A stretch of DNA of 64,000 bases, from contig NZ_KI911784.1 of the NCBI RefSeq assembly GCF_000516515.1, positions 1,520,881-1,584,880 of the forward strand, given 5' to 3'. Both the position numbers and the translations under genes were made by a program. Positions 1 through 64,000 of the stretch are shown here, one piece after another. The first letter of the stretch is position 1. Each line of letters opens with the position of its first letter. The notes under the pieces are model-generated. The model searched no databases. It saw only the letters and a list, made by a program, of their open reading frames with translations, and had not been told where the DNA came from. Origin of the DNA: Chloroflexus sp. Y-396-1 (GTDB taxonomy: Bacteria; Chloroflexota; Chloroflexia; Chloroflexales; Chloroflexaceae).

Positions 1-71
1 AGCACGCGCTGTACTAGGCGCTGATTATCGGGATTATCTTCGATATACAGGATTTGTGGCAACTGGTTCAT
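1..71 (-). CDS. Response regulator receiver protein, N-terminal fragment
   Basis: Only the first 23 codons lie in the window; the rest runs off the left edge. The visible peptide reads MNQLPQILYIEDNPDNQRLV, the typical first strand and acidic Glu-Asp pocket of a CheY-like receiver domain. Its ATG shares ATGA with the TGA stop of the upstream sensor kinase, so the two are translationally coupled, and this is presumably the kinase's cognate regulator or one relay step. The phosphoacceptor aspartate and any output domain are outside the window, so its output is unknown. Confidence 0.8.
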   Translation of the reverse strand, partial: MNQLPQILYIEDNPDNQRLVQRV

Positions 72-2695
72 GATGTCGTAACGTTAGTATCAACCTGTGC
101 TGCCAGCAATACGTGTTGCGCAATCGGTATGGTAAAGGTAAAGGTTGAGCCAATACCGGGTGTGCTATCGACCCAGATGCGCCCACCCTGGGCCAAGACT
201 AATTTACGGGTAATTGCTAGACCAAGACCAGTTCCACCAAGGCGTGACCGTCGACCGTGAATCTGAACAAATTCGCTAAAGATTTCGTGTTGTCGCTCAA
301 GGGGGATACCGATACCGGTATCCGAAACACTCACCGCCACATACCGACCAACTTTACTGTCTTCATTAACTTCATCATACACCTGTGCACTTACAGTAAT
401 AGTACCACGTTCAGTGAACTTTATTGCATTCGAGAGCAGATTAAAGAGAATCTGGCGCAATCGGTCACTATCGGCAGCGATTTCTGGCAAAGTTGCCGGA
501 ACAGCATTCCGTAGTAAGACCGGTCGGTTACGCAAGAGGGTCTGCACTGTATCGCAGACCTCACTGACAATTTGATAAAGATCGACACTGCCAATATCAA
601 GGTTGAGATGGCCAGCTTCGATACGGGCGAGATCGAGCAACTCATTAATCAGATGGAGCAAGAAGCGACCATTGCGATTAATACTCTGAATATCCTCGCG
701 TTGCATTGGTGTTAGTGGTTGCTCGGCATCATCAAGCAAAACGGTTGAGAAGCCGATAATTGCATTCAGCGGTGTACGCAGTTCGTGGCTGATACTGGCA
801 AGGAAATCGCTCTTACGACGGTCGGCAAGTTGCGCCCGTTCGAGCGCTGCCTGTAGCTCTTCAGTACGGCGAGCAACCTGTTGTTCGAGGTCATTATAGA
901 GTTGGACATTTTCTATCGTCAACCCGACCATACTGGCGAAGGTAAGCAACTGAGCCGCATCACGCGCCTGAACGGAACGCTGCGTATACTTGTAGTCAGC
1001 AGAGATAATCCCGATCACAGCGTCATTTCGGCCAAAGATTGGCACCTGCACATACGACTGACTAGCTGCGACCGCTTGCTTGGCTTTACTCACGAGAGGA
1101 TTCTGTTCGGGATTATCGACAATGATGGCTTTCCGGCTCTGAATAACATCGGCTTCAACGCTTCTCCCATTAATACGCAACGGATGTGCATTCGCCACCG
1201 CCAGAAACTGTTGGGTCTCCGCTTCATTCCCAGGCCCAAACGATGCGCTGACTGCACGTAAAACATCACCATCAACCAGGTAGAGAACTGATCGATCAAA
1301 GCCAAATCGCTCGCAGACGAGTTTGGGAATCGTATCGAGCAAAACAGGCCACGAGAGAATACTTTTCAGTTCATTCGAGACAGCATTGAGAGTTGCCAGT
1401 TGACGAGCATTCTCTTCCAGTTCGGCGATCTTACTTTGCAGCGTATCGGTCATGTGATTGAAAGCTGCAACGAGTTGACCAATTTCATCAATGCCGGCGG
1501 CGGGTAAGCGTTGCGAAAGATCGCCACTTGCAACTGCCTGTACCCCTTCCCGGATCACCCTGATCCGATTGGTAAACGATAGTGAGAGTAAGAGACCCAG
1601 CAGACTAATGGCAACGATAATGACTATCAAAACCGATACCAATTGATTCCATAACCGGCTTTGGCTCTCACTCAGACGCTGACCGGTGGCAATGGCCGGG
1701 GCATCGATCTCGTCGGCGGGGATAACTAGCGCGATACTCCAACCAGCCGTAGTGATCGGGGCATACGCGACGTAGCTTAGCTGATCACCCTCCTGAATGA
1801 GTTGTACACCCGACTGCCGGGCCACCATTTGTTCGGCCACTGCCCGTAGATCAGCATTGGCTGAATTCAGCAGATTTTCGGTACGATAAGGCTGATCCCA
1901 ACGCCCGTTGGCCTGCATATTTGGCCGTACTACCACATCGCCGCCCTCATTAATGAGCAGCGCATAACCGCTTGAACCCACATCGACTGTTAACAGGTCT
2001 TGCTGGATAGTCTCTAGTAAGAGGTCAAAGGCGACCACCCCAATAAATTTACCCTGTATATCGTAGATTGGTCGGGCACAAGTTGTCGCTAGTAAGCCGG
2101 TATTTGCATCGACATACGGTTCAGTCCATACGGTTGTACCGGCTTTGCGGGCCTTGACGTACCAGGGACGTACTCGCGGATCAAACGAATCAAGTGTCAG
2201 CAACTGGTCGACAACGGCTTCATTATCAAATGCGATGACGCCGCCGGATTCTAAGGCAATATAGCCAATGTTCACCAGCGGGTTATGCGCAACCATCTCA
2301 CGCAAGAGGGGAATAATTCGACGTGCATACGCCACTTCTGCCGCATATGCCTTTAGCAGTGCTTCGTTGGGCCGTGGTGCAATCCAGACCCGCTCATTGC
2401 TAAAAGCAACAACCGGTGCATTGTACTGTTGCAGGGCATAGCCAGCGACCGTTTCGACCTGTTGCTGCACTCCCATTAAGGCAGCATCGTAGAACTGAGC
2501 TTTGTCCGCAGCTCGTTGACGCAGGCTGGCAGTAGTCTGCTGACGCAGTGCATTCGTACCCTCATTAACCGTTGTTTCGCGAGCGATAGCTAAACTGCTC
2601 AGTCCAAGCCACCCAACGACGATCAGCGGTGGTAAGGCCAGACCAAGCAGCAGTAGCAGGATTTTGAGCTGGATGCTTGAGCGAATTGCGTTCAT
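68..2695 (-). CDS. Membrane sensor histidine kinase (Cache-HAMP-GAF-HisKA-HATPase)
   Basis: Predicted 875-residue sensor kinase. A first membrane helix (about residues 8-30) is followed by a large extracytoplasmic Cache-type sensor (about 45-330), a second helix, HAMP (about 350-410), GAF (about 440-600), a short coiled coil, HisKA with phosphoacceptor His637 in SHELRTPLN, and an HATPase domain with N-box, DTGIGI and GGTGLGLAI motifs. I chose the ATG at 2695, directly before the first membrane helix. An in-frame extension to 2785 would overlap a likely promoter and add 30 residues without signal character. The stop overlaps the start of the response regulator by ATGA. The Cache module suggests sensing of a small extracellular ligand, but the ligand cannot be told from sequence. 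Confidence 0.93.
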   Translation of the reverse strand: MNAIRSSIQLKILLLLLGLALPPLIVVGWLGLSSLAIARETTVNEGTNALRQQTTASLRQRAADKAQFYDAALMGVQQQVETVAGYALQQYNAPVVAFSNERVWIAPRPNEALLKAYAAEVAYARRIIPLLREMVAHNPLVNIGYIALESGGVIAFDNEAVVDQLLTLDSFDPRVRPWYVKARKAGTTVWTEPYVDANTGLLATTCARPIYDIQGKFIGVVAFDLLLETIQQDLLTVDVGSSGYALLINEGGDVVVRPNMQANGRWDQPYRTENLLNSANADLRAVAEQMVARQSGVQLIQEGDQLSYVAYAPITTAGWSIALVIPADEIDAPAIATGQRLSESQSRLWNQLVSVLIVIIVAISLLGLLLSLSFTNRIRVIREGVQAVASGDLSQRLPAAGIDEIGQLVAAFNHMTDTLQSKIAELEENARQLATLNAVSNELKSILSWPVLLDTIPKLVCERFGFDRSVLYLVDGDVLRAVSASFGPGNEAETQQFLAVANAHPLRINGRSVEADVIQSRKAIIVDNPEQNPLVSKAKQAVAASQSYVQVPIFGRNDAVIGIISADYKYTQRSVQARDAAQLLTFASMVGLTIENVQLYNDLEQQVARRTEELQAALERAQLADRRKSDFLASISHELRTPLNAIIGFSTVLLDDAEQPLTPMQREDIQSINRNGRFLLHLINELLDLARIEAGHLNLDIGSVDLYQIVSEVCDTVQTLLRNRPVLLRNAVPATLPEIAADSDRLRQILFNLLSNAIKFTERGTITVSAQVYDEVNEDSKVGRYVAVSVSDTGIGIPLERQHEIFSEFVQIHGRRSRLGGTGLGLAITRKLVLAQGGRIWVDSTPGIGSTFTFTIPIAQHVLLAAQVDTNVTTS

Positions 2696-2756
2696 AGACG
2701 CCAGTAGATGTATCAACAGCTCATAGCACGACTGTTCATTAATGAAATCTTTATGT

Positions 2757-2785
2757 ATGGTAACAGAACTCGCTATAAATCGCAA
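2757..2785 (-). promoter_or_regulatory. Candidate promoter of the sensor kinase operon
   Basis: On the minus strand TTGCGA (2785-2780) is followed after exactly 17 nt by TACCAT (2762-2757). This would place the start of transcription near 2750 and give a leader of about 55 nt before the ATG at 2695. The match is moderate and based on sigma-70-like consensus only. Confidence 0.33.
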
Positions 2786-2921
2786 TCAATACCAGATGAC
2801 GGATGGCTTACAGAGTGATCAGGGGGTGATGTCATCATTTCGTCACCTGCTGCTCTCGGTTTTACGACGCACTATCGTTAGAATTGCTGACAGAGAAGCG
2901 AATTATTGGCCGAGGTGTGCA

Positions 2922-5774
2922 ATGACTTACCGGTTTCGTCTTATCACGTGTCTCAGCATCCTCTTGTTGACACTCATCGCGCCATTCACGTCAGTATCGG
3001 CGAATGTGAAGCGCACCGCTGATGGTCGCCCTGACGAACAGCTTTTTGTGAACGAGCAGGGTATCACCGAGGGAGCACTCCCACTCCTGACTGCTGCCGA
3101 CGGTTTCCTGACGCCACCGACTCCAGCACCACGGCCATTTACGCACATGCTTTTGCGCTGGTCGGTTGTGGCCGATCGTTATCCATTGCTATCGCTACGG
3201 GTCAGTCGTGATGGAATTGCCTGGAGTGAGTGGGTCGTTATCCATGAAGATAAGGAGCTGTGGCAGCCGACGGATGGCCCCGATTTGCACTGGAGTGACG
3301 TGATCTTTGTCGGACCTGATCAGCACTGGTATCAGGTACGGGTCGAGTTGCCTGGCGACACAACCGGATTTCGCTCGCTCCAGGTCAGCACCGTTGATAG
3401 TCGGTTTGGTCCGGCTGCACCGATGGCAACCCTCTCAGGAACTCCGGCAGCCATTGCCCGACCGCCGGTAGTCAGTCGTACAGCCTGGGGCAATCCGCAT
3501 GGTCAACAAAGCCCACTGGCGCCACCGGCCTATTATCCGGTGCGTCACCTCGTGATCCATCATACGGCTGACGCCAATACGCTGGCCGAAGGGCAAACCT
3601 GGGCTGACCGGGTACGCGCTATCTGGTCATTCCACACTTATTCACGGGGATGGGGTGATATTGGCTATAACTATCTGATTGATCCGAACGGTGTCATTTA
3701 TGAAGGGCGGGCCGGTGGTGATGATGCAGTTGGTTTTCACGATACTGCCAATTACGGTTCGATGGGAGTGGCACTGATTGGCACCTACAGTAGTGCTGTA
3801 CCCACCACGGCTGCACTCGATTCGTTGGTTGCGTTATTAGCATGGAAAGCCGATCAGAAGCGGATCGATCCACTTGGTCGTAGCTTCTACTACGGTTGTT
3901 CGATTTCACGCTTTTGTGCCCCGTTTAACCCCGGATCGGTCATCGACCATATCAGTGGTCATCGCCAAGTGACGCCTGGCCATACGACATGTCCGGGTGA
4001 TGCCCTCTTCAATCTGCTACCCAGCATTCGCCAGCGTGTGCAGGCCCGACTGGCAGGTGAGAGTCAACCCGATAACGGTGATCTGATCATTGAGGAACAC
4101 GAGAGTGGATTTACGCGCAGCAATGCCAACTGGTATCTGGCTACCTGTGGATACGGTGGCACAGCCCTCTACACCTTTGCCACCGACAAACCGGCCGAAA
4201 GTACGAACGAGGCTACATGGCGTCCCAATCTCCCGGCTGCTGGCGTGTACCGTGTGTTAGCGTATGTTCCCAACAACTGTCCTGGCCTCAATCCGAGTCA
4301 ACAGGCCCGTTACCGGATTACGACGGCTACCGGCATTGTCGAGCGCGTGGTGAATCAGGCAACGCAAGCCGGTTGGGTTGATCTTGGCACCTACAACTTT
4401 GCCCCCAACACCGCCAGTCTATCCCTATCGGATCTCACCGGCGAGCCGCTGAGCCAACGACGGGCGGTGCTCTTCGATGCAGTGCAATGGCAGGCATTGG
4501 ATAGCAGCCGTCAGCGTCTGGAATTAGTGGCTGTCGAGTACGGTACAACGACACTGGCAGCAGGTGAGGTTTTACCGATCCGCTTTACAGTGCGGAACGT
4601 AGGCGTCGAACCGATTTACGGCCAAGACCCGTTGGGTGGCAGTGTCTTCGATCTGCGTAGCAGCGAATTCGAGCGCGAGGGTTATGTTTACGATGAAAGT
4701 GAATGTTTTCTCGGCGCAACGGATCAGACCCATCCGACTTTTCCGAAAGAGGCAGGTCGTTTCCGGGTGATGCTGGGAATGCAGGGTCGAACGGTGCCCT
4801 GTGCTGGCGAAACCGGTGGCTATCCGTGGCGCTGGGGTATTAGTGGTCGGCTCGACCCTGGTCAGACCCAGACGATTGTCGGCTATGTGCGGTTCCGTCT
4901 GCCAGGGGTAGTAACGGTACGAGCGGGCGCTATTCACGAATACGTGGCGTATGTGTCGCTCAACCAGGCCGAGCAGCAGATTACGATCACACCTGAACGG
5001 CAACCGCCGCAGGTAACCCGCTACAACGAGCTGCTTCAGCCGTTGGCAATGGTTTACGAATTGGCGAACACCCCTGCACGGCTCCTATCACGAACGCAAA
5101 ACCCGCTCTCGATACGCCGTGGTTCGCTTCTGGGGAGCTTTGTCTGGTACGGTGAACTGCGTGATTGGGGGGCTGATGGCCCGATAGTCAATCGCAACGA
5201 CTACTTTTTGATCGAACAGGTTCGTACTTTTATCGCACCGGTAAGTGGCGAGTATACCTTCGAGCTACAGAGTGACGACGGTGCATGGTTATGGGTGAAC
5301 GATCAACTGGTCGTCGCGAATGCTGGCGTGCATCCCCTACGGACAATCACCGGTACCATTACGCTATCGGCTGGTTTCCATAGGCTTGCAATCAAATATT
5401 TTGAACTCGACGGCAGTGCAGCAGTGGGGTACCGCGTGAAAGAACCGGGGGCAAGCGATTTTACGCTGGTCCGTGAGGGATTGGCCCAAGGTGAGACGGT
5501 CGGGCCACTGTTCCGCACACTACAAGGTCTGCGTCTGAGTGCATCAGATTTGGGCGGTTGTCATACTATCTTGCGCTATTCATGGGACGGTGAGACGTGG
5601 GTGAGCACAACCGAACCGGTTATCGAAGTTGGATCACTGATTGATGGCGAGTATCATTTGCGCTATCAGGCAATCGACAGTAACGGGAATGAGTCAGAGA
5701 TCGTCGGGCTGCGTTTTCGCGTGGATAGTCGGGTAACGGTGTACCAGGTGATGTTGCCACTCATTGAACGGTAG
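2922..5774 (+). CDS. Secreted N-acetylmuramoyl-L-alanine amidase (PGRP/Amidase_2) with PA14-like domain
   Basis: Predicted secreted 950-residue peptidoglycan amidase. I chose the ATG at 2922 because it follows GAGGTG and opens a clear signal peptide (MTYRFRLITC, then a leucine-rich core ending in SVSA). An Amidase_2/PGRP domain lies at about residues 180-375, with zinc-ligand motifs IHHT and GHTTCPGD and the typical GDIGYNYLIDPNG segment. Next come a golvesin-like beta domain (about 385-530), an Ig/CARDB-like stretch (about 540-700) and a PA14-like module (about 745-860, with SDDGAWLWVND) that in other proteins binds carbohydrate. It stands alone on the plus strand, divergent from the sensor kinase and convergent with aroB. 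The size and C-terminal carbohydrate-binding design suggest remodelling or predation-type lysis of cell walls; which of these is inference. Confidence 0.9.
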   Translation: MTYRFRLITCLSILLLTLIAPFTSVSANVKRTADGRPDEQLFVNEQGITEGALPLLTAADGFLTPPTPAPRPFTHMLLRWSVVADRYPLLSLRVSRDGIAWSEWVVIHEDKELWQPTDGPDLHWSDVIFVGPDQHWYQVRVELPGDTTGFRSLQVSTVDSRFGPAAPMATLSGTPAAIARPPVVSRTAWGNPHGQQSPLAPPAYYPVRHLVIHHTADANTLAEGQTWADRVRAIWSFHTYSRGWGDIGYNYLIDPNGVIYEGRAGGDDAVGFHDTANYGSMGVALIGTYSSAVPTTAALDSLVALLAWKADQKRIDPLGRSFYYGCSISRFCAPFNPGSVIDHISGHRQVTPGHTTCPGDALFNLLPSIRQRVQARLAGESQPDNGDLIIEEHESGFTRSNANWYLATCGYGGTALYTFATDKPAESTNEATWRPNLPAAGVYRVLAYVPNNCPGLNPSQQARYRITTATGIVERVVNQATQAGWVDLGTYNFAPNTASLSLSDLTGEPLSQRRAVLFDAVQWQALDSSRQRLELVAVEYGTTTLAAGEVLPIRFTVRNVGVEPIYGQDPLGGSVFDLRSSEFEREGYVYDESECFLGATDQTHPTFPKEAGRFRVMLGMQGRTVPCAGETGGYPWRWGISGRLDPGQTQTIVGYVRFRLPGVVTVRAGAIHEYVAYVSLNQAEQQITITPERQPPQVTRYNELLQPLAMVYELANTPARLLSRTQNPLSIRRGSLLGSFVWYGELRDWGADGPIVNRNDYFLIEQVRTFIAPVSGEYTFELQSDDGAWLWVNDQLVVANAGVHPLRTITGTITLSAGFHRLAIKYFELDGSAAVGYRVKEPGASDFTLVREGLAQGETVGPLFRTLQGLRLSASDLGGCHTILRYSWDGETWVSTTEPVIEVGSLIDGEYHLRYQAIDSNGNESEIVGLRFRVDSRVTVYQVMLPLIER

Positions 5775-5807
5775 CCGGATTGCCGGTAGGTGTTTTTCTG
5801 GGAGCGC

Positions 5808-5827
5808 GGGCGCGGGGCACCGCGCCC
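5808..5827. terminator. GC-rich hairpin between convergent genes
   Basis: GGGCGCGG, a 4-nt spacer GGCA, then CCGCGCCC: an 8-bp perfect stem about 35 bp after the amidase stop. There is no U-tract, so terminator function is inferred from the position between two convergent genes. It is followed by CCTACGA, as are other hairpins of this kind in the window, so it may equally be one member of an interspersed repeat family. Confidence 0.45.
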
Positions 5828-6038
5828 CTACGAAGATTGTCGGCATGCTATACCTTGCCCCTTCCCGCCAGCGATCACCAACGAGGGCAATGGGCGCCAT
5901 ATTGGCATACCCTGCGTTCCAATATCTCCTGCAAAGGAATTTTTTCGGATAGAACCTAAAAATAGGGAACGAACGTTGAAAAGCCCTGGTACGCTGTGCT
6001 TTTGGTGGTGAAACAGATTATGACCAAGATGCCATCGT

Positions 6039-7163
6039 TCAAACCTGATCGCTGGCTAGCACTGCCTCAACAACATCGAACGGCACATCAGATCGCACAA
6101 CGACCTGACCGATAGCTGTTGGCAAAATCCAGCGTACTTTGCCGGCCTGTACTTTCTTGTCGCGCCCAATGAGCGCCAGCACGGCATCGCGGTCGAGGTC
6201 TGTTGGTAAGGCGGTCGATAGTCCATACGCTGCAAGCAGCTTGCGCTGACGTTCAACAAGTGCGGGTGGACACAAGCCGAGGGCAACAGCAATCCGAGCA
6301 GCGGCATCCATGCCAATTGCAACACATTCACCATGGAGCAGGCGATAGCCGAGCAATTGCTCGATTGCATGACCAATGGTATGACCGTAGTTGAGCGTTA
6401 TTCGTTCGCCACGTTCAAATTCATCGCGTGAGACAACCTCAACTTTCACTGCGACTGCACGAGCGATGATGGCGGTGAGTTTTGTCGTAAGTTCAATATT
6501 CTGCGCATCCCAGTACGCCGCATTAGTTGCATGCCAGCCCTGGCTTAACGCAAGCTCTTCCAGGGCAAAAAAGAGTTCGGCATCACGAATGACACCATGT
6601 TTGATCACTTCAGCCCAACCAGCACGCAGTTCGCGCGGCGGTAGGGTTGCCAGCAAGTGGGTATCAGCCAATACCAGGCGTGGTTGGTGAAAAGCACCGA
6701 TCAAATTTTTGCCCAGCGGATGGTTAATACCGGTCTTACCGCCAACCGCAGCATCAACCATTGCCAGGAGAGTACTCGGCAATTGCACGAGTGCTACGCC
6801 ACGTAAGATGGTGGCAGCCGCAAAACCGGCCAGATCACCAACTACCCCCCCACCTAGGGCCAACACCGCATCACGCCGCTCGATACCATTCTCGATCATC
6901 CAATCGTAAAGACGATGCAGTTCGTTAAACGATTTGCTCTGTTCACCTGATGGGATGGTTGTGGTGTGGACACGAAAGCCGGCTGCACTGAGCATTCCTG
7001 CAATTTGTTCGGCTGTAGAAAGCAGATGTTCATCGGCAATCAGCCAGAGCGTTCCGCGCAATTCGAGGGCAGCCAGATGCCCGGCGAGCGTTGATAGCAC
7101 ACCGGCCCCAACGATAACGGGGTAAGAGGTTGTGCTGGTTGTTACGGTGAGCGTCGTTGTCAT
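6039..7163 (-). CDS. aroB: 3-dehydroquinate synthase
   Basis: Second step of the shikimate pathway: converts DAHP to 3-dehydroquinate using NAD and a divalent metal, in the cytoplasm. At 374 residues the length is normal for the family. The signature block is clear: GGGVVGDLAGFAAATILRG, PSTLLAMVDAAVGGKTGIN, the lysine of GKNLIGAFHQP, and the metal-binding region ERITLNYGHTIGHAIE. It is the last gene of a minus-strand run that starts with a molybdoenzyme and moeA, 12 bp after the stop of a small membrane peptide. No strong Shine-Dalgarno sequence precedes the ATG, which fits translation coupled to the upstream gene. No other shikimate gene is present. Confidence 0.97.
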   Translation of the reverse strand: MTTTLTVTTSTTSYPVIVGAGVLSTLAGHLAALELRGTLWLIADEHLLSTAEQIAGMLSAAGFRVHTTTIPSGEQSKSFNELHRLYDWMIENGIERRDAVLALGGGVVGDLAGFAAATILRGVALVQLPSTLLAMVDAAVGGKTGINHPLGKNLIGAFHQPRLVLADTHLLATLPPRELRAGWAEVIKHGVIRDAELFFALEELALSQGWHATNAAYWDAQNIELTTKLTAIIARAVAVKVEVVSRDEFERGERITLNYGHTIGHAIEQLLGYRLLHGECVAIGMDAAARIAVALGLCPPALVERQRKLLAAYGLSTALPTDLDRDAVLALIGRDKKVQAGKVRWILPTAIGQVVVRSDVPFDVVEAVLASDQV

Positions 7164-7175
7164 GATAAGCTTCGG

Positions 7176-7310
7176 TTATGGTTTACGACGGCGGTTAATA
7201 ATTGTCATCAGCACAGCAGCTAGCAAGAGGGCCAGACCCAGGTACGTTAATGGGCCGGGCCATGGTTCAGGTTCCTGGAGCAGGGTACGCAACAGTATGA
7301 GCGATTCCAC
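7176..7310 (-). CDS. Small single-pass membrane peptide, 44 residues
   Basis: Unrecognised small gene filling the moeA-aroB gap. It starts with GTG at 7310, has an in-frame TAG two codons upstream that fixes the start, and is preceded by GAAGGG at a spacing of 9 nt. The product begins MESLILLRTLLQEPEPWPGP, then one hydrophobic helix (LTYLGLALLLAAVLMTII) and ends in the basic tail NRRRKP, the topology of a membrane peptide with its C-terminus inside. Its stop lies 12 bp before aroB and its start 13 bp after moeA, so it is probably co-transcribed. No function can be assigned; chance open frame is the alternative. Confidence 0.55.
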   Translation of the reverse strand: MESLILLRTLLQEPEPWPGPLTYLGLALLLAAVLMTIINRRRKP

Positions 7311-7323
7311 AAACTAGTACCCT

Positions 7324-8553
7324 TCACGAAAGCAATTGACCGGTAAGTAGCGCCGGCAAGGTACTGCCGGCCGGATAAACCGTTTCGCCAGCCGGCACCA
7401 GCAGGAGACCATTTGCCCCGCGCAGCGAGAGCAAGCGTGAGCTACTCTGACTGCCGGTAGTAACCGCTATCAGGCGACCTTCTCGATAACGCACGATAAT
7501 CCGCTGATATTCAGGCCGGTCGGGTGAGGGGCGAACCGGTTCGTTCAGCGTTACATCGATCTGAGGTCGGAACGGTGTTGCATCACCCTGCAAAGCACGT
7601 AGCGCCGGACGAACAAAGACTTCAAACGAGACCAATGAGGAAACCGGATAACCCGGCAAACCGAAGACCAGCTTATCGCCAATAGTAGCGAAGGTGGTTG
7701 GTTTACCTGGCTTAAAGGCAATCCTACCGAAATGCACCGTGCCAAGCTCGGCTAACAGCGGCTTGATCAGGTCGCGCGTCCCCATGCTCACGCCGCCGCT
7801 CGTGATCAAAACATCAGCCTGATCAAGACCTTGCAAGATGGCCTGACGCTGGACATCAAGATCATCACGGGCGATACCGAGCGAAATGGGAATGCAGCCG
7901 GCCTCGCGGATAGCCGCCATCAGCGCATAACGATTGCTATCGCGCACAGCCCCACCAGGTCGCTCACTTCCCGGTTCGACCACTTCATCACCGGTAGCCA
8001 GGACTGCTACTCGTGGCTGGCGATACGCTGAAATGCGAGTAATACCGAGTGTAGCCAGGAGTCCGATCTCGGCAGCGCCAAGCGTTGTGCCGGCGGCCAA
8101 GACCATCTGACCACGACGAACATCTTGACCGACCGCATGCACATAGTCACCGGGCTTCAACTCGCGCTGAATATAGAGCATGCCGTCGCGCTCTTCGGTT
8201 AGCTCAACTGGGATCATCGCATCGGCGCCGTCTGGCAATGGCGCTCCGGTCATAATGCGCGTCGCCTCACCGGGGGCAAGAGTAACTGCTGCCGTACCAC
8301 CCGCCGTCAATTCACCAACAACACGACGAGGAGAGAGGCCATCGGCAGCGCGCAGAGCATACCCATCCATCGCCGATTTTGGCACGTCGGGAATATCTTC
8401 AGGCGACGTAATATTACCAGCTAGGACGCGGCCGAGAGCAGTCAACGCATCAATCTCTTCACTTCCTAGCGGTTGAGCATGAGCCATAATCGCTGCTGTC
8501 GCTTCAGCGATACTAACCATCGGGTATGGAGACTCGCGCAGCATATCAGTCAT
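7324..8553 (-). CDS. moeA: Molybdopterin molybdenumtransferase
   Basis: Inserts molybdate into adenylated molybdopterin, the last general step of molybdenum cofactor synthesis. At 409 residues it has the normal MoeA length and layout: N-terminal domain with SAMDGYALRA and MTGAPLPDGADAMIPVE, the MogA-like core with TSGGVSMGTRDLIKP and FGLPGYPVSS, and a C-terminal beta domain. Its ATG follows the stop of the molybdoenzyme gene by only 3 nt, and its ribosome site AAAGGAG lies inside the last codons of that gene, so the two are translationally coupled. This fits supply of cofactor to the enzyme made from the same transcript. Confidence 0.96.
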   Translation of the reverse strand: MTDMLRESPYPMVSIAEATAAIMAHAQPLGSEEIDALTALGRVLAGNITSPEDIPDVPKSAMDGYALRAADGLSPRRVVGELTAGGTAAVTLAPGEATRIMTGAPLPDGADAMIPVELTEERDGMLYIQRELKPGDYVHAVGQDVRRGQMVLAAGTTLGAAEIGLLATLGITRISAYRQPRVAVLATGDEVVEPGSERPGGAVRDSNRYALMAAIREAGCIPISLGIARDDLDVQRQAILQGLDQADVLITSGGVSMGTRDLIKPLLAELGTVHFGRIAFKPGKPTTFATIGDKLVFGLPGYPVSSLVSFEVFVRPALRALQGDATPFRPQIDVTLNEPVRPSPDRPEYQRIIVRYREGRLIAVTTGSQSSSRLLSLRGANGLLLVPAGETVYPAGSTLPALLTGQLLS

Positions 8554-8556
8554 ACA

Positions 8557-10887
8557 TTATGCTCCTTTAGCAGAGTGTACGTTGCTGAGCGCACGCCAGA
8601 CCTTTTCTGGCCGTAGCGGAATATCGATGTGTCGCACCCCAAACGGTTGAAGTGCATCGATGACAGCATTTGCAATGGCTGGCGTTGAGCCGATAGTAGC
8701 CGCCTCTCCCACGCCCTTTACACCGAGTGGATTAAGCGGGGTTGGAGTTTCAGTCTTGTCAACTGTAAAAGGTGGAAAGAGATCAGCTCGTGGTAAGGCG
8801 TAATCCATTAACGTCCCACTGAGCAACTGACCATTAGCATCGTATACCACCTCTTCGAGGAGCGCCTGAGCGATGCCCTGGGCTAAGCCGCCGTGAATCT
8901 GACCGGTGACAATCAGTGGGCTTATTCGTGGCCCACAATCATCAACTGAGTAGTAAGCGCGAATGTATACCTGGCCGGTTTCGCTATCTACCTCGACCAC
9001 GGCAATATGTGTGCCAAAGGGATAAATCAGGTCAGCAGGACGGAAATAGTCAACCGCTTCGAGGCCAGGATCGATGTCAGGAGGAAGTTTATTGCTGTAC
9101 GCCCGCCGAGCAATCTCGGCCAGGGTCAGCGCTCGATCAGGCACACCACGCACCTGATAACGACCTTCATGCAGCTCTATATCGGCCACGTTCGCTTCAA
9201 GCATAGCAGCCGCAATCTGACGTGCCTTCTCACGCACCTTCGTTGCGGCGCGCATCAGGGCCGCACCACCGACGGCAAGCGAACGTGACCCCATGGTACC
9301 GATGCCCATTGGGGTAATAGCCGTATCGCCATGCTTCACAACAATACGCTCGAAATCTGCCCCGATCTGATCGGCCACAATCTGGGCAAAAGTTGTTGCC
9401 GTACCCTGGCCGTGAGGTGAAATACCGGTTGTGACCGTGACGCTACCACTCGGCTCTACTTTAATCTGCGCACTTTCATAAGGGCCAAACCCACACATCT
9501 CGACATAACAGGCAATCCCGATACCGAGTAACATACGATCACCCGCAGCCCGACGCGCCGCCTGCTCGGCGCGGAGCTGCTCGTAATTGGCCAGAGTTAA
9601 CGCCTTGCTCAACGCCTTATCATACTCACCACTATCGTAGGTGAGACCGGTTGGCGTCTTGTACGGAAACGCATCAGGCGGGATAAAATTGCGTCGTCGT
9701 ACCTCTGCCGGATCGAGGTTCAGCTCAGCAGCGACAAGATCCATCAGTCGTTCGATATAGTAGGCAGCTTCGGGCCGACCTGCGCCACGATAGGCGGCGA
9801 CCGGTGTGGTATTGGTATAGACACAAATCGCCTCTAAATCGACAGCCGGAATCTTATACACGCCAACCGCCATCGCAGTGGTGAGATCGGGCAGACCGGG
9901 AGCAAGTGGGTACGCACCGAGATCGGCCACAATTTGCATGCGCAATGCAGTCACTTCGCCATCGGCGGTAATAGCAGCTTCAATATCGCAAACCTGACCG
10001 CGGCCATGGGTAGTAGCCTGAACATGCTCAAGCCGATGCTCAACCCAGCGCAGCGGGACATTGAGCTGACGGGCAAGGGCGGCGAGCAGAGCTTCTTCGG
10101 GATAGATACCGATCTTAACCCCAAAACCACCACCGACATCGGGAGCAATCACGCGCACCTGATTCTCGTTCAGCCCGACAACGTTGGCAACTTCACTACG
10201 CACCTGATGCGGTGTTTGGGTGCTCGTCCAAAGCGTGATACCTGCGCTGGCCGGATCAGGTGCCGCCACTACCGCACGTCCTTCCATAGGGAAGCCGAGC
10301 AGACGTTGGTTGACCATACGCTGGCGAATAATACGATAAGCGGAAGCGAACGCCGCTTCGACATCCCCCCGTTGGCGTCGGCGGCGATGGTCGATATTGT
10401 CAGGCAGACCATCAAAGATGACCGGTGCGTCAGGTGCGATAGCCGCCAATGGATCAATGACAGCAGGCAATGGTTCCCATTCGATAGGAAGCGAAAGTGC
10501 AGCATCGAGGGCTGCCTCTGGGGTACGGGCAACAATTGCAGCAACTGCTTCACCGACATGCCGAACCCGCTCAACAGCCAGGACATAGCGCGTGCGGCCC
10601 GTATAACGTTGAGCACCACTGCCGCCTTCACCAGAACTCGCGAGGGGAAGTGGCCGACAGAAATCGACCAGATCAGCGCCGGTATACACTGCAACCACGT
10701 CGGGATGAGCCAGTGCCGCAGCTTTGTCGATAGCAACGATCTGGGCATGAGCATAAGGACTGCGAGCTATTGCCACGTATAGCATGCCTGGTAGACGCAG
10801 ATCGCTCACATACGTACCCTGCCCTCGCACGAGACGCGGATCCTCGCGGCGCTTAATTTCGGCACCCATCAGGGCTGCATAAGCCAT
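8557..10887 (-). CDS. Xanthine dehydrogenase/CoxL-family molybdopterin-binding large subunit
   Basis: A 776-residue molybdenum hydroxylase large subunit. An N-terminal a/b hammerhead domain (KRREDPRLVRGQGTYVSDL onward, about 5-145) is followed by the two cofactor-binding domains, with DVGGGFGVK, QGIAQALLEE and the catalytic glutamate Glu728 in GVGEAA. The active-site loop reads AYRGAGR (Tyr366), the form II type rather than the CSFR loop of true CO dehydrogenase, so an aldehyde, purine or N-heterocycle oxidoreductase is more likely than CO oxidation. Start at ATG 10887 is preferred (AAAGG upstream); a TTG 27 nt earlier is possible. The FAD (CoxM) and 2Fe-2S (CoxS) subunits normally encoded beside it are absent; moeA follows instead. 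The substrate is unknown. Confidence 0.93.
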   Translation of the reverse strand: MAYAALMGAEIKRREDPRLVRGQGTYVSDLRLPGMLYVAIARSPYAHAQIVAIDKAAALAHPDVVAVYTGADLVDFCRPLPLASSGEGGSGAQRYTGRTRYVLAVERVRHVGEAVAAIVARTPEAALDAALSLPIEWEPLPAVIDPLAAIAPDAPVIFDGLPDNIDHRRRRQRGDVEAAFASAYRIIRQRMVNQRLLGFPMEGRAVVAAPDPASAGITLWTSTQTPHQVRSEVANVVGLNENQVRVIAPDVGGGFGVKIGIYPEEALLAALARQLNVPLRWVEHRLEHVQATTHGRGQVCDIEAAITADGEVTALRMQIVADLGAYPLAPGLPDLTTAMAVGVYKIPAVDLEAICVYTNTTPVAAYRGAGRPEAAYYIERLMDLVAAELNLDPAEVRRRNFIPPDAFPYKTPTGLTYDSGEYDKALSKALTLANYEQLRAEQAARRAAGDRMLLGIGIACYVEMCGFGPYESAQIKVEPSGSVTVTTGISPHGQGTATTFAQIVADQIGADFERIVVKHGDTAITPMGIGTMGSRSLAVGGAALMRAATKVREKARQIAAAMLEANVADIELHEGRYQVRGVPDRALTLAEIARRAYSNKLPPDIDPGLEAVDYFRPADLIYPFGTHIAVVEVDSETGQVYIRAYYSVDDCGPRISPLIVTGQIHGGLAQGIAQALLEEVVYDANGQLLSGTLMDYALPRADLFPPFTVDKTETPTPLNPLGVKGVGEAATIGSTPAIANAVIDALQPFGVRHIDIPLRPEKVWRALSNVHSAKGA

Positions 10888-10943
10888 CGTTCGACTACCT
10901 TTCTTTTTTGTCAACCCTGTGTGATAACACTCATACTATGAAT

Positions 10944-10952
10944 ATGATACCA
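10944..10952 (-). promoter_or_regulatory. Candidate extended -10 element for the molybdoenzyme operon
   Basis: TGGTATCAT on the minus strand is an extended -10 (TGn plus TATCAT) that would start transcription about 50 nt before the ATG at 10887. I see no convincing -35. The 266-bp divergent spacer otherwise holds the promoter of the polysaccharide cluster and nothing else I can recognise. Confidence 0.38.
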
Positions 10953-11039
10953 GAATTCGTTGCGCCGTTCGTGAATAGCTGAAACATCTGATCGGCAACG
11001 GTGGTGTTGTCGTTAGGCGTGCATTTGAAGAAATTGTAA

Positions 11040-11068
11040 TTGCACGATAGCCGTGAACCGACTATGCT
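11040..11068 (+). promoter_or_regulatory. Candidate promoter of the polysaccharide cluster
   Basis: TTGCAC (11040-11045), a 17-nt spacer and TATGCT (11063-11068) form a good sigma-70-like promoter, giving a leader of about 80 nt before the first transporter gene. It is the only clear promoter seen ahead of the first half of the cluster. Confidence 0.5.
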
Positions 11069-11153
11069 ACATAAGGGAGATCGTTGTCAGACTAACTGAT
11101 TTGACGTATCAACAGACGTTACCGTTTCCGAATGTAAGGACAACACCAGCATT

Positions 11154-12038
11154 ATGGCGATACTTGAACCTTCAACCTCGGTGAACGACGCCAGTGCAGT
11201 GTCATCTGTCCCAGACAGCATACACGAACCAACCATTATCGAGGCGCGTAAGGGATGGTGGCATTTCAACTGGCGCGACTTATGGGACTATCGCGAGTTA
11301 CTTTTCTTCCTGGTTTGGCGTGACATTAAGGTGCGCTACAAGCAAACACTGCTTGGTGCAAGTTGGGCGCTTATCCAACCGACGCTGCAACTGGTTGTCT
11401 TTACGATCATCTTTGGGCGATTAGCCGGAGTGAATACCAACGGTATTCCGTATCCGCTTTTCAATCTGGCCGGACTCTTACCGTGGCAGTTTTTTGCCAA
11501 CACCGTCGCCCAGGCGGCCAACAGCCTGGTTGGGAGTGCCAGTATTGTCCGCAAAGTCTATTTTCCGCGGCTTGCCATCCCAACAGCCAGCGTGTTGGCC
11601 GGAACAGTAGATTTCGGCCTGTCGTTTTTGATCTTGCTAGCGTTGATGTTCTGGTATCAATGGGCACCCACGCCAGCAGTATTTCTCTTACCGCTATTTA
11701 TGCTCCTAGGAATGATCACGGCGCTGGGTGTCGGCTTCTGGCTTTCGGCAATCAACGCCCGTTACCGTGATGTGCGCCATGCCACGCCATTCCTGATCCA
11801 GCTCTGGCTCTTCGCGACACCGGTGGTATATCCAAGTAACCTAATCGAAGGGCACTGGCAGATTGTTTATGCCCTTAACCCGATGGTCAGTGTTGTCGAA
11901 GGGTTTCGCTGGGCATTACTGGGCACCCAACCGCCCAGCCTTTTGATGTTCATTTCGGTCACAACGGCAATAGCCCTGTTTAGTTCTGGTTTGCTCTACT
12001 TTCAGGCGGTGGAACGTCAGTTTGCCGACATTATTTAG
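11154..12038 (+). CDS. wzm: ABC-2 type polysaccharide export permease (Wzm)
   Basis: Membrane half of an ABC exporter that carries finished, lipid-linked polysaccharide across the cytoplasmic membrane. 294 residues with a cytoplasmic amphipathic start (residues 35-60), the conserved DIKVRYKQTLLGASWALIQP segment that leads into the first helix, and about six membrane helices, as in O-antigen and teichoic acid permeases. AAGGA lies 13 nt before the ATG. Its ATPase partner starts 3 nt after its stop. It opens the long plus-strand polysaccharide run. Confidence 0.93.
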   Translation: MAILEPSTSVNDASAVSSVPDSIHEPTIIEARKGWWHFNWRDLWDYRELLFFLVWRDIKVRYKQTLLGASWALIQPTLQLVVFTIIFGRLAGVNTNGIPYPLFNLAGLLPWQFFANTVAQAANSLVGSASIVRKVYFPRLAIPTASVLAGTVDFGLSFLILLALMFWYQWAPTPAVFLLPLFMLLGMITALGVGFWLSAINARYRDVRHATPFLIQLWLFATPVVYPSNLIEGHWQIVYALNPMVSVVEGFRWALLGTQPPSLLMFISVTTAIALFSSGLLYFQAVERQFADII

Positions 12039-12041
12039 CCT

Positions 12042-13307
12042 ATGCCATACGCAATTCGTGCCCGTGATTTAGCAAAACAGTACCGGATTGGAGCGATCAA
12101 GCAGCGCAGTCCAGGATATGCCACCTTGCGCGATGCAATTGTCGAGCGGTTTCGTGGTCAACCGTCGGCGGAGACAACCGAATTGTGGGCGCTCAATGGG
12201 GTTTCATTTGACATCCAGCAAGGGGAAGTCGTCGGAATTATCGGTCGTAATGGCGCCGGGAAGAGTACCCTGCTGAAGGTTCTCTCCCGAATTACCGAGC
12301 CGACTCGCGGACGGGCTGAACTGTACGGGCGAGTTGCCTCATTACTCGAAGTTGGTACCGGTTTTCATCCTGAGCTGACCGGACGCGAAAATATTTATCT
12401 CAACGGCGCTATCCTCGGTATGCGTAAGCGCGAAATTGACCGTAATTTCGATGCCATTGTGCACTTTGCCGAGGTTGAGAAATTTATTGATACACCGGTG
12501 AAATTTTATTCGTCGGGCATGTATGTCCGTCTGGCTTTCGCTGTCGCTGCACACCTGGAACCAGAAATCTTGATCGTCGATGAGGTACTGGCTGTAGGCG
12601 ACGCTCGCTTCCAGAAGAAATGCCTCAATAAGATGCAAGACGTTGGTCAACAGGGACGAACAGTACTGTTTGTTTCGCACAGTATGCAGTCGATTTTGCG
12701 AATGTGTCAGCGGGCAATTCTGCTACACCAGGGACAGGTGATTGCCGATGGCCCAGCTCAACAGGTGGTAGGGGTCTACCTAGGCAAGGGCGCGCATTCG
12801 ATTGCGGAACGGGTTTGGCCGGATCGCGAAAAGGCGCCCGGTAAAGATATTGCGCATCTGCGAGCGGTACGGGTTCGCGATGTTGATGGGGATGTGTCCG
12901 ATACGATTGATATTCGAACACCGGTAACGCTTGAAATGGAGTTCGTTGTCAGCAAAGGTGGTTATGTGTTAATGCCACATTTTCGACTTTACAACGAAGA
13001 CAATGTGGCCGTTTTCACCACACTTGACCTCGATCCGGAATGGCGTGGACGCCCACGACCGCCCGGACGGTACACTGCACGGGTGACAATTCCCGGTAAT
13101 TTTCTGGCCGAGGGTTCGTTGTACGTAGAAGCAGCGCTTACCACACTGGATCCGCCGATTGGGCAGTTTGCCGAGCGTGATGCAGTAGCGTTTCAAGTCA
13201 TTGATAGCCTGGAAGGTAATACGGCCCGTGGTGATTGGGCTGGCAACCTTTCTGGCGTTGTCCGCCCCTTGCTGCCCTGGTCAACGGTCTATGAGCCGAT
13301 TGGTTGA
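12042..13307 (+). CDS. wzt: Polysaccharide export ABC ATPase with carbohydrate-binding C-terminal domain (Wzt)
   Basis: Energises the Wzm permease. The nucleotide-binding domain (about residues 1-250) has Walker A GRNGAGKST (68-76), signature YSSGMYVRLAFA (from 156) and Walker B ILIVDEVLAVGD (Asp180-Glu181). Residues from about 270 to 421 form an all-beta Wzt_C-like extension, which in known systems recognises the end of the sugar chain and couples export to chain completion. This implies that the exported polymer has a defined terminal modification. Its end overlaps the next gene by 17 nt. Confidence 0.94.
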   Translation: MPYAIRARDLAKQYRIGAIKQRSPGYATLRDAIVERFRGQPSAETTELWALNGVSFDIQQGEVVGIIGRNGAGKSTLLKVLSRITEPTRGRAELYGRVASLLEVGTGFHPELTGRENIYLNGAILGMRKREIDRNFDAIVHFAEVEKFIDTPVKFYSSGMYVRLAFAVAAHLEPEILIVDEVLAVGDARFQKKCLNKMQDVGQQGRTVLFVSHSMQSILRMCQRAILLHQGQVIADGPAQQVVGVYLGKGAHSIAERVWPDREKAPGKDIAHLRAVRVRDVDGDVSDTIDIRTPVTLEMEFVVSKGGYVLMPHFRLYNEDNVAVFTTLDLDPEWRGRPRPPGRYTARVTIPGNFLAEGSLYVEAALTTLDPPIGQFAERDAVAFQVIDSLEGNTARGDWAGNLSGVVRPLLPWSTVYEPIG

Positions 13308-14778
13308 TCGTCGCTTATCGCCGTATGCAGTACGAAGGTACGGCGTCGTATTGGCGCTACCGATACTGAGCTGGATCGGCGTGTTGACGTTATACCCTTT
13401 TGCGTTTACCCCGACCTGGCCGACGAACCCCTGGTTTCGGCTACTGACCGGTCTCAGCCACGGCACTGATCTGATGCAGAACGTGATTCTCTTCATACCG
13501 CTGGGGGTGACGTTACGTTGGTTCCTGGCAGGGTATGGGATACGTCAACGCGGTCAAATTGTTGGGTCAATGATACTAGCCGGTCTGCTGGCACTCGGCA
13601 TTGAAATCGCTCAGCTTATCATCCCTGGTCGTACTGCTGCCATCCTCGATGTGATGGCGAATACGGCCGGCGCCGGGCTGGGTAGTCGGTGGCTGGCCCC
13701 TCTATTGATACCGATTGTTGACCAAATTGCGCGCCGGGTGGTGCATCTTATCCGACAAACACCAGCCACAGTGGTGGTCATTGGACTGACCATCTGGCTC
13801 GGTAGTGCCGGATGGCTATTGCAGCACTGGCAGCGAGCAACCTTGCCGACAAACTGGTCGGATCGCTACACGTTACACATCGGGGCGGCTGATGATGGAC
13901 GGCGGTTTTGGCCGGGATATGTGAGCTTTGTTGCGCTGTATGGTCAAGCATTTACTGAACGTGAGGCGCATAGGGTCAACACATTTCAAGAGGCAGTCGC
14001 CCTACAGCCGTTGCTAGCTTACGATCTCAATCAGTTCCCACCAATGCCGAATGGGCCATTTAGCCGACCGTTAGTAGCTCACGGGAAACCAGTTTTAACT
14101 CAGGAAGGCATGCGAGTAGGCTATGAGCGCTGGTTGATGAGCTGTGAGCCATTACGAGGAGTTGCTGCTGCAATTGCGCAGACCGGTGCTTTTACGCTAG
14201 TGGCACGAGTGGCAGTGGGGAAACCAAGCAGACATACGGAAGGCTTTATCGTCAACTATGGCCGCGGGATCGATGGTCACAATGTGAGTCTCATCCAGGC
14301 CGGTGCTGATCTCCTGGTACGCATGCGCTTACCGTTGACACGCGCTGCCAATGATCGCCCACCATTACGGTTCAGCGACGTTTTTACCAGCTCACAGCCA
14401 CAGGTACTGATACTCAGTTACGATGGCGCCGTTGCCCGTTTATTCGTAGACGGACAGCAACACCGGCAACAATACACATTTGGCCCAGGCGAAGCACTGC
14501 TTAACCGCTGGCTACCGGTGGAAACACATCAGATCGGTGGCTGGAGTATTGCGCTAACATTTATGTTAAGTCTGCCATTTGGACTAATTGGAGTACCGTG
14601 GCAAGGGATACACCGACCGTTGTTGATAACGATCTTGGTCGGCGGGTGGGTCAGTATAGCGGCATACGTGGTAACACCCTCGCTTGCCAGCAGTATCTTA
14701 ATAGCCAACCTGATCAGTATTGTGATAAGCACTCTTCTGCTTTTCTGGCTCACTCAACCACTGATTAGAAAGAGGTAA
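13291..14778 (+). CDS. VanZ-like membrane protein with inserted LamG/concanavalin-like domain
   Basis: 495 residues. Four to five N-terminal helices carry VanZ-family signatures (DLMQNVILFIPLG, EIAQLIIPGR, DVMANTAGAGLG). Residues about 190-420 form an extracytoplasmic beta-rich region resembling a LamG/concanavalin fold, and two or three helices close the protein. VanZ-type proteins occur in cell-surface and polysaccharide loci but their reaction is unknown; the inserted lectin-like domain suggests sugar binding outside the membrane. I chose ATG 13291, which overlaps the end of wzt, because it gives the complete first helix and the usual VanZ N-terminus. The next gene begins 2 nt after the stop. 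Confidence 0.8.
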   Translation: MSRLVDRRLSPYAVRRYGVVLALPILSWIGVLTLYPFAFTPTWPTNPWFRLLTGLSHGTDLMQNVILFIPLGVTLRWFLAGYGIRQRGQIVGSMILAGLLALGIEIAQLIIPGRTAAILDVMANTAGAGLGSRWLAPLLIPIVDQIARRVVHLIRQTPATVVVIGLTIWLGSAGWLLQHWQRATLPTNWSDRYTLHIGAADDGRRFWPGYVSFVALYGQAFTEREAHRVNTFQEAVALQPLLAYDLNQFPPMPNGPFSRPLVAHGKPVLTQEGMRVGYERWLMSCEPLRGVAAAIAQTGAFTLVARVAVGKPSRHTEGFIVNYGRGIDGHNVSLIQAGADLLVRMRLPLTRAANDRPPLRFSDVFTSSQPQVLILSYDGAVARLFVDGQQHRQQYTFGPGEALLNRWLPVETHQIGGWSIALTFMLSLPFGLIGVPWQGIHRPLLITILVGGWVSIAAYVVTPSLASSILIANLISIVISTLLLFWLTQPLIRKR

Positions 14779-14780
14779 GA

Positions 14781-16526
14781 ATGAAGCTCTGGCTAAAGAT
14801 GTTGTTAACCGGTACTACACTGTTTCTTTCCATGGGAGCAGTAGTCTCGGCGCAAACAACATTTGATTGGCGCAGTGATTGGGCAGTTGCCGATGGGTTC
14901 ACGATTGTGGAGGATACAACGGGCTATCACTTTCCAAGTGCGATAGCATTCGTACCGGAACCCGGTCCTGATCCGAAGGATCCGCTCTATTTTGTGACCG
15001 AACTACGTGGAACGCTCAAGGTTGTCACCAATGATCGCAGCATCTTCACCTTTGCCGAAAACGTTTTTCAATTCAAACCGACAGAGGAGTTACCGTCGGG
15101 TCAGGGACAAGGTGGCATGGGAGGCATCTGTCTTGATCCAGCGCGTGGTTACATCTTTGTCACCTTCCTCTACACCGACGCAAATGGTCGGATGCGCAAC
15201 AATATCGTGCGCTATCAATCGAAACCGGTCACGTTCAGCCTCCAACCAGAAGGCTTCATCGCGTTCACCGAGGTCTTCGCCGGTTACGAATCAGGACTAG
15301 CGCACCATATAGGCGCCTGTCAGGTCGTTGATGATCAGCTATTTGTCGGTATAGGAGAAGCCTGGCAACCGCATCTGGCGCGTGATATTGAGCAAATGGT
15401 TGGCAAAATCTACCGTATGAGCCTTGATGGCAAACCGCTTCCTGATAATCCCTTTTACATTGATGATGATATCACGAAAGCACGCAATTACGTTTGGGCT
15501 AGCGGTTTCCGTAATCCCTACGCGATGCAAATCGTAAATGGGCGGGTCTTCGTCGGTGACAACGGTGTAGGTACCGATCGCTTTGTCGAAGTGCAGCGGG
15601 GTGAGGATTACGGTTGGAATGGTCAGGAAAACAGCATTCACTTACGGGCAGCGTATGTATGGGTACCCAGCCTAGCGCCAACGACGTTGCAATATCTTCC
15701 ACCTGACAACATGCTGCTTGGTGCGGATAACGCCGGTAAGTTCTTTCTCGGCATGGCTGGCTCGGTACGACGAGGCAAAATGCCGGGTATTGTACGAATT
15801 TCTTACGATATGGAGCAGAGTCGAGTATTGGCAGTACCTGATTACTTCTTACGCTTCCGTGGCAAGCAAGAGCAGATGGTTGTGGCTGTGGCCATAGGTC
15901 CTGATGGACTATACTTTGCACCCTTGTACGCGAATCAGGCCGGTCAAACAGCGGTGTATAAGATCGTTCCCGACCCAACCAACAGCTATCCCTACCGTCC
16001 GCTGCAAGTTGAAGACCCCCGCCAGATAATTCGCGAACGAGGTTGTCTTGGCTGCCATCAGATTAGAGGTGATGGCGGTTTTGGTGGCGCTGCCGGCCCG
16101 CCACTCAGTCGCGAATTGTTGATCGCCAATGTCCAGGCTCGGCTGAACAATCAACAGTACCGCCAGCTTCTAGCCGAACTAGATAAACTCGAAGAAGAGC
16201 CATGGGTTTCTACCCGGTCGGCGCGGGCGGCAGTGCTGGAACTAGAAGGTGAAGCAGCAGTACGACAGTGGATTATCAACCAGATTGTTGAACCACGCTG
16301 GGACAACCGTGGATCGCAGATGCCGAACCTTGGGGTAACACCGGCTGAAGCAGCGATTATCGCTGACTATCTATTGGCACCTCCTGCTGATAGCGGATGG
16401 ACCAACCGGATCAACACGGTATTACGTTCACGACTGGCCTGGCTTTCCTTTGGTGTTGGTCTGATTGGAGGGATTGCAGTGGCTGGGATAGGTGGGTGGC
16501 TCTGGAAACGTCGCGCTCGCATATAA
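14781..16526 (+). CDS. Secreted, membrane-anchored sugar dehydrogenase-like beta propeller fused to cytochrome c
   Basis: 581 residues. Signal peptide (MKLWLKMLLTGTTLFLSMGA, cleavage after VSA), then a glucose/sorbosone-dehydrogenase-like propeller (about 35-400; motifs ASGFRNPYAM, VFVGDNGVG, GEDYGWNG). A monohaem cytochrome c domain has CLGCH at 422-426 and a likely axial Met514 in SQMPNLGVTPAEAAII. A C-terminal helix and basic tail (GGWLWKRRARI) anchor it. This is the domain set of a quinoprotein-type oxidase passing electrons to its own haem, facing outwards. Its place inside a polysaccharide operon, directly after the VanZ-like gene, suggests oxidation of a sugar or surface polymer; substrate and cofactor cannot be read from sequence. 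Confidence 0.85.
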   Translation: MKLWLKMLLTGTTLFLSMGAVVSAQTTFDWRSDWAVADGFTIVEDTTGYHFPSAIAFVPEPGPDPKDPLYFVTELRGTLKVVTNDRSIFTFAENVFQFKPTEELPSGQGQGGMGGICLDPARGYIFVTFLYTDANGRMRNNIVRYQSKPVTFSLQPEGFIAFTEVFAGYESGLAHHIGACQVVDDQLFVGIGEAWQPHLARDIEQMVGKIYRMSLDGKPLPDNPFYIDDDITKARNYVWASGFRNPYAMQIVNGRVFVGDNGVGTDRFVEVQRGEDYGWNGQENSIHLRAAYVWVPSLAPTTLQYLPPDNMLLGADNAGKFFLGMAGSVRRGKMPGIVRISYDMEQSRVLAVPDYFLRFRGKQEQMVVAVAIGPDGLYFAPLYANQAGQTAVYKIVPDPTNSYPYRPLQVEDPRQIIRERGCLGCHQIRGDGGFGGAAGPPLSRELLIANVQARLNNQQYRQLLAELDKLEEEPWVSTRSARAAVLELEGEAAVRQWIINQIVEPRWDNRGSQMPNLGVTPAEAAIIADYLLAPPADSGWTNRINTVLRSRLAWLSFGVGLIGGIAVAGIGGWLWKRRARI

Positions 16527-16527
16527 T
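16522..16527 (+). promoter_or_regulatory. Candidate -10 box before the UDP-sugar dehydrogenase
   Basis: A perfect TATAAT overlaps the stop codon region of the preceding gene, 43 nt before the ATG at 16570. No good -35 is visible at 16-18 nt. It could be an internal promoter of the cluster. Confidence 0.3.
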
Positions 16528-16569
16528 ACCATCGGGAACAACGTTTCTCGTTACAACACGGAGATCATC

Positions 16570-17892
16570 ATGTTTCACGAATTGATGAATCGGATTCACG
16601 AGCGCACCGCAGTCGTCGGCGTGATTGGGCTTGGCTACGTTGGCTTGCCCCTGGCAGAACGTACCGGTCGGGTTGGTTTTCGAGTCTTGGGATTTGATGT
16701 CAGCGCCGAGCGGGTCGCACAGGTCAACCGAGGTGAGAGCTACATTGGCGATGTCTCCAGCGCAGCGCTAGCGACGTTGCGTCAGTCGGGGCGAATCGAA
16801 GCAACAACCGATGTTAAGCGGATGGGTGAGTGTGATATTCTGGTAATCTGCGTACCAACGCCACTGAACGCAACTCGCGAACCGGATATGCGCTACGTTG
16901 AAGCGGCAAGCGAGCAGGTGGCCGCCAGTATCCGCTCCGGTCAACTAGTGGTTCTGGAGAGTACTACCTACCCAGGGACGACTCGCGAGCTAATCATGCC
17001 CCGTATCGAGCGTTCTGGACTGCGCGTCGGTGAACAGATTTTCCTTGCCTTTTCGCCCGAACGGATTGATCCCGGTCAGACGAGTAGTAAAGGGTACAGC
17101 GTCGAAAATACGCCCAAAGTTGTGGGTGGTATGACACCCTACTGTACTGAACTAGCCAGTGCATTTTATGGCTACATTACGACTCGTGTGGTACCGGTGA
17201 GTTCACCCGATGTAGCCGAGTTGACAAAATTGTTCGAGAATATTTTTCGAGCCGTGAATATTGCGTTGGTCAATGAATTAGCTCTCCTGTGTGATCGCAT
17301 GGGGATCAATGTCTGGGAAGTGATCGAGGCCGCAGCAACTAAACCTTACGGCTTTATGAAGTTTACCCCAGGCCCCGGCCTGGGTGGGCACTGCATTCCG
17401 ATTGATCCTTTTTATCTGACCTGGAAAGCACGTGCGTATGATTTGACGACCCGATTTATCGAGCTGGCCGGTGAGATCAACAGCCAGATGCCCCGTCACG
17501 TCCACGATCTGGTTGTGCGGGTACTCAATCGCGCTCGTAAGTCACTGAACGGTAGCACAATTCTGTTGTTAGGAATTGCGTACAAGCCCGATGTAGATGA
17601 TTACCGCGAGTCGCCGGCATTCAAAGTCTACGACTTGCTCACAGCCGATGGCGCGACCGTCATTCCCTGCGATCCCCACATCCACGAATTTGAAATGCAC
17701 GATGGTCGTCGGATGCAGACAGTACCCCTGAGTGATGAGGTGTTACAACAGTGTGACTGTGCCGTCATTATCACCAATCACAGCGCTTTCGATTATGAGC
17801 GGATTGTGACGCTGGCGCCGGCAGTAGTCGATACCCGCAATGCAACTCGCCACATCCAGGGTGAATTGCGGGCAAAGATTACAGTATTGTAG
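16570..17892 (+). CDS. Nucleotide-sugar 6-dehydrogenase (UDP-Glc/UDP-HexNAc dehydrogenase family)
   Basis: Oxidises C6 of a UDP-sugar to the uronic acid with two NAD per turnover. 440 residues; Rossmann start VGVIGLGYVGLPLAE, central helical domain, catalytic Cys275 in GGHCIPIDPFYLTWKA, and C-terminal UDP-binding domain with GIAYKPDVDDYRESPA. The DPFYLTWKA sequence and length resemble the WbpA/TviB/WecC group that acts on UDP-N-acetylhexosamines more than the shorter Ugd group, so an acetamido-uronic acid is the likelier product. Start at ATG 16570 has GGAG 7 nt upstream. It supplies an acidic sugar to the polymer built by the neighbouring transferases. Confidence 0.93.
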   Translation: MFHELMNRIHERTAVVGVIGLGYVGLPLAERTGRVGFRVLGFDVSAERVAQVNRGESYIGDVSSAALATLRQSGRIEATTDVKRMGECDILVICVPTPLNATREPDMRYVEAASEQVAASIRSGQLVVLESTTYPGTTRELIMPRIERSGLRVGEQIFLAFSPERIDPGQTSSKGYSVENTPKVVGGMTPYCTELASAFYGYITTRVVPVSSPDVAELTKLFENIFRAVNIALVNELALLCDRMGINVWEVIEAAATKPYGFMKFTPGPGLGGHCIPIDPFYLTWKARAYDLTTRFIELAGEINSQMPRHVHDLVVRVLNRARKSLNGSTILLLGIAYKPDVDDYRESPAFKVYDLLTADGATVIPCDPHIHEFEMHDGRRMQTVPLSDEVLQQCDCAVIITNHSAFDYERIVTLAPAVVDTRNATRHIQGELRAKITVL

Positions 17893-17976
17893 CCTGCACT
17901 CCGTGTTACCAATCATCATAGATTCACCCAGGGTTGGCATAACAGATTACAAACGATGAGGGATGGGGAGGAGACT

Positions 17977-18876
17977 GTGCAGCGAGAAGTTCGGCTCAGT
18001 ATCATCATTCCGTGCTATAACGCTGCCACAACCCTGGGTGAACAGTTGGCAGCACTTGCTAATCAAACGTGGGAACAACCGTGGGAAGTCATCGTGGCCG
18101 ATAACGGTTCTCATGACGACTCACGCCGGGTAGCAGCCGATTTTCTCATGCGAATGCCACACCTCCGCATCGTCGATGCCGGTGCTCGCCGAGGAGGCGC
18201 ATTCGCTCGCAACGAGGGTGCCCGGCATGCACGAGGGACGGCACTGGCATTTGTTGACGCAGATGACGTAGTCGCCCCTGGATGGGTCGCCGCAATTGGT
18301 CAAGCTCTCGACCGACATCCGTTTGTCGCTTCACGGTTCGATATTGAACGTCTCAACCAGCATTCATGGCTGAGCCGAACACGGCGCAATCCACAGGCAG
18401 ACGGTTTACAGCGCGTGAGTTATCCGCCGTACCTGCCCCACGCCGGTGGTTCAGGGCTGGCTATCGAACGAAAGCTACACGAGCAGGTCGGCGGTTTCGA
18501 CGAAACATTACCGCGCCTGATGGATACTGATTACTGCTTCCGTGTTCAGTTGCAATGTCAGGTACCGCTGACATTTGTGCCTGAAGCGCTCGTGTATGTG
18601 CGCTATCGCGATACCCTGCGTGGGATGTTGCGGCAGACTCGTGAACGGGCAATTGCTAATGTGGCATTAGCCCGTCGATATAGCGAGCAGCAGGACAAGA
18701 GGAATACATCATTATCACCCTGGCTCTCATACGCACGGCGCTGGCTGCGTCAGGTGGGACGCCTAACAAAGATACGGCAGCGTGAGCAATTTGCCGAATG
18801 GCTACGGATGAATGCATGGCTGATCGGATTACTTCAGGGTAGTTTGCAATACCGTTGCCCACCACTGGCAATTTAA
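17977..18876 (+). CDS. Family 2 glycosyltransferase
   Basis: Inverting GT-A transferase, about 299 residues. It opens with LSIIIPCYNAATTLGEQLAAL, then VIVADNGSHDDS, the AFVDADDVVAPGW acidic motif that binds the metal-nucleotide donor, and GGFDETLPRLMDTDYCFRV around the catalytic base. The GTG at 17977 is preferred because GGAGGAG stands directly before it; an ATG 21 nt upstream is in frame but has no ribosome site. Donor and acceptor are unknown. Confidence 0.88.
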   Translation: MQREVRLSIIIPCYNAATTLGEQLAALANQTWEQPWEVIVADNGSHDDSRRVAADFLMRMPHLRIVDAGARRGGAFARNEGARHARGTALAFVDADDVVAPGWVAAIGQALDRHPFVASRFDIERLNQHSWLSRTRRNPQADGLQRVSYPPYLPHAGGSGLAIERKLHEQVGGFDETLPRLMDTDYCFRVQLQCQVPLTFVPEALVYVRYRDTLRGMLRQTRERAIANVALARRYSEQQDKRNTSLSPWLSYARRWLRQVGRLTKIRQREQFAEWLRMNAWLIGLLQGSLQYRCPPLAI

Positions 18877-18894
18877 TCTTGTGGTTTATCTGGT

Positions 18895-18902
18895 AAAGAG
18901 GA
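18895..18902 (+). promoter_or_regulatory. Ribosome binding site deciding a TTG start
   Basis: AAAGAGGA, with AGG 5 nt before TTG at 18907. No ATG lies in frame upstream of the catalytic motif of the deacetylase that follows, so this site fixes the unusual start. Confidence 0.6.
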
Positions 18903-18906
18903 AACG

Positions 18907-19641
18907 TTGGCACCACAATCGCAACCGACAAGATTGGCTGGTATCTGGTCATTCCGACACTGGCTGGCACCGCTAGGGCGACGTCTGTTCGGCACACTGG
19001 TACGAGTTGAGACGACAGAACCTCTGGTTGCCCTGACTTTTGACGATGGGCCACACCCTGTTTATACATCGCAAATTCTTGAACTATGTAACGTTGCTCA
19101 AGCCCGAGCGACCTTCTTCGTGATCGGGAAACATGCGGCTGCGCACCGCGACATCGTCACACGGATCAGAGCCGAAGGGCACGCGATTGGCAATCACACG
19201 TTCACCCACATCCGCATGCCACAAACCCGACGCCGGCGGCGCTGGCAGGAATTGTGGCAGACGCAGCAGGTGTTGTTGCCCTATCGTGTACACTTGTTTC
19301 GACCACCGTATGGTGGTCAGTCTTACGGTTCACGTTTCGATGCGCTCCTTTTTGGCTATGAAGTGGTTGGCTGGACGTTCCACATCGAAGATTGGGTATA
19401 CCAACCGGCCGAGCAGTTAGCGACCCGGCTGGTTGAGCAGATACGTCCGGGGAGCATCGTCTTGTTGCATGATCGGCTGGTCAACCCGCGTGATCCAAAC
19501 GCTGCTGATCGTTCCAACCTGGTATCGGCGTTAGCTATGGTACTCCCCGCCTTAAGCCACACATACCGTTTTGTAACCGTGCCTGAGTTGCTTCGTACCG
19601 GTAAGCCGGTACGAGTACCGTGGTTTCGTCCGGCGTTGTAA
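18907..19641 (+). CDS. NodB-type polysaccharide deacetylase
   Basis: 244-residue carbohydrate esterase family 4 domain that removes N- or O-acetyl groups from a sugar chain. Motif 1 is LTFDDGPHP (Asp46-Asp47), motif 2 GNHTFTHIRMP (His97 and His101, zinc ligands), motif 3 FRPPYG, and a late SIVLLHD histidine motif. It has no cleavable signal peptide, though the first 30 residues contain an amphipathic stretch, so it may act on precursors at the inner face or stay membrane-associated. The TTG start is set by a good ribosome site. Within the cluster it probably tunes acetylation of amino sugars. Confidence 0.92.
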   Translation: MAPQSQPTRLAGIWSFRHWLAPLGRRLFGTLVRVETTEPLVALTFDDGPHPVYTSQILELCNVAQARATFFVIGKHAAAHRDIVTRIRAEGHAIGNHTFTHIRMPQTRRRRRWQELWQTQQVLLPYRVHLFRPPYGGQSYGSRFDALLFGYEVVGWTFHIEDWVYQPAEQLATRLVEQIRPGSIVLLHDRLVNPRDPNAADRSNLVSALAMVLPALSHTYRFVTVPELLRTGKPVRVPWFRPAL

Positions 19642-19674
19642 CGGGCAAATAGTAGGAAGTTGCAGAAATGTTAA

Positions 19675-21402
<1,728 letters not shown>

Positions 21403-22185
21403 ATGAGTACTGTCTTCACGAAAGTACGGCACACGTTGCGCCGATGGTTGAAAGGCCCGCACGCCGATCTCGGTTTTAGACCCCAACCCGATTTCTACTA
21501 CCTGGCCTCGTTTCCCAAATCGGGCAATACATGGGTACGATTCTTATTGGCAAATCTGCTTGCCGGCAGAGAATTGGAGTTGCAGGGATTTGGCCGCTAT
21601 GTACCCGATAGCCATATCAAAGGCGATCTGGCCTACATGGCCGATCCGACTACACCTTTCAACCAGATGCGGCCACGTTTCGTGAAGACCCATCTTTATT
21701 ATCGACCAATCTTTCGCCGTGCAATCTACATCGTGCGTGATGGCCGTGATGCGATGACCTCGTTCTACCACTGGCGTAACCGACGATCCGGTAAACCGGT
21801 TAGTCTACGTGAGATTATCGTCGGTGAAACTTACTGGGGACGTTGGTCGGATCACGTGCTGGGTTGGCTCAACAGCGGCTGTGAGTTGCTTGTCGTGAAG
21901 TACGAAGATCTCTACGCCGATACGGCCGGACAGTTACGTCGTATTCTCGATTTCTGTCACTTGCATGCAAGCGAGGAACAGATTGCTGCCGCAGTCGCAG
22001 CCTCGTCGTTTGAGCGCATGCGAGCCAAAGAAAAAGCTGCTCAGGGTGCAGAAACGCCACTGTTCGTTCGCAAAGGTGGCTCTGGCGATTGGCGAAACCT
22101 CTTTTCACCCGCTGATGAAGACTTGTTCTGGCAATACCACCGTGCAGGCATGATCGCTGCCGGATACGGTGATCGCGTGTCGTGA
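21403..22185 (+). CDS. PAPS-dependent sulfotransferase
   Basis: 260 residues of the P-loop-like sulfotransferase fold. The 5'-phosphosulfate loop is PKSGNTW (38-44), the 3'-phosphate motif IYIVRDGRDAMTSFYHW, and a further GGSGDWRNLFSP segment near the end matches the RKGxxGDWKN nucleotide-binding motif of cytosolic sulfotransferases. There is no signal peptide or membrane helix, so sulfate is added in the cytoplasm to a lipid-linked or soluble glycan. It starts immediately after the PAPS synthase stop. Placement among glycosyltransferases indicates a sugar acceptor; the exact hydroxyl or amine is unknown. Confidence 0.92.
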   Translation: MSTVFTKVRHTLRRWLKGPHADLGFRPQPDFYYLASFPKSGNTWVRFLLANLLAGRELELQGFGRYVPDSHIKGDLAYMADPTTPFNQMRPRFVKTHLYYRPIFRRAIYIVRDGRDAMTSFYHWRNRRSGKPVSLREIIVGETYWGRWSDHVLGWLNSGCELLVVKYEDLYADTAGQLRRILDFCHLHASEEQIAAAVAASSFERMRAKEKAAQGAETPLFVRKGGSGDWRNLFSPADEDLFWQYHRAGMIAAGYGDRVS

Positions 22186-22309
22186 ACGTGTAGCGAGAAC
22201 ATGTACCGTGTTCGATGAACCAGCGCAACTGCCGGCAAGCCCAAGCACTGGTTTTACACTATCTGTGAATATACACCCCCTGTTCTAATTGGTGACTTTG
22301 GGAACTGAT

Positions 22310-22999
22310 ATGCGGCAAAAATTAGTACAGCTTTGGACCGATCTGTGGATGCGACGGGCCGGCCCTGATCGATGGGGGAAAGTGGCAAGCTGGCTGGCCG
22401 CCTGGCCGTATGCACCTTACAAGGCGCGTGTCGCACTGGCTCATCGCTACGTCCAGGGATACATTGCGCCATCGGCCCAGATTAGTGGTCGCCGCATTAA
22501 GCGTGGTCGTCATACTTTCATTGGCGACGGTGTCGTGATATACCAACGTCAAGATGGAGGTCAGATCGAACTCGGTGACTTTGTCGAGTTACATCGCGAT
22601 ACCATTATTGAATGTGGTCGTGGTGGAAGCCTGACCATCGGCGAACGAACCGGAATCCAGCCCCGCTGTCAATTGTCGGCGTATGTCGAACAGATCATCA
22701 TCGGGTGTAGATGTCAGATTGCCCCCCAATGCGCGTTTTACCCCTACGACCATGGTACTGCTGCTGGTCAACCCATTCACAATCAACCGCTGACCAGTCG
22801 CGGACCAATTGTGCTTGAGGATGATGTCTGGCTAGGCTACGGTGTGGTAGTGCTATCAGGCGTGACCATTGGCGCCGGTACGGTGGTTGGCGCTGGCAGT
22901 GTTGTTACGCGCAACCTGCCGGCCGGTGTCATCGCTGTAGGTGTACCGGCGCGGATTATCCGTGAACGTACCGCACAAGATATTGATTACCCAAGGTGA
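22310..22999 (+). CDS. Left-handed beta-helix (hexapeptide) acyltransferase
   Basis: 229 residues, most of it hexapeptide-repeat beta helix (about 70-215) with DDVWLGYGVVVLSGVTIGAG and GSVVTRNLPAGVIAVGVPAR, the usual end of WcaF/maltose O-acetyltransferase-type enzymes. It probably transfers an acetyl group from acetyl-CoA to a sugar hydroxyl. ATG 22310 is preferred over an in-frame TTG 21 nt earlier. The 124-bp gap before it is the largest in this half of the cluster apart from the 534-bp spacer and shows nothing I can name. Confidence 0.88.
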   Translation: MRQKLVQLWTDLWMRRAGPDRWGKVASWLAAWPYAPYKARVALAHRYVQGYIAPSAQISGRRIKRGRHTFIGDGVVIYQRQDGGQIELGDFVELHRDTIIECGRGGSLTIGERTGIQPRCQLSAYVEQIIIGCRCQIAPQCAFYPYDHGTAAGQPIHNQPLTSRGPIVLEDDVWLGYGVVVLSGVTIGAGTVVGAGSVVTRNLPAGVIAVGVPARIIRERTAQDIDYPR

Positions 23000-23005
23000 A
23001 ACATT

Positions 23006-23986
23006 ATGGGAGCGACGGTAACGGTAGCGATCCCGGTCTATAAACGTCTAACATATGTTGCGCAGGCAATCCAATCGGTAGCGGCTCAGGACTACCCGGC
23101 GATTGAACTCATCGTCTCTGACAACGGTTGTAACGGTGATGCGGTTGTCAATCTGGTGCGTGCGAACTATCCACGACCGTTTGTCTTTCGCCAAAACGAA
23201 ACTTCAGTGCCCATTGTGGAACACTTTAATCAGTTGCTGGCCGCAGCAACTGGTGATTACTTCATCCTGTTGAGCGATGATGACGAGCTGGCTCCCGGCT
23301 ACATTACGGCAATGGTCAAGGCGCTTGAAGCCCATCCCGAAGCAGCAGCGGTTATCTCACGAGTAGAAGTGATCGATGAACACAACCAGGTCATCGGCTC
23401 AACTGCCGACCGCCCACTGCCACCGCGACTGATGAGTGGTCCAGACTGGATTCGCCGATGGGGGGCTTACCAGCACAAGTTTGTTTGTTTCACCACCAAT
23501 CTGGCACGCACAGCTGAGCTACGAGCAGTGGGTGGGTATCCTGATTTCGATGGCGGGAATGGTGTGGATAATGCACTTCTGGTAGTGCTGAGTATCAATC
23601 GGAGCATTATCTATTGCGATGATGCCATCTTTCGCCACCGCATTTACGATACCAGCTTCGGCAAATCGGTTGGTGTCCAGAGCCTGGCCCGTGCTTCGCG
23701 CCAGTTTCTCGCATTTCTTGACCAACATCCGGTATTACGGGCATATGCTCAGCAGCATCCGCAAGACTGGGCTACCTGCCGTGAGGCCATTATTCGCGTG
23801 ATCTGGACGACGTATTACGGACGCTGGCGTCAACTCTATCGGGGGCGGGAACGGTACATTGACTGGTTGAAAGCCGGTTTTGCCTTGCCGTTTATTCCGG
23901 CCTACTATCGACGGGCATTGCCCGAAATGTTCTATTCATTACCGGCAATTGGGCCATTAGCGCGTCGGCGCCTGGCAATACGGTGA
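23006..23986 (+). CDS. Family 2 glycosyltransferase
   Basis: 326-residue GT-A transferase beginning TVAIPVYKRLTYVAQAIQSV, with LIVSDNGCNGDAV and the acidic donor motif LLSDDDELAPGY. The C-terminal third is helical with several basic segments, suggesting membrane contact. Six nt from the acyltransferase and 4 nt from the next transferase, so part of one transcript. Specificity is unknown. Confidence 0.9.
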   Translation: MGATVTVAIPVYKRLTYVAQAIQSVAAQDYPAIELIVSDNGCNGDAVVNLVRANYPRPFVFRQNETSVPIVEHFNQLLAAATGDYFILLSDDDELAPGYITAMVKALEAHPEAAAVISRVEVIDEHNQVIGSTADRPLPPRLMSGPDWIRRWGAYQHKFVCFTTNLARTAELRAVGGYPDFDGGNGVDNALLVVLSINRSIIYCDDAIFRHRIYDTSFGKSVGVQSLARASRQFLAFLDQHPVLRAYAQQHPQDWATCREAIIRVIWTTYYGRWRQLYRGRERYIDWLKAGFALPFIPAYYRRALPEMFYSLPAIGPLARRRLAIR

Positions 23987-23990
23987 GCGT

Positions 23991-25268
23991 ATGCGAGTTG
24001 TGCATCTCAGCACCAACGATATAAGCGGTGGGGCAGCACGAGCTGCGTATCGGCTTCACCGGGCGTTGCTGGCAATAGGTTGTCAATCGCGCATGCTGGT
24101 GGCAAACCGGCGGAGCGATGACCCAACCGTGCAGGCAATACCCCCAGCAACCAACCTGATCACGAACTTACAACGACGCTGGCGGAACTGGCGCATCCGG
24201 CGGGCAATGCAACCCTACAAGCAAACACGTCCGGCAGGGCTTGAGCCATTCAGTGATGATCGCAGTCGGTATGGCGCAGAGCTGGTACGGGCATTACCAC
24301 CGTGTGATGTTGTCAATTTGCACTGGGTAGCCGGGTTTGTTGACTACACCACATTCTTTCGTACCGTACCGCGCTGGGTACCAATTGTCTGGCGATTATC
24401 CGATCAGCAGCCATTCACGGGAGGATGTCACTACAATGAGGGATGTGATCGTTATACAACAGCTTGTGGCGCATGTCCACAACTTGGTTCACAGAACGAA
24501 CACGACCTTTCGCGCCAGATTTGGATACGTAAACGGGATGCCCTGGCCGCAGTACCACCAGGCCGACTACACATTGTAGCGCTCAATCGCTGGATGGCAA
24601 CTGAAGTACGACGGAGTTCGCTATTTGGTCAATTGCCGGTACATATCATACCCAACGGTCTTGATACAACGGTTTTTATGCCCTACGATCAGGCTTACGC
24701 ACGAGCCACCCTAGGTTTACCACAACAGGCGCATATCGTGCTCTTCGTGGCTATGTCGGTGAATAACCGACGGAAAGGTTTTGCTGAATTGACAGCAGCA
24801 TTGGCCGGTATGCGAGATGAACCGAATCTTCTGCTCGTTTCAATTGGCCGCAATCCACCGCCAATCACGACAGCGATTGCGCATCATCCCCTCGGTGTGA
24901 TCAATGATGATACACGGCTGGCATTAGTGTATAGCGCGGCTGACCTTTTTGTCATCCCTTCGCTGCAAGATAATATGCCCGGTACGGTGCTGGAAGCGTT
25001 AGCGTGTGGTACACCGGTTGTGGGTTTTGATACTGGCGGGATAAGCGAGCTTGTGCGACCCGGTCAAACTGGCTGGCTAGCACCGGTCGGTGATGTTGAT
25101 GCCCTCCGTGCAGCGATACAGCGTCTCTTAAACAACCCTGATGAGCGGCTATATATGAGCCGCCAGTGTCGTGCGATAGCCTTGGCCGAATACCGTCAGG
25201 ACCTACAGGCACAACGTTATCTGGAACTCTACCATCAGATTACTACTGACTGCGTTTCAGCAACATAG
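23991..25268 (+). CDS. Family 4 glycosyltransferase
   Basis: 425-residue GT-B retaining transferase. The N-terminal Rossmann domain starts MRVVHLSTNDISGGAARAAY, a glycine-rich acceptor loop. The C-terminal donor domain carries RRKGFAEL and the E-x7-E motif in MPGTVLEALACGTPVVGFD. It includes a cysteine-rich insert (residues about 145-165; GGCHYNEGCDRY and CGACPQLG) also known from other bacterial family 4 enzymes near this loop. It closes the first half of the cluster. Confidence 0.9.
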   Translation: MRVVHLSTNDISGGAARAAYRLHRALLAIGCQSRMLVANRRSDDPTVQAIPPATNLITNLQRRWRNWRIRRAMQPYKQTRPAGLEPFSDDRSRYGAELVRALPPCDVVNLHWVAGFVDYTTFFRTVPRWVPIVWRLSDQQPFTGGCHYNEGCDRYTTACGACPQLGSQNEHDLSRQIWIRKRDALAAVPPGRLHIVALNRWMATEVRRSSLFGQLPVHIIPNGLDTTVFMPYDQAYARATLGLPQQAHIVLFVAMSVNNRRKGFAELTAALAGMRDEPNLLLVSIGRNPPPITTAIAHHPLGVINDDTRLALVYSAADLFVIPSLQDNMPGTVLEALACGTPVVGFDTGGISELVRPGQTGWLAPVGDVDALRAAIQRLLNNPDERLYMSRQCRAIALAEYRQDLQAQRYLELYHQITTDCVSAT

Positions 25269-25290
25269 TCACTCCACGCATACGACATTT

Positions 25291-25404
25291 AGAGCCTATC
25301 CGAATCATCGTCTCACGATAAGGCGGATGAAACCTGATCGATGTACGGGCACAGCGGCGCTGTGCCCCAACCGATCTTCTTCTGCGAAAGGGTATTCCGA
25401 ATAG
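25291..25404. repeat. MITE-like element with imperfect terminal inverted repeats
   Basis: Left end GAGCCTATCCGAAT and right end ATTCCGAATAGGAACT are imperfect inverted copies. Between them, at 25347-25367, lies a perfect 9-bp hairpin GGGCACAGC-GGC-GCTGTGCCC. The terminal motif recurs at about 25515-25528 (AGCCTATCCGAAACAT) and, inverted, near 5943-5956. No transposase or target duplication is evident, so a dead or non-autonomous element is only a suggestion. Confidence 0.35.
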
Positions 25405-25549
25405 GAACTTAGTGTGCGGGCATCTGGTCCACATCGGCGAACTTGGAACCCACCTCTACCGCGTGGTGACGAGCATCAGTGGCGAGACAACAGGCGGCAG
25501 TCGCAGACCACTGAAAGCCTATCCGAAACATCCCATTGTTAAAGCAGGA

Positions 25550-25565
25550 GCGGTTCGCGAACCGC
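25550..25565. promoter_or_regulatory. 16-bp perfect palindrome upstream of the second half of the cluster
   Basis: GCGGTTCGCGAACCGC is fully self-complementary with no loop, as expected of a dimeric DNA-binding protein site rather than an RNA hairpin. It lies about 100 bp before the candidate -35. No regulator gene is adjacent. Confidence 0.35.
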
Positions 25566-25670
25566 CGATACAGGGAGTGGGGTTGTAATCGGCGGCGCAG
25601 GTTATGAACGTTTTGTCATAGCGATTTCTTGCCCATGACATTACAATGTCACGTGTCCTGGTTACAACTA

Positions 25671-25700
25671 TTGTGCGACGTGGTGCAGTGTCTATACAAT
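25671..25700 (+). promoter_or_regulatory. Candidate promoter for the second half of the polysaccharide cluster
   Basis: TTGTGC (25671-25676), 18-nt spacer, TACAAT (25695-25700), about 100 nt before the TTG start at 25803. Weak but the best match in the spacer. Confidence 0.33.
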
Positions 25701-25791
25701 GAATTATGGTCGTCTCCTCTACCAGACATGCATTCACGACTTACAGGCCACAACATATCTACACGGTTACTATCAAGCAGTCGCATAACGT

Positions 25792-25798
25792 GGAGGGG
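25792..25798 (+). promoter_or_regulatory. Strong ribosome binding site deciding a TTG start
   Basis: GGAGGGG four nt before TTG at 25803. The reading frame continues upstream for 58 codons without any helix or conserved residue, so this site marks the real start of the Wzz-like protein. Confidence 0.65.
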
Positions 25799-25802
25799 CA
25801 TT

Positions 25803-27212
25803 TTGGAACTCAAAAACTATCTTCTTTTCGCGTGGCGTTGGGCATGGTTAATTATTCTGTTCGCGCTCATTGGTGTTGGTATCGGCTACGCTTATTCACA
25901 AACGCAGCCAAGGTTATACGAAGCCTCAACAATGCTGATGGTCAATCAGGATCAGGGCATCTTTGCCCGTCCTTCGCCAACGCTCGAAGATTTACGGGCA
26001 CGTGAACGCTACGCTCTAACGGTGCGAGAATTGCTTTTAGTTCGGCCAGTGCTCGAACGGGCGGCGGGAATGGTGGAAGGAGTAACACCTGCACAATTGG
26101 CAGTTCGTAGCAGTACTAAAGAGGTTGGTAAGACTGAACTGTTCCTCCTTTCAGTGCGCGATACCGATCGGCAACGGGCTATCAAGTTAGCCGATGCAAT
26201 TGTAGCTTCATTCCAGGCTCTAGAACGCGATCTCCTTGATAATCCCTACGCACAGGCATCTACACTTATCGTCGTTGATCCGGCGTATGCGAAACGTACT
26301 CCGGTCAGTCCTGATTATACTGGCAACATGATCCTCAGCGCATTTATTGCGGTGTTGATCGCAATTGTGATTGGCTTCCTATATGACTATTTCAACACCC
26401 GCATCAGCGATGAGAGCGATCTTGATCGCCGCGGTGGGGGACGGCCACTGCTGACAGTTGGGAAACTCAAAGGCACAACGCCAACTGCGCAACTGGTAAC
26501 GTTACATGACCCTACCTCACTCGATGCAGAATCTTACAGAATGTTCCGGCTATACCTCGATACATTGCCTGCCGATGAACGTCCACACGTGATCGCCGTC
26601 ATCAGTGCCGACAGTGGCGAAGGTCGTAGTCTCACGGCTGCCAACCTAGCAGTGGCACTAGCCCAAACCGGACAGCGAGTACTATTAGTTGATGCGAATC
26701 TCCGTGCGCCGACGTTACATACGCTGTTCGACCTCCCCAACCAGGGCGGTTTCGTCAATTTACTCAGCGGCACGGCCCAAGCTATTGAACCATTCCTGCG
26801 CGTAACCACCCAATCAAACCTTTACCTGCTTACTGCCGGGAACACTACCGGTTTACCGGCTCAGTTGTTAGGTAGTCACTACCTGGACAAGACCTTAAAG
26901 GCTCTACGTCAGTATGCTGAAGTCATCATTATTGATACCGCACCGTTGCTGATCTTTGCTGATACAACACTGCTCTTGCGGTCGGTCGATACCACGCTAG
27001 CGGTTGTGCGTTCTGGTCGAACGACAGAAGATCGTCTGCGCCAGATGCTCGAACTCCTACGTCAGACTGACATCGCTTGCCTAGGTATTGTGCTCAATGG
27101 AGTTGCCAGACGTCGACGCCGCCTGTTCCTTCCCAATATACGGCCAACCCAACCAACTACTCCCATGGTAGTTGCCAACCGGAGTGAGATTGTTGGTGAT
27201 GCAGGAGATTGA
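25803..27212 (+). CDS. Wzz chain-length determinant fused to BY-kinase-like ATPase with altered Walker A
   Basis: 469 residues. N-terminal cytoplasmic stub, first helix (WLIILFALIGVGIGYAYS), extracytoplasmic Wzz domain (about 35-170), second helix (about 175-200), then a P-loop domain of bacterial tyrosine kinases (about 245-440). The Walker A region reads SADSGEGRSLTA: the invariant lysine is Arg275. The Walker A' motif is LLVDANLRAP, with Asn for the usual second Asp; Walker B is IIIDTAPLL. The C-terminal tail has arginines but no tyrosine cluster. It should still pair with the polymerase to set chain length, but ATP-dependent autophosphorylation looks impaired. The next gene starts 3 nt later. 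Confidence 0.88.
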   Translation: MELKNYLLFAWRWAWLIILFALIGVGIGYAYSQTQPRLYEASTMLMVNQDQGIFARPSPTLEDLRARERYALTVRELLLVRPVLERAAGMVEGVTPAQLAVRSSTKEVGKTELFLLSVRDTDRQRAIKLADAIVASFQALERDLLDNPYAQASTLIVVDPAYAKRTPVSPDYTGNMILSAFIAVLIAIVIGFLYDYFNTRISDESDLDRRGGGRPLLTVGKLKGTTPTAQLVTLHDPTSLDAESYRMFRLYLDTLPADERPHVIAVISADSGEGRSLTAANLAVALAQTGQRVLLVDANLRAPTLHTLFDLPNQGGFVNLLSGTAQAIEPFLRVTTQSNLYLLTAGNTTGLPAQLLGSHYLDKTLKALRQYAEVIIIDTAPLLIFADTTLLLRSVDTTLAVVRSGRTTEDRLRQMLELLRQTDIACLGIVLNGVARRRRRLFLPNIRPTQPTTPMVVANRSEIVGDAGD

Positions 27213-27215
27213 ACC

Positions 27216-28736
27216 ATGCCACGCTTTTGGGTCATTGTGATCACAACCCTGGTGTTGATCTTGAGCGGATGTGCTCAGCAAGCAACACCAGATACGGAAC
27301 CAGTACCGACAGTCGTATCGCCAACATCAGCGCCAGCGTTGGCAGAGTCATCTTCTACCACCCCAGCAATTGTGAATGGCACTTTAATTGCGAATGGACG
27401 GGTTCAACCGGTAACCGTGATCGATCTCAGTTTTGTTGGTGGTGGATCGGTAAGCGAAGTGTTGGTCCAACCGGGTGATCGGGTGCGCGCCGGTGATGTG
27501 ATGGCCAGTCTCGATGTGCGATTACTGGATCTCACAATTGCCGAAGCAAGAGTTGCTCTTGCCGAAGCACAGGCGAATTATGAACAGTTGCTTAGTGGAG
27601 CAACCCCTGAGCAGATCGCTCAGGCTGAGGCTGAAATTGAGCGAGCACGGGCACGCTTGGCCGATGCGCGAACCAACGTGACTCAGAGTGATATTGCCGC
27701 TGTTCAGGCCGAATTGCGTGAGGCGCGAGCCGTGTTAGAGCGTTTGCAAAAGGGCATCACACCTGAAGATCGTGCCCGATTAGAAGCTGCCATTGCCGAG
27801 AACAAGGCTAGGCTGCAAACCCGCATCAATACACTAGCTGGAGAGAAGACGCAGCTCGAGTCACAGATCGAGCGGTTGGCAAATGAGTTGCGTAATGCGC
27901 AAGACGATTATTCGCGAATTGCCTGGGCGAATCAGCAGATCGTTGCCAGCGGTGGTCAACTAACACAGGCCCAAATCGATAACGAGACACGCCTGTTACG
28001 AGCCGTCGAAAACGCCGAACGCCGCTTGCAAGAGGCGCGAGTAGCACTCGAAACCGTCCGTCAAAATGAGTTCAGCGAAATCGCAGCGTATCGGGCCGAG
28101 GTTGAACAGTCGGAAGCGCTATTGGCTGACGCATTGCGTCCGGCAACACCCGATCAGATTGCGGCTGCTGAAAAGCGCATTTTGCAGGCACAGGCCCGGC
28201 TGGCCCAACTAACGATCAATCATCCCAATGAGGTGGCAGTGTATGAGGCAGAGTTGCGTAAGGCGGAAGCTGATTTTGCTCGCCTAACTGCCGATCCGAC
28301 CAGTGCCCAGCTCGCGATTGCTCAAGCTCGTATTGAACGAGCTGAGATCGAGCTACGACGGGCTGAACTCAATCGGGAGCGCTATAAAATCAGGGCTCCA
28401 ATTGATGCCACCGTTGTAGCTGTGAATGTACAACCGGGACAAACGATTGAGGCCAATCAACGAGTGCTTACCCTGGCAACCCTCGATCAGTGGCAAATTG
28501 TGGTGACCAACCTGAGCGAGTTACACGTCAGTCTGGTGCAAGAAAATGATCCGGTGACGATCAAGTTTATTGCCTTACCTGATGTGATCCTGAGCGGCAG
28601 GGTGAAGTATATCGAACCGGTCGGTTTAGAGACAGGCATCGGCACGACTTATACGGTACGGATTATCCCTGACAGTTGGGATCAACGTCTCCGTTGGAAC
28701 ATGAACGCTCAGGTTGTCTTTGCCACCAGTAAATAA
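27216..28736 (+). CDS. Lipoprotein HlyD/membrane-fusion-type adaptor
   Basis: 506 residues. Lipoprotein signal peptide with lipobox LSGC, a low-complexity Pro/Thr/Ser linker, a split biotinyl-lipoyl domain (VSEVLVQPGDRVRAGDVMASL and IRAPIDATVVAVNVQPGQTI), between them a very long alpha-helical hairpin (about residues 105-385, rich in Glu, Ala, Arg heptads), and a C-terminal beta-barrel. This is the plan of periplasmic adaptor proteins, but no inner-membrane pump or outer-membrane channel gene is adjacent. Its position after the Wzz-like gene suggests it forms the extracytoplasmic passage for polymer. Export of something else is possible. Confidence 0.85.
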   Translation: MPRFWVIVITTLVLILSGCAQQATPDTEPVPTVVSPTSAPALAESSSTTPAIVNGTLIANGRVQPVTVIDLSFVGGGSVSEVLVQPGDRVRAGDVMASLDVRLLDLTIAEARVALAEAQANYEQLLSGATPEQIAQAEAEIERARARLADARTNVTQSDIAAVQAELREARAVLERLQKGITPEDRARLEAAIAENKARLQTRINTLAGEKTQLESQIERLANELRNAQDDYSRIAWANQQIVASGGQLTQAQIDNETRLLRAVENAERRLQEARVALETVRQNEFSEIAAYRAEVEQSEALLADALRPATPDQIAAAEKRILQAQARLAQLTINHPNEVAVYEAELRKAEADFARLTADPTSAQLAIAQARIERAEIELRRAELNRERYKIRAPIDATVVAVNVQPGQTIEANQRVLTLATLDQWQIVVTNLSELHVSLVQENDPVTIKFIALPDVILSGRVKYIEPVGLETGIGTTYTVRIIPDSWDQRLRWNMNAQVVFATSK

Positions 28737-28757
28737 CCATCCTAGAGGAGGTAACGA

Positions 28758-29798
28758 ATGACGGACACCAGAACCCCTCATGCGCTCATCACCGGTGGCG
28801 CTGGCTACATTGGCTCTCTCTTAACCGGTGTACTGCTCAACCAGGGATGGTCAGTAACGGTAGTTGACGATTTGCTGTTTGGCGGCACTTCACTCCTGGG
28901 ATACTGGTATCACCCACGGTTTCGCTTTGCCAAGGGAGATATTTGCGATCCGGCAACCCTGCGCGCCAATGCTGGAGGTATTGCAGTCGGTGACTTGCCG
29001 ACAACACACTTCGATGCAGTGATACATCTAGCAGCAATTGTTGGTTTCCCGGCCTGTCAGACGGTTGGGCCGCAGGTGGCCTGGCGTTATAACTTCGAGG
29101 GCACGAAGCGAGTCTTCGCGGCTGCCGATGCGGGGCGAGTTGAACGGTTCATTTTCGCCTCGACTTACAGCAATTACGGCCTCTCGCCTGATGGAGCGCC
29201 GGTAACCGAAGAGTCGCCACTGAACCCGCAATCACTTTACGCCGAGACGAAAATTGCCGCCGAGCAGTATTTACGCGATCAAACGACCGGTTCAGTGACG
29301 ATGCCGATCCTCTTCCGCTTCGCGACCCTGTTTGGCGTATCACCACGCACCCGTTTCGACCTGATTATCAATCAGTTTGTCCTTGAAGCGATCACGCGCC
29401 GTAAATTGGTCATCTATCAGCGCGGCTATGCCCGTTCGTTCGTGCATGTACGCGATGTATGTGATGCAATTTTGCTCGGTTTGGAAGCACCAGCGGCGAT
29501 TGTGAATCGTGAGATTTTCAATGTCGGTAGTGACGAAGGTAACTACACCAAAGATGAGATCGTAGCACTGGTCCAACGTCACGTTGAAGGAACGGTCGTT
29601 GAATACAAAGACCTGACCTTCGGTGGTGATATGCGTGATATTCGAGTGTCGTTTGCCAAAATCCGCGAGCGACTCGGCTTTCGACCACGGATCAGCGTCG
29701 AACAGGGCATTCGCGAGGTAGCCGGTGTACTGCTCAACGGTGTCATCAAAGATGCACTCGACAGTCAGTATCGGAACGCTCAGTTTATCGTTCAATAG
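28758..29798 (+). CDS. Extended SDR NAD-dependent nucleotide-sugar epimerase/dehydratase
   Basis: 346 residues; Rossmann motif ITGGAGYIGSLLTG, ASTYSNYG with the catalytic Ser/Thr, YAETK as the Tyr-x3-Lys pair, and RSFVHVRDV typical of the extended SDR family. A strong ribosome site AGGAGG precedes the ATG. It acts on an NDP-hexose; the precise step (epimerisation, dehydration or reduction) cannot be separated by eye. It stands directly before a second SDR gene, so the two may act in series. Confidence 0.88.
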   Translation: MTDTRTPHALITGGAGYIGSLLTGVLLNQGWSVTVVDDLLFGGTSLLGYWYHPRFRFAKGDICDPATLRANAGGIAVGDLPTTHFDAVIHLAAIVGFPACQTVGPQVAWRYNFEGTKRVFAAADAGRVERFIFASTYSNYGLSPDGAPVTEESPLNPQSLYAETKIAAEQYLRDQTTGSVTMPILFRFATLFGVSPRTRFDLIINQFVLEAITRRKLVIYQRGYARSFVHVRDVCDAILLGLEAPAAIVNREIFNVGSDEGNYTKDEIVALVQRHVEGTVVEYKDLTFGGDMRDIRVSFAKIRERLGFRPRISVEQGIREVAGVLLNGVIKDALDSQYRNAQFIVQ

Positions 29799-30827
<1,029 letters not shown>

Positions 30828-30828
30828 T

Positions 30829-31743
30829 ATGTCGGTAGTATCTCGTTCGTTACCAACAATTACCGATCTGCCACCACCCCCGCCTAATCGAGTCGGTTGG
30901 CCCTGGACGGCGGCTACGCCACCGGCAGCACCAACTCTGCCTGATGGGCGGCCTTGGCCGCGTATTACGATTGTCACCCCTTCATACCAACAGGCGGCTT
31001 ATCTCGAAGAAGCGATGCGTTCAGTGTTGCTACAGGGCTATCCGAATCTTGAGTATATCGTGATGGATGGCGGTAGTCGGGACGGCAGTGTTGAGATTAT
31101 TCAGCGCTACGCACCGTGGCTAAGCTACTGGCAGTCACAACCTGACGGAGGTCAATCAGCGGCACTGGCCGATGGCTTTGCCCGTGCAACCGGGGAGATT
31201 CTGGCCTGGATCAATTCGGATGATCGGTTACAGCCCGGTGCATTACAGCGTGTCGGTCGCTTCTTTGCCCGTCGGCCCTGGCTGGCCTTCGCGAATGGTG
31301 ATGTCAACTTTATCGACGCTGACGGACGGGTAACGGCTCGTATCTTCGCTTTACCGCCTAACGCAACACTGACTGCCCAGTTGGGTGTCCACCGCTGGCC
31401 ACAACAAGGGTGTTTCTGGCGGCGCAGTGTTTACGAAAAGGTGGGAGGTGTTGATCGACGGCTGCGCTTCTGTATGGATCGTGACCTGTTCATTCGCCTG
31501 AGTAGTGCTGGCCCTAGTCGCCGTATTCCTGGTCCGCCGTTAGGTGATTTTCGCCTGCATGAAGAGGCCAAAACTGCCACCTTACAGACCGTCTGGCAAC
31601 GAGAACATGCACTGTTACAGCGTCGTTATGCCCAACCAATGGATGCCTATCGCTATGCAGGTTTGCGAGTGGTCTGGTGGCTCTGGCAAAAACACGCCAG
31701 TTTTCGCAATCGACTCTATCACGCTTATGGCATTGAATGCTAG
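30829..31743 (+). CDS. Family 2 glycosyltransferase
   Basis: 304 residues. A proline-rich N-terminus of about 40 residues precedes the GT-A core ITIVTPSYQQAAYLEEAM, YIVMDGGSRDGSVEII, WINSDDRLQPGAL and a late HEEAKT motif, the WcaA-like arrangement. ATG 30829 begins 1 nt after the fcl stop and follows GGTGAGG; an in-frame ATG 15 nt earlier lies inside fcl. Confidence 0.9.
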   Translation: MSVVSRSLPTITDLPPPPPNRVGWPWTAATPPAAPTLPDGRPWPRITIVTPSYQQAAYLEEAMRSVLLQGYPNLEYIVMDGGSRDGSVEIIQRYAPWLSYWQSQPDGGQSAALADGFARATGEILAWINSDDRLQPGALQRVGRFFARRPWLAFANGDVNFIDADGRVTARIFALPPNATLTAQLGVHRWPQQGCFWRRSVYEKVGGVDRRLRFCMDRDLFIRLSSAGPSRRIPGPPLGDFRLHEEAKTATLQTVWQREHALLQRRYAQPMDAYRYAGLRVVWWLWQKHASFRNRLYHAYGIEC

Positions 31744-31755
31744 GAAGAGGACACG

Positions 31756-33111
31756 ATGATTGTTACCGGGCCAATCATCCTCAACCCGTTCGAATTAATC
31801 GTACTCGGACTGGTATGTCTCTATGCGATCTGGCGTGGTCGACCAGAGATTCCGTTAGCGATCTATCTATCAGTCTCCTTATGGACACGAACGGTCTTTG
31901 TCGGGCCGAGTGCGGCGACCTGGCCGTTGCTTGCTATGATCATGCTGGCCCTCATTCGGTATTTGCACATCGTGCGGCGATGGTCGTTGTTACCGCAGCA
32001 TCTTGATGCGACAACCCGGCAGATCGTACCGGCGACTGATACGTGGATCCTGCCCTGGATGGGGTTATGGTGGGGATGGGCGCTGTGCGTTCTCTTCCAG
32101 TTTGATTTGCCGAACAAAATGTCGATTGCCCGTCCATTAATACTCTACATTATCGTAGCTTCCCTCGTCATGCTGATTGCCATCCGTGATGCGGCAGCAG
32201 CGCGGCGGTTTGCAATCACGTACATACTTACCAGCGCCTATGGTCTGTATGCAGCGTTGCGTTTTATCGATGTGCCGCTCAGTTATCTGTTGAGCGATCC
32301 GGGCCTTTCCTCTCTTCCTTACCGCAATCTGGGTATTCGCGAATACAACTATTTCTCACACCACCTGAGTATTGCTTTTCTTTTAGGGCTTGGTCTGTTC
32401 TTGCAGACCCGTCGCCTATGGTCAATGGCAGCAATTCTTGCGCTCACACTCTTTTGTGGCTACGGCATTTTTCTCACCGGCGCCCGTCAGTCATTGAGTG
32501 GAGCGGGAATAGCTGCGGCGCTGATCTTTACGTGGGCCCTGACAAGAAGTGGAAAGAAACCGTGGCGAGTACCACTGGCAATCGCTGCTATTGTCATCAT
32601 TGTGGTTCTGCTTTACCAGGTAGCACCTCATCTGGTGGTGCGTGAAGGAGAGAGTGATCTTGGCGAGTCGTTCAACGTTTTTGAAGATCGGGGCGGCTTG
32701 TGGTTGATCGGCTGGAACTACTTTCTCGCTTCGCCAGTGTGGGGCTGGGGATTTGAACAAAAACTCTGGTCACACAATATTTTTATCGGCACGCTCGCCG
32801 ATCAGGGGATCGTTGGAATGAGCTTTTTGATCGGCTATTTTGTATGGGCAATCCGCCGATTACCGGCGGTCTGGGACCAAACCCCAACTGATGATCGCGC
32901 CGTTTGGCGCGTGGTCTTCTTCGCTCTCTTCGTCTTTGCTGTTGTCCACGGTCAGGCCTCTGGCAACACAATGTCAACTGCCCATTTGCACTGGCCACTT
33001 TGGGCAGTATGGGCGCTTAGCGCGGGGGTGGTCATGATCCCCACCCGGAAACCCTTACCATTACCAGCACGCACACGTCTGCGAACCGTTGCTGCAGGAG
33101 TACAGCGATGA
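31756..33111 (+). CDS. O-antigen polymerase/ligase family membrane protein (Wzy/WaaL-like)
   Basis: 451 residues with about 11-12 membrane helices and a large external loop between late helices (about 285-345) containing DRGGLWLIGWNYFLASPVWGWGF and HNIFIGTLADQGIVG, the hallmark region of the O-antigen ligase/polymerase family. It should join sugar repeat units or attach the chain to an acceptor outside the membrane. GAAGAGGA precedes its ATG and its TGA overlaps the next start by ATGA. Polymerase and ligase cannot be distinguished from sequence; the Wzz-like gene upstream favours polymerase. Confidence 0.87.
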   Translation: MIVTGPIILNPFELIVLGLVCLYAIWRGRPEIPLAIYLSVSLWTRTVFVGPSAATWPLLAMIMLALIRYLHIVRRWSLLPQHLDATTRQIVPATDTWILPWMGLWWGWALCVLFQFDLPNKMSIARPLILYIIVASLVMLIAIRDAAAARRFAITYILTSAYGLYAALRFIDVPLSYLLSDPGLSSLPYRNLGIREYNYFSHHLSIAFLLGLGLFLQTRRLWSMAAILALTLFCGYGIFLTGARQSLSGAGIAAALIFTWALTRSGKKPWRVPLAIAAIVIIVVLLYQVAPHLVVREGESDLGESFNVFEDRGGLWLIGWNYFLASPVWGWGFEQKLWSHNIFIGTLADQGIVGMSFLIGYFVWAIRRLPAVWDQTPTDDRAVWRVVFFALFVFAVVHGQASGNTMSTAHLHWPLWAVWALSAGVVMIPTRKPLPLPARTRLRTVAAGVQR

Positions 33112-34298
33112 GGAACGCACGAATCACCTTTGGGATGATTGTGCTCAACGGCGAGCCATTTCTACGCTACAACCTGCGCGCAATCTACCCTTACGCGCAT
33201 CAGATTATCGTTGCCGAGGGAGCCAGTCCGCGAGCAGCCCATGCTGCAACCGCCGATGGTCATTCGCTGGATGGTACCTTGCAGGCACTCTACCGTTTTA
33301 AAGCTGAAGAAGACCCTGACAACAAATTGGTGATCGTCACCGCTGAGATGTGCGGGCATCGAGACGGCTTCTGGCCAGGCGAGAAGGATGAACAGAGCCG
33401 TGCGTATGCCGAACGGGCCACGGGTGAATGGTTATGGCAAGTTGATGTCGATGAGTTTTATCATCCGACGGATATAGAACGGGTGATTGATTTCTTGCAA
33501 CAGCATCCTGATACGACATGCCTCTGTTTTCGGGCGTACCACTTTTGGGGTGGTTTCGATTACCTCGCCGATGGTGGTTTGTTTTGGAATCGGCAGTACC
33601 AGGGCGAACCGTGGGGCCGGTATCGGCGCGTCTTCCGCTGGCGGCCAGGGTATCGCTACGATAGCCATCGCCCGCCGACCATTGTTGACGAACGAGGCCG
33701 AGAGGTGACGCGCCGACGAATGCGCTACGCCGATGCGCTGGGTGTGCGTATGTACCATTACTATATGGTCTTTCCACACCAGTTTGCGGTAAAGGGTGCC
33801 TACTATCAAAATCAGCCATGGGAACGGGAACGCGGCCGATTACAGAAGAATCTGGCTTTGCTGCGCGAAGTCAATCTGCAGAACGGGTTGCAGATTATGG
33901 ATCAGTATGGTACGCGCAACTGGCTTACCCGCTTTCAGGGTCAACACCCACCGCAGATCGAGGCATTACGTGCCGATCTTGCCGCGGGTCGGATCACCGT
34001 AGAGATGCGACGAACTGATGATATTGAGCGGTTGCTGGCCGACCCACGTTATACCGCGATGGTCGAAGTAGCTGCTCGACAAGAGCGATTGCGGGCATGG
34101 CAAGAACATTTGATCTATCTGCTGTGGTGGCGTCACCGTCAGCGATTGGTACAATTGGTGCGCGAACGGACTCCTTCAGCACTGATCAAGTACTTGCCGC
34201 CTGCCTTGCAACGTAAGTTCATTCCGGAACACCGCCGCCGTTATCACGAACAGCTTGCCCGTTATCAACAATCGATCCGTTCAGGAGATATGGTGTGA
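33108..34298 (+). CDS. Family 2-like glycosyltransferase with long C-terminal extension
   Basis: 396 residues. The N-terminal domain begins ITFGMIVLNGEPFLRYNL, a start shared with family 2 and 92-like enzymes, and has the metal site WQVDVDEFYHPTDIE (Asp-x-Asp). A central segment rich in Trp, Tyr and Arg (about 145-245) probably forms the acceptor pocket. The last 100 residues are strongly basic and helical, which suggests a membrane-surface location. Coupled by ATGA overlap upstream and GTGA overlap downstream. Confidence 0.83.
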   Translation: MRNARITFGMIVLNGEPFLRYNLRAIYPYAHQIIVAEGASPRAAHAATADGHSLDGTLQALYRFKAEEDPDNKLVIVTAEMCGHRDGFWPGEKDEQSRAYAERATGEWLWQVDVDEFYHPTDIERVIDFLQQHPDTTCLCFRAYHFWGGFDYLADGGLFWNRQYQGEPWGRYRRVFRWRPGYRYDSHRPPTIVDERGREVTRRRMRYADALGVRMYHYYMVFPHQFAVKGAYYQNQPWERERGRLQKNLALLREVNLQNGLQIMDQYGTRNWLTRFQGQHPPQIEALRADLAAGRITVEMRRTDDIERLLADPRYTAMVEVAARQERLRAWQEHLIYLLWWRHRQRLVQLVRERTPSALIKYLPPALQRKFIPEHRRRYHEQLARYQQSIRSGDMV

Positions 34299-35104
34299 AT
34301 CAGCCGTTGTTTAGTGTGATTACAGTTACCCTCAATTGTGCCGATGATGCGGTAGCAACTGCGCGAAATGTGCTGTCACAAGATGGTGCGACGGTTGAGT
34401 ATCTGGTGAAAGATGGTTGTTCAACCGACGGCACAGCAGAACGGTTGGCCGAATTGGGGGTTCGTGTCATTGTTACACCGGATACAGGTATCTACGATGC
34501 GATGAATCAGGGTGTTGCGCACGCTTCTGGACGGTATATCTGTTTTCTCAACGCCGGTGATCGATTTGCCGGACCACATGTCTTGCGCGACGTGGCGACG
34601 GCCATCGAACGCTACAACGAACCAGACTTTCTGTACGGTGATGTTCGTTCCCTGGTGAACCATCCCTATCTCGGCACCGGCAACGGCAAAGGACGCTTGA
34701 TCCGCTATCCCGACCGCCTGAACCGTTTCTGGCTGTATCGCAAAATGATCTGTCAGCAGGTCTGGTTTGTACGTCGGGAAATTTATCTCGAGCAGCCGTT
34801 TGCCACCGATTACCGCATCCTGGCCGATTACGCCTATCTGCTCGAGATGGTACTCCGGCGCCGTGTTCGGTATCACCACCTCGCGCAGGAAGTAGCAATC
34901 TTTGACGGTGACGGCATCAGTAGTCGCCCTTCACCACGCCGTGAAGCCGAGCGTGCGCGCGCACTGGCGACGGTGTATACGCCGTGGGAATTGCGTCTCT
35001 ATGCGAGCATCTTTGGAGGGATGCGATGGCTCAACCGCACGCTTATTTACCCAATGATCCCGCTCCTGCCCGAGCGATGGCGCGCTCGTCTCAGCGGACT
35101 ATAG
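34295..35104 (+). CDS. Family 2 glycosyltransferase (WcaA/WcaE-like)
   Basis: 269 residues with a GTG start that overlaps the previous stop as GTGA. Core motifs are FSVITVTLNCADDAVATARN, YLVKDGCSTDGTAE, the short GIYDAMNQGVAHASGRYICF block and LNAGDRF as donor-metal motif, the signature of colanic-acid-type family 2 enzymes. The end overlaps the next gene by about 79 nt. Confidence 0.9.
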   Translation: MNQPLFSVITVTLNCADDAVATARNVLSQDGATVEYLVKDGCSTDGTAERLAELGVRVIVTPDTGIYDAMNQGVAHASGRYICFLNAGDRFAGPHVLRDVATAIERYNEPDFLYGDVRSLVNHPYLGTGNGKGRLIRYPDRLNRFWLYRKMICQQVWFVRREIYLEQPFATDYRILADYAYLLEMVLRRRVRYHHLAQEVAIFDGDGISSRPSPRREAERARALATVYTPWELRLYASIFGGMRWLNRTLIYPMIPLLPERWRARLSGL

Positions 35105-36252
35105 CACGACCGTATCGGGTCGTTCATATCTCAACCGTCCATCCGCCGTTTGATCAACGCATCTTCTACCGCGAATGTGTCAGTCTGGCGGCATCTGGTT
35201 ACGAGACACATTTGCTCACACCGTTACCGGTAGTTGAACTTGAGCGGCAGGCAGTCCATCTGCATAGCGTAGGTGTGGTGGGTGAACAGCGGTTGGGATT
35301 AGGATTGAAGCGGCGCTGGCAACGCATACAGCGGGCAGCAATCCTTGCTCGTCAGTTACGGGCCGATCTCTATCACTTGCACGATCCCGAACTGATTCCA
35401 CTTGGACTATGGCTGAAGGCAACGACGCGGCAGCGGGTCATATTCGATTGCCACGAAAATAATACCGCTTATCTTCGCCAAAAGCACTATCTCAACCCGT
35501 TGTTGCGGCGCGGGCTAGAGCTTGGCATGGCAACGCTTGAGCACCTAGCTGCACGGACATTTGATGCGATTATCACTGCAGACCAAGGAGTTGCCGATCT
35601 CTACCTGCGTCAATTTCGCGCCCGCCGAGTGGTGGTCGTGCACAATTTTCCGCAACTCGATCTGTTCCTGAATCAGCCACCACCGGCAGATGACGCACCG
35701 TTTGATTTGGTCTACCATGGAACAATTCCGCGTTACCATCTTGAAACAACCTTTGCCGTCGCTGAAGCATTACAACGCCGGGGACGGCGGGCACGATGGC
35801 TTTTTTTTGGGAAATGTCCCGAAATAGGCTGGGCGCAAGCCGAGCTGGTACGGCGTGGCCTTCAGGACAATATCGTGATTGACCCTCACCCCATACCACA
35901 CGAGCAAGTGGCAGTTCGCGTGCGTCAGGGGCAGATTGGATTTATTCCACTACCCGATCTACCCAAGTTCCAGCACAACATTCCGACAAAACTGTTTGAA
36001 TTCATGGCATTGGGGATGCCGGTCGTGTTAAGTGATCTCCCGCCGAGTCGACCATTTGTCGGCGATGGTCGGTGTGCGTTGATGGTACCGGCCAATAATC
36101 ACGAGGCGTATGCCGACGCTATCATTCGCCTACTTGATAACCCGGAATTGCGACGCACTATGGGCGCTGAAGGACGCGCACGGGTGATTAACCAGTTTAA
36201 CTGGCAACGAGAGTCACAATATTTGTTATCGTTATATGCAGAACTTTTATGA
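35026..36252 (+). CDS. Family 4 glycosyltransferase
   Basis: 408 residues. GT-B fold with RVVHISTVHPPFDQRIFYRE at the N-terminal acceptor side, HLHDPELIPLG, and a C-terminal donor domain with KLFEFMALGMPVVLSDLPPSR in place of the common E-x7-E block. The ATG at 35026 has GGAGGG 5 nt upstream and lies inside the preceding gene; an ATG at 35077 is the alternative. The stop overlaps the next start by ATGA. Confidence 0.88.
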   Translation: MAQPHAYLPNDPAPARAMARSSQRTIARPYRVVHISTVHPPFDQRIFYRECVSLAASGYETHLLTPLPVVELERQAVHLHSVGVVGEQRLGLGLKRRWQRIQRAAILARQLRADLYHLHDPELIPLGLWLKATTRQRVIFDCHENNTAYLRQKHYLNPLLRRGLELGMATLEHLAARTFDAIITADQGVADLYLRQFRARRVVVVHNFPQLDLFLNQPPPADDAPFDLVYHGTIPRYHLETTFAVAEALQRRGRRARWLFFGKCPEIGWAQAELVRRGLQDNIVIDPHPIPHEQVAVRVRQGQIGFIPLPDLPKFQHNIPTKLFEFMALGMPVVLSDLPPSRPFVGDGRCALMVPANNHEAYADAIIRLLDNPELRRTMGAEGRARVINQFNWQRESQYLLSLYAELL

Positions 36253-37115
36253 AGCATAATGGTACGACCCACCAACTGATCATTACGGCTGACGATTACG
36301 GAATGTGTCCCGAAGTGAATCGGGCCATCGAAGAATGTCTTGCCGCAGGCGCCCTACGGGCAACCTGCGTGATGACCAATATGTCGGCTTACACCGACCT
36401 GATACGCCTACGGCATGACTTTCCCCAGGTCTCAATTGGCATCCACTGGACATTGACGCTAGGTATGCCGGCTGCACCACCATCGCACGTCGCCGATCTC
36501 GTTGCACCCAATGGTCAGTTCTGGTCAGCGCCAGAATTTCGGCGGCGCTGGCTGACTCGCCACATTTCGCCTGATCACATACGGCTTGAATTACAGACCC
36601 AGTACGAACGGTTTGTGGCTTTGGCCGGTCAACCCGCCTTCTGGAATACGCATCAGAATGTGCACGTACTACCCGGTCTGTTTGAGCTAATCGTCGATCT
36701 GGCCCGACAGCTCGGTATCGCAGCGATGCGCTCACATCGTCGGATCACAGCGCCGCGTCGCGGCTCGGCGTTGCAATACTACCTACGCAATCCCCTGTAC
36801 TGGCTTAAGGGGCAGGTGATTGCCCACTGGGCCACAACCGCAGCCAGGAAGGGGATGCGAATGCCGGCTGGCGTGGTCAGCACTCCGGGGTATGGGCCGG
36901 GAAAAGCGGCTGTCGAACAAATCGTGCAGCGGGTGCCCTGGCCGAAGAACGCCCCGGCCGAACTGGTGATCCATCCGGCAACGGGCGTCGTTACCGATCT
37001 CTTCGGCAGCCTGACCGAATCGCGTTTACGTGAGTACGAAGTCTTCCGCGATCCAGCATTGGTCAGCCGTCTGACAGCGATAGGGGTTCAGCCTGTCGGT
37101 TTTGAGGTGTTGTGA
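36249..37115 (+). CDS. ChbG/YdjC-family carbohydrate deacetylase
   Basis: 288 residues. The family acts on N-acetylated oligosaccharides; metal and catalytic motifs are visible: ITADDYGMCPEVN, GIHWTLTLG, and NTHQNVHVLPG. A late IHPATGV motif completes the set. It is the second deacetylase in the cluster after the NodB-type enzyme, so two different acetyl groups may be removed, or one acts on a lipid-linked precursor as in HpnK-like members. Coupled on both sides by overlaps. Confidence 0.9.
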   Translation: MKHNGTTHQLIITADDYGMCPEVNRAIEECLAAGALRATCVMTNMSAYTDLIRLRHDFPQVSIGIHWTLTLGMPAAPPSHVADLVAPNGQFWSAPEFRRRWLTRHISPDHIRLELQTQYERFVALAGQPAFWNTHQNVHVLPGLFELIVDLARQLGIAAMRSHRRITAPRRGSALQYYLRNPLYWLKGQVIAHWATTAARKGMRMPAGVVSTPGYGPGKAAVEQIVQRVPWPKNAPAELVIHPATGVVTDLFGSLTESRLREYEVFRDPALVSRLTAIGVQPVGFEVL

Positions 37116-38500
37116 TGCGTCTCTTGGCCTTCCCCTCACAACAGCAAATCTACGATCGCTCACCACACTGGTTGCAGCGAATTCTGGTGAACGCCGAGGC
37201 AGTACGGCGTGAGTGGTTCCGTCGCCACGGCGATTATCGGCGGTTGGTAGCTACTCACGATCCATCTTGGTACTATCGCTCGCGAGACGAACAAGAGACC
37301 TGGCAACTGACACAGTTGAACCGCTTGCTAACGGCAGTTCGTAGGCGAGTACCATTTTATCGTGACATCCTGCCCGATCAACCGCTGACCAGCCTGGCCG
37401 ACTTGTCGAACATCCCGATGTTGCACAAAGAGCAGATCCGGCAAAATCCGCTTGCCCTGATTGCCGAAGACCTCGACCACCGCACGCTCTGGCCGCGTAA
37501 AACCAGTGGTTCAACCGGTACCCCTTTGACCTTCTACCTCGACCGTGAGGCAACGCGCAATCATCAGGCGCCGGCCGATGCCATGCTAGCTGCATTAGGA
37601 TGCCAGTTTGGTCTCCCACGAGCCCGCTTTTCTGGAGCGTATGTAACTCCCTATACTCGTTCTCAACCACCGTTTTGGATCTGGATCGATCTCTACCGCC
37701 AGTTGCAATGCTCGGCTTATCATCTGGCCCCAGAGTTTTACCCACATTACATACAGGCCTTACGTGAGAGCAGGGTGATCTACGGTACCGGATATCCAAC
37801 GGCATGGCATTTGCTGGCGACGTACCTGCGAGAGAGTGGAGATCGGCCTCCAACGTTGCGAGCAATTATTACTGACAGCGAGGGAATTAGTCTTGAACAA
37901 CAGATAGTAGTTGAACAGGCATTCGGTTGTCCGGTTGTACAGACCTACGGTACTGGTGAAGTTGGTCAAATTGCCTGGCAATGTGAACACCGCCGGTATC
38001 ACGTTCTAAGCCGGGCTGCTATCGTTGAAATCGTCGATGACGATGGTCGTCCGGTTGCACCTGGTGCAACCGGTCAGATCGTCGTCACGAGCTTTGCCAG
38101 CTCAGGAACGCCATTTATTCGCTATCAAACAGGTGATCTGGCAACGCTAGCTCCTGATGATTGCCCATGTGGACGGCACAGCCCTTCGTGGGTAGCGATT
38201 GAAGGCCGCATCGACGATCGGATCAAGACACCAGATGGACGTTGGATCGGTCGGCTCAGTCATGTAACCAAACCGGGAATAGGAATCAAAGAGAGCCAGA
38301 TTGCGCAGGTGGCCCGCGACCGTATCGTCATTCGTGTCGTACCGGCAGCCGATTTCGTACCCGCTTCAATGACAGCCGTTATCGAGTCGGCTCGTCGCTA
38401 TCTCGGCCCAACTATGCAGATCGAGTGGGAAATAGTCGAGCGCCTGCCACGGACACGGGCCGGAAAGTTACGTCACGTGGTGCGCGAGATCGAGGTGTAA
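37115..38500 (+). CDS. PaaK/CapK-like adenylate-forming enzyme
   Basis: 461 residues of the phenylacetate-CoA-ligase-like branch of the AMP-binding superfamily. The phosphate loop is KTSGSTGTPLTFYLD, followed by QTYGTGEVGQIAW and IRYQTGDLATLAPDDCPCGR; the last motif and its cysteines are typical of PaaK/CapK. CapK-like genes are frequent in capsule loci but their reaction is unsettled: activation of an acid that decorates the sugar chain is a reasonable guess. A GTG one codon upstream is an alternative start. The preceding stop and this ATG share one base. Confidence 0.87.
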   Translation: MRLLAFPSQQQIYDRSPHWLQRILVNAEAVRREWFRRHGDYRRLVATHDPSWYYRSRDEQETWQLTQLNRLLTAVRRRVPFYRDILPDQPLTSLADLSNIPMLHKEQIRQNPLALIAEDLDHRTLWPRKTSGSTGTPLTFYLDREATRNHQAPADAMLAALGCQFGLPRARFSGAYVTPYTRSQPPFWIWIDLYRQLQCSAYHLAPEFYPHYIQALRESRVIYGTGYPTAWHLLATYLRESGDRPPTLRAIITDSEGISLEQQIVVEQAFGCPVVQTYGTGEVGQIAWQCEHRRYHVLSRAAIVEIVDDDGRPVAPGATGQIVVTSFASSGTPFIRYQTGDLATLAPDDCPCGRHSPSWVAIEGRIDDRIKTPDGRWIGRLSHVTKPGIGIKESQIAQVARDRIVIRVVPAADFVPASMTAVIESARRYLGPTMQIEWEIVERLPRTRAGKLRHVVREIEV

Positions 38501-38504
38501 CCCA

Positions 38505-39740
38505 ATGCACATCCTCTATCTGCATCAATACTTCACAACTCGCTCTGGGGTAGGGGGCACACGGTCGTATGAGTTTGCCCGTTTCTTCGTTCGGCAAGGC
38601 CATCAGGTGACAATAGTGACAGCGGCTGATCATCAACAGCCGTGGTCAAGCGGATGGTGGCGTCAATCCACTGTTGATGGTATCAACGTCATTGAAGTGC
38701 GAGCAGGTTATGCTGATTACCATCGTGGTACGGCGATTGGCTATGGTCAACGTATCATCGCCTTTATCCTCTTTGCCCTGGTCAGCCTGCTCGTTGTGTT
38801 GCGTGTCAAGCGACCCGATGTCGTCTTCGCTACCAGCACACCGTTAACGATCGGGATTCCGGGGATGCTGGCCAGTCGCTGGCATCGAGTTCCACTGGTG
38901 TTTGAAGTGCGTGATCTATGGCCCGAAGCGCCGATCCAGATGGGAGCACTTCGCCATCCACTGCTTATCCTGGCGGCACGCTGGCTTGAGCGAGCGATTT
39001 ACCGTTATTCGTACCACATTATTGCCCTCTCGCCCGGTATGCGGCAGGGAGTGATCGATACCGGTATCTCACCAACCAAGGTGAGTGTCATCCCGAATGC
39101 AGCCGACCTCGATCTGTTCCATCCACAACGTGACGGTCGACACTGGCGTGAGCAACTCGGTGACCCGCCTTTTCTCGTGCTTTATTTCGGTACGATGGGG
39201 GAAGCAAATGATCTGGGCCAGGTGATTGAGGCAGCGCATATCTTGCAGCAGCAAGGACGGAGCGACATCCTGATCGCGCTGGCCGGTCAGGGCCGTCAAC
39301 GGCCGTGGTTAGAAGAACAGAGTCGGTGCTACAGCTTGAACAACGTGCGGTTTATCGATCCATTACCTAAAACTGAGGTGGCTGATCTAGTCGCTGCGGC
39401 AGACGTTTGCCTGACAATCTTTAAAGCGATACCGGTATTGGCGACCTGTTCTCCCAATAAACTATTCGACACCCTGGCTGCCGGAAAGCCGGTTATCGTC
39501 AATACTCCTGGCTGGCTTCGCCAACTGATAACCGAACACCAGTGTGGTCGTTATGCAAGAGCTGGCGATCCTGCGGATCTGGCGGCGCAGATCGTCTTCT
39601 TCCGCGATCATCCAACGTTCACGCAACAGGCCGGACAGAACGCACGCCTACTGGCCGAGCAGTGCTTTGATCGCCAGCATCTGGCAGCCGAGGTACTACG
39701 CGTGCTCGATGCTGCGGCGACACAGCGGTCAATCACTTAA
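38505..39740 (+). CDS. Family 4 glycosyltransferase (WbuB-like)
   Basis: 411 residues; MHILYLHQYFTTRSGVGGTR with TRSYEF, a membrane-associated hydrophobic segment (IIAFILFALVSLLVVLRV), FEVRDLWPEAPIQMG and the donor domain CSPNKLFDTLAAGKPVIVN. This resembles WbuB-type enzymes that transfer to lipid-linked sugars. It ends the cluster and its 3' end overlaps the convergent sensor kinase by 12 bp. Confidence 0.9.
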   Translation: MHILYLHQYFTTRSGVGGTRSYEFARFFVRQGHQVTIVTAADHQQPWSSGWWRQSTVDGINVIEVRAGYADYHRGTAIGYGQRIIAFILFALVSLLVVLRVKRPDVVFATSTPLTIGIPGMLASRWHRVPLVFEVRDLWPEAPIQMGALRHPLLILAARWLERAIYRYSYHIIALSPGMRQGVIDTGISPTKVSVIPNAADLDLFHPQRDGRHWREQLGDPPFLVLYFGTMGEANDLGQVIEAAHILQQQGRSDILIALAGQGRQRPWLEEQSRCYSLNNVRFIDPLPKTEVADLVAAADVCLTIFKAIPVLATCSPNKLFDTLAAGKPVIVNTPGWLRQLITEHQCGRYARAGDPADLAAQIVFFRDHPTFTQQAGQNARLLAEQCFDRQHLAAEVLRVLDAAATQRSIT

Positions 39741-42700
39741 TGCCTGTTGTACGGCTACTTCAAGCGTGCTGGAACGAAACGGTTTCTCAATCACATAGGC
39801 ATTGTTTAGGTCTATCCCTTGTAACGCAGCGAAACCGCTCATATAGAGCACCTTAAGCCCAGGATGAGCCTGCTGGGCTCGGGCAGCTAACGTTGGCCCA
39901 TCCATGCCAGGCATCACCACATCGGTTAGCAACAAATCAAACGGTTCGGCTTGTAAGCGAGCTAGCGCCGTTTGCCCATCGCCGGTCGCAGCAACCGTAT
40001 AACCAAGCGAGAGCAGCGTCTTAACCGTGATCTGAAGGAGTGCTGTATCGTCATCTACAACCAGAATGCGGGCATCACGACGTTCGGTGAGCGGAACGGA
40101 TGGTACTTCTTCAGGCGGAAACTCTTCCACACATGGCAGGTACAACCGGATTGTTGTTCCCAAACCCGACGTTGAATAAATTTGGGCGGTGCCACCCGAT
40201 TGACGGGCGAAGCCGTAGACCATCGCTAGCCCTAGACCGGTGCCACGCCCACGTTCTTTAGTAGTGAAAAACGGTTCAAATGCCCGTTCAGCCACCTCTG
40301 GCGTCATACCGGTACCGGTGTCGATAACGTCAATACTGATATAGCAACCAGGTGACAGAATTGCCAATAGCATCGTATCTTCGTCTGTCACCCGCTGTTC
40401 GCGTACTTTAATGATCAAACTGCCGCCATGAGGCATCGCATCACGGCTATTGATCACCAGATTGAGGAGCGCAGCCTCTAGCCCGGCCCGATCAGCCCTT
40501 ACCGTGACGGTAGTTTGCTCGATAAACTCCACTTTAATCGCCGAACCAACTGTCACTTGTATCAAGGGCAGGAATTCGCGCACAATCTGGCAAACATTGA
40601 TCGTTGTTGGCGCGAGCGGTTGCCGACGAGCAACAGCCAGCAAACTTTTCGTCAATTCAGCACCGCGTAGTGCAGCTTGCAGCGCCGCTTCTAACGATTT
40701 TCTGGTTTCTTCATCGCCCTGCCAGTCAAAGAGCGACAGATCGAGATTCCCAATAATAATACCAAGCAAGTTATTGAAATCGTGAGCAAGGCCACCAGTA
40801 AGCAAGCCAAGCGCTTCTAGCTTCTGAGTTTCGCGGATGCGCTCGTCCAGTTGCTTACGATCGGTGATGTCACTCAACGCACCGACCATACGAATAACAT
40901 TACCATCTTCGTTGCGCAACGCTTCACCACGCGCCAGAACCCAACGATATTTGTCATCGCGGTAACGCATACGAAATTCCATGTGAAATGGCTCCTGACC
41001 TGCAAAGTGACGATCAAGCGCCTTCGTTACCGCCGGCCAATCATCTGGATGAATACGCTCGAAAAAAGTTGTGATGCTATTTGGGAGTTCATCTTCGCTG
41101 AAGCCGAACATCGCCTTCCACTGTGGCGAGAGATAGGTCACGCTATTCGTGATGTCCCAATCCCAAACCCCGTCTTGCACCGCTCGTTCGGCCAGCGCGT
41201 ATCGCTCTTCGCTCAGACGTAACCGTTCGGCGATCACATGTTGTTCTATCACCGGCCCGGCCAGATTGCCGACAAACCGTAAGAGTGTCAGCTCTTCGTT
41301 TTCAGCCACAGTCTCACGCGCCGACCAGACGGTAAACGCACCGATTATGAAACCGCCCGTACCGAGAATCGCTTCAGCCCACAGAGTCATCAAACCGTGC
41401 TCTCGGGCCGGTTTGGCATAGACTGCCCACAATGGATCAACTTGCAAGTCGGGGATCATTACTCGTTGTTGGGTAATCAGTAACTGCCAGAGTGGATTAG
41501 TCAGGTGTGGCTCCGTCTGTTTCAGCGCTTCGATCAAGGGTTGTGGCAAATGTGGTGCGACGACTTTTGTTACTTGATGGCCACCGGGATCGAATAGCAC
41601 AACTGCACACCGAGTATCAGGTTGTTCATCCTCAAAAGCCTGTAACAAAATGTTCATTAAGGTATTCAAATCTCCACCTCCTAGCAGGCTGGTGAAGAGC
41701 TGCACCCGTAATCGCTCTTGAAATTCCAGACGTTTCAGCGCACTAATATCGGTGTGCGTGCCCATCATGCGGAGCGGATGGCCCTGTTCATTGCGTTCAA
41801 CAATTGCACCTACCGAAAGTATCCACTTCCAGCCGCCTTGCCGCATCCGTGAGCGGAATTCTACTCTATATTCGGGAATGCGTCCGGCGAGATAGTCAAG
41901 GTAGGCTTGATACACTCGATCAACGTCAGCCGGATGAATTCGTTCCCGCCAATTCTGGTTAGTCTCGACAAATACTCTGGGATCGTAACCCAACATAGTA
42001 GCGTATGCGTCGGTTACTGTTGTTGCTCCATTTTGGAGATCAATGTCATAAAGTCCCTGATTGGCGGCACGTAAAGCTAATTCCAGCCGCTGAGCATTGA
42101 TTTGAAGGGTTTGCAAACTCTGATATTCGGTTGTCACATCGGCAAAAAAGATAAAAACGAGTCGCTGGCCGTTACCATAAATGCCACCTGGTACGATATT
42201 GCAGTAAAAAGTAGTACCATCACGACGTTGACAGAGAACGTTTGCGAGCGACGTTGGATCACCGATGAGCATCCCATGAAACAACGTCACGATTCGGGAG
42301 CGAACATCCATCGGATAAAAATCTTCGAAATGCAAATCGATCAGTTCCGCTGCTGAATAACCAAAAAGCCGACTCATAGCTGAATTCGACCACTGAATGG
42401 CCCTGCTATTTATTTCGACTTCAATAATCCCATAGGGAATATAGTCAATAATGGCCCGTAATCGATACATTTCGCGATCGGTAGCCTGCCGATAACGGGC
42501 TGAACGGTAGAGAATGAATGGTAGGCGGCGAAAATCGTCAGTGAACAAGAGATCAACAATACCTTGCTCGGAACTAAACCGATCAAGCGCGTGCTCATCA
42601 GAGTTGCAAAGCAAGATTACGGAGGCACCCACCGGCATCAGATACCGAACCTCCGGTCGGCACAGAATGAACACCGGTGATTGCCTATCAATGGATTGAA

Positions 42701-42824
42701 TCAGGTCGGGAAACGTGTTAACAAACGAGCAGGTAATGTGGTGAAACGGCGCAAGTATTTGGGTAATTGGCTCACGCAGATCGTCAACTGCGAAGAGGAT
42801 GAGGTTGGTGCGAGCGTCAGCCAT
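39729..42824 (-). CDS. Hybrid sensor histidine kinase with PAS and GAF domains
   Basis: 1031 residues, cytoplasmic. In order: a degenerate receiver-like N-terminus (about 1-115), PAS (120-235), PAS with PAC (240-370), GAF (385-535), PAS with PAC (545-670), HisKA with His681 in GGLAHDFNN, HATPase (about 790-905, DTGTGM and [10 protein letters not shown]), and a C-terminal receiver with phosphoacceptor Asp968 in [18 protein letters not shown] is 7 nt before the ATG. No transmembrane helix, so it probably senses an internal or redox/light signal through a bound cofactor. Its tail overlaps the last polysaccharide gene, a physical but not necessarily functional link. Confidence 0.94.
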
Positions 42825-42881
42825 AACGGTATCCTTAATTAATCTACAACCGAGGCGACGGGTCGCACCGGGTATCTACTA

Positions 42882-43889
42882 TTATAGCACTCGGATACCA
42901 GGAGTGCTTACGTCTGAAGATGGACTATCTAACCAACTATCCCCCCATTCCTTATCACGGGCCTGACGCCAGATGGTTCCCTGGCTACGAGTGACGGTTA
43001 TCAATTGCAACCCATCGGCAGTGCAGACCTGCAATTCAATACGACCACTGTAGGTTTTCGGATGACGCACGATTCGCCCATTGACCGGCAAAGCCGGGTA
43101 TCGCCCAACAATCAGGTACGCGAATTTCTCATCTTCAAACGGTGCGGAAGCACCTTTCAACCGACGCTGAAAGGCCGGACGGGCAATACGCTGACTAAAA
43201 TGACACCAGTCGTTACGTTCAGCCAACGGGCAGGAAGCGGTATGAGGGCATGGTGCTACCAGATGCGCAGCGCGCTTGATCAGTTCGCCGCGCGCATGCA
43301 AAATGGTGGCGTGCCCGGCAGGCGTACCCGGTTCGACCAGTACCAGCGCCCCGCTGGTTGCTTTCCATAGCCGACTCAACAGTATATTTCGTGCGGTCGA
43401 CTCAATTTCACCGTACACATACCCGGCTACTACCAGATCACTTTCAGGGAGACGATCGAGCGTCAGAACATCTTGCTGGTGCCACACAACTGTCGGCAGG
43501 TCGGTACTGGTTGTTAGTTGTCTGCCAAGCCGGGCCATCGCTGGCTGTCGCTCAATCGCAACGACGTGCTGGAGAGAAGGCCATTGCTCGGCAGCAGCCC
43601 AGATTGCTGCCCCGCTACCGGCGCCAATATCGAGCATCCGTTTGGGGGCAAAATCGGGTTGACTCTCCGCTAACCGGCGGAAGACAGACCGTAGGGCTGC
43701 ATAGGTAGCCGGCATTCGCCATGCGGCGTAGGCAACTGCGGCAATCGGAGTACTGATCACGGGCGTGCTACCGGTTCCCGTCTTACGGTAACGTGTTGAG
43801 AGTTCAATTGCTGCCTGCTCGAGCGCTGTTGCCGGCTGATCGGCAATAATGCGCTCAAGCATATTCTGTAAAGATGCTGGAAGTTGCAT
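42882..43889 (-). CDS. Rsm22-like SAM-dependent methyltransferase
   Basis: 335 residues. The SAM-binding motif LDIGAGSGA lies at 86-94, and a cysteine cluster CPHTASC-x8-C (Cys214, Cys220, Cys229, with His216 and His230) is characteristic of the Rsm22 family, whose mitochondrial members are needed for small ribosomal subunit assembly and bind an iron-sulfur cluster. A small-subunit rRNA or protein target is expected by family; direct proof of methylation is lacking. It lies between the hybrid kinase and moaA on the same strand, with 73 bp before it. Confidence 0.87.
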   Translation of the reverse strand: MQLPASLQNMLERIIADQPATALEQAAIELSTRYRKTGTGSTPVISTPIAAVAYAAWRMPATYAALRSVFRRLAESQPDFAPKRMLDIGAGSGAAIWAAAEQWPSLQHVVAIERQPAMARLGRQLTTSTDLPTVVWHQQDVLTLDRLPESDLVVAGYVYGEIESTARNILLSRLWKATSGALVLVEPGTPAGHATILHARGELIKRAAHLVAPCPHTASCPLAERNDWCHFSQRIARPAFQRRLKGASAPFEDEKFAYLIVGRYPALPVNGRIVRHPKTYSGRIELQVCTADGLQLITVTRSQGTIWRQARDKEWGDSWLDSPSSDVSTPGIRVL

Positions 43890-43962
43890 AAGCTGCTCTA
43901 CAATCGGTCAACGAATGACAACGACGATCCTGTCTACCAACAACGATTGAAGGCAACCTACA

Positions 43963-45024
43963 TTAACCACCCAGCTCTGACATACCACGCAGTGTCGGTT
44001 TGACACCGACGGGAAGGCCGTGCCCCCACGGTTTAATATACACTGCGTGACGAATGATCTGTTCAACTTCTTCCACGGTGGCGCCAGCGCGCACTGCGGC
44101 CCTTAGATCAACTTCATCGTCACGTAACAGACAGAGATGCAGACGGCCATCGGCAGTGAGGCGCATGCGGTTGCAGGTTGCACAGAAGGGATCACTAACA
44201 CTCGAGATAAAGCCGATAACTCCTTTGGCTCCTGGGATGCGGTAGGTACGGGCCGGATCACTCGGTGCATGGCCAATCTCTTCAAGGGGGCCGTAATGCT
44301 GTTCAAGGCGGGCAATCAATTCGGCGCTCGCGACGATTCCCTCTTCGGCCAGACCGGCGACACCGGTAAGTGGCATTACTTCGATAAAACGAAATTCCCA
44401 CGGTCGTTCCAATGTTAACCCAGCCAGCCGCACCACTTCTTCATCATTCATCCCACGCACGACCACCGCATTCAGTTTGATCGGATGCAATCCGGCAGCA
44501 TCAGCCGCTTCGATCCCGGCCCACACTTCATCGAGACTGCCACCACGGGTTATGATGCGAAACTTCACCGGGTCGAGAGTATCAATACTAATGTTAACTC
44601 GATCAAGACCGGCATCACGCAACGGTTGGGCAAGTTTACGTAAGCGAAGCGCATTCGTCGTCATTGCAATATGCTCGATGCCAGGAACCCGCTTGAGTTC
44701 GCGCACCAAATTAACTAGATCGTGGCGGAGCGTTGGTTCACCACCGGTTAGGCGCAACTTGCGAAAGCCAGCCCGAGCGGCTGCATTGATCACCAATAAG
44801 AGTTCATCATTGGTCAGCAGATCGGGACGAGGGGCAAACTGGACACCAACCGCCGGCATACAGTAGATGCAACGCATATTGCAGCGATCGGTAAGGGAAA
44901 CCCGCAGATAGTCAATTCGCCGACCATACTGATCAAGCGCTGGAGTATCGGTAGCGTAACGCGGATGACGATTCGGGTCATAGAAGATGATGGGAGTCGT
45001 GCCAGAGAGCTGATGAGCGGCCAT
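43963..45024 (-). CDS. moaA: GTP 3',8-cyclase
   Basis: First step of molybdenum cofactor synthesis: radical SAM rearrangement of GTP. 353 residues; the N-terminal cluster motif CNMRCIYC (Cys48, Cys52, Cys55), the C-terminal cluster CATC-x13-C, and the terminal Gly-Gly (SELGG) that is functionally important in MoaA are all present. It follows the Mrp-type gene by about 100 bp on the same strand. With moeA at 7.3 kb the window holds two cofactor genes, but not the other moa genes. Confidence 0.97.
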   Translation of the reverse strand: MAAHQLSGTTPIIFYDPNRHPRYATDTPALDQYGRRIDYLRVSLTDRCNMRCIYCMPAVGVQFAPRPDLLTNDELLLVINAAARAGFRKLRLTGGEPTLRHDLVNLVRELKRVPGIEHIAMTTNALRLRKLAQPLRDAGLDRVNISIDTLDPVKFRIITRGGSLDEVWAGIEAADAAGLHPIKLNAVVVRGMNDEEVVRLAGLTLERPWEFRFIEVMPLTGVAGLAEEGIVASAELIARLEQHYGPLEEIGHAPSDPARTYRIPGAKGVIGFISSVSDPFCATCNRMRLTADGRLHLCLLRDDEVDLRAAVRAGATVEEVEQIIRHAVYIKPWGHGLPVGVKPTLRGMSELGG

Positions 45025-45123
45025 GGCCTCACCTCGTTGTGATCATCGAACGACGAGCGAACAACCGATAGAGAAGAGAGCACTGGTCGGCAGACCGTGA
45101 TCCCTACCGACCAGACCGAGCAA

Positions 45124-46218
45124 TTATACTGTAGCGTACTGTAACACTGAAATACGGGCCGCAACCTGGCGGGCCAATTCTCGGAATATATCAGCATACG
45201 CATCAGGGGCATCACTAATCACAGCCGGTTGGCCACTATCGCCCCCCTCGCGTACACTAATACCGAGCGGAATCTGACCCAACACCGGTACCCCTAACTG
45301 CTGCGCCAATCGCTGGGCGCCACCGCTGCCAAAAATATCGTAGCGTTTGCCGGTATCAGGGGCAATGAAGTAGGCCATATTCTCGACAATGCCAAGGAGC
45401 GGAACATTCACTTTGCGAAACATCTCCATGGCCTTAACCACATCAATAGTTGCCACCTGCTGCGGCGTGGTCACGATCAGCGCACCGGTTAGTGGTAAGC
45501 TCTGAGCCAGGGTCAGCGCAACATCGCCGGTGCCAGGTGGCATATCAATAATCAGATAGTCGAGTGGCGCCCAAGCGACCTGATACAGAAACTGGCGCAA
45601 CAATTGACTGACCATCGGCCCACGCCAGATCACCGGCTGTGCCTCGTCGATCAGGAAGCCAACCGACATCACTTTAATCCCATAGTTGGTGAGTGGCAAC
45701 ATCATCGGCTGACCACTTGCATCACTGACAGCCATCGGTTGTCCGCGCACCCCCAACATCAGCGGTAAGCTCGGCCCAAACACATCAGCATCGAGCAAAC
45801 CAACCTGAGCACCCATCTGCGCCAGCGCAACCGCCAGATTGGCCGCTACAGTACTTTTCCCGACCCCACCCTTACCGGCCGCCACTGCAACAACATTAGC
45901 CACACCGGGAATAGCCGCCTGTTCAGGAATACCGGCGGGACGCCGTACATTGGCTGTGAAATCGATGTGTACTTCTTTGACCCCTGGGACAGCCTGTACT
46001 GCGGCTTCAGCTTCGGCGCGAATCTGATCCTTCAACGGACAGGCCGGAGTTGTCAGTTCAATCGTACAACGGACAATCCCATCGCAGATGGCAATGTGCT
46101 TGACCATCTGCCGTGAAACTAGATCACCCCCCAACTCTGGCTCTTGTACCTGACGAAGAGCGGCCAGAATCTGCTCTTCGCTCACCGTAGCCGATTGATG
46201 ATTTGATAAGCGCCCCAT
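45124..46218 (-). CDS. Mrp/ApbC/NBP35-family Fe-S cluster carrier ATPase
   Basis: 364 residues. An MIP18/DUF59-like domain (about 10-90) precedes the ParA-like P-loop domain with GGKGGVGKSTVAANLA and LLDADVFGPSLP. Family members carry iron-sulfur clusters to target proteins. The CxxC that often binds the cluster is replaced: the equivalent segment reads ENMAYFIAPDTGKRYDIFG, a variant I recall from other bacterial Mrp proteins. ATG 46218 follows GGAG at 8 nt; a longer frame from 46257 begins inside the -10 box and is rejected. Location next to moaA fits supply of clusters to a 4Fe-4S enzyme. Confidence 0.92.
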   Translation of the reverse strand: MGRLSNHQSATVSEEQILAALRQVQEPELGGDLVSRQMVKHIAICDGIVRCTIELTTPACPLKDQIRAEAEAAVQAVPGVKEVHIDFTANVRRPAGIPEQAAIPGVANVVAVAAGKGGVGKSTVAANLAVALAQMGAQVGLLDADVFGPSLPLMLGVRGQPMAVSDASGQPMMLPLTNYGIKVMSVGFLIDEAQPVIWRGPMVSQLLRQFLYQVAWAPLDYLIIDMPPGTGDVALTLAQSLPLTGALIVTTPQQVATIDVVKAMEMFRKVNVPLLGIVENMAYFIAPDTGKRYDIFGSGGAQRLAQQLGVPVLGQIPLGISVREGGDSGQPAVISDAPDAYADIFRELARQVAARISVLQYATV

Positions 46219-46255
46219 GCATCTACTCCATAGTTTTATCAGGGTATCTTTTTGC

Positions 46256-46264
46256 ATTATACCA
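46256..46264 (-). promoter_or_regulatory. Extended -10 promoter of the Mrp-type gene
   Basis: Minus-strand TGGTATAAT is a perfect extended -10; transcription from about 46249 gives a short leader of about 30 nt to the ATG at 46218. Confidence 0.6.
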
Positions 46265-46627
46265 GAGAATAAGAAAAGAAGAATATTACTAAAGTCACCG
46301 ACAATAAAACGTTATCGCGTTCAGATTGAGTGTGACGTGTCTGGTCGTTCGCAACCAACGGGGAAAATGACCATGCTCGCCTATTATACCCTTTCGCTGT
46401 AGTAGTCAAGGTGGATACCTGACCCTGCCTTACGCTCGTCCTTTCTCTCTTACACGATAAAAGGAGCTAGAGGAAAGTAAGAGCGTCAGGTGTACTGATA
46501 AGACGTTCACCGGTTTCCACGCAATCACCTGAATGCGTGACAAGAAGTCATCGTTTGGCGCCTCTGTACACCATCAGCCCCACGCCCCCTCTTGCGTCAC
46601 CATCCTTTCCTCCGCTCGCGGAAGATG

Positions 46628-46644
46628 GGGGTGAAACCCACCCC
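46628..46644. repeat. Interspersed hairpin
   Basis: GGGGTG, five nt, CACCCC, then TAC. It matches the design of other hairpins in the window (for example 5808 and 49143) with the trailing CCCCTA motif. It is far from either neighbouring stop codon, so it is not a simple terminator. Confidence 0.4.
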
Positions 46645-46788
46645 TACAATACGAGGTAAGCAGGGATGCGGCTGTAGGCGAGTTAGGAACCTACCCCGAC
46701 ACTCCTTCAGGGAAGAGCATGATCGGCACGCCATCACTGTCGGGTCTGGTGAAAACGTTGAAAACCCCTATGCCTGTGATTATCTTGC

Positions 46789-46817
46789 TTGACAGCTCGT
46801 ATCGCGGTTGATATACT
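46789..46817 (+). promoter_or_regulatory. Strong promoter of the SufR-like regulator
   Basis: Perfect TTGACA, 17-nt spacer, TATACT. Just downstream, GAATATTC (46826-46833) is an 8-bp palindrome at the expected start of transcription and could be an operator for autoregulation. Confidence 0.65.
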
Positions 46818-46867
46818 CGCATTAAGAATATTCAATAGATACAAACTCGTAAAGTGGTATAACGCCG

Positions 46868-47500
46868 ATGAAAGTTGAGCGCAAAGAGCAGGGAGCAACT
46901 CGGCGCAGTATCTTGCAATTGCTGCGGCGTCACGGCCAAATGAGTGCGATTGAGCTGAGCGAAGCACTGGAAATTGGTGCAGTCGGTATTCGCCAGCATC
47001 TCACCGCTTTACAGCAGGAAGGCCTAGTATATATCTGTGGTCTGCGGCGCAACGTTGGTCGCCCGGCACATCTTTATGCCCTCACTGAGCGCGCAGAATC
47101 TTTCTTCCCTAAGCACTACGAGCGTCTCGTTTGTGAGCTGATCGAGAGCGTCGCTGCTGTTGGTGGCGAAGCGGCAGTCACCGAAATACTCGAACAACGG
47201 CGTAAAACTCTCTTCACGCGATTAGCCCCACAACTGGCTAATAAACCTCGAGAAGCACAAATCACTGCGCTCACTGAGGCGTTAGCCGAACAGGGATATA
47301 TGTGTGAGTGTGAGCAGAGTGAGCAAGGGGATTGGCTGCTAACTCAGTACAACTGCCCATTTGATTGTGTCGCCCGTCGCTATCCACAGATCTGCGCACA
47401 AGAGTTACGGCTATATGAAGAGCTGCTGGCAACGAGTATCGAACGCGATACGACGATTGCCGGCGGTAGTCATTGTTGTCGCTATCGGATTCCAGGCTAG
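46868..47500 (+). CDS. SufR-like iron-sulfur transcriptional regulator
   Basis: 210 residues. A winged helix-turn-helix (about 10-75, with GQMSAIELSEALEIGAVGIR) is followed by a dimer region and a cysteine-rich C-terminus: NCPFDC (Cys163, Cys167), Cys176 in YPQIC, and SHCCRY (Cys203-Cys204). Spacing and the NCP...CCRY frame match SufR, the cluster-sensing repressor of suf genes in cyanobacteria. No suf operon is nearby; instead the Mn superoxide dismutase lies 95 bp downstream on the same strand. I infer that it senses oxidative stress and may control sod or itself. No clear ribosome site precedes the ATG. Confidence 0.82.
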   Translation: MKVERKEQGATRRSILQLLRRHGQMSAIELSEALEIGAVGIRQHLTALQQEGLVYICGLRRNVGRPAHLYALTERAESFFPKHYERLVCELIESVAAVGGEAAVTEILEQRRKTLFTRLAPQLANKPREAQITALTEALAEQGYMCECEQSEQGDWLLTQYNCPFDCVARRYPQICAQELRLYEELLATSIERDTTIAGGSHCCRYRIPG

Positions 47501-47521
47501 CAATCTCCTCCAGCTTCGCGG

Positions 47522-47527
47522 TACAAT
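47522..47527 (+). promoter_or_regulatory. Candidate -10 box for superoxide dismutase
   Basis: TACAAT with TAGCAA 18 nt upstream, a poor -35. If used, the transcript begins near 47534 and includes the hairpin at 47546-47565. Confidence 0.3.
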
Positions 47528-47545
47528 ACATATGCACTCCCTAAT

Positions 47546-47565
47546 GACGGCCAAAGGTGGCCGTC
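47546..47565 (+). other. 8-bp hairpin between regulator and sodA
   Basis: GACGGCCA-AAGG-TGGCCGTC: a perfect 8-bp stem with a 4-nt loop, 18 nt before the GGAGG of sodA. It may be a leader structure or separate regulator and sodA transcripts; no U-tract follows. Confidence 0.45.
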
Positions 47566-47595
47566 GCTGCTTGAAATAATACATGGAGGTTTCAC

Positions 47596-48210
47596 ATGGC
47601 TTTTGAAGTTCCACCGCTACCCTACGCTTACAACGCTCTCGAACCGTACATCGATGAAGCAACGATGCACTTTCACCACGATAATCATCATCAAACCTAC
47701 GTGACCAACCTGAACAACGCTCTGGCAAATTATCCTGAGTTGCAGAGCAAGACGATTGAGGAGCTGTTGAGCAACCTTGACGCTATTCCTGAAGCTATTC
47801 GGACGGCGGTACGCAACAACGGTGGCGGGCACTGGAATCACACCTTTTTCTGGGAAATTATGGCCCCCAATGCCGGTGGTGCGCCCGATGGTGAGTTGGC
47901 TGCGGCAATCGACGCTGCCTTTGGCAGCTTCGATGCTTTCAAGGAGCAGTTTAAAGCAGCAGCCCTAGGCCGATTCGGGTCAGGCTGGGCCTGGCTGGTA
48001 GCCGCCAAGGATGGCAGCCTAAGCATTATGAGCACACCCAATCAGGATAATCCGTTGATGGAGGGGAAGACGGCAATCCTCGGCATTGACGTGTGGGAAC
48101 ACGCCTACTATCTGAAATATCAATACAAACGCGCCGCTTACGTTGATGCCTGGTGGAACGTGGTGAATTGGGCGAAGGTTGCTGAGCATTATGCTGCTGC
48201 GAAAGGCTAG
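47596..48210 (+). CDS. sodA: Superoxide dismutase, Mn type
   Basis: Dismutates superoxide to peroxide and oxygen. 204 residues without signal peptide, so cytoplasmic. Metal ligands are His27 (MHFHHDNHH), His82 ([11 protein letters not shown]), Asp165 and His169 ([10 protein letters not shown]). The glutamine next to the metal sits in the C-terminal half ([10 protein letters not shown], Gln150), as in manganese rather than iron enzymes. A strong ribosome site GGAGG precedes the ATG. The SufR-like regulator gene lies upstream and the 53-bp tandem array downstream. Confidence 0.96.
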
Positions 48211-48319
48211 TACTTGATAGAGGGGTATAACGCTATCGTATATCTCTGCTGTGAGTGAACTGGAAAAAACCACGTTCCTCGGTCAGAGAGTGTCTGAAGA
48301 ATAGGTTGCCCTTCCTCAG

Positions 48320-49112
48320 ATGCGCGGGCCGCTGGCCCGCCTGTTGTTGTGCGCACGCAGGGTTGCACGCAGGTGCGCGGGCCGCTGGCCCGCCTTTTAA
48401 TGTGCACGCGCAGGGTTACGCTTAGATGCGCGGGCCGCTGGCCCGCCTGTTGATATGCACGCGCAGGGTTACACGCAGGTGCGCAGACCACTGGCCCGCC
48501 TGTTGTTGTGCACGCGCAGGGTTGCACGCAGGTGCGCAGGCCGCTGGCCCGCCTGTTGTTGTGCACGCGCAGGGTTACACGCAGGTGCGCGGGCCGCTGG
48601 CCCGCCTGTTGATATGCACGCGCAGGGTTGCACGCAGGTGCGCGGGCCGCTGGCCCGCCTGTTGTTGTGCACGCGCAGGGTTACACGCAGGTGCGCAGAC
48701 CGCTGGCCCATCCTTTGATATACGCACGCAGGTGCGCAGGCCGCTGGCCCGCCTGTTGATACGCGTGCGCAGGGTTGCACGAAGGTGCGCAGGCCGCTGG
48801 CCCATCCTTTGATATACGCACGCAGGTGCGCAGGCCGCTGGCCCACCTGTTGATATGCACGCGCAGGGTTGCGCGCAGGTGCGCGGGCCGCTGGCCCGCC
48901 TGTTGTTGTGCACGCGCAGGGTTACACGCAGGTGCGCAGACCGCTGGCCCGCCTGTTGTTGTGCACGCGCAGGGTTACACGCAGGTACGCGGGCCGCTGG
49001 CCCATCCTTTGATGTACGCACGCAGGTGCGCAGGCCGCTGGCCCGCCTGTTGATACGCGTGCGCAGGGTTGCACGCAGGTGCGCAGGCCGCTGGCCCACC
49101 TGTTGATATGCG
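48320..49112. repeat. Tandem repeat array, 16 copies of a 53-bp unit
   Basis: The core GGGCCGCTGGCCC recurs at starts 48326, 48379, 48432, 48485, 48538, 48591, 48644, 48697, 48738, 48791, 48832, 48885, 48938, 48991, 49032 and 49085. Steps are 53 bp except three of 41 bp. The short steps all follow copies reading CCCATCCTTTGAT and lack the same 12 bp. Full units contain GCGGGCC-GCT-GGCCCGC (7-bp stem, 3-nt loop) and then CACGCGCAGGGTT plus CACGCAGG. Because 53 is not a multiple of 3 the array is open in several frames on both strands, giving long Arg/Ala/Cys-rich frames that I judge spurious. It lies between sodA and the lipoprotein gene, which converge on it. Confidence 0.95.
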
Positions 49113-49142
49113 CGAACGCAACCCAGTCTTTCGTAAGACCAA

Positions 49143-49165
49143 GGGGCGAGGTGGTACCTCGCCCC
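49143..49165. repeat. Interspersed hairpin next to the tandem array
   Basis: GGGGCGAGGT-GGT-ACCTCGCCCC: perfect 10-bp stem, 3-nt loop, followed by TAG. A smaller hairpin GTCTT-TCGT-AAGAC lies just before it at 49126-49139. Same design as the hairpins at 5808, 25347 and 58179. Confidence 0.6.
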
Positions 49166-49342
49166 TAGAAGTCGATACCAACGGTTGCATAACCAACAAT
49201 ACCTACCGGTGACCGAGGTTGCGGCTTGTGGGATATGCCCCTTTCGCTCACCCACCAATCTGACAGGGGGCAACAAGCAACGAACTGCATCGCCCGCAAT
49301 GAGACGGTTCGGATCGCGCTTAGAGTCATTATCTCAGTGCAT

Positions 49343-50587
49343 CTACGGCACCCTGAGATCAGGATAGATCCGATAGGTATTGATTATCTCGTCTGTCCGA
49401 CTCACCAGTGCGTCAAATTGCTCAGCCGGTACCAGTGTGGTCAATACCGAAAGCTTGTTCCCACGCTGTTCAATAAAACTGTTTCCCAACATCGACGCCT
49501 GTACATTGTTTGATGCAGTTGCTGTGAATCCCCAGACGATCAGAATGCTGCCGTCGCTCTGCGGTTTTGGGTTTTCGTAGAAGAAATCGGGCTGGTTGCC
49601 AAAAGATGATTGCAGGAAACTAACCATTTTATCGACTAACTGATCATCGCTGTACACTGTACTATCTTCCAGAATGTCAACGATAATCGCCGCATTATTG
49701 CTCGGATCATTCCAGACCAGAATAAGCTCACCGGGACGGCTATTGTCAGTCAATGACCAGTTCTCCGGGATGTCGATTTGGAATACACCAGAGGGATGAT
49801 TGAAGGTTCGGAGGCGACCGACCTGAACCGGTGCGAGGACGGTGCCACCGGCAGCAGGCGTATTACTCCCACCACCAATCGCAGCGCTGGGATTGATGCG
49901 ATAGGTATTGATAATCTTGTCAGTCTGACTCACCAGCGTCTCGAATTGCTCTTCAGGCACCAGGGTGGTCAGGATCGAGACTTTGTCACCGCGTTGCTCG
50001 ACAAAGCTATTCCCTAACATCGTGGTCTGGATGTTGTTTCCGGCGGTAGCGGTATACGACCAGACAACCAGTTGACTACCATCGCTTTGCGGTCGTGCAT
50101 CATCGTAGGAGAAGTCTGGTTGTTGACCAAAGCGCTCTTCGAGGAAGTCCGTGAGCAGCTTTGCGAGCTGACTATCAGAATAACTGCGACTATCCTCAAA
50201 GATATTAACCAGAATTGCACCATTACCTGTTGGGTCTGTCCAGATCAACAACAGCTCTTCTCTAGAACTGTTATCCTGCAACGTCCAATTGTTGGGAACG
50301 TCGATCTTAAACACACCACTCGGATGATCATAGGTCTTGAGCGAGCCAATTTCTACCAGCGCCAACTGCCCGCTTTGCCCTGCTGTCGTCGGTGAAGGAC
50401 GAGGAGTTGCAGTCGGTCGAGCCGGAGCTACGGTCGGGCGTGGAGTACGGGTGGGGAGTGCGACGGCCTGCGTTGGTTCAGTAGTTGGGACAGCAGTTGG
50501 AGCTGCACTACCACCACCACAGGCTGTCAGAGCGAGTAGGAATAGACCGACGAGCGAAAACAACCAGAGCCGATAGTTGTGAGACAT
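49343..50587 (-). CDS. Lipoprotein with two tandem copies of a PsbP/DUF1795-like domain
   Basis: 414 residues. Lipoprotein signal peptide with lipobox LTAC, a Pro/Thr/Arg-rich linker (about 25-75), then two homologous domains (about 80-235 and 255-410). Each begins with L(K/R)T(Y/F)(D/N)HPSGVF and NNWTL or ENWSL, and each ends with MLGNSF(V/I)EQRG and INTYRI; they are clearly an internal duplication. The fold resembles small PsbP/Mog1-like domains found in lipoproteins, but I cannot name a function. The linker suggests it spans cell-wall material outside the membrane. Confidence 0.85.
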   Translation of the reverse strand: MSHNYRLWLFSLVGLFLLALTACGGGSAAPTAVPTTEPTQAVALPTRTPRPTVAPARPTATPRPSPTTAGQSGQLALVEIGSLKTYDHPSGVFKIDVPNNWTLQDNSSREELLLIWTDPTGNGAILVNIFEDSRSYSDSQLAKLLTDFLEERFGQQPDFSYDDARPQSDGSQLVVWSYTATAGNNIQTTMLGNSFVEQRGDKVSILTTLVPEEQFETLVSQTDKIINTYRINPSAAIGGGSNTPAAGGTVLAPVQVGRLRTFNHPSGVFQIDIPENWSLTDNSRPGELILVWNDPSNNAAIIVDILEDSTVYSDDQLVDKMVSFLQSSFGNQPDFFYENPKPQSDGSILIVWGFTATASNNVQASMLGNSFIEQRGNKLSVLTTLVPAEQFDALVSRTDEIINTYRIYPDLRVP

Positions 50588-50868
50588 ACGACCTCCCTGT
50601 GCAGAGCACTACAAAACCTTACTACCGATAACGTTGTTCCACCCGGTCAGATAGGGCTTACGTTACATGTACGTGCTATCTGAAGGGAGGTTACACGCTT
50701 TATCGACGTGCTTTTACTATAGCACCGACATAGCCTATCGGGAATAGCGAATCTGATAACCGCTTAGAGCTTTTCCGTATAGTATGCCCTGGTTCGACCT
50801 CACAAAATTGTTAGCTTTTGGGTGACAATTCTGAGAAATTTACCATTTCTTGAGCGTTCCTTCTTGCT

Positions 50869-50874
50869 TATAAT
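50869..50874 (+). promoter_or_regulatory. Candidate -10 box for the secreted protein
   Basis: Perfect TATAAT; TTTCTT lies 17 nt upstream as a weak -35. This would give an unusually long leader of about 160 nt that contains the hairpin at 50938-50966. Confidence 0.42.
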
Positions 50875-50937
50875 AGGGAACATCACTATTGCTAGAGCAT
50901 GTCTGAATAGACCCTTCAGAACATAGGGATTGCAGGT

Positions 50938-50966
50938 GGACTGCTGAAGCTACGCTTCAGCAGTCC
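50938..50966 (+). other. 13-bp perfect hairpin in the 5' leader
   Basis: GGACTGCTGAAGC-TAC-GCTTCAGCAGTCC. This is the longest perfect stem in the window. It lies 71 bp before the ATG at 51038, so it could act as an attenuator, an RNA stabiliser or an interspersed repeat. Confidence 0.55.
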
Positions 50967-51037
50967 GTATAACCTTAACACAGCTCAGATAAGAGGATTA
51001 TTTTTTCAGGCGCCCTCTAAGGACTAAGGAGGCCATT

Positions 51038-52258
51038 ATGCACCGCTGGCTGGTTCTCTGTTTTATCCTCTGGCATCTTTGCACCGCGACAGTGGCAACT
51101 GCGCAGTCACTGTTGACGTTCACCCTTGATTTCGAGAATTTTCCCGACAATGTAGCTATTGGCGAATATAGTGGGGTTCGCTTCGGCGCCGGCTGGCGGT
51201 TTGGTGATATACGCAGCGGTCGCTACAACGCACCGTTTCCAGATACCTGTCCCGATTTTGGAGGGACCTGTGCCTTTTTTATCAACGGCTATGGATTCGG
51301 TCGGGTAAGCGGAAGCGGAACAGGAATGATTTTTTTACCGGCAGGTGTGCTCTCGTTCAATATCTATGTCTCGACATCAGATATCCTTCGTGTGACCGCT
51401 ACAGCTTCCGATGGTACTGTCATCGCTACTGCTGAAGTGCTGCCCAACATTCTCACCGGTCGACTCGATCAGGTTACGTTCAGTGCTCCGGCGGGAAAGA
51501 CCATTACGGTTATTGAAGTGAGTGGGCCAAAGGATACGTGGCTGATCGACGACGTGCAGTATGTCGTCGATCCGGCATTGGGAGCACGACCGGCCAGGCT
51601 GGTGCTGGCACAACGGGTTAACGATGTGGTTGCACCCGGTGAGGTATTTTCGCTCGATGTAGTACTTGAAAATTATGGTCGGGGACCAGCACTCGAAGCA
51701 ACGATTGAATTACCATTCGCCGATAACGAACTTATGTTGCTCGATGCCCGGACAAGTCGTCCAGATGTTTGGGTCAGTGATGTGCAGCCCGGATTGATAA
51801 CCATTCGCACCGGTGCGTTGGCATCTGTTCGCGATCTGGTAACGATAACGATCCGTTTTCGGGTACGAGAGGAGAGTTTTCCAGGAGTTTTACTGGGGCG
51901 TGTCGCTCGTTTCTGGTACCGCGATGCAACCAACACGTTCGGACGTGGGCAAAGCAACTTACCGTATACAACGGTTGGAACCAGCCCCGAACGAACATCC
52001 TGGCGCACGCCAACCATCACCATAACCGGTCAGACGCTAACCTATGCTGCCGAAGGTTTTGCTCCCGGCGAACCGGTCGGCATCTGGTACAACCCACCTG
52101 CCGGGGCGCCACCGGTAACGGTAACGACCGTGCGCGCCGATGGTGATGGTAAGGTGAGTGGTCAATTTTCATTGCAAGGTATGCAACTTGGTGACTACTC
52201 TCTGGTACTTTTCAGTCACCACTCCCAACAGACATTTTTAGGGGCATTCTCACGCTAA
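51038..52258 (+). CDS. Secreted protein with CARDB/DUF11-like domain
   Basis: 406 residues. Signal peptide (MHRWLVLCFILWHLCTATVA, cleavage near TAQS), an N-terminal beta domain (about 25-185; LDFENFPDNVAIGEYSGV and WLIDDVQYV, like exported carbohydrate-binding or PEP-CTERM-type beta sandwiches), a CARDB/DUF11-like Ig domain (about 190-305) and a final Ig-like domain (about 320-406) with GFAPGEPVGIWYNPPAG. No catalytic motif. Probably a cell-surface structural or adhesion protein. AAGGAGG precedes the ATG, and the gene ends in a strong hairpin shared with dnaE. Confidence 0.78.
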   Translation: MHRWLVLCFILWHLCTATVATAQSLLTFTLDFENFPDNVAIGEYSGVRFGAGWRFGDIRSGRYNAPFPDTCPDFGGTCAFFINGYGFGRVSGSGTGMIFLPAGVLSFNIYVSTSDILRVTATASDGTVIATAEVLPNILTGRLDQVTFSAPAGKTITVIEVSGPKDTWLIDDVQYVVDPALGARPARLVLAQRVNDVVAPGEVFSLDVVLENYGRGPALEATIELPFADNELMLLDARTSRPDVWVSDVQPGLITIRTGALASVRDLVTITIRFRVREESFPGVLLGRVARFWYRDATNTFGRGQSNLPYTTVGTSPERTSWRTPTITITGQTLTYAAEGFAPGEPVGIWYNPPAGAPPVTVTTVRADGDGKVSGQFSLQGMQLGDYSLVLFSHHSQQTFLGAFSR

Positions 52259-52259
52259 A

Positions 52260-52287
52260 CCCGTGGGCTGTGTCGTCAGCCCACGGG
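52260..52287. terminator. Bidirectional terminator-like hairpin
   Basis: CCCGTGGGCTG-TGTCGT-CAGCCCACGGG: perfect 11-bp stem with a 6-nt loop, immediately after the stop of the secreted protein and 20 bp beyond the convergent dnaE stop. Position argues for termination; a U-tract is missing. Confidence 0.6.
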
Positions 52288-52307
52288 AACCGCTGCAATC
52301 TAGGCCT

Positions 52308-55300
52308 TCATGCCAGTACACGCTCAGGTCCAAGCACCTGCTTCAGCTCGGCAATCAGGGCATCGGAAATGGTGATGGTATGCTGCGATTGCAGCACCAC
52401 CATCCCAACCCCGTTTGGCACATACAGCGTTACCTGGTCGTGGCCATGACTGTTACTCAGAATCTGATGAATATGCTGCATAAGGGCAATATCAGCATCG
52501 AAATCGTGGCTGCGGGGGAGGTAGATACGAAGGTTACGAGCCGATACCCCTTCACCCCGTCCTGATTCCGAGCCTGGCGCACTCGACCGGATTGTTGAAT
52601 GGCCGTTGCTATAACCATCACCATTGCCATTCCCGTGACCGGCTAACTTCACCGGTTGGCGTGGACGAACAGCAGGCGGTTTGGCAGGTGAAAGGGACGG
52701 TGGTGGCGAAGGAGCAACAGCGACAGCGGGTTGCGGTTCGACTGCCTGAAGTGGCGGCAGATCGACCACTGGCTCGCCGTCCAGATCATCACTGACGCCT
52801 TCTAGATCCATCTCAACCGGTTGAACTGACGTTGCCTGATCAATACTCTTCGGTGCTTCCACACTCTCGACTACCAGTTGGGGCGTATCACGACGATTGT
52901 CCACCTTCGCCGTGACCCGCACAACGGCATCGTTTTGCAACAGATCGGCGCTTTTCGCCAACACCTTGGGAAAGACAACAAGCTCAATACTGCCGGTCAG
53001 GTCTTCGAGTGTTGCGACCAGCATCGTCTCACCCTTTTTCGTCGCGATGCGCCGCACACCGCTTAGCACACCCACAAAGGTAAGAGTCTCACCAATGTGC
53101 TCAGCTTCAATCGAGCCGAGATCGGTAGCGCCGGTTGTATCGATCCCTTCCAGCGCCTTCGCAATTGGATCATCGGAAATGTTCAGACCAAGCAGTTCTT
53201 TTTCCCAGAGCAGCACCTCTTTCTGATCAGCAGCAGTCTCATTGATCAGCGGTAGCGGAATGCGGCTCACAATTGGGTTACTACCGGGCAACCCACCGAA
53301 GATGTCGAACAAGCTACTCTGGCCGATCTCACGCGCCTTCTGTGCTTCAATGCCGGCAGTTACTGCCTGGTCAAGGATGGCCAGCTTCTGGCGGCGGGTG
53401 CCGGGGAGCGAATCCAGCGCACCCGCTTTGATCAGGCTTTCCAGGGTTCGTTTATTGAGTGCATGACGGTCTACACGCGCACAGAGATCTTCGAGGGATT
53501 GGAATGGCCCACCTGATTCACGAGCGGCGATAATCGCCTCTACCGGACCTTCACCTACATTCTTAATAGCCATCAGACCGAAGCGGATGCCACGGTTATA
53601 CGTAACCCCAGGTGGCAATGGCTCAGCTAGTGGTTCAATCGTAAATCCCTTCTGCGAACGGTTGACATCAGGCGGCAGTACGGCAACCCCCAACCGCCGG
53701 GCCTCGATAGCCGCTTTGGTGACATCTTCAATCACACCGCTGGCGCCGGTCAAAACCGCCGTCATATACTCAACCGGATAATTCACTTTCAGCCAGGCCG
53801 TCTGATAGCTGAGCAAACCGTAGAGGGTAGCATGGGGGCGATTGAATGAATAGCCAGCAAAGGGCAAGATCAACTCCCAGAGCTGATCGGCGATCTCTTT
53901 GCTGATCCCTTTGCGCTGACAGCCCTGTTTAAAGATCGCCTCGTTTTCGGCCATCAGCTCGCGATTCTTCTTGCTGATTGCTTTAATCACGATATAGGCC
54001 TGACCGAGCGTATAATCGGCGACCGTCTGTAACAGTTGCATAATCTGTTCCTGGTAGACGATCACGCCGTAGGTGTCAGACAAGATCGGTTCAAGCACTG
54101 GGTGAAGGTAACGGATTTGCGATGGATTATTCTTGTTTTGAATGTAGACGGGAATCTGTTCAAGCGGACCAGGGCGATAGAGCGCCACCATCGCGTAAAG
54201 GTCTTCCACACGGGTTGGCTTCAGTTGCATCAGATAACGGGTCATACCCGCCGATTCAAGCTGGAAGACGTTCTTTGTTTCACCGCGTCCTAATGCTTCA
54301 AATACCTTTCGGTCGTCAAGCGGAATTTCATCGAGCCACATCCGTCGTCCGGTTGTCTGCTCGATATACTTAAGTGCCTCGGCCACTACTGAAAGGTTTG
54401 TCAGGCCGAGAATATCCATCTTGAGCAGGCCCATCTTCGCCAGCGTAGGGCCTTCAAACGCTGCCATCAACGCATTCTCGTCTTTGGTCGTGCGTTGGAG
54501 CGGCACAATCTCTTCCAAGGGGGTGCGACTCACCACCACACCACACGCATGGGTACCGACTGAACGCATCCGCCCTTCGACCTTTTGCGCTTCATCGATC
54601 AACTCGCGCAAGTGCGGTTGCGTTTCGTATATCTGTTTCAGTTCGGGAACCCGCTCAAGGGCCTGAGCGATAGTCGTTCCTACCGGCAGCGCTGGAATTA
54701 GCTTCGCAACTCGATCTACCTCATTGGGATCGAGACCAAGTACCCGACCCATATCACGAATTGCTGCCTTTGCACCAAGCGTACCATAGGTAATAATCTG
54801 GGCTACATTCTCACGTCCGTACTTATTGGCAATATAGTCCAGAATCTCCTGACGACGCGAATCGGCGAAGTCGGTATCAATATCAGGCATCTCCAGCCGT
54901 TCCGGCGAGAGGAACCGCTCGAAGAGCAACTTATTCTTCACCGGATCAACGTCAGTAATACCCAGTGCATAAAGCACCAGTGAGGCGCCTGCCGAGCCAC
55001 GGGGCAGACATGGGATACCACGTGAACGAGCAAACTTCACGTAATCCCATACGATCAACATGTAGTCGGGAAAGCCGGTCTTGTTGATAACATCAAGCTC
55101 ATAGTCGAGCCGACGCACATATTCATCGGGTGGTTGACCGTTGAAGCGGCGCATCAACCCCTCTTCGCAGACGAGACGTAGATAGGAAGCGGCATCGTGG
55201 CCGGGCGGCAGCTCGAATACCGGTAACTGTACGCGGCCAAACTCGAGCTTCAGCCGACACATATCAGCGATACGGCGGGTATTTTCGAGCGGTTCAGACC

Positions 55301-56093
55301 CGTACCGCTTGAATTTCGCCCACATCTGCTCGCCCGACATAATGTGGTAGCTCTCGTCCATGGCGTACTCGCGGGCACAAAACTCGGCGTAGGTCATGTT
55401 CATACCCATTGCCATAATTTTGTGCTGCGTGGCTTTATCTTCTGGACGGACGAAATGCGCGTCGCTGGTAGCGACCAGTGGAATCCCAAGTTCACGTCCG
55501 ATCCGCACCAGCTCTTCATTCAGTGATTCAAGTTCGGGAGTGTTGTCGTGCAATTGCAACTCAAGATAGTAACGATCAGGGCCAAGCAGATCACGATAGT
55601 ACGCTGCCGTTTCAACGGCTGCACGTCGGTCACCCTGCTTGAGGTGGTGCAGTACCTCACCAGCCAGACAGGCCGAGGTGACGATCAAGCCCTCGTGATA
55701 GGTCTCTAGCAACTGACGGTCAATGCGGGGGCGCGCAAAGACTCCCTTCCCCATGCCATCAAGATGGGCACGGGTAGTGAGCTTGACCAGATTGCGGTAG
55801 CCAACCTCGTTTTGCGCTAGGAGCAGAAGATGAAAGTAGTTTTTGCTCCCTCTGGTCATTGGGTCGCTAAGCGAACCCGGCGCCATGTAGGCTTCAACCC
55901 CAATAATTGGCCGAATACCAGCCTTTTTGGCCGCCTCATAGAACTCCATTGCGCCGTACATGACGCCATGGTCGGTTAAGGCAATACTGTCCATTCCCAG
56001 TTCGGCGGCACGTTGGGCAATACCTTTGGTGGTAGCATAGCCATCGAGCAGGCTATATTCAGAGTGAACATGCAGATGAACGAAGTCGTGCAT
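52308..56093 (-). CDS. dnaE: DNA polymerase III alpha subunit
   Basis: Replicative polymerase, 1261 residues. PHP domain first (HLHVHSEYSLLDGYA, then LTDHGVMYGA), polymerase palm with PDIDTDFAD (catalytic Asp404 and Asp406) and LLKMDILGLTNL, beta-binding and helix-hairpin-helix region (about 830-900), and an OB domain (about 985-1075). A proline-rich low-complexity linker (about 1110-1175) joins a C-terminal module (about 1185-1261). The PHP histidines appear intact, so proofreading within the alpha subunit is possible. It is monocistronic between a convergent gene and the fumC divergent region. Confidence 0.97.
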   Translation of the reverse strand: MHDFVHLHVHSEYSLLDGYATTKGIAQRAAELGMDSIALTDHGVMYGAMEFYEAAKKAGIRPIIGVEAYMAPGSLSDPMTRGSKNYFHLLLLAQNEVGYRNLVKLTTRAHLDGMGKGVFARPRIDRQLLETYHEGLIVTSACLAGEVLHHLKQGDRRAAVETAAYYRDLLGPDRYYLELQLHDNTPELESLNEELVRIGRELGIPLVATSDAHFVRPEDKATQHKIMAMGMNMTYAEFCAREYAMDESYHIMSGEQMWAKFKRYGSEPLENTRRIADMCRLKLEFGRVQLPVFELPPGHDAASYLRLVCEEGLMRRFNGQPPDEYVRRLDYELDVINKTGFPDYMLIVWDYVKFARSRGIPCLPRGSAGASLVLYALGITDVDPVKNKLLFERFLSPERLEMPDIDTDFADSRRQEILDYIANKYGRENVAQIITYGTLGAKAAIRDMGRVLGLDPNEVDRVAKLIPALPVGTTIAQALERVPELKQIYETQPHLRELIDEAQKVEGRMRSVGTHACGVVVSRTPLEEIVPLQRTTKDENALMAAFEGPTLAKMGLLKMDILGLTNLSVVAEALKYIEQTTGRRMWLDEIPLDDRKVFEALGRGETKNVFQLESAGMTRYLMQLKPTRVEDLYAMVALYRPGPLEQIPVYIQNKNNPSQIRYLHPVLEPILSDTYGVIVYQEQIMQLLQTVADYTLGQAYIVIKAISKKNRELMAENEAIFKQGCQRKGISKEIADQLWELILPFAGYSFNRPHATLYGLLSYQTAWLKVNYPVEYMTAVLTGASGVIEDVTKAAIEARRLGVAVLPPDVNRSQKGFTIEPLAEPLPPGVTYNRGIRFGLMAIKNVGEGPVEAIIAARESGGPFQSLEDLCARVDRHALNKRTLESLIKAGALDSLPGTRRQKLAILDQAVTAGIEAQKAREIGQSSLFDIFGGLPGSNPIVSRIPLPLINETAADQKEVLLWEKELLGLNISDDPIAKALEGIDTTGATDLGSIEAEHIGETLTFVGVLSGVRRIATKKGETMLVATLEDLTGSIELVVFPKVLAKSADLLQNDAVVRVTAKVDNRRDTPQLVVESVEAPKSIDQATSVQPVEMDLEGVSDDLDGEPVVDLPPLQAVEPQPAVAVAPSPPPSLSPAKPPAVRPRQPVKLAGHGNGNGDGYSNGHSTIRSSAPGSESGRGEGVSARNLRIYLPRSHDFDADIALMQHIHQILSNSHGHDQVTLYVPNGVGMVVLQSQHTITISDALIAELKQVLGPERVLA

Positions 56094-56252
56094 GGCGTAC
56101 TCGTCTCTAAAAACAGTTTACACTTGACAAACGAGAACAAGGGCAAAAACGCGATCTAAATCTGAAACATTTGTCCGAAAGAATAAGAATGATGTCGATT
56201 TCTGTTTTTATATAGACATAAATCACACCGAAGGGTGCATGCCTCAGCTTCG

Positions 56253-56281
56253 ATTATAGCACACTGGTAGCCGCTTGCGAA
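56253..56281 (-). promoter_or_regulatory. Promoter of dnaE
   Basis: Minus strand TTCGCA (56281-56276), 17-nt spacer, TATAAT (56258-56253), with TGC before the -10 as an extended element. It gives a leader of about 150 nt. Confidence 0.6.
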
Positions 56282-56595
56282 CAGGCTTTCATGAAACTGT
56301 AAGGTGTTTTGGTAAACCTGAGTCGCCACTGTCGGTTCCACCCGTCCTACACGTATCACCCGCATCGCCTCCGCACCAACCCTATGGGAACCACCGCACC
56401 CCTACGATTACCAATTGGACTGTGCAATACCCATCGTCACCTATTATGTTTAAGAGCAACGTATGCGGTCGTCCATGTGCAATACCGCTCGATGGTTACA
56501 TTTGCATAATTCTGCGTCAGGCGATTGCCAATGATCGGCCATAACGCTCAATCGTCCCCAAATCACCTCTCACCGGCTATTAGGCCAGAATGTGA

Positions 56596-56601
56596 TACAA
56601 T
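56596..56601 (+). promoter_or_regulatory. Candidate -10 box for fumC
   Basis: TACAAT 75 nt before the ATG at 56676. No convincing -35. Confidence 0.28.
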
Positions 56602-56675
56602 CGCCCTACAACGCGACACAATTCCTGCAGGCAGGGCATTTTATGCGTTCCTGTCGCATGAAAGGAGCTGAACTC

Positions 56676-58094
56676 ATGGCTGAAGGCTATCGCATTGAAC
56701 GCGACTCGTTAGGTGAGATGCAAGTACCGGCTAATGCGCTTTACGGTGCGCAGACTCAACGAGCTGTATTGAACTTTCCGGTCAGTGGGATGCGTCCATA
56801 CCCGGCGTTCGTCTGGGCGCAAACGATGATCAAGCGAGCAGCGGCTGAAGTTAATCGTGACCTCGGTCTGCTCGATCCGCAAATTGCCAACGCGATCATC
56901 CAGGCCGCTGATGAAGTATTGGCCGGCAAGCATGCAGATCAATTCGTTGTTGATCCATTCCAAGCCGGTGCTGGTACGTCTCACAACATGAATGTTAACG
57001 AGGTCTTAGCCAATCGCGCCAATCAGATACTGGGTTACAGTCTTGATGACCCGAAGAAGCCGGTCAGCCCAAATGATCATGTGAATATGGCGCAATCAAC
57101 CAACGATACCATTCCAACAGCCATTCGTTTGGGATGTCTGTGGCGCCTGCCCGAACTGCTCGCAGCCATCGATAATCTTGCCGATGCGCTTGAACAGAAG
57201 GCTGTCGAATTTGACGATGTTGTCAAGTCGGGACGCACGCATCTGCAAGATGCCGTTCCCGTGCGACTCGGTCAAGAGTTTGGCGCGTATGCGAAAGCAG
57301 TACGCAACGACCGCGAGCGCATCGCCACCGCGGCCAATCGGCTCCGTCGGTTAGGGATTGGCGGTACGGCAACCGGTACCGGCCTCAATGCCCATCCCGA
57401 ATATCACAGCCGCATGATAGCCAAGTTGAGCGAACTGACCGGTCAGGAACTGTACTCATCAGGCAATCTCTTTGAGTCGATGCAGAGCATGGCCGATCCC
57501 GCCGACTTTTCAGCCAGTCTACGCACCCTCTGCATCACATTAGGGCGTATTGCCAACGATCTTCGTTTGCTCTCCTCTGGCCCGGCTACCGGTCTTGATG
57601 AAATTCGTCTCCCGGCTGTTCAACCCGGTTCCTCAATCATGCCGGGCAAGGTGAATCCGGTGTTAGCTGAAATGCTGAATATGGCCTGCTACCACGTGCA
57701 GGGCTGTGATCTTACAGTAGCCCTGGCTGCGCAAGCCGGTCAGCTCGAACTGAACGTTATGATGCCGATCATTGCTCATAACCTGTTTGAGATGATGCAC
57801 GTCCTGATCGGCGCGATCAATGCCTTCACGACCAAATGCGTGGTTGGGATCACTGCCAATCGGGAAAAGGCGGCTGGCTGGCTGGCGAAGAATGCCATTC
57901 TAGTTACCGCTCTGAACCCGGTTATCGGTTATCTTAACGGGGCTGAAGTGGCGAAAGAGGCGATGGCAACCGGCAAGACGATCAAGGAAGTGGTCGTCGA
58001 GAAGGGTTTGCTAACCCCTGAACAGGTTGATGAGCTGCTTGATGTGCGGAAGATGACCGAGGGCGGTATTCAGGGCATTGCAGCCGCCGGTTAG
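56676..58094 (+). CDS. fumC: Class II fumarate hydratase
   Basis: Reversible hydration of fumarate to malate in the TCA cycle and, in Chloroflexus-type phototrophs, the 3-hydroxypropionate cycle. 472 residues, the usual class II length; the active-site loop is GSSIMPGKVNP, with GAGTSHNMNVNEVLANRA, the SGRTHLQDAVPVRLGQEFG block and a C-terminal FumC domain ending MTEGG. ATG 56676 has AAAGGAG at 9 nt; an upstream GTG frame is rejected because it starts inside the candidate -10 box. Confidence 0.97.
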   Translation: MAEGYRIERDSLGEMQVPANALYGAQTQRAVLNFPVSGMRPYPAFVWAQTMIKRAAAEVNRDLGLLDPQIANAIIQAADEVLAGKHADQFVVDPFQAGAGTSHNMNVNEVLANRANQILGYSLDDPKKPVSPNDHVNMAQSTNDTIPTAIRLGCLWRLPELLAAIDNLADALEQKAVEFDDVVKSGRTHLQDAVPVRLGQEFGAYAKAVRNDRERIATAANRLRRLGIGGTATGTGLNAHPEYHSRMIAKLSELTGQELYSSGNLFESMQSMADPADFSASLRTLCITLGRIANDLRLLSSGPATGLDEIRLPAVQPGSSIMPGKVNPVLAEMLNMACYHVQGCDLTVALAAQAGQLELNVMMPIIAHNLFEMMHVLIGAINAFTTKCVVGITANREKAAGWLAKNAILVTALNPVIGYLNGAEVAKEAMATGKTIKEVVVEKGLLTPEQVDELLDVRKMTEGGIQGIAAAG

Positions 58095-58419
58095 TACAGC
58101 TTTCGTGAGCGGTTGTCGGCAATCTTTTCGTTCCTGGTCGTGCACGTAAACACAGGAGTACGGTCATAGCAGTCAGGTGGGGCGGGTTAAAAACCCGCCC
58201 CAAGCGACTGAGTGAAGTGAGGGAGTACTAGCCGAACACCGCATGGCGCCGACCCACGCCTCACGCTTCAAGAGAAAGAGTATGGGGCGGGGATCGTCGT
58301 TAGCCGATGTAACATTCTTTGGCGTCGCTCCGTTACGGCACAGATCGGTTAACGCTGAAAACTCTGCCGAGATTGACGCCAAATGAGCATGGGACTGGCT
58401 ATTCCCTGCCCGACAATGG
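58095..58419. other. Convergent spacer between fumC and a sensor kinase
   Basis: 325 bp holding the hairpin at 58179-58201 and nothing else I recognise. A short minus-strand frame here (58173-58439) overlaps the kinase end, has no ribosome site and is not called. Confidence 0.5.
58179..58201. terminator. Hairpin downstream of fumC
   Basis: GGGGCGGGTT-AAA-AACCCGCCCC: perfect 10-bp stem, 3-nt loop, 85 bp after the fumC stop. It may terminate the convergent transcripts, or be a member of the interspersed hairpin family. Confidence 0.55.
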
Positions 58420-60810
58420 CTAGCGAATAGCTTCGGCAACCCCTGCTAACGCTCGTTTGGTCCGTTCACGATCATGGTAGGCCGCCTGTACCGTCGCTAA
58501 CAGTTCATCCGCCGAAAAAGGCTTGCGTAGTACCGCATAGGCACCACTGGCAGCCATGGTGGCTACCTGGTCGGGTTCGATCTGACCGGTAAATAGAATA
58601 ACACTCGCGGTTGGGTCATAACTCCGCAAGACATTAAGCAAACTGATCCCATCGAGTTCAGGCATAACCACGTCGCTCAACACAATATCAAACGGCTGCG
58701 CTGTGTAGATCGAAACCGCCTCACCGCTGTGTGCACAGTAGGTCACCTGATGACCAGCCTGTTCAAGAATAGTAGTGAGCGTGCGCGCCGATGCTTCATC
58801 ATCGTCGATAACGAGCATCCGTAGCGCCGGAATGGGTGCTGCCGTAGCTTCAGCCGGTTCTTCCGACACGATCGGCAGTCGAATTGTCATCTTTGTGCCT
58901 TTGCCAACCTCACTCTCGACTTCAAAATGACCATTGTGATTGTTGATAATGCCATACGAGACGGCCAGCCCTAGGCCGGTACCCGATTGGCTGCCAGTTG
59001 TGTTTTTTGTTGTCACAAACGGTTGGAAGATTTGCCGTCGAATCGCTTCGGGGATGCCACAACCGGTATCTTCGACCTGCAAGCAGATCCATTTGTCATC
59101 CGAAGAAAGGGTTACGGTTAGCGTACCACCCTGTGGTTTCATCGCGTCACGGGCATTGGTCAACAGATTTAAGAATACTTGCGAGATCTGACCAGCATCA
59201 CAGACGGTAGGCGGAACCATATCAATGTGACGCACAACCCGAATGTTATGTTTACGCAGCTCAATCTCCATGAGCGTGAGAGTTCCTTCAATCACTTCGC
59301 GCAGGTCTGACAGTTCACGACGCGAATCACGCCGACGGGCAAAGGTCAACAGACTACCGGTAATACTACGACCACGCTTACAGGTGTCGAGGACGACTTT
59401 GAGGGCTTCATTTTTTATGTCAACGTTATTGTCAGCCAAGCCCAACTGAGCATACCCTAACATACCTGCCAGCAGGTTGTTGAATTCATGAGCGATACTG
59501 GCGGCAAAAGTGCCCACGGCTGCAAGTTTCGCCGAGCGCCCCAATTCGATTTGCGATTCTTGCCAGCGCCGAAAGAGCCGGGCATTTTGAATGGCTGTCG
59601 CCACGTGGCGGGCAAAGGCAGCAAGCAGACGCTGCTCATCTTCTTTCAGACCACGCACTGTCTCGAACGCCAGACAGACTGCACCGAGCGGACGTTGCTC
59701 ATCGAGTAACGGCAACATAATAATTGCCTGCCAGGTGGATTGCTGCGTCAAAGCAGCGACCGGCGCCAGCATCTGGACATGCTGATTTGTAAAGAGAGTG
59801 ACCCGTCCGCGCTCCAGGGCAGTTTCATAGGCGTGCGGGAGAGGGATCGGTTGTGGACCGACACCACCTGTAGCTACCGGCAAATGGTGTGTGGCGATCA
59901 ACTGAAGAGTCCCCTGATCATCGTAAAGTGTTACCCACGCACTGTCAGCGTCCATCAAAGCGCTCAGCCGCTCGCCAAGTAAATTAAGCATTGTCGGTAC
60001 ATCACGACTGGTCAGCAGTGCAACCATAAGGCTTTGCAGATGCTCGGTCTGGCGCGAGAGAGCAAGGAGACGTTCATTCACTGCTCGCAGTTGCTTGTCG
60101 GTAACGTTCAGGGCTTCTTCTAGCTGATGCTGACGACGCAGACTGATCTGCGCCATCATCAGTGGCGCCATCCCCAGCACAAACGCCCACACATCCTGCT
60201 GCCAGAGAATTGCCAATACTCCACCAAACGGCGCGTAGATCAACGCATACCAGCCAGCATCATCCAGTCGCCAGTGCAGTGCAGAGAGAAAACGTTCACC
60301 GGTATTCGGGGCTGTTAGACTGGCACTGGCCAGCCGCTCGATAAAGTAGATGATCAGACCACAACTGATCAGACCGAAGAAGGCGAGCGGTGAGGCAACG
60401 TTAGCTTCAAATGTGTGCTGCTGAACAGACATGATAAGAACAACGCTGCCAGCAGTGAGGGCAATCCAGCGAATAGATGCCAGGACAAGCGCCTGCCACC
60501 ATTCAGCTTGACGCGCTAATGCCCCCGCGATAGCACCAATGGCCGTCGCCAGTAAAAAGAGTGGCCAGGGCAAAATGATCATTGCCCCAATTAACACAGC
60601 TAGAGTCACTGCTAGAGGACGGTCAGATTGATTCACAATCGTGAGTGCTTCAAAGACGGTTAGTCCCACCGCAAAGAGAATGGTAGCAAGCAAGGTTGCC
60701 AGATCGATAGTGATTGGCGGGGCCAGCAGGCTAGAGATCACGCCCACCAATAAGGCAGCAATCCACAATCCTATCACCGTACTGCGAAGAGCTGATGGAA
60801 TGGTGTGCAT
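58420..60810 (-). CDS. Membrane hybrid sensor histidine kinase with GAF and receiver domains
   Basis: 796 residues. About seven to eight N-terminal helices (residues 10-225) form an integral membrane sensor, followed by a coiled coil, GAF (about 265-415), HisKA with His441 in IAHEFNNLL, HATPase (FLNLLTNARDAM, DTGCGIPE, SGTGLGLAVS) and a C-terminal receiver with Asp713 in VLSDVVMPELDG. The receiver probably relays to a separate phosphotransfer partner. Neither an output regulator nor a target is adjacent; the nearest upstream gene is mutY, 113 bp away. Confidence 0.94.
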   Translation of the reverse strand: MHTIPSALRSTVIGLWIAALLVGVISSLLAPPITIDLATLLATILFAVGLTVFEALTIVNQSDRPLAVTLAVLIGAMIILPWPLFLLATAIGAIAGALARQAEWWQALVLASIRWIALTAGSVVLIMSVQQHTFEANVASPLAFFGLISCGLIIYFIERLASASLTAPNTGERFLSALHWRLDDAGWYALIYAPFGGVLAILWQQDVWAFVLGMAPLMMAQISLRRQHQLEEALNVTDKQLRAVNERLLALSRQTEHLQSLMVALLTSRDVPTMLNLLGERLSALMDADSAWVTLYDDQGTLQLIATHHLPVATGGVGPQPIPLPHAYETALERGRVTLFTNQHVQMLAPVAALTQQSTWQAIIMLPLLDEQRPLGAVCLAFETVRGLKEDEQRLLAAFARHVATAIQNARLFRRWQESQIELGRSAKLAAVGTFAASIAHEFNNLLAGMLGYAQLGLADNNVDIKNEALKVVLDTCKRGRSITGSLLTFARRRDSRRELSDLREVIEGTLTLMEIELRKHNIRVVRHIDMVPPTVCDAGQISQVFLNLLTNARDAMKPQGGTLTVTLSSDDKWICLQVEDTGCGIPEAIRRQIFQPFVTTKNTTGSQSGTGLGLAVSYGIINNHNGHFEVESEVGKGTKMTIRLPIVSEEPAEATAAPIPALRMLVIDDDEASARTLTTILEQAGHQVTYCAHSGEAVSIYTAQPFDIVLSDVVMPELDGISLLNVLRSYDPTASVILFTGQIEPDQVATMAASGAYAVLRKPFSADELLATVQAAYHDRERTKRALAGVAEAIR

Positions 60811-60923
60811 CGATCACACTCCCCGTAGGTTGCATTATTGCCCAGGCTGCCGCGGTAATCGGCGAAGCAAACGGTCAAATCTCTCACCATACATATTGCC
60901 AAGCTGCACTCCAGGTAATGCGC

Positions 60924-61850
60924 TTAGTCGGGCAAACGAACCCCTTGTTCGGTTACAAGCAGCAGACCGTCGCGAGCCAGATCAACGACCAGTTTCTGCA
61001 ACCAGGTTTCGTGCTCCGCAGTATAATCGGTGCGTATTCGTTGCCCTAATTCAGCCAAAGGTAACACTGTTCCTGTTGGTAAATGCCGCAACGCAGCGAT
61101 GATTCGACCGCGATACCAGCGTCTTGATCCAATAAACGGCTCGGTAGAGCGAGTTTCAGCCACTCGTTTCACCTGCGGAGTGGCCAGAGTCATTACTAGC
61201 TCACTATCAGCCGCAACCGCAGCAGTATACGCACGACAGTGTTGGCGTAACGGGCAACGCCAGCAGGCCGGGCCGGTGGCAGTGCAAATCAATGCCCCCA
61301 ATTCCATGATAGCCTGATTCCACTCCCAGCCTTTGCCCACAGGCAACAATTCTTCTGCATGGGCCAGAAGTGTTGTATCAGATGGCGCGGGCCAGTGATC
61401 AGGGCCAACACATAACCGCCGCACAACACGGCGAATATTGGTATCCAGAAAGACCACATCTTGCTCGAAAGCAAAGCAGGCGATAGCACCGGCAGTGTAA
61501 GGGCCAATCCCGGGAAGCTTACGCAATGCTGCTACCGATGCTGGAACCTGACCATCATACTGTTCTACAATGATTTGGGCAGCACGTTGCAGATGAATTG
61601 CCCGCCGATTATAACCAAGACCGGCCCACAATCTGATCACATCCGCAGTGGAAGCAGTAGCCAGGGCTGTTATAGTGGGAAATTCCGTCAAAAACGCCTG
61701 ATATTTGGGGATAACTCGATCGACCTGCGTCTGCTGGAGCATAATTTCGGCGACCATAATCGCGTAGGGATCGCGGGTTCGGCGCCAGGGCAGGTCTCGT
61801 CCGTGTTTAGCAAACCAGTGGAGTAGCATAGAACGAATTGCCTCGATCAT
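60924..61850 (-). CDS. mutY: A/G-specific adenine glycosylase
   Basis: Removes adenine mispaired with 8-oxoguanine. 308 residues: helix-hairpin-helix LPGIGPYTAGAIACFAF, catalytic Asp in VVFLDTNIRRV, and the 4Fe-4S motif C-x6-C-x2-C-x5-C (ICTATGPACWRCPLRQHC). The C-terminal MutT-like domain is shortened to about 90 residues, with only a partial mismatch-recognition part visible. ATG 61850 is preferred over a TTG one codon earlier; GAGG lies 4 nt upstream. It begins 18 bp after the RelA/SpoT stop and is likely co-transcribed. Confidence 0.93.
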   Translation of the reverse strand: MIEAIRSMLLHWFAKHGRDLPWRRTRDPYAIMVAEIMLQQTQVDRVIPKYQAFLTEFPTITALATASTADVIRLWAGLGYNRRAIHLQRAAQIIVEQYDGQVPASVAALRKLPGIGPYTAGAIACFAFEQDVVFLDTNIRRVVRRLCVGPDHWPAPSDTTLLAHAEELLPVGKGWEWNQAIMELGALICTATGPACWRCPLRQHCRAYTAAVAADSELVMTLATPQVKRVAETRSTEPFIGSRRWYRGRIIAALRHLPTGTVLPLAELGQRIRTDYTAEHETWLQKLVVDLARDGLLLVTEQGVRLPD

Positions 61851-61868
61851 CAAACCTCAACACGTAAT

Positions 61869-64000
61869 CTACGTCTTACGGTAGACATCAATCACATCAG
61901 GAATGCGGTTAATTTTCTCGAGCAACGGCGACAGTTGAGCCATCGATTGTAGCGAGACCGTCACATTCAGGACGGTGCGACCGTTGGCCCAGCGCTTGCC
62001 CTGACTCACGTCGGCAATATTAATACCGGCATCGGCGATCACATTTGAAATATCGCGCCACAATCCTACTCGATCCCAGGCTTCGATCCGCAACGGTACC
62101 GGGAAGAACTGATTTGATCCAATGGTATTCCCCCAACATACCGGCATCAGACGATTGCGTTCGGTAGCACTGAGATTCTGGATCGTGCGACAATCGGTGC
62201 GATGAACGGTAACACCCCGACCACGGGTTGTAAAACCAACTATCGGTTCACCAAAAACCGGGTTACAACAGCGTGCAAGCCGTGAGGCAATTTTACCGGT
62301 ACCTTCGAGATAAATCTCACCACTGGCGCTGACTCGGGCTATTGGTTGGGGAGCACGCGGTAGTTGTAGTTGTTGTTCCTGTTCCGCTTGTTCGCTCTGT
62401 GCCTGTGAAAGCTGTTGTTCGCTTAACAGCTTCTGAACGAGTGTCCGCTCGTTTAGGTCATCAACCCCGATCTGGTAGAAGAGGTCATCAATCGAGCGCA
62501 CGGTTGGGCCGGCCAGCTCAACCAGCTTCTCGAAACTGACCTGCGTTAAACCATAGCGCTTCAGCTCCTTTTCGAGCATTTCGCGCCCGGCAGCAATGTT
62601 TTCTTCACGTTCGAGCCTGCGGAAATATCGCTTAATATGGTTCCGGGCCGAGGGTGTCTTCACAAAACGCAACCAGTCGCGACTGGGGCCGCGCTGGTGT
62701 TTCGAGGTTAGAATCTCAACAATTTCACCGTTTCGTAACTCGTAATCGAGCGGTACCAAGCGGTCATTGACTTTCGCACCGATACAACTGTGCCCCACTT
62801 CAGAGTGAATACGATACGCAAAATCGACCGGTGTTGATCCTTCGGGGAGATCGATAATTTTTCCTTTTGGCGTGAAAACAAAGACGCGCTCTTCAAATTC
62901 GGCGCGTAACATATCGACAAATTCGCGGTCGGTCGTTTCATTGCGCCAGGAGATCAGCTCACGTAACCAGCGAATTTTGTTCTCGTAATCGCGATCACTG
63001 CGGGTATTGAAGCCCTCTTTATAGCGCCAGTGTGCTGCAATGCCGTGCTCGGCTTCTTCGTGCATCTTCGTCGAACGAATCTGCACTTCACAGTGCAACC
63101 CTTCCGGCAAAATGACGGTCGTGTGGATCGAGCGATATGAACTCTCTTTCGGGGCAGCAATATAATCGTCAAACTCCGACATAACCGGCGTCCAATTCAT
63201 CTTGCCGTGTACTACCCCCAGCGCCTGATAACACGCGCCTACCTCATTATTTGGATCGTCAACAATAATCCGCACGGCAAGCTGATCATAGATGCGCTCG
63301 AGAGGCACACCTTTTCGTTCCATTTTGCGCCAGATCGAGTAAATGTGCTTTGAGCGACCGGTCACCTCGGCCTTGATGCCCTCGCGAGCCAACATCTCTT
63401 TCAGTTGGGCAATAATTTTTTGCACGATCCGGTCACGCGCCTCTTTGCGCATCGCCAGACCGCGGGCAATCTCTTGATAGCGATCAGGGTGAAGCGTCTT
63501 AAATGCCAAATCCTCCAGTTCCGACTTCATCTGCCACATCCCGAGGCGATGGGCGAGCGGCGCATAAATGTCGAGAGTTTCACGGGCTACCCGCTGCTGC
63601 TTTTGCGGTGGGGTAGCGTGAATGGTTCGCATGTTATGCAATCGGTCGGCCAGCTTGATCAGCACAACCCGTGGATCGTCGGCAGAAGCAATAATGAGTT
63701 TGCGGTATGTCCCGGCTTGAGCTTCTTCTTTGCTCTTGCTCTCGTAACCGGAAAGCTTTGTAACTCCATCAACCAGACTGGCAACCTGCTGACCGAAGAA
63801 GTGTTCGATGACGTTAATCGGCACACCGCTATCCTCGACCACGTCGTGCAGGAGCGCGGCAGCAATTGATTCGGTGTCGAGACGCAGGTCGAGCAGAATG
63901 ATGGCAACTGCAATCGGATGATCAAGATACGGCTCACCTGACTGTCGGCGTTGTCCTTCGTGGGCAATTGCAGCGAGAGCATACGAACGGCGGATGAGAT
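61869..64000 (-). CDS. RelA/SpoT-family (p)ppGpp synthetase/hydrolase, 5' end outside the window
   Basis: The frame stays open to the right edge, so 710 codons are visible and the start is missing. The HD hydrolase domain is present from the edge (HEGQRRQSGEPYLDHPIAVA, then LLHDVVEDSGVP and KLADRLHNMRT), so hydrolase activity looks intact. The synthetase domain follows (IYDQLAVRII, YRSIHTTVI), then TGS (VFVFTPKGKIIDLPEGSTPVDFAYRIH), a helical/zinc-finger-like region with RLARCCNPVFGEPIVGF, and an ACT domain at the end. A GTG at 63842 is only an internal codon. The full HD-synthetase-TGS-ACT set indicates a bifunctional stringent-response enzyme. Confidence 0.96.
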   Translation of the reverse strand, partial: LIRRSYALAAIAHEGQRRQSGEPYLDHPIAVAIILLDLRLDTESIAAALLHDVVEDSGVPINVIEHFFGQQVASLVDGVTKLSGYESKSKEEAQAGTYRKLIIASADDPRVVLIKLADRLHNMRTIHATPPQKQQRVARETLDIYAPLAHRLGMWQMKSELEDLAFKTLHPDRYQEIARGLAMRKEARDRIVQKIIAQLKEMLAREGIKAEVTGRSKHIYSIWRKMERKGVPLERIYDQLAVRIIVDDPNNEVGACYQALGVVHGKMNWTPVMSEFDDYIAAPKESSYRSIHTTVILPEGLHCEVQIRSTKMHEEAEHGIAAHWRYKEGFNTRSDRDYENKIRWLRELISWRNETTDREFVDMLRAEFEERVFVFTPKGKIIDLPEGSTPVDFAYRIHSEVGHSCIGAKVNDRLVPLDYELRNGEIVEILTSKHQRGPSRDWLRFVKTPSARNHIKRYFRRLEREENIAAGREMLEKELKRYGLTQVSFEKLVELAGPTVRSIDDLFYQIGVDDLNERTLVQKLLSEQQLSQAQSEQAEQEQQLQLPRAPQPIARVSASGEIYLEGTGKIASRLARCCNPVFGEPIVGFTTRGRGVTVHRTDCRTIQNLSATERNRLMPVCWGNTIGSNQFFPVPLRIEAWDRVGLWRDISNVIADAGINIADVSQGKRWANGRTVLNVTVSLQSMAQLSPLLEKINRIPDVIDVYRKT

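What the first reader, a model, noticed from the sequence alone, without database searches (positions are those of the whole stretch)
48320..49112. 16-copy 53-bp tandem array of potential hairpins
Each full unit carries a GCGGGCC-GCT-GGCCCGC hairpin. Three units share an identical 12-bp deletion next to a distinctive CCCATCCTTTGAT variant, so blocks rather than single units appear to have been duplicated. It sits between the ends of sodA and a lipoprotein gene, where it could stop transcription, bind a protein, act as a replication or recombination landmark, or yield a structured RNA.
Basis: seen in the sequence. Interest (0 to 1): 0.7.

Follow-up and report, generated by a model that had tools for sequence, protein, structure and literature searches.

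The report
Tandem array of REP-like palindromes
The 16-copy repeat between two bacterial genes is one locally multiplied copy of a small hairpin-forming DNA element that is scattered hundreds of times through this Chloroflexus-group genome, and it most likely grew by copying errors rather than to serve the neighbouring genes.

Summary
The array is real (48315-49113; 16 units: twelve of 53 bp, three of 41 bp, one partial), but only 6 of 16 units keep the perfect hairpin. It is not a one-off: its core belongs to a dispersed ~28-bp palindromic element, CCTGGGWGC-GCGGGCC-loop-GGCCCGC-RT, with at least 301 sites in this 4.89-Mb genome (reversed-pattern control 3). None of 63 sampled clusters falls inside a predicted gene. 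At 13 other sampled places the same core sits in tandem arrays with unrelated spacers and periods of 32-228 bp; most longer-period arrays run from element to element, as if two neighbouring copies seeded each one. The array is absent beside sodA in 5 of 5 relatives. In two relatives, REP-associated tyrosine transposase (RAYT) genes lie beside elements with a like tag and loop; this genome's only detected RAYT is flanked by a different palindrome. Best reading: a REP-like mobile palindrome, probably once spread by a RAYT, amplified here by slippage or recombination. A structured-RNA or dedicated terminator role is not supported. New variant of a known kind. In passing: RAYT+REP cassettes lie in frame inside DUF1156-containing genes of relatives.

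The parts
48315..49113 (+). Tandem array of 16 REP-like units (12 x 53 bp, 3 x 41 bp, last one partial); + is the strand on which the GGTGC tag precedes the hairpin
48324..48340 (+). First hairpin core, perfect GCGGGCC-GCT-GGCCCGC; perfect also in units 2, 3, 6, 7 and 12
48686..48726 (+). Unit 8, 41 bp, 12-bp deletion with CCCATCCTTTGAT variant
48780..48820 (+). Unit 10, 41 bp, same variant
48980..49020 (+). Unit 14, 41 bp, same variant
48633..48873 (+). Units 7-11, 241 bp, one of two related blocks (unit 7 identical to unit 12, unit 9 identical to unit 15)
48874..49113 (+). Units 12-16, 240 bp, the other block
49142..49166 (.). Strong 11-bp-stem palindrome AGGGGCGAGGT-GGT-ACCTCGCCCCT beside the array; 7 other sites in this genome at up to 3 mismatches; the likelier transcript-end hairpin
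47596..48210 (+). sodA (Fe/Mn superoxide dismutase), ends 104 bp before the array
49343..50587 (-). Lipoprotein-like gene, convergent with sodA

Best explanation
The array is a local tandem amplification of a dispersed REP-like palindromic element. Shown: a ~28-bp element (CCTGGGWGC tag, 7-bp G+C stem, 3-nt loop, RT) occurs at hundreds of sites in this genome, outside predicted genes in the sample, and sits in many tandem arrays with locus-specific spacers, of which this is one. Inferred: single-strand (Y1/HUH) RAYT transposition spread the element, now or in an ancestor; two copies landed head to tail about 25 bp apart between sodA and the lipoprotein gene; these direct repeats, made worse by fork-stalling palindromes, let slippage or unequal recombination turn the pair into REP-(spacer-REP)n; later whole blocks were duplicated and stems decayed by mutation. 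Any effect on sodA or lipoprotein transcripts would be a side effect.
For: Core with any loop, up to 2 mismatches: 301 forward and 292 reverse matches in this genome, control 3 and 1. 62 clusters other than this array share the tag: 55 of 62 score at least 8 of 11 against 0.8% for shuffled flanks. 0 of 63 sampled clusters inside called ORFs, though the same caller finds the window 90% coding. 13 other core-bearing tandem arrays in the sampled stretches, periods 32-228 bp, different spacers; four more in G007. 21 of 26 multi-copy clusters show head-to-tail neighbours. In 7 of 8 regular arrays with at least 3 cores and period 53 bp or more, the stretch shared beyond whole periods is only 26-59 bp and contains the element. 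The array is absent from the same gene neighbourhood in 5 of 5 relatives. RAYTs of the NCBIfam REP family adjoin elements with a like tag and GCT loop in G018 (both sides) and G007 (one side).
Against: This genome's only detected RAYT is flanked by another palindrome, GTAGCACAGGATTAATCCTGTGCTAC, found once here, so no cognate transposase was found in the host. RAYT relatives occur in genomes with few or no elements (G001, G005, G014). Units of this array match the tag only partly (6-7 of 11 in the 14 units scored). Among elements with up to 2 substitutions, stem changes are almost all one-sided (47 one-sided, 1 compensatory), so little sign of present selection on the stem. The array at 3924457 is an exception to the element-to-element rule. 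One relative (L031) has a lone untagged palindrome with 2 substitutions in the gap. Copy-number variation was not observed.
Confidence: 0.8

Rival explanations
1. The array is a two-way transcription barrier or mRNA 3'-end stabiliser kept by selection between the convergent sodA and lipoprotein genes.
For: Convergent position; 4 of 16 cores pass a loose terminator scan on the + strand; 15 of 44 clusters with judged flanks are convergent, against 4 of 24 gaps in the window.
Against: No real T-run; ten of 16 stems decayed; units fold no better than shuffles; a stronger hairpin sits at 49142-49166; 5 of 5 relatives do without the array.
Confidence: 0.1
2. The array is a binding landmark for a nucleoid protein or DNA gyrase, as recalled for some enterobacterial REP clusters, and is kept for that.
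For: REPs and BIMEs are reported as protein-binding sites (abstract of PMC2817692 in the listing); many arrays of the same core exist.
Against: Spacers and periods differ completely between arrays; presence is species-specific; nothing here tests binding.
Confidence: 0.07
3. The array encodes a structured RNA or a repeat protein.
For: Hairpin in each unit; open frames cross the array.
Against: No Rfam match at gathering score in the window; z-scores near or above zero; periods 53 and 41 are not multiples of three; the hexamer caller finds no gene there.
Confidence: 0.02
4. The array is an assembly artefact.
For: Seen in one assembly only.
Against: Single-contig 4.89-Mb assembly; units differ in an ordered way; similar arrays at many other places.
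Confidence: 0.03

Closest known systems
GTAG-tagged REP superfamily (PMC3733652; passages and the section 'GTAG families' seen)
   Same: [quoted passage not shown] GTAG repeats reported in Chloroflexi.
   Different: Tag here is CCTGGGWGC, not GTAG or CGTC; [quoted passage not shown]
RAYT-linked REPs / TnpAREP systems, group 3 with perfect palindromes such as the S. maltophilia one (PMC8266576; passages seen)
   Same: Perfect stem interrupted by 3 nt, GCT loop in part of the elements, tag 5' of the stem, RAYT beside like elements in G018 and G007.
   Different: Tag differs from GTAG; no RAYT linked to the element in this genome.
Ordered tandem REPIN clusters of P. fluorescens SBW25 (PMC3116915; passages seen)
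   Same: 16 clusters of near-identical units that include flanking sequence.
   Different: There the unit is an inverted pair (REPIN) and the largest cluster has four REPINs; here single elements head to tail, up to 16 units.
Prokaryote satellites (PMC6749651; passages seen)
   Same: Scattered tandem repeats, with Chloroflexus aurantiacus among the rich species.
   Different: Its named Chloroflexus family is a heptamer repeat (GATAGRA)n; it reports transposed long-repeat non-coding families only in Leptospira interrogans and Methanocella conradii.

Membership tests
REP (repetitive extragenic palindrome) | 20-50-nt palindrome in high copy number | tested here: met
   ~28-bp element; 301/292 matches against control 3/1
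REP (repetitive extragenic palindrome) | Mostly intergenic | tested here: met
   0 of 63 sampled clusters inside ORFs of a crude caller; 19 of 63 could not be classed by flank
REP (repetitive extragenic palindrome) | Conserved GTAG (or CGTC) tag at one end | tested here: not met
   One-sided tag present but it reads CCTGGGWGC; hence REP-like, not filed in the GTAG superfamily
RAYT-REP system | RAYT gene flanked by the same element in the host | tested here: not met
   The one RAYT found here is flanked by GTAGCACAGGATTAATCCTGTGCTAC
RAYT-REP system | RAYT gene flanked by like elements in relatives | tested here: met
   G018 both sides, G007 one side; stem there mostly GCGGGCG/CGCCCGC, in part GCGGGCC/GGCCCGC; RAYT by NCBIfam above cut-off
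RAYT-REP system | Single-strand cleavage of the element by the RAYT | not testable with these tools
   needs an in-vitro assay
REPIN / BIME | Two elements in inverted orientation as the unit | tested here: not met
   21 of 26 multi-copy clusters show head-to-tail and 7 inverted neighbours; this array is head to tail
CRISPR | Identical repeats with unrelated spacers | tested here: not met
   Spacers are near-identical copies of one sequence
Intrinsic terminator | Stem-loop followed by a T-run | tested here: inconclusive
   4 of 16 cores pass a loose scan on one strand, 7 sites in the region against 2.7 expected

The most novel reading that the evidence does not exclude
In the Chloroflexus group a REP-like element without a linked transposase in its own genome acts as a general seed of minisatellites: wherever two elements land head to tail, they are turned into REP-(spacer-REP)n arrays of any period, so that each species carries its own satellite set built on its own dominant palindrome (GCGGGCC type here; GTGCGGCAG type, 351 copies, in G003 and 0 here).
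Probability: 0.45. Interest if true: 0.5.

Novelty: new variant of a known kind. Interest (0 to 1): 0.36.

Why it matters
It explains an eye-catching array without a special function and shows, in one genome, more than a dozen separate tandem arrays built on one dispersed palindrome. That makes the question of how bacterial minisatellites start directly testable, by comparing array ends, spacer origin and copy number among strains. It also gives a tag and stem description of a Chloroflexus-group REP-like element that the paper searches made here did not turn up.

Tried and rejected
Structured RNA, repeat protein (periods 53 and 41) and CRISPR were rejected. The idea that the array's G-to-A changes reflect selection for G-U pairing on the minus strand looked striking in the array but not genome-wide: 18 against 16 changes of the two wobble types. 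A looser collection with up to 4 substitutions (299 elements, 77 clusters) took in chance matches and was dropped for the 2-substitution set (154 elements, 63 clusters); in the loose set there were 35 compensatory, 285 one-sided and 28 two-sided non-pairing changes. The host's RAYT as mover of the array's element was my first guess and is not supported by linkage. A clean empty site at sodA could not be shown because the gap has diverged too far. The host's name was not established; G003 and G005 have the contig lengths that I recall for C. aurantiacus J-10-fl and C. aggregans DSM 9485.

Limits of the sample: the 60 stretches were picked from the capped lists printed, not from all sites, so arrays may be over-represented.

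Full report
Observation. The array is present at 48315-49113. It has 16 units: twelve of 53 bp, three of 41 bp (units 8, 10, 14, with the 12-bp deletion and CCCATCCTTTGAT) and a partial last unit. All 21 matches to the core in the window (both strands, up to 3 mismatches) lie in the array, against 0.45 expected. Only units 1, 2, 3, 6, 7 and 12 have the perfect GCGGGCC-GCT-GGCCCGC stem. Units 7 and 12 are identical, as are 9 and 15; among the 53-bp units mean identity is 0.925-0.928 at lags 5-6 and 0.899 at lag 1. Block duplication is therefore supported, modestly.

The core is dispersed. The window lies in a single-contig 4,890,986-bp genome with seven held genomes of the same genus. Relatives of the neighbouring lipoprotein gene at 63-74% identity are Chloroflexus islandicus, three unnamed or uncultured Chloroflexus MAGs and one Chloroflexota MAG. 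The exact core with up to 2 mismatches gives 113 forward and 101 reverse matches here, 146/171 in G007, 39/37 in G006 and at most 10 per strand in the other five genus genomes; the reversed-pattern control gives 0-2. With any loop it gives 301/292 here, control 3/1. Because that pattern is nearly palindromic, many sites match on both strands, so the number of distinct sites is at least 301. With the tag included and one mismatch, 14 of 41 genomes have a match, led by G000 117/105, G007 68/65, G018 20/18 and G006 16/12.

Anatomy. From 60 stretches of this genome, eight other loci of it and the window I collected 154 elements in 63 clusters. One random member from each of the 62 clusters other than this array gives CCTGGGWGC-GCGGGCC-loop-GGCCCGC-RT. 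Loops are TCT in 23, GCT in 14, TCC in 13 and others in 12. Information falls to 0.37 bits or less at every position outside these limits. 55 of 62 reach tag score 8 of 11, against 0.8% for shuffled flanks. The 14 units of this array in that set score 6-7 of 11, so the array is a diverged member. 0 of 63 clusters fall inside ORFs called by a crude hexamer method that finds the window 90% coding. Of the 44 clusters with judged flanks, 21 are codirectional, 15 convergent and 8 divergent, against 15, 4 and 5 gaps in the window; 19 clusters could not be judged.

Other arrays. Tandem Repeats Finder finds 13 other core-bearing arrays in the sampled stretches, with periods 32, 36, 36, 40, 41, 51/101, 69, 69, 71, 87, 97, 201 (weak, 60% match) and 228 bp, and arrays of 38, 39, 40 and 43 bp in G007. 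They share the core but not the spacer. Of 26 multi-copy clusters, 21 show head-to-tail and 7 inverted neighbours. In 7 of the 8 regular arrays with at least 3 cores and a period of 53 bp or more, this one included, the stretch shared beyond whole periods is 26-59 bp and contains the element, for example 26 of 228 at 2275159; the array at 3924457 is the exception. For this array the script split it in two runs, because one unit was oriented wrongly; taking the outer ends of both runs, the shared part is 7 + 17 + 13 = 37 bp of 53. Duplicating a random segment without homology would leave whole periods, so a pre-existing head-to-tail pair looks like the seed; this step is inference.

The site in relatives. 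sodA and the lipoprotein gene are both found in 5 of the 15 loci (L031, L032, L033, L035, L036). None has the array. Gaps are 2701, 227, 224, 2789 and 73 bp. Four have no core at up to 3 substitutions; L031 has one lone palindrome, GCTGGCC-ATT-GGCCAGC, 2 substitutions away and without the tag. In C. islandicus (L032) and L033 the gap holds other GGAGC-preceded hairpins of the GTGCGGCAG..CTGCCGCAC type. That type occurs 351 times in G003, 255 in G007, 198 in G006, 51 in G001, 42 in G002 (control 1), 13 in G005, 1 in G004 and 0 here. So species differ in their dominant palindrome.

Transposase. Y1_Tnp matches occur in 6 of 8 genus genomes, one of them in this genome; NCBIfam names it REP-associated tyrosine transposase (88.9 bits, cut-off 80). 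Its flank holds GTAGCACAGGATTAATCCTGTGCTAC, present once here and at six places in G005, whose RAYT is 81% identical. In G018 a RAYT has GGGAGC-GCGGGCG-GCT-CGCCCGC elements on both sides, the nearest ones in opposite orientations. In G007 a RAYT has a run of ten elements beside its 3' end only, seven with the GCGGGCG stem and three with the GCGGGCC stem. Tag and loop are like those here and one stem pair is changed on both sides. This links the element type to RAYTs in relatives, not in this genome. Against it, genomes with RAYT relatives but few or no elements exist (G001, G005, G014).

Function. One 53-bp and one 41-bp unit fold no better than shuffles on either strand and the array as a whole folds worse. 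No Rfam family reaches its gathering score in the window. Four cores pass a loose terminator pattern on one strand, but the hairpin at 49142-49166 is far stronger (z -5.2 and -5.7) and is one of 8 such sites in this genome. In the 154-element set, stem changes are 47 one-sided and 1 compensatory, which gives no sign of strong present selection on the stem. I therefore take the array as a by-product of a mobile palindrome and repeat instability, with possible side effects on transcript ends.

Literature. I saw passages of PMC6749651, PMC3733652 (plus one section), PMC8266576, PMC6006769 and PMC3116915. They describe REP clusters amplified in tandem with flanking DNA and RAYT-linked REPs, including GTAG repeats in Chloroflexi. 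Searches for REPs, RAYTs or palindromic repeats with Chloroflexus or Chloroflexi turned up no description of this element in what I saw; most subscription papers are not in that library.

Noticed in passing
L158 (G007:C92:128800-133900) and L159 (G018:C158:86500-92000): A RAYT gene with translated REP-like repeats lies in frame, without stops, inside a DUF1156-containing open frame (Pfam DUF1156 and Y1_Tnp; open frames 1284 and 1352 aa) at the same linker in both genomes; the linker is short in G019, G010 and G027, and G003 has a different low-complexity insert there. A search for DUF1156 with transposase gave one paper, seen only in the listing.
   Followed up: partly
L160 (G014:C91:4500-10984): A third RAYT lies in frame inside another long open frame (1515 aa), with translated repeats on both sides. 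From recall the frame looks like a DNA methyltransferase; no family search was made.
   Followed up: no
L126 (G000:C1:889187-892828) and L127 (G005): The host's RAYT and its 81% identical relative in G005 adjoin GTAGCACAGGATTAATCCTGTGCTAC, a GTAG-type palindrome found once in G000 and at six places in G005.
   Followed up: partly
L055 (G003:C1:3877127-3880369): A RAYT-like gene (188-aa frame) lies between tandem repeats whose translations recur on both sides; the GTGCGGCAG..CTGCCGCAC palindrome has 351 sites in that genome.
   Followed up: partly
window 49142-49166: Strong palindrome AGGGGCGAGGTGGTACCTCGCCCCT between the array and the lipoprotein gene, one of 8 such sites in this genome at up to 3 mismatches.
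   Followed up: partly
window 49343-50587: The lipoprotein-like protein appears to have two similar halves: different parts of it match the same stretch of its relatives; no Pfam family.
   Followed up: no
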